A model generated the notes under the pieces. That model had not been told where the DNA came from. It worked only from the letters and a program-made list of their open reading frames with translations, and ran no database searches. 12,099 nt of DNA from Triparma columacea (Eukaryota; Sar; Bolidophyceae; Parmales; Triparmaceae). Below are positions 1-12,099 of this stretch, in pieces. The stretch lies in the NCBI GenBank assembly GCA_030267965.1, contig BRYA01000087.1:4266-16364 (forward strand), in the 5' to 3' direction. A program made the translations under genes and the position numbers. Within the stretch, counting starts at the first letter, position 1; each line of letters starts with the position of its first letter.

Positions 1-1985
1 TGCAGCAGCCCTGAGCGCATCGTTCTCCTTCATCAACTTGTCGTTGATATCTTTGAGGTTCTTAATCTCAACGAGGTGTTCGGCGGCGACCCTTACCGCG
101 GATGCCTTGAGTTCGGCAATTTCTATCCCTCGAGCATTGACGAGTTTCGTTAATCTTACGATTTCCTCCTCCGTCTTTGCAACGTTTACAAAGCTGTCAG
201 GATTCATTGGTACGGTCAAAGCAGTGGTCGTACGGCCGGTGGACGGCGGCACGGCACTAACATTATTACTGTCTGCGACCAGACCGACGGCGTCCTCATA
301 ACCATTTTCAGAGTCTGCGGTAATGGCGATTATGGCGTTTGTTAGTCAAAATGAAAAAGATTTCCACGCGTGCCCCTCGATGCCGCATGCGGTCGCCGCA
401 GAAGCGTCCCATTCGGTCGCCGCAGACGGAACCCACGCGGTTGCCGCAGACGGAACCCACACGGTCGTCGGAGACGGATCCCATGCGGTCGCCGCAGACC
501 GGCGCGTGTGCGCTTGTGCCGCGGCCTCTGCCCGTCGAGCTCGGCGCTGAGGGCCAGGCCCTCCGCGAAGGGCTCCGCGCGTTCCGCACGCAGGCAGTGA
601 GAAAAAACTACTAAGTTTCAACGCGCCCTCCCGCGACTCTCCCGCTCTCCCCTAGAGTATTAAAACGTGTTTTCCTTTCCCCGCTCTCAACGCACAACTC
701 ACCTCTTTCCGCGTCCTCGTGGCGGTTTTTGAAGTCTGCGGTAATGGCGATGATGGTATTTGTTAGTCAACATGAAAAGATTTCCATGCGTGCTCCTCGT
801 TTCTGTGTAGCATATCAAGCGCCCCACGCGGTCGCCGCAGAAGTGTCCCATGCGGTCGCCGCAGAAGCGTCCCATGCGATCGCCGCAGAAGCGTCCCATG
901 CGGTCGCCGCAGACGGAACCCACACGGTCGCCGGGGACGGATCCCATGCGGTCGCCGCAGACCGGCGCGCGTTTCTGTGTAGCATATCAAGGGTCTCCCC
1001 CCCTACAACCCCCTGAAACGAACTTACCTCGGTCTCGTCCAGCGTCCTCTTGAGAGCTTTTAGATTTAGCGACTGCGAAGGGGACAACATTGTTGCAAAA
1101 GTGAGAACAAATTACAAAGTTTCAACGCGCCCTCCCGCGACTCTCCTGCGACTCTCCCGCGACTCTCCCGCACTCTCCCGCTCTCGCCTAGAGTATTAAT
1201 ATGTATTATTTATCCGGCGCTCAACGCACAACTTACCTCGTCCGGCGTCCTCCTGAGACATTTCAGTTGCTGCAGAGGAAACAACAAAGAGGTGAAAAGT
1301 GAGCAAGTGGCAAACTTCATCTTGTCCTCCCACACATCTCCTGTCCACTCCTTGAGTATAAAAATGTTCTTTTTCTCCTCGAGCGCTCGACGCTCACTCA
1401 CCTTGTCTTGCTTCCCCATGTTCATTTTCAGATTCTGCGGGTGTGGAAATGTTGATGTTTTTTGAGCTTTTTGGAATCATTTCAATAGGCTTCCCAACGA
1501 CCTCGCTTTTTTACTCCATTGCATCTCATCCCCTACACGAACTCACCTCGTCCGACGTCTCCATGAGGCCTATCAATATCAGCAGTTGCCACAAGGTTGA
1601 CAGCATAGTCATTTGCAGACTTGACGACATCAGCGGCAGCTTCATGGCCTTCGGCAGCCTCGGTAGCAATGTCACGGTGTTCCACCGCCTCGACGACAAC
1701 GATATCGTCGACAGCATGCCCGACAACAGCAGACTGATCCGCGGCAGAATCAGCGGCGGTCGCAAGGAGGACAGCAAGGTCAGTTGCAGCGCTGACAATA
1801 TCAGCAGCTGTGCCAACGTGCGCAGAGCGCTTGATGGCAGCAACAAGGTCGTTGGCTGCCGATGCTGTAGATGCAAGATCGGCAGTATGTTGAGCTCTTG
1901 TTGCCCTTAAGTTGGCCTTCAATCCAGCTATCTCCTTGTCCCTCTGCTTCAGGAGAATGGTTAAATCCATCTCACTGTCGGTCAT
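1..1985 (-). CDS. Coiled-coil, alanine-rich protein with an in-phase microexon array (5' part; runs off left edge)
   Basis: I do not recognise the family. Coding exons on the minus strand are 1985-1547, 1434-1402, 1269-1237, 1072-1028, 735-703 and 314-1, giving 897 nt or 299 codons with no stop; the C-terminus lies outside the window. All five introns (112, 132, 164, 292 and 388 nt) have GTGAG or GTAAG donors and CAG acceptors and interrupt the frame in phase 1. Exon 1 begins MTDSEMDLTILLKQRDKEIA and continues as an Ala/Val/Asp-rich, probably helical segment. The four middle exons each code an acidic repeat of 11 or 15 residues (for example SENEHGEAR, TEMSQEDAGR, FKNRHEDAER). The last exon restarts with the same motif (DSENGYEDA) and passes into a charged heptad-like coiled coil (EEIVRLTKLV, LKDINDKLMKENDALR). 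The ATG at 1985 is the first in frame after a probable 5'UTR intron acceptor at 1990. The reading frame is supported by identical phase and motif across all exons; the function is unknown, perhaps structural or scaffolding. Confidence 0.72.
387..506. repeat. 24-bp minisatellite, five copies, in an intron of the coiled-coil gene
   Basis: Five consecutive 24-bp units start at 387, 411, 435, 459 and 483. They follow the pattern ATGCGGTCGCCGCAGA followed by AGCGTCCC or CGGAACCC. The block lies inside the 315-702 intron. Because 24 is divisible by three, several reading frames stay open across it; these are not genes. Confidence 0.9.
703..1434 (-). repeat. Tandemly duplicated microexon-plus-intron block
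   Basis: Four short exons (1434-1402, 1269-1237, 1072-1028, 735-703) share sequence, length (33 nt, one of 45 nt) and phase. The intron starts next to them also match: a CTCTCCCGC-type tract, then GAGTATTA, then CTCAACGCACAACT just before the donor recur at about 605-702 and 1110-1236, with a weaker version at 1300-1401. The intron ends at 315-372 and 736-793 are nearly identical. The simplest reading is repeated duplication of one exon-intron unit; because exon length is a multiple of three and phase is kept, each copy adds a peptide repeat without breaking the frame. Confidence 0.7.
826..969. repeat. 24-bp minisatellite, six copies, in the neighbouring intron
   Basis: Six units start at 826, 850, 874, 898, 922 and 946 with the same consensus as the array at 387-506, and the last unit has the same variant ending (CCGGCGCG). 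The array is flanked by a 22-bp direct repeat at 798-819 and 970-991 that reads CGTTTCTGTGTAGCATATCA followed by AG. It lies within the 736-1027 intron, so both arrays probably descend from one exon-intron duplication. Confidence 0.9.
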
Positions 1986-1989
1986 CAGC

Positions 1990-2205
1990 CTGCAAAAGCG
2001 TGAGAGTCAAAACACGACGAAGATGTTGGGGTAAGCCGAGATGAATACAATTTGCGCATGTACGTCGCCGATGCTGTCGCAATATTCTTTTACTTTCTCA
2101 GGGGTCTGTTATGCCAAGCTGTTTATGTCCTCCTTCCTCCTCTCCCTCCCTTCCCCCCTAATCCTCCATCCCCACCAATCCCTCATCCGCCCGTACAACC
2201 CTCAC
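1990..2205 (-). other. Probable 5'UTR intron of the coiled-coil gene
   Basis: On the minus strand a donor (CAAAG|GTGAGGG, boundary 2206/2205) and an acceptor (TTTTGCAG|GCTG, boundary 1990/1989) bracket 216 nt that end four bases before the ATG at 1985. The stretch is purine-rich in its first half and has no long open frame on the minus strand. The untranslated first exon would lie at about 2206-2340. This rests on splice motifs alone. Confidence 0.45.
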
Positions 2206-2340
2206 CTTTGTTTCGTCCCTATTTACTTCACTTCTTTTCACAAAATCCCAGTTCCTAATGACCGACTTCGAGAGCTGCCTGCTTTAAAGCTCTCACAGTC
2301 ACACGGGCGATGTCAATACGTTAACGTGTGGAGTAATAAG

Positions 2341-2611
2341 TACAGATAACAGCAATGAAGAGAAGAATGTAATTAACTCGTCAAGCCAACAATATGCTAG
2401 AAAAATATCCCCAAAAATATATCTCCTCAAACCCTCAAGTCAAGTAGGGAGAAGTGGAATAAGACATGGGGTTTTAGAGGTGCCTCGCCGCTCGCTGCAT
2501 CAATCATTAAATTAGTAAACTTAAAGAATATTTCAAGAAATAAACCAATCCGCCCGTTATAGATCCCCCCCCCCCCCTCCCCCTCCTCTCTTATTTAACC
2601 TCCCCCCCCCC
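2341..2611. other. Non-coding spacer with two 13-C runs
   Basis: AT-rich sequence from about 2341 to 2560 is followed by two runs of 13 consecutive C (2565-2577 and 2602-2614) separated by a pyrimidine-rich bridge. I see no coding frame. It probably contains the promoter of the leftward coiled-coil gene. Confidence 0.5.
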
Positions 2612-2705
2612 CCCTGTTGACGCTTAGTTAGGTCGATGTATCTGACCCTTGCTGTACACCTCCCCGTCTCTGCCAACGCTCGTTCCCTTCCTTAGTCCCC
2701 CTCAA
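2612..2705 (-). pseudogene. Decayed duplicate of the Cpn20 C-terminal coding end
   Basis: On the plus strand 2615-2665 aligns with 2809-2859, the last codons of the Cpn20 gene, with two short indels. Nearly all mismatches I counted are transitions. In the minus frame the copy reads VRYIDL where Cpn20 reads VRCIDL; four of the five changed codons are synonymous. Upstream, GGGAACGAG matches the codons for the Gly-Asn-Glu motif of Cpn20 and GTGTACAGC matches those for Tyr-Ser. A frame change near 2640, loss of the matching stop and the poly-C run indicate it is not an intact gene. It could instead be the last exon of a mostly deleted tandem co-chaperonin copy. Confidence 0.6.
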
Positions 2706-2806
2706 ACGTTCAGTTGACGTGTCTCTCGTAACCTGACCTTCCTAAAATACTCCAAATTCCCCTCTCTCCTCCCCCTTCCTCTCCTCTCCCCTCTCTCCCT
2801 CCCATC

Positions 2807-3832
2807 TTAGTTGTTAACGCTCAATAAGTCAATGCACCTAACCGCGCTATACTCCTCCCCCTCAATAACCACCTCATTCCCCGCATAATCCCTAAACTTA
2901 ACCTTCTCCCCCTTCTCAACCGGTGGTTTAACAACCTCCCCAGTTGATGTTGTACGACCGGGTCCAAGCATAACAACGGTCCCAGTACAAGGTAGTAATC
3001 CCGCTGTAGTAGACCCGCTAACCGCGATCCCACTCTCAGTTTTCAATTCCCCTTTCTTCCCCTCCACCTTCACGAGTACGTAATCCTTCGCCGGTCTACT
3101 ATTAGCCATTGTCATGGTGGCGCCGTTGTATATCATAATAACGTCGTCGTCCTTGATTAAATTACAGTCCTCGTCATCATAGTTAATCTTCGTGCCGTCG
3201 AATTTACCGTACAGCACACTCTCACCTTCCTTAACAGGGTTCGCAATTAATAAGCCTGTGTGGGGGTGACGGCGACCGGGACCGCAGGCGAGGGCTACGC
3301 CCTCGGAAGGCTTGGAGGCGGACTGATCGGGGAGAAGGATACCACCTAGGGTGGCTTTTAATGTATCCTTTATCTAAGAGATGGGGAGGAAGGGGTAAGG
3401 GGTGGAGGGGGTGAGGGGGATTGTGCGGTTAGATGGTGGGGGTATTTGAGCATATTTTAGTCTCGTTATGGATTGTTTTGTTCGTGTGTTTTTGTTCAAA
3501 GTGTTTCTCCAAATTGTCTTGAAAAGTGTGACATCGCTGTTTATCTTAATCCTCCTTCCTTCAGTCTTCGTACTTACTCTGACTACAATCCCGTTGCTCA
3601 TTGGTGTAATAGGTCCTCTAATATCTTCTCCATCGAGTCTGTGTTTAGTCCTCTCTTTGTTTAGATTTGCTTGAGTGGCACTAACATCGGCAAGAGATGT
3701 GATGGCCTTTCTGACCTTTCTGACAACATTTAGGGGAGGGTTGTGGTAGATAGTGGGTAAATGGAATGATGGAGAGGATATAAAGGATGATACGAGGGGT
3801 AATAAGAGTAATAGAAGGGTTATAGTCTTCAT
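2807..3832 (-). CDS. CPN20: Plastid co-chaperonin Cpn20 (two tandem GroES domains)
   Basis: Cpn20 caps plastid Cpn60 during ATP-driven protein folding in the stroma. There are two exons: 3832-3578 (85 codons) and 3373-2807 (188 codons plus stop); the 204-nt intron at 3577-3374 has an AGA|GTAAGT donor and CTCTTAG acceptor in phase 0. The joined protein is 273 aa, about the family length plus a leader. Residues 1-20 are a signal peptide (MKTITLLLLLLPLVSSF) with Phe after Ser-Ser, resembling the heterokont ASAF cleavage motif; a basic stretch follows to about 60. GroES domain 1 runs from about 75 (GPITPMSNGIVVR, then the mobile loop with GGILLP at 95-100) to 172. Domain 2 runs from about 180 (DYVLVKVEGK, a diverged mobile loop ESGIAVS, then GPGR, VKFRDYAGNEV, EEYSAVRCIDLL). 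The ATG at 3832 is chosen because it gives the signal peptide; further upstream the frame belongs to the intergenic region. Confidence 0.9.
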
Positions 3833-3917
3833 ATTGGAGAGAATAGAATGGAGATTTAGAAGACACCACTTTGCCCAAAATTCGGCAAAAAACCCTTCGA
3901 TCTTCCATATCTCACGA
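3833..3917. promoter_or_regulatory. 85-bp divergent promoter region
   Basis: This is the whole gap between the start codons of Cpn20 (3832, leftward) and the OsmC-FAD gene (3918, rightward), so both 5'UTRs and core promoters must fit here or overlap the neighbouring first exons. It is AT-rich, with A-runs near 3884-3892. I see no clear TATA box. Both products carry plastid-type leaders, so shared regulation is plausible but inferred. Confidence 0.55.
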
Positions 3918-6900
3918 ATGCTTAAAGTGTCTCGCCTGTTTCTTATACTATCAGCTTTGAACATGCTTACAATTCAATCCTTAATAACATCATACACATT
4001 CACATCAACAACTAGTAGAATAACCAGCAAAATAACCAACAAAATCACACACTCAAAAGCAAGCCGACAAGCTCTCACATTTAGAAACACATTTATAAAC
4101 ACATTCACAACAAACGCGACTACCAAAGACCTACAGGGAGGAGAGGACAAAGATAGAGTACAGAGAAAGAACAAACTAAAGACAGACAGGTTTAAAAAGA
4201 CGTATAGATTGAAAACTATAGGTGAGATGAAGACAGAGCTGGCAAACTGGAGTGTATGGACCTTTGTTCCGATGAAGAGACAACCCACAATTCATTACCT
4301 TCTATGATATGCGACGTGCATTTCGGGGACACGCGCTATGATTAACCGCCAGCAACCTGTAAATGGCTGCCAAACGACCATACTGAGGAACAATAACAAC
4401 AACAAGTGTGACAAAGACGATAACAGCGACGCATCACACAGCCCTAACACAAAACACTTTCGCCCTTCTCTATGGCTGACACTATGGAACTCAGGTAAGA
4501 TGAGAAGAGGGAAAGGAGATGGAGAGGTCCTGTTTTGTTGTGGACGTTCCGATGAAGAGATAACCCACAAATGCAATCCTGTTTATGATATGCGACGTGC
4601 ATTTCGGAGACACGCGCTATGATTAAACGCCAGCAACCGCAAAATGGCTGCCAAATGACCATACTGAGGAACAAACAACAACAACAAAAACAACAAGAAC
4701 TGTGACAAGGACGATAACAGCGACGCATTACACAGCCCTAACACAATATACTTTCGCCCTTCGCAACGGCTGACACTATGGAACTCAGGTAAGATGAGAA
4801 TAGGGAAAGGAGGGAGAGGTCTTGTTTTGTTGTGGACGTTCCGCTGATGTAAATATACCACAAGCCAGAAGTTGTTATGATATGCGACGTGCATTTCGGA
4901 GACACGCGTAATGATTAAACGCCAGCAATGGTGAAATGGCTGCCAAACGACCATACTGAGGAACAATACACAACAAAAACAACAACAAGAACTGTGACAA
5001 AGACGATAACAGCGACGCATTACACAGCCCTAACACAATACACTTTCGCCCTTCTCAATGGCTGACACTATGGAACTCAGGTAAGATGAGAACACAGGGA
5101 AATGAGATGGAGAGGTCCTGTTTTGTTGTGGACGTTCCGATGAAGAGATAACCCATTGTCATTGTGCATATGATATGCGACGTGCATTTCGGAGACACGC
5201 GCTATGATTAAACGCCGGCAAACCCTAAATGGCTGCCAAACGACCATACTGAGGAACAATACACAACAAAAACAACAACAAGAACTGTGACAAGGACGAT
5301 AACAGCGGCGCATTACACAGCCCTAACACAATACACTTTCGCCCTTCTCAATGGCTGACACTATGGAACTCAGGTAAGATGAGAACAGGGAAATGAGATG
5401 GAGAGGTCTTGTTTTGTTGTGGACGTTCCGATGAAGAGGTAACCCTAAAGCGGAAGACTCTTATGATATGCGACGTGCATTTCGGAGACACGTGCTATGA
5501 TTTAACGCCAGCAATGGGTAAATGGCTGCCAAACGACCATACTGAGGAACAATACACAACAAACAAATACGCAAGAATAATATGGGAACAAACTAACGGC
5601 AAACGACGAGGAATCTAACACGCGATGTCCTCACTTCTCACCGCTCCCCACGATGATGCAGGTAAGATGTAAAGAGTGGGTCAGCGTGATTTCCTTTTCT
5701 TGGCTGTTTGTTTTTGTTCGTTCCGATGAAGAGGTAACCCACGAACGGTACTTGGATATGATATGCGACGTGCATTTCGGAGACACGCGCTATGATATAA
5801 CGCCAGCAAATGAAAAATGGCTGCCAAACGACTATACTGAGGAACAATACACAACAACAACAAGCTGGTAATTTCACACTGTGCCTTCCTGTCGAAGAGT
5901 CGCCTAACACACATCTTCAATCGCACTCGACATCCGCCCTCTTCCCCCCCCCCTCTTCTCCCCCCTTACACACACCTTTGGCGATGCAGGTAAGGAAGGA
6001 AGGAAAGAAGGAGAGGTATTGCAAAAGTCTTTGAGACGTTGAATGTTGTTTGCTCCAAGGATGTAAATATACCACGATCACAAGCTGCATATGATTAGCG
6101 ACGTGCATTTCGGAGACACGCGCTATGATTAAACGCCAGCAAGCCGGAAATGGCTGCCAAACGACCATACTGAGGAACAAACAACAACAAACAACAACAA
6201 CAAGAACTGTGACAAGGACGATAACAGCGACGCATTATACAGCCCTAACACAATACACTTTCGCCCTTCTCAATGGCTGACACTATGGAACTCAGGTAAG
6301 ATGAGAAGAGGGAAAGGAGATGGAGAGGTCTTGTTTTGTTGTCGACGTTCCGATGAAGAGGTAACCCACAAGATAACCGAGACTATGATATGCGACGTGC
6401 ATTTCGGAGACACGCGCAATGATTTAACGCCAGCAAGCATGAAATGGCTGCCAAACGACCATCCTGAGGAACAAACAACAACAACAACAAGAACTGTGAC
6501 AAGGACGATAATAGCGACGCATTACACAGCCCTAACACAAAACACTTTCGCCCTTCTCAATGGCTGACAATATGGAACTCAGGTAAGATGTAAAGAAATG
6601 GATCGGCGTGATTGTTGCTTTTTGTTTGTTCGTTCCGATGAAGAGGTAACCCAATATTCACGTGGTATATGATATGCGACGTGCATTTCGGAGACACGCG
6701 CAATGATTAACCGCCAGCAAGGGACAAATGGCTGCCAAACGACCATACTGAGGAACAAACAACAACAAAAACAACAACAACAAGTGTGACAAGGACGATA
6801 ACAGCGACGTATTACACAGCTCTAACACAAAACACTTTCGCCCTTCTCAATGGCTGACACTATGGAACTCAGGTAAGATGAGATGAAGGAAAGGAGATGG

Positions 6901-9900
6901 AGAGGTCCTGTTTTGTTGTGAATGTTCCGATGAAGAGGTAACCCACAATTCGTGAGTTCTTATGATATGCGACGTGCATTTCGGAGACACGCGCTATGAT
7001 TAAACGCCAGCAAATCTGAAATGGCTGCCAAACGACCATACTGAGGAACAATACACAACAAACAAATACTTAAGAATAATATGGTTACAAACTCACGGCA
7101 AACGACGAGGAATCTAACACTTGCGTTTCCCACCTTTTCACCGCTCCCCACGATGGTGCAGGTAAGAAGTGAAGAAGTGGGTCGGTGTGATTACGTTTTC
7201 TTGGCTGTTTGTTTTTCATTGTTTCGATGAAGAGGTAACCCACAACGCTTGTATGAGTATGATATGCGACGTGCATTTCGGAGACACGCGCTATGATTTA
7301 ACGCCAGCAATTGTTAAATGGCTGCCAAACGACCATACTGAGGAACAATACACAACAAAAACAACAACATGTGTGATAAGGACGATAACAGCGACGCATT
7401 GCACAGCCCTAACACAATACACTTTCGCCCTTCTCAATGGCTGGCACTATGGAACTCAGGTAAGATGAGATGAAGGAAAGGAGATGGAGAGGTCTTGTTT
7501 TGTTGTGGACGTTCCGATGAAGAGGTAACCCACAAACACACATGGGGTATGATATGCGACGTGCATTTCGGAGACACGCGCTATGATTAAACGCCAGCAA
7601 TGCTTAAATGGCTGCCAAACGACCATACTGAGGAACAAATAACAACAAAAACAACAACAAGAACTGTGACAAGGTCGATAACAGCGACGCATTACACAGC
7701 CCTAACACAAAACACTTTCGTCCTTCTCAATGGCTGACACTATGGAACTCAGGTAAGATGAGAACAGGGGAAGGAGATGGAGAAGTTTTGTTTTGTTGTG
7801 GACGTTCCGATGAAGAGGTAACCCTAAAGTGAGTTGTCCTATGATATGCGACGTGCATTTCGGAGACACGCGCTATGATTAACCGCCAGCAATTACCAAA
7901 TGGCTGCCAAACAACCATCCTGAGGAACAATAACAATACACAACAAACAAATACTCATGGATACGTTATTCACGGCAAACGACGACGAATCTAACACTTG
8001 CGTTTCCCTGCTTCTCACTGCCCTGCTTCTCACCGCCCACCACGATCATGCAGGTAAGATGTAAAGAAGTGGATCAGCGCGATTTCGTTTCATTGCTTTT
8101 TGTTTTCGTTCCGATGAAGAGGTAACCCACGAACGGTACTTGGATATGATATGCGACGTGCATTTCGGAGACACGCGCTATGATTAACCGCCAGCAAATG
8201 AAAAATGGCTGCCAAACAACCATACTGAGGAACAAATAACAACAAAAACAACAACAAGAACTGTGACAAGGACGATAACAGCGACGCATTACACAGTTCT
8301 AACACAATACACTTTCGCCCTTCTCAATGGCTGACACTATGGAACTCAGGTAAGATGAGAACAGGGAAATGAGATGGAGAGGTCTTGTTTTGTTGTGGAT
8401 GTTCCGATGAAGAGGTAACCCACAAATCTATTTCTCTTATGATATGCGACGTGCATTTCGGAGACACGCGCAATGATATAACGCCAGCAATTACCAAATG
8501 GCTGCCAAACGACCATACTGAGGAACAATACACAACAAACTACGACTACGTCAAGGCCTGGACTCCTCACAATACAACTTTACTCCTAATGTCCTAACCC
8601 TCCCCTTCCCCTTTCAGGCACTGGTCCAACCTCCACCAGCATAACCTCCACCTCCCACGAAATCCACACGGACCTCCCCCTCCCCCTTGGTGGTCTTGAT
8701 AAATCCCCCCAGCCCGTGGAGTTACTTTTGGCCGCGTTAACAGGTTGTTGTCAGTCCACCGCATCATACGTAGGTCGTGCAAGAGGTACCCGTGTAAACA
8801 AGGTTGAGATGAACATAGAAGCGTGGAGGGATAATAGAGGTGTTATGGGTAAACCTTTAGAAGATACACCCACAATACCACCGGGGCTACAAGAGGTTAA
8901 GGGGGAGGCTAGGGTTACGTTCGAGGAGGGGGTTGAGGTAGGGGAGGATGAGATGGAGGTATTCGGGAGGATTGTTGAGGAGAGATGCCCGGTGGCTTAC
9001 ATGATAACTAAGGGAGGGTGTAGGATTGAATTGGAATGGAAGGTTGAGAGGCAAGAACCAGGGGTACCAGAAGGAACGCCCCCCGGGCCCGAGGGTCGCG
9101 AGGAAGGGAAGGATTCGAAAGACTCTAAGTTCGGAACAACCCTCCAATACCCCTCGAGCACGAACCTCTACACGACCCCCCTTATACACCCACCTCTACC
9201 CTCAATCACCCCACCCACACACGTTACTATATACGGCGCAGGTCTTGCAGGTATCTCAGTCCTCTACCACATCCGGTCACTCTCACCCTCAACCACTGTC
9301 ACTATAATAGACAAGGTAGGTGTAGGTATGGGTGGTGCATCGAATGTAGCTGGTGGGTTGTTTCACCCCTTCACACCAAGGGGAAAATTAATATGGGGCG
9401 GGGAAGAAGGTATGAGAAAGGGAGAGGAAATGATTTTTAAAGCTGAGAAGTCAGGTAGAGAGGTAGTTGTGGGGAGGAGGGTTTTTAGGGCTGCGGTTAA
9501 GGAGGGGAATGAAGATGTTTGTAAAGGGATGTTAGAGAGGTATGAAGAGATTATGGAAGGGGGGTGGATGGGGAGGGATGAATTCGAGAAAACTACGGGA
9601 TGTAAGGGGATTGGGGGGGTAGAGTATGGGGGAGGGAGCAGGTGAGGACACATCGGAGGATATGGAAGGGGGGGATGTAGATGTAGATGTATAAAGATGA
9701 AAGAAGAGGAAAGAGGTGACGGAGAATGCGGCGCGCCCGTGAAATGGGAAGAGGGGTATACTAAAACCAATGACTTGCCCCCTCCCCCCCCCCCCACCCT
9801 CGCTCCTCTCTTTGCAAGGGTCGTTCACGTGGAGAGCTATTTGAAGGGCTTGTTCGAGTACTGCGAGACCATGCCAGGTTCAGGGAAAGTCAACATGGTC

Positions 9901-10658
9901 GTGGAGGACGTTGATTTCAATTCGGCTTTCTTCGACAGGGAGGAGAGAGAGGAGGAGGGGGAGAGGGTAGTGTACGCTGCGGGGGAAGGCATGTTCAAAG
10001 ATGTGAACGAAGGACCGTTTAAAGAATGGCCGGTTAAAAGGGTTCTAGGACAAAGGTGAGATGGCGTTGGAGTACGGGGGGGAAGGGGGGGGTGTAAATT
10101 GGTTTACTAACGCGAAATGTTTCGCACAGCTTGGAGTACCCGCCCTTACCTTCAGAAGTCTGTAACTCCACCGGCGGCGTCGTCGAAGCAGCAGGCTCGG
10201 CGTTTGCTGTTATATCGGGGAAGTACGCCTCCCCCCTCCCTGGTGGCCGTACCCTTCTGGGTGCGACGCAGGAGTTTAAGGGCTTCATGACAACCCCTGA
10301 GGTCGAGGCCGACCTACGGTTAAGGGGTGGTGAGGCCCTTGCGCCCGCCCTCTTTGAGGTTGACAATGAGGGTCGTCGGATAGTCTCGCCGGAGCGAACG
10401 ACGCAGGGGTTCAGACTACAGGCAGAGAGGGGTAGGAGAGGGAGGCTACCGATAGCAGGGGATCTGGGGGGGGGGAGGTATGTATTGACGGCACTTAGCG
10501 GAAGAGGCATGATTCATCATGGGATTTATGGGGAAGCAGTAGCAAGGATGGTGCTAGGAACGAAGGAGGAAGAGTACGGGGAGGAATGGGGGATGGGATG
10601 GTGGAGAAGGGATGGTGGAGAAGGGAGGGGAGGGGAGGGGGGGAGGGGAGGTGAATAA
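3918..10658 (+). CDS. OsmC-domain / DAO-type FAD-dependent oxidoreductase fusion protein
   Basis: Four exons: 3918-4221, 8618-9641, 9819-10055 and 10130-10658, 2094 nt or 697 aa. Donors are ATAG|GTGAGA, GCAG|GTGAGG and AAAG|GTGAGA; acceptors are TTTCAG, GCAAG and GCACAG. Branch-like TACTAAAAC and TACTAAC occur in introns 2 and 3. Phases 1, 2 and 2 join cleanly: KTI-G-TGPTSTS, GGGS-R-VVHVE and VLGQ-S-LEYPP. Residues 1-27 form a signal peptide ending ITS before Tyr, then a Ser/Thr/Lys-rich leader, so plastid import is likely. The OsmC domain spans about 90-245, with both redox cysteines seen: Cys145 (ELLLAALTGC) and Cys225 (RCPVAY). OsmC/Ohr proteins reduce organic hydroperoxides. A Pro/Gly linker leads to a DAO-type domain from about 303, with the dinucleotide motif GAGLAG at 308-313, then SNVAGGLFHPF, SGKYASPLPGGRTLLGATQE and GRGMIHHGIYGEAVA near the C-terminus. 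Its substrate is unknown; relatives oxidise amines or amino acids. The last ~25 residues are Gly/Arg/Glu low complexity. Intron 1 carries the 15-unit array. Confidence 0.85.
4266..4391 (+). ncRNA. Box C/D snoRNA-like element, unit 1
   Basis: Terminal stem GTTCC (4266-4270) pairs with GGAAC (4387-4391); box C GATGA follows the left arm and box D CTGA precedes the right arm. The internal hairpin GCG-A-CGTG/CACG-CGC lies between ATGATAT and TATGATT, which sit where D' and C' boxes would be. Hypervariable guide-position sequence: TTCATTACCTTCT (4291-4303). Second variable pentamer: CCTGT (4356-4360). The hairpin loop has a G for A change relative to other units. CTAAC begins at 4444, 52 nt after the stem. 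This general description applies to all 15 units; the following entries give only what differs. Confidence 0.68.
4546..4672 (+). ncRNA. Box C/D snoRNA-like element, unit 2
   Basis: Guide-position sequence TGCAATCCTGTTT (4572-4584), with one extra base before it compared with most units. Pentamer CCGCA (4637-4641). It has a single change in the otherwise constant segment before box D (CAAATGACC for CAAACGACC). Confidence 0.68.
4838..4964 (+). ncRNA. Box C/D snoRNA-like element, unit 3
   Basis: Guide-position sequence GCCAGAAGTTGTT (4864-4876); pentamer TGGTG (4929-4933). Its box C region differs: GCTGATGTAAATATACC replaces GATGAAGAGGTAACC, which gives a closer match to the core of canonical TGATGA. 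The hairpin arm CGC becomes CGT, keeping a G-U pair. Confidence 0.62.
5134..5257 (+). ncRNA. Box C/D snoRNA-like element, unit 4
   Basis: Guide-position sequence TGTCATTGTGCAT (5157-5169); the stretch between box C and the D'-like motif is two bases shorter than usual. Pentamer ACCCT (5222-5226), preceded by GCCGGCA instead of GCCAGCA. Confidence 0.66.
5425..5550 (+). ncRNA. Box C/D snoRNA-like element, unit 5
   Basis: Guide-position sequence GCGGAAGACTCTT (5450-5462), preceded by CCCTAAA instead of CCCACAA, a variant shared only with unit 13. Pentamer TGGGT (5515-5519). The hairpin arm reads CACGTGC, turning one G-C pair into G-U. The unit has the pyrimidine-rich tail type with CTAAC at 5615. 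Confidence 0.67.
5720..5845 (+). ncRNA. Box C/D snoRNA-like element, unit 6
   Basis: Guide-position sequence ACGGTACTTGGAT (5745-5757) and pentamer ATGAA (5810-5814); both are identical to those of unit 14. It sits in a unit with a distinct downstream tail: a long C/T tract at about 5936-5966 and an acceptor ending GCGATGCAG at 5989. Confidence 0.67.
6052..6178 (+). ncRNA. Box C/D snoRNA-like element, unit 7 (diverged 5' end)
   Basis: The left stem arm is GCTCC with one mismatch to GGAAC, followed by AAGGATGTAAATATACC, resembling unit 3; box C is weak here. Guide-position sequence TCACAAGCTGCAT (6078-6090); pentamer GCCGG (6143-6147). The D'-like motif is followed by TAGCG rather than ATGCG. 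It may be a degenerate copy. Confidence 0.5.
6347..6472 (+). ncRNA. Box C/D snoRNA-like element, unit 8
   Basis: Guide-position sequence GATAACCGAGACT (6372-6384); pentamer GCATG (6437-6441). The base before box D is C instead of A (CCATCCTGA), as also in unit 13. Confidence 0.67.
6632..6756 (+). ncRNA. Box C/D snoRNA-like element, unit 9
   Basis: Guide-position sequence ATTCACGTGGTAT (6656-6668); pentamer GGGAC (6721-6725). The segment between box C and the D'-like motif is one base shorter than usual. Confidence 0.67.
6924..7049 (+). ncRNA. Box C/D snoRNA-like element, unit 10
   Basis: Guide-position sequence TTCGTGAGTTCTT (6949-6961); pentamer ATCTG (7014-7018). The unit has a pyrimidine-rich tail with CTAAC at 7114 and the acceptor at 7161. 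Confidence 0.67.
7221..7346 (+). ncRNA. Box C/D snoRNA-like element, unit 11
   Basis: Guide-position sequence CGCTTGTATGAGT (7246-7258); pentamer TTGTT (7311-7315). The left stem arm is GTTTC, which still pairs with GGAAC through a G-U pair. Confidence 0.67.
7511..7636 (+). ncRNA. Box C/D snoRNA-like element, unit 12
   Basis: Guide-position sequence ACACACATGGGGT (7536-7548); pentamer TGCTT (7601-7605). Scaffold matches the consensus throughout. Confidence 0.68.
7804..7928 (+). ncRNA. Box C/D snoRNA-like element, unit 13
   Basis: Guide-position sequence AGTGAGTTGTCCT (7828-7840), preceded by CCCTAA as in unit 5. Pentamer TTACC (7893-7897), shared with unit 15. The constant segment before box D reads CAACCATC instead of CGACCATA. 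Confidence 0.66.
8108..8233 (+). ncRNA. Box C/D snoRNA-like element, unit 14
   Basis: Guide-position sequence ACGGTACTTGGAT (8133-8145) and pentamer ATGAA (8198-8202), identical to unit 6, while the base pattern after the hairpin (GATTAACCG) differs from unit 6 (GATATAACG). Confidence 0.67.
8401..8526 (+). ncRNA. Box C/D snoRNA-like element, unit 15
   Basis: Guide-position sequence ATCTATTTCTCTT (8426-8438); pentamer TTACC (8491-8495). This is the last element; its tail differs from all others and supplies the branch sequence (CTAAC at 8594) and acceptor (8617) of the host intron. Confidence 0.67.
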
Positions 10659-11050
10659 TTTGTATTTTTTTTACTTCAATATGGGGAATTGTGGAATTGT
10701 GTTGTTGAAGAAGTTGGGTGGTAAATATTGTTGTTGCCAACCACGTCATTTCTGACCCCAGGTTTGTCCTAAAATGCCACAGTCTCTCATTCTCGACACT
10801 TCCTACCTTGCGAATCCCTTTTATTAAGCAACTCCCCCGTATCCCCCTTATTTGACACAACACCTGCCAGACGAGAATTGAACAAATCCTCTTTTTTCCT
10901 TCCCCTATGTTCCTTCTTACTTGTCTTTCTCTGGTCATTTAGCTAACCTTCAACTCAACAAACCCCTCCTTCCCCACATTCCCCTTTTTGTGTCCCAAAC
11001 CCCTCCTTTCTCACACTCGAACCACATTTCCTTTTTTGTGTCCCAGGAAA
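10659..11050. other. Intergenic region between OsmC-FAD and the secreted-protein gene
   Basis: A T-rich stretch follows the OsmC-FAD stop codon, then no convincing coding frame on either strand. Just before the next start codon a motif recurs: CAAACCCCTCCTT near 10958-10970 and 10996-11008, each followed by a run of five or six T and GTGTCC, a short direct duplication in the probable 5'UTR. A CAG immediately before GAAAATG at 11047 could be a 5'UTR intron acceptor, but no donor is assigned. Confidence 0.45.
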
Positions 11051-11728
11051 ATGAAATTCAGTCCCACCGCTCTCCTTGTCCTGACCTCTGCGACCTCTGT
11101 GGTCTCTTTCGGTGACGTGCCTAAAGGACCTTTGTGCGATCGAGCCGCGACAGGTAATCCCGAAGCCTTCTGTGAGGAATGGGTGAACAACTACGGCTGT
11201 GAATCCAACTGGGTTGATGTTTGCAAAACAGATCACCCTGCTGGCGTTGGTTACAACCTCTACACGATCGGCAACGGCGGCGTTTGCGTAAACTTTGGAT
11301 GCCCTTACGAGGAATTCAACTACAAAGATACTGTGGACTCTCCGGCCTTCGTTTGCCAGGGAGACGACGTTATGAAGATGGCTGTAAGTATTGCTGAGAG
11401 GCGAGCTTATCGATTGCTGCAAACTCCTAAACCTTACTCTTTTGGTCGTTCGTTTCGCTCCTCGTCTCCCGCTTCAAACTCCTAAACCTTACTCTTTTGG
11501 TCGTTCGTTTCGCTCCTCGTCTCCCGCTTCTATTATCAGACGGACTCTCAAAGTCAAATGACAGGAACCTGCCAGGAGATAAAAGATATACTGGAGTCTA
11601 CGGGAATTGGCCTGGGCCCAATTCCCGCGTTGTGCAGCAATTCCAATGCCCTGCAGGAGGGGCAGATAGAGGCGCTCCCCGGCTGGTTCCAGTACGTTTG
11701 CTGCGACACTTGCAGCGTTACTCCTTAA
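11051..11728 (+). CDS. Secreted cysteine-rich protein of unknown function
   Basis: Two exons, 11051-11383 (111 codons) and 11540-11728 (62 codons plus stop), joined in phase 0 across a 156-nt intron with a GCT|GTAAGT donor and TTATCAG acceptor; 173 aa. Residues 1-19 are a classical signal peptide (MKFSPTALLVLTSATSVVSF), so the protein enters the secretory route; Phe at position 20 also resembles a plastid bipartite cleavage site, though the mature part begins acidic rather than basic. The mature part holds 12 cysteines (including CDR, FCEEW, YGCES, VCKT, FGCP, GTCQ, VCCDTC), suggesting disulphides, and two Gly-rich turns. No transmembrane segment is seen after the leader. I do not recognise the family. 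The second exon is supported by continuation of the cysteine-rich pattern and a clean stop. Confidence 0.75.
11420..11529. repeat. Two-copy 55-bp direct repeat inside the secreted-protein intron
   Basis: Positions 11420-11474 and 11475-11529 are identical as read (starting CAAACTCCTAAACC, ending CGTCTCCCGCTT). Each copy includes a CTAAA branch-like motif and a pyrimidine-rich stretch, so the duplication doubled the candidate branch region just upstream of the acceptor at 11539. The lack of divergence implies a recent event. Confidence 0.9.
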
Positions 11729-12099
11729 TCGCGTAGGAAGCGAAAGAGCGAAGAACGAAAGAAGGCTGTCGAGATCAATTGCAAAGTGTGCCTCATCGTA
11801 TGATGCTCGGGGGACAGGGGGGAACGACCAATTCATTCATTGTTTTGATAAAAAAGAGACAGTACTACTCGTTACTTTCTACAGCTTACAGCTTGAACTT
11901 GACCCTAGGAGGAGTCCTCGCCGAGACGCTCTGTCACGTTTGGTTTTTTGTTTCCCAACAAGTTAGTTCTGTGTTTATTGACTTCACTCTTTTTTGGGGG
12001 GGGGTGTGGGGGGCTACTAAGTCAGATTTTAGGGTTGCGCTCTCTTTTAAATATTGCGGGTGGGGAAATAGTAAAGGAATAGTAAAGGATTCCCTAATG
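11729..12099. other. 3' flank without a recognisable gene
   Basis: This follows the stop of the secreted-protein gene and should include its 3'UTR. A G-rich run lies near 11995-12013. The only sizeable open frames overlap the upstream gene on the opposite strand and look like chance. I see no RNA gene or repeat of note. Confidence 0.5.

Follow-up and report, generated by a model that had tools for sequence, protein, structure and literature searches.

Putative intron-encoded box C/D-type guide RNAs with hypervariable guide segments in Triparma columacea

The window, a 12,099-nucleotide stretch of Triparma columacea contig BRYA01000087.1, contains an exon with an open frame that, when its end (...CTATAG) is joined to position 8618, continues as one uninterrupted open frame into an OsmC domain (Table 1). 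Pfam analysis of the downstream exon placed OsmC above the cut-off (6.4e-10) and the FAD-dependent oxidoreductase domain DAO slightly below the curated cut-off (8.1e-6); the likely end of this exon, read by eye, is CAG/GTGAGG at 9639–9647, with the frame stop at 9645. The array of repeated units is a single 4.4-kb intron of this protein-coding OsmC-DAO gene, with splicing being predicted. Its intronic placement in a protein-coding gene had been missed in the original prediction, whose 15 units at 4266–8526 were all recovered with the same ends; the unit size of about 126 nt given there is corrected to 124–127 nt.

Table 1. Positions of the host-gene exons, the intron, the units with their variable segments V1 and V2, and the linker splice-site candidates in the window.
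Feature	Position	Strand	V1	V2	Remarks
5' exon of host gene	3753..4221	+			open frame from 3753; exon end ...CTATAG
Host intron, GTGAG...CTTTCAG	4222..8617	+			predicted from splice-site letters and open joined exons; contains all 15 units
Next exon	8618..9641	+			OsmC domain, then beginning of FAD-dependent oxidoreductase (DAO)
Unit 1	4266..4391	+	TTCATTACCTTC	CCTGT	
Unit 2	4546..4672	+	TGCAATCCTGTT	CCGCA	
Unit 3	4838..4964	+	GCCAGAAGTTGT	TGGTG	C box GCUGAUGU
Unit 4	5134..5257	+	TGTCATTGTGCA	ACCCT	
Unit 5	5425..5550	+	GCGGAAGACTCT	TGGGT	
Unit 6	5720..5845	+	ACGGTACTTGGA	ATGAA	guides identical to unit 14
Unit 7	6052..6178	+	TCACAAGCTGCA	GCCGG	C box AAGGAUGU
Unit 8	6347..6472	+	GATAACCGAGAC	GCATG	
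Unit 9	6632..6756	+	ATTCACGTGGTA	GGGAC	
Unit 10	6924..7049	+	TTCGTGAGTTCT	ATCTG	
Unit 11	7221..7346	+	CGCTTGTATGAG	TTGTT	
Unit 12	7511..7636	+	ACACACATGGGG	TGCTT	
Unit 13	7804..7928	+	AGTGAGTTGTCC	TTACC	
Unit 14	8108..8233	+	ACGGTACTTGGA	ATGAA	guides identical to unit 6
Unit 15	8401..8526	+	ATCTATTTCTCT	TTACC	
CAG/GTAAG, 14 sites, one per linker	first 4492..4499	+			candidate recursive (zero-length-exon) splice sites
CAG starts, sites 1–7	4492, 4786, 5078, 5371, 5659, 5987, 6293	+			
CAG starts, sites 8–14	6580, 6870, 7159, 7457, 7750, 8051, 8347	+			

The core of the unit has at least 359 matches (206 + 153) in the 37.9-Mb assembly and none for the reversed control, and the array is therefore far from chance. 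Units read in detail were the 205 parsed from 215 core matches, with about 145–150 of the 359 genome matches remaining unread. The parser demanded GTTCC and the CTGAGGAAC end within about one mismatch (two wobble letters being free) and, for the C box, an ATG(A/T)A; the 10 core matches that failed it were left out of the counts. By eye, these dropouts were two fossil-like copies (L013), a partly N-masked copy (L054), a partial duplication that entered the list two times (L044), and five units whose C box was of a different form (L034, L038, L057, and two in L064). Given that the core pattern and the parser selected the units, the conservation of GTTCC, of the CTGAGGAAC end, and of the C box is in part a matter of ascertainment.

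Each unit has a terminal stem and a C box with k-turn spacing, together with an AUGA that resembles D' but departs from CUGA, an apical hairpin, C', and CUGA. The box C/D-like anatomy that had been claimed is supported by the parsed units. The C box, claimed as GATGA, is better read as GAU-GAAGA, GCU-GAUGU, AAG-GAUGU, or AAU-GAUGU; motif counts place a 3-nt bulge and GA after the GTTCC stem, a spacing that fits a k-turn. The forms GATGAAGA, GCTGATGT, and AAGGATGT accounted for 86, 76, and 25 of the 205 units, respectively, with 18 others, and this motif, related to RUGAUGA, mostly departed from it by one or two mismatches, with ATG(A/T)A being parser-required. At a parser tolerance of about one mismatch, the D box CUGA was present in 204 of 205 parsed units and 1021 of 1025 terminal-stem cells were paired. 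Among the 41 altered stem cells (12 pairs, 205 units), 36 still pair, two of them by double change. Folding of one unit was no better than that of its dinucleotide-shuffled versions (z -0.79), 39 of 200 of which did equally well, and fold energies with the unit's own V1 did not clearly differ from those with swapped or shuffled V1.

A GTRAG 5' splice site lies 40–79 nt upstream in 173 of the 186 units with enough flank, compared with 6 of 186 in the reverse-complement control of the same stretches. Several loci read as isolated have, by eye, one intron type in common. An Rfam 15 scan of the window and seven loci yielded no snoRNA family covering the units; all matches were below gathering scores and were judged to be chance. 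Two scaffold patterns were not found in viral contigs, and nine single 17-nt matches in a bacterial genome collection, uninspected, were taken as chance.

Variation is concentrated in two windows: V1, the 12 nt immediately 5' of D' (TATGATAT), and V2, 5 nt in the downstream loop between AGCAA and AAATGGC (column profile, 186 close pairs). A few A/T sites inside C' are likewise variable. The original prediction rightly located variability where a D' guide would lie, with 14 distinct sequences in the 15 window units and identity only between the units at 5720–5845 and 8108–8233; its single variable segment corresponds to V1, with V2 having been overlooked. Among the 205 parsed units, 203 distinct V1 sequences were found. 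In the window, V1 and V2 appear random except in the pairs 6/14 and 13/15: units 6 and 14 have identical guides, yet differ in the downstream linker and at some scaffold positions, and units 13 and 15 have the same V2 and 11 of 17 variable letters in common. Every column of V1 and of V2 varies among all four bases. No consistent complementarity was apparent between V1 and V2. The last base of V1 and the first base of V2 were associated (z 4.7), in a direction against complementarity. A weak excess was seen for 8-nt words common to guides at shifted positions (26 versus 13.9 under a dinucleotide model).

The window linkers are not fast-evolving, those of the main type (10 of 14) being 79–98% identical. 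Guides were more variable than linkers, as claimed, and the drift at the linker rate that had been set as the refutation test was not observed. Mean V1 identity was 0.27–0.28 in every linker-identity class from 0.5 to 0.95; for the 112 pairs with a linker identity of 0.90–0.95 it was 0.274, matching the composition value of 0.274. All four unit pairs of a four-unit block duplication differ in both V1 and V2. V1 pairs are either identical or at about chance distance: none of 20,910 pairs showed one or two differences (1.6 expected), and this scarcity of close relatives speaks against gradual drift. Pairs with four differences were in slight excess (100 versus 79.9 expected), which counts against the explanation that we favor below.

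The variances of guide GC content (1.63 versus 2.84) and of guide duplex energy (6.3 versus 10.7) were low, with none of 1000 column shuffles being as low in either case. Under a dinucleotide model, 5 of 2000 (GC) and 1 of 2000 (energy) were as low, and under a trinucleotide model, which accounts for most of the narrowness in energy, 158 and 105 of 2000 were as low. The narrowed spread of GC content and duplex energy is as expected of a pairing segment. Low CpG and TpA in the guides, considered as a foreign mark in light of a published account (PMC3829696), proved to be mostly the genome's own bias after GC matching; GC-matched guides gave z values of -0.6 for CG and -2.5 for TA, and the scarcity of GG and CC and the excess of CA and GC persisted.

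With stand-in 18S and 25S rRNA sequences rather than the alga's own, none of 203 guides was complementary over at least 11 nt (0.55 for shuffles), and 10-nt complementarity was found for 5 of 203, about as for shuffles. As a positive control, 43% of 13-mers from a second stand-in 18S sequence would reach at least 11 nt in the first. A G-U-tolerant score against stand-in rRNA was slightly above shuffles at two cut-offs (80 versus 63.5 and 24 versus 17.5 guides). A role as classical rRNA-modification guides is not supported by these stand-in sequences. Orphan C/D RNAs in general are not known to carry, upstream of D or D', a guide of at least 10 nt complementary to rRNA or snRNA.

Guides showed no excess as copies or complements of local DNA in 136 kb, and 180 array units showed no excess of matches in their own flanks. 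For the 25 units counted as isolated, a loose set in which 7 stretches are only about 250–300 nt and L057 and L064 have a parser-dropped neighbor, flank matches of at least 8 nt were in weak excess within 300 nt (4 versus 1.2) and numbered 6 versus 2.9 within 1500 nt; the longest, 10 nt in L023, lies inside the unit's own intron. A search for bipartite targets in 198 kb gave no target (best 57 versus 42.5 ± 7.4), and a whole-genome search with two units in one segment order only gave no exact matches. A signal at a 2-nt gap with 9-nt seeds (6 units versus about 1) was judged nonsignificant over all gaps and orders, and a peak at gap 6 was gone after each unit was counted once. The guides did not fit coding or anticoding sequence, and as complements of other guides they were near chance (17 versus 9.7 pairs at three mismatches).

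We consider it somewhat probable, on the basis of sequence, that the units represent a large genome-wide family of several hundred intron-encoded orphan box C/D-type guide RNAs in which guides are replaced wholesale. Each unit would be excised along with its intron. In arrays, introns would abut at CAG/GTAAG and be removed successively by recursive splicing, with one RNA freed per step; the CAG/GTAAG sites of the window linkers are consistent with such splicing. In Candida and relatives, intronic snoRNAs have been described with recursive splicing between them (PMC5033589). In the T. columacea units, the conserved ends may form the C/D k-turn and the middle the C'/D' hairpin, on which, judging by anatomy, Snu13, Nop56/58, and fibrillarin would ordinarily assemble; one fibrillarin locus and three Nop-domain loci were found. 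V1 is probably the base-pairing guide, as its position and narrow energy spread suggest, and the V2 loop may provide a second contact. The guides would be directed not at rRNA but probably at a wide variety of RNAs, for example mRNAs or foreign RNAs. Guides appear to change by whole replacement rather than point by point, most likely through V1-V2 exchange between units or alleles with selection for novelty. Simple exchange should, however, leave more duplicated guides than the two pairs seen, which counts against it. Also weighing against the favored explanation are the departures of the C box and D' from their consensus forms, the Rfam result, the fold of the single unit, the target searches, and the trinucleotide account of the energy band.

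Two other explanations appear improbable. Directed rewriting, in which units would receive newly written 12-nt and 5-nt segments from a machinery with a logic like that of spacer acquisition or templated diversification, is in keeping with guides that either match exactly or differ about as much as by chance and with the block duplication, whose pairs differ in both windows; a donor sequence was not found, however, all four bases are used, unlike in the adenine-directed pattern of diversity-generating retroelements, and a large pool of alleles with which units exchange segments could give the same picture. Equally improbable in our estimation, the variable windows may be not guides but unconstrained loops, free to change, that belong to a mobile intron or to a structural RNA under conservation. 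The fruitless target searches in flanks and for bipartite sites, and the intron type common to several isolated loci, as for introners, are compatible with such loops, which nevertheless should diverge like linkers and not faster, should have close relatives among the 20,910 pairs, and would not be expected to show a narrowed GC and energy spread. The least likely explanation is an ordinary expansion of 2'-O-methylation guides for rRNA or other stable RNAs, with a scaffold homogenized by gene conversion: it would typically show C/D-like anatomy and a position in introns, the guides common to units 6 and 14 on slightly different scaffolds act like fixed identities, and the G-U-tolerant score is slightly raised, but no guide reached 11 nt of complementarity to stand-in rRNA and the guides, several hundred in number, outnumber the sites that rRNA usually has.

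The orphan guide RNA family that we favor resembles box C/D snoRNAs in its terminal stem, its k-turn-spaced C box with CUGA, its D'/C' pair around a hairpin, the variable stretch adjoining D' upstream, and its intron position; it differs in that hundreds of units (205 read) are built on one scaffold with guides almost never in common, and in its degenerate C and D' boxes, second variable window, and absence of a match to stand-in rRNA. Dictyostelid Class I RNAs (PMC7919456) are also limited to one lineage and combine a short terminal stem and conserved motif with a variable remainder, whereas they are 42–65 nt long with their own upstream element and the window units are 124–127 nt, intronic, and C/D-like, with variability confined to exact windows. 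CRISPR repeat-spacer arrays likewise have a constant frame, unique short inserts, and tandem arrangement, whereas the present units lie in eukaryotic introns and their variable windows, of 12 and 5 nt, are internal to the RNA. Introner elements, which are mobile introns, also occur as related introns at several loci and as tandem copies; the present units, by contrast, carry a constrained RNA.

A bolder possibility, to which we give little credence, is that the genome contains several hundred C/D-type guide RNAs as an inherited library under continual renewal, in which whole guide segments would be installed into a fixed frame, one RNA would be released per recursive-splicing step, and the RNAs would direct the methylation or silencing of RNAs that change over time, for example transcripts of viruses or transposons. 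Among known box C/D RNAs, each is conserved because its target is. Here, hundreds of copies within a single genome keep the frame and change the guide. Provided that the RNAs are produced and that C/D proteins bind them, an ancient machinery for RNA-guided modification would have been redirected to targets that change, and the replacement of guides could be tested directly in the arrays.

The array of 15 snoRNA-like units at 4266-8526 of the window (C87:4266-16364) was found as originally predicted. A search of the assembly (37.9 Mb, 789 contigs) with the unit core, allowing up to three mismatches, yielded at least 359 matches, compared with 0 for the reversed control. Our unit set consisted of the 215 core matches met in the window and fetched stretches, 205 of which were parsed; the parser tolerated one or a few mismatches in the stem parts, and badly broken copies would thus be uncounted. 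On the basis of spacing, 180 of the 205 units are located <1 kb from another unit, and the remaining 25 were counted as isolated, a loose class given that 7 come from stretches of ~250-300 nt and 2 have a neighbour dropped by the parser. An array on another contig of the same assembly (G000:C66:69900-82585) comprises 42 units and extends to ~0.2 kb from the contig end. Two degraded or distant copies were observed around 3761 and 3146 of fetched locus L013, one of which retains only the hairpin and 3' end, and a unit around 2045-2067 of fetched locus L044 has a duplicated D'-hairpin start and an altered 3' half. The assembly contains one fibrillarin locus, with 98% identity to a Triparma retinervis protein over 95% of the queried region; this match ranks second, the top-listed one (78%) carrying an insect name. 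On this basis the source most probably belongs to Parmales (Bolidophyceae).

Read 5' to 3', the unit consists of the stem GUUCC, the C box, a ACCCACAA-like stretch, and a hypervariable segment of 12 nt in the guide position (V1), followed by UAUGAUAU, which includes AUGA as D', the hairpin GCG(A)CGUG...CACGCGC, and C' with the form (U/A)AUGAU(W)(W), and then by GCCAGCAA, a second hypervariable window of 5 nt (V2), AAA(U/C)GGCUGCCAAACGACCAUA, the D box CUGA, and GGAAC. A 3-nt bulge and then GA after a stem is the layout of a k-turn, and the C-box types GAU-GAAGA, GCU-GAUGU, AAG-GAUGU, and AAU-GAUGU are brought into line by this arrangement. The terminal and apical stems together comprise 12 pairs, for which 41 of 2460 cells depart from the standard pair; 36 of these 41 are still paired, and two are double changes. 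RNAalifold recovered the terminal stem and hairpin from 109 units, and the one unit folded singly did not fold better than its own shuffles. The A/T sites of C' (alignment columns 76 and 82-84) vary between close paralogues and are mutually linked, T occurring with TA and A with AT.

Features of the window that accompany the unit array
Feature	Position	Strand	Remark
Host intron enclosing the entire array	4222-8617		Joined exons 4221/8618 open in frame
OsmC domain and FAD-dependent oxidoreductase parts, one gene region	8618-10658		First part is one open frame
Chaperonin-10 domain protein	2807-3217	-	
24-bp tandem repeat, two arrays	386-499 and 817-961		
55-bp unit, ~2 copies	11416-11530		98% alike

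Joining the exons across the host intron gives a continuous open frame that reaches OsmC and the beginning of DAO. One CAG/GTAAG occurs in every one of the 14 linkers separating neighbouring units in the window. Of the 186 units whose upstream sequence spans 200 nt or more, to which this count was restricted, 173 have a same-strand GTRAG 5' splice site 40-79 nt upstream, compared with 6/186 for the reverse-complement reading. YAG/GTRAG lies within 230 nt downstream in 151 of 205 units, and 149 units have it within 220 nt together with a branch-site-like CTRAY, the median position of which is 61 nt past the unit. Zero-length exons between intronic snoRNAs, with recursive splicing, have been described for Candida parapsilosis and its relatives (PMC5033589). 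Splicing of the present units is predicted from sequence, with unit introns that would be spliced at the candidate sites.

Column entropy was 1.7-2.0 bits for V1 in the first 109 units and 1.8-2.0 bits for V2 in 98 of them, and the adjoining D', hairpin, and 3' columns were almost invariant in the first 109. The 205 units contain 203 distinct V1 sequences, and both repeated V1 come with identical V2. None of 20,910 V1 pairs differ at one or two positions (1.6 for column-shuffled guides); the remaining distances are distributed approximately at random, with a slight excess at four differences (100 versus 79.9). Neutral drift of guides at the linkers' rate, which would have counted against the original prediction, does not fit these sequences. 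With 195 units having enough flank, mean V1 identity was 0.27-0.28 in each linker-identity class from 0.5 to 0.95, near the composition value of 0.274, and was 0.19 for linkers >0.95 (3 pairs) and 0.22 for linkers <0.5 (6 pairs); scaffold identity was 0.92-0.95 in all classes, each sampled with no more than 300 pairs. In fetched locus L066, a four-unit block is duplicated, with linker identity of 0.96-0.97 for its two best pairs, and all four unit pairs differ in V1, V2, and at least one C' A/T site. Given that V1 is at chance across linker classes and that the guides of the L066 block differ, sequence comparison indicates the exchange or creation of entire guides, with no drift at the linker rate.

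Since two universal rRNA words had 0 matches in the assembly, the proposed search of guides against rRNA was performed with general rRNA sequences in place of this species' own. The longest complementary matches of the 203 guides were distributed much like those of shuffles: at least 9 nt was reached by 22/203 guides versus 15.9 in shuffles (19 and 18 for sense and reversed controls), and at least 11 nt by 0/203 versus 0.55. In the positive control, limited to 18S, 43% of 13-mers from a second 18S sequence reached 11 nt in the first. A G-U-tolerant score was slightly higher than in shuffles (80 versus 63.5 and 24 versus 17.5 guides at two cut-offs), with two shuffles as sole controls, and was not taken as signal. 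Neither the 136 kb of fetched DNA nor the surroundings of array units were enriched in guide matches, and enrichment was weak (4 versus 1.2 and 6 versus 2.9) around the 25 units classed as isolated. Bipartite V2-V1 targets in 198 kb numbered at best 57 versus 42.5 +/- 7.4, and the genome search gave no exact bipartite target (V2 complement first, gap of 0-20 nt) for the two duplicated guides.

The statistics of V1 resemble those of a segment that base-pairs. Variance was 1.63 for the V1 GC count (column shuffles, 2.84) and 6.3 for the predicted V1 duplex energy (column shuffles, 10.7), with 0/1000 shuffles as low in either case. Values as low for GC and energy were obtained in 5 and 1 of 2000 sets with a dinucleotide model and in 158 and 105 of 2000 with a trinucleotide model; the narrow spread is partly due to neighbour preferences. 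The GC contents of V1 and V2 were not correlated.

We found no account of such a hypervariable intronic snoRNA-like family in the accessible portions of the open-licence literature on snoRNAs, introners, Triparma, diatoms, and tandem guide arrays, and "snoRNA," "tandem," and "splic-" are all absent from the main text of the Parmales genome paper (PMC10328945). The unit anatomy, intron setting, confined hypervariability, and energy constraint together support the reading of these units as a putative family of box C/D-type guide RNAs whose guides can be replaced.
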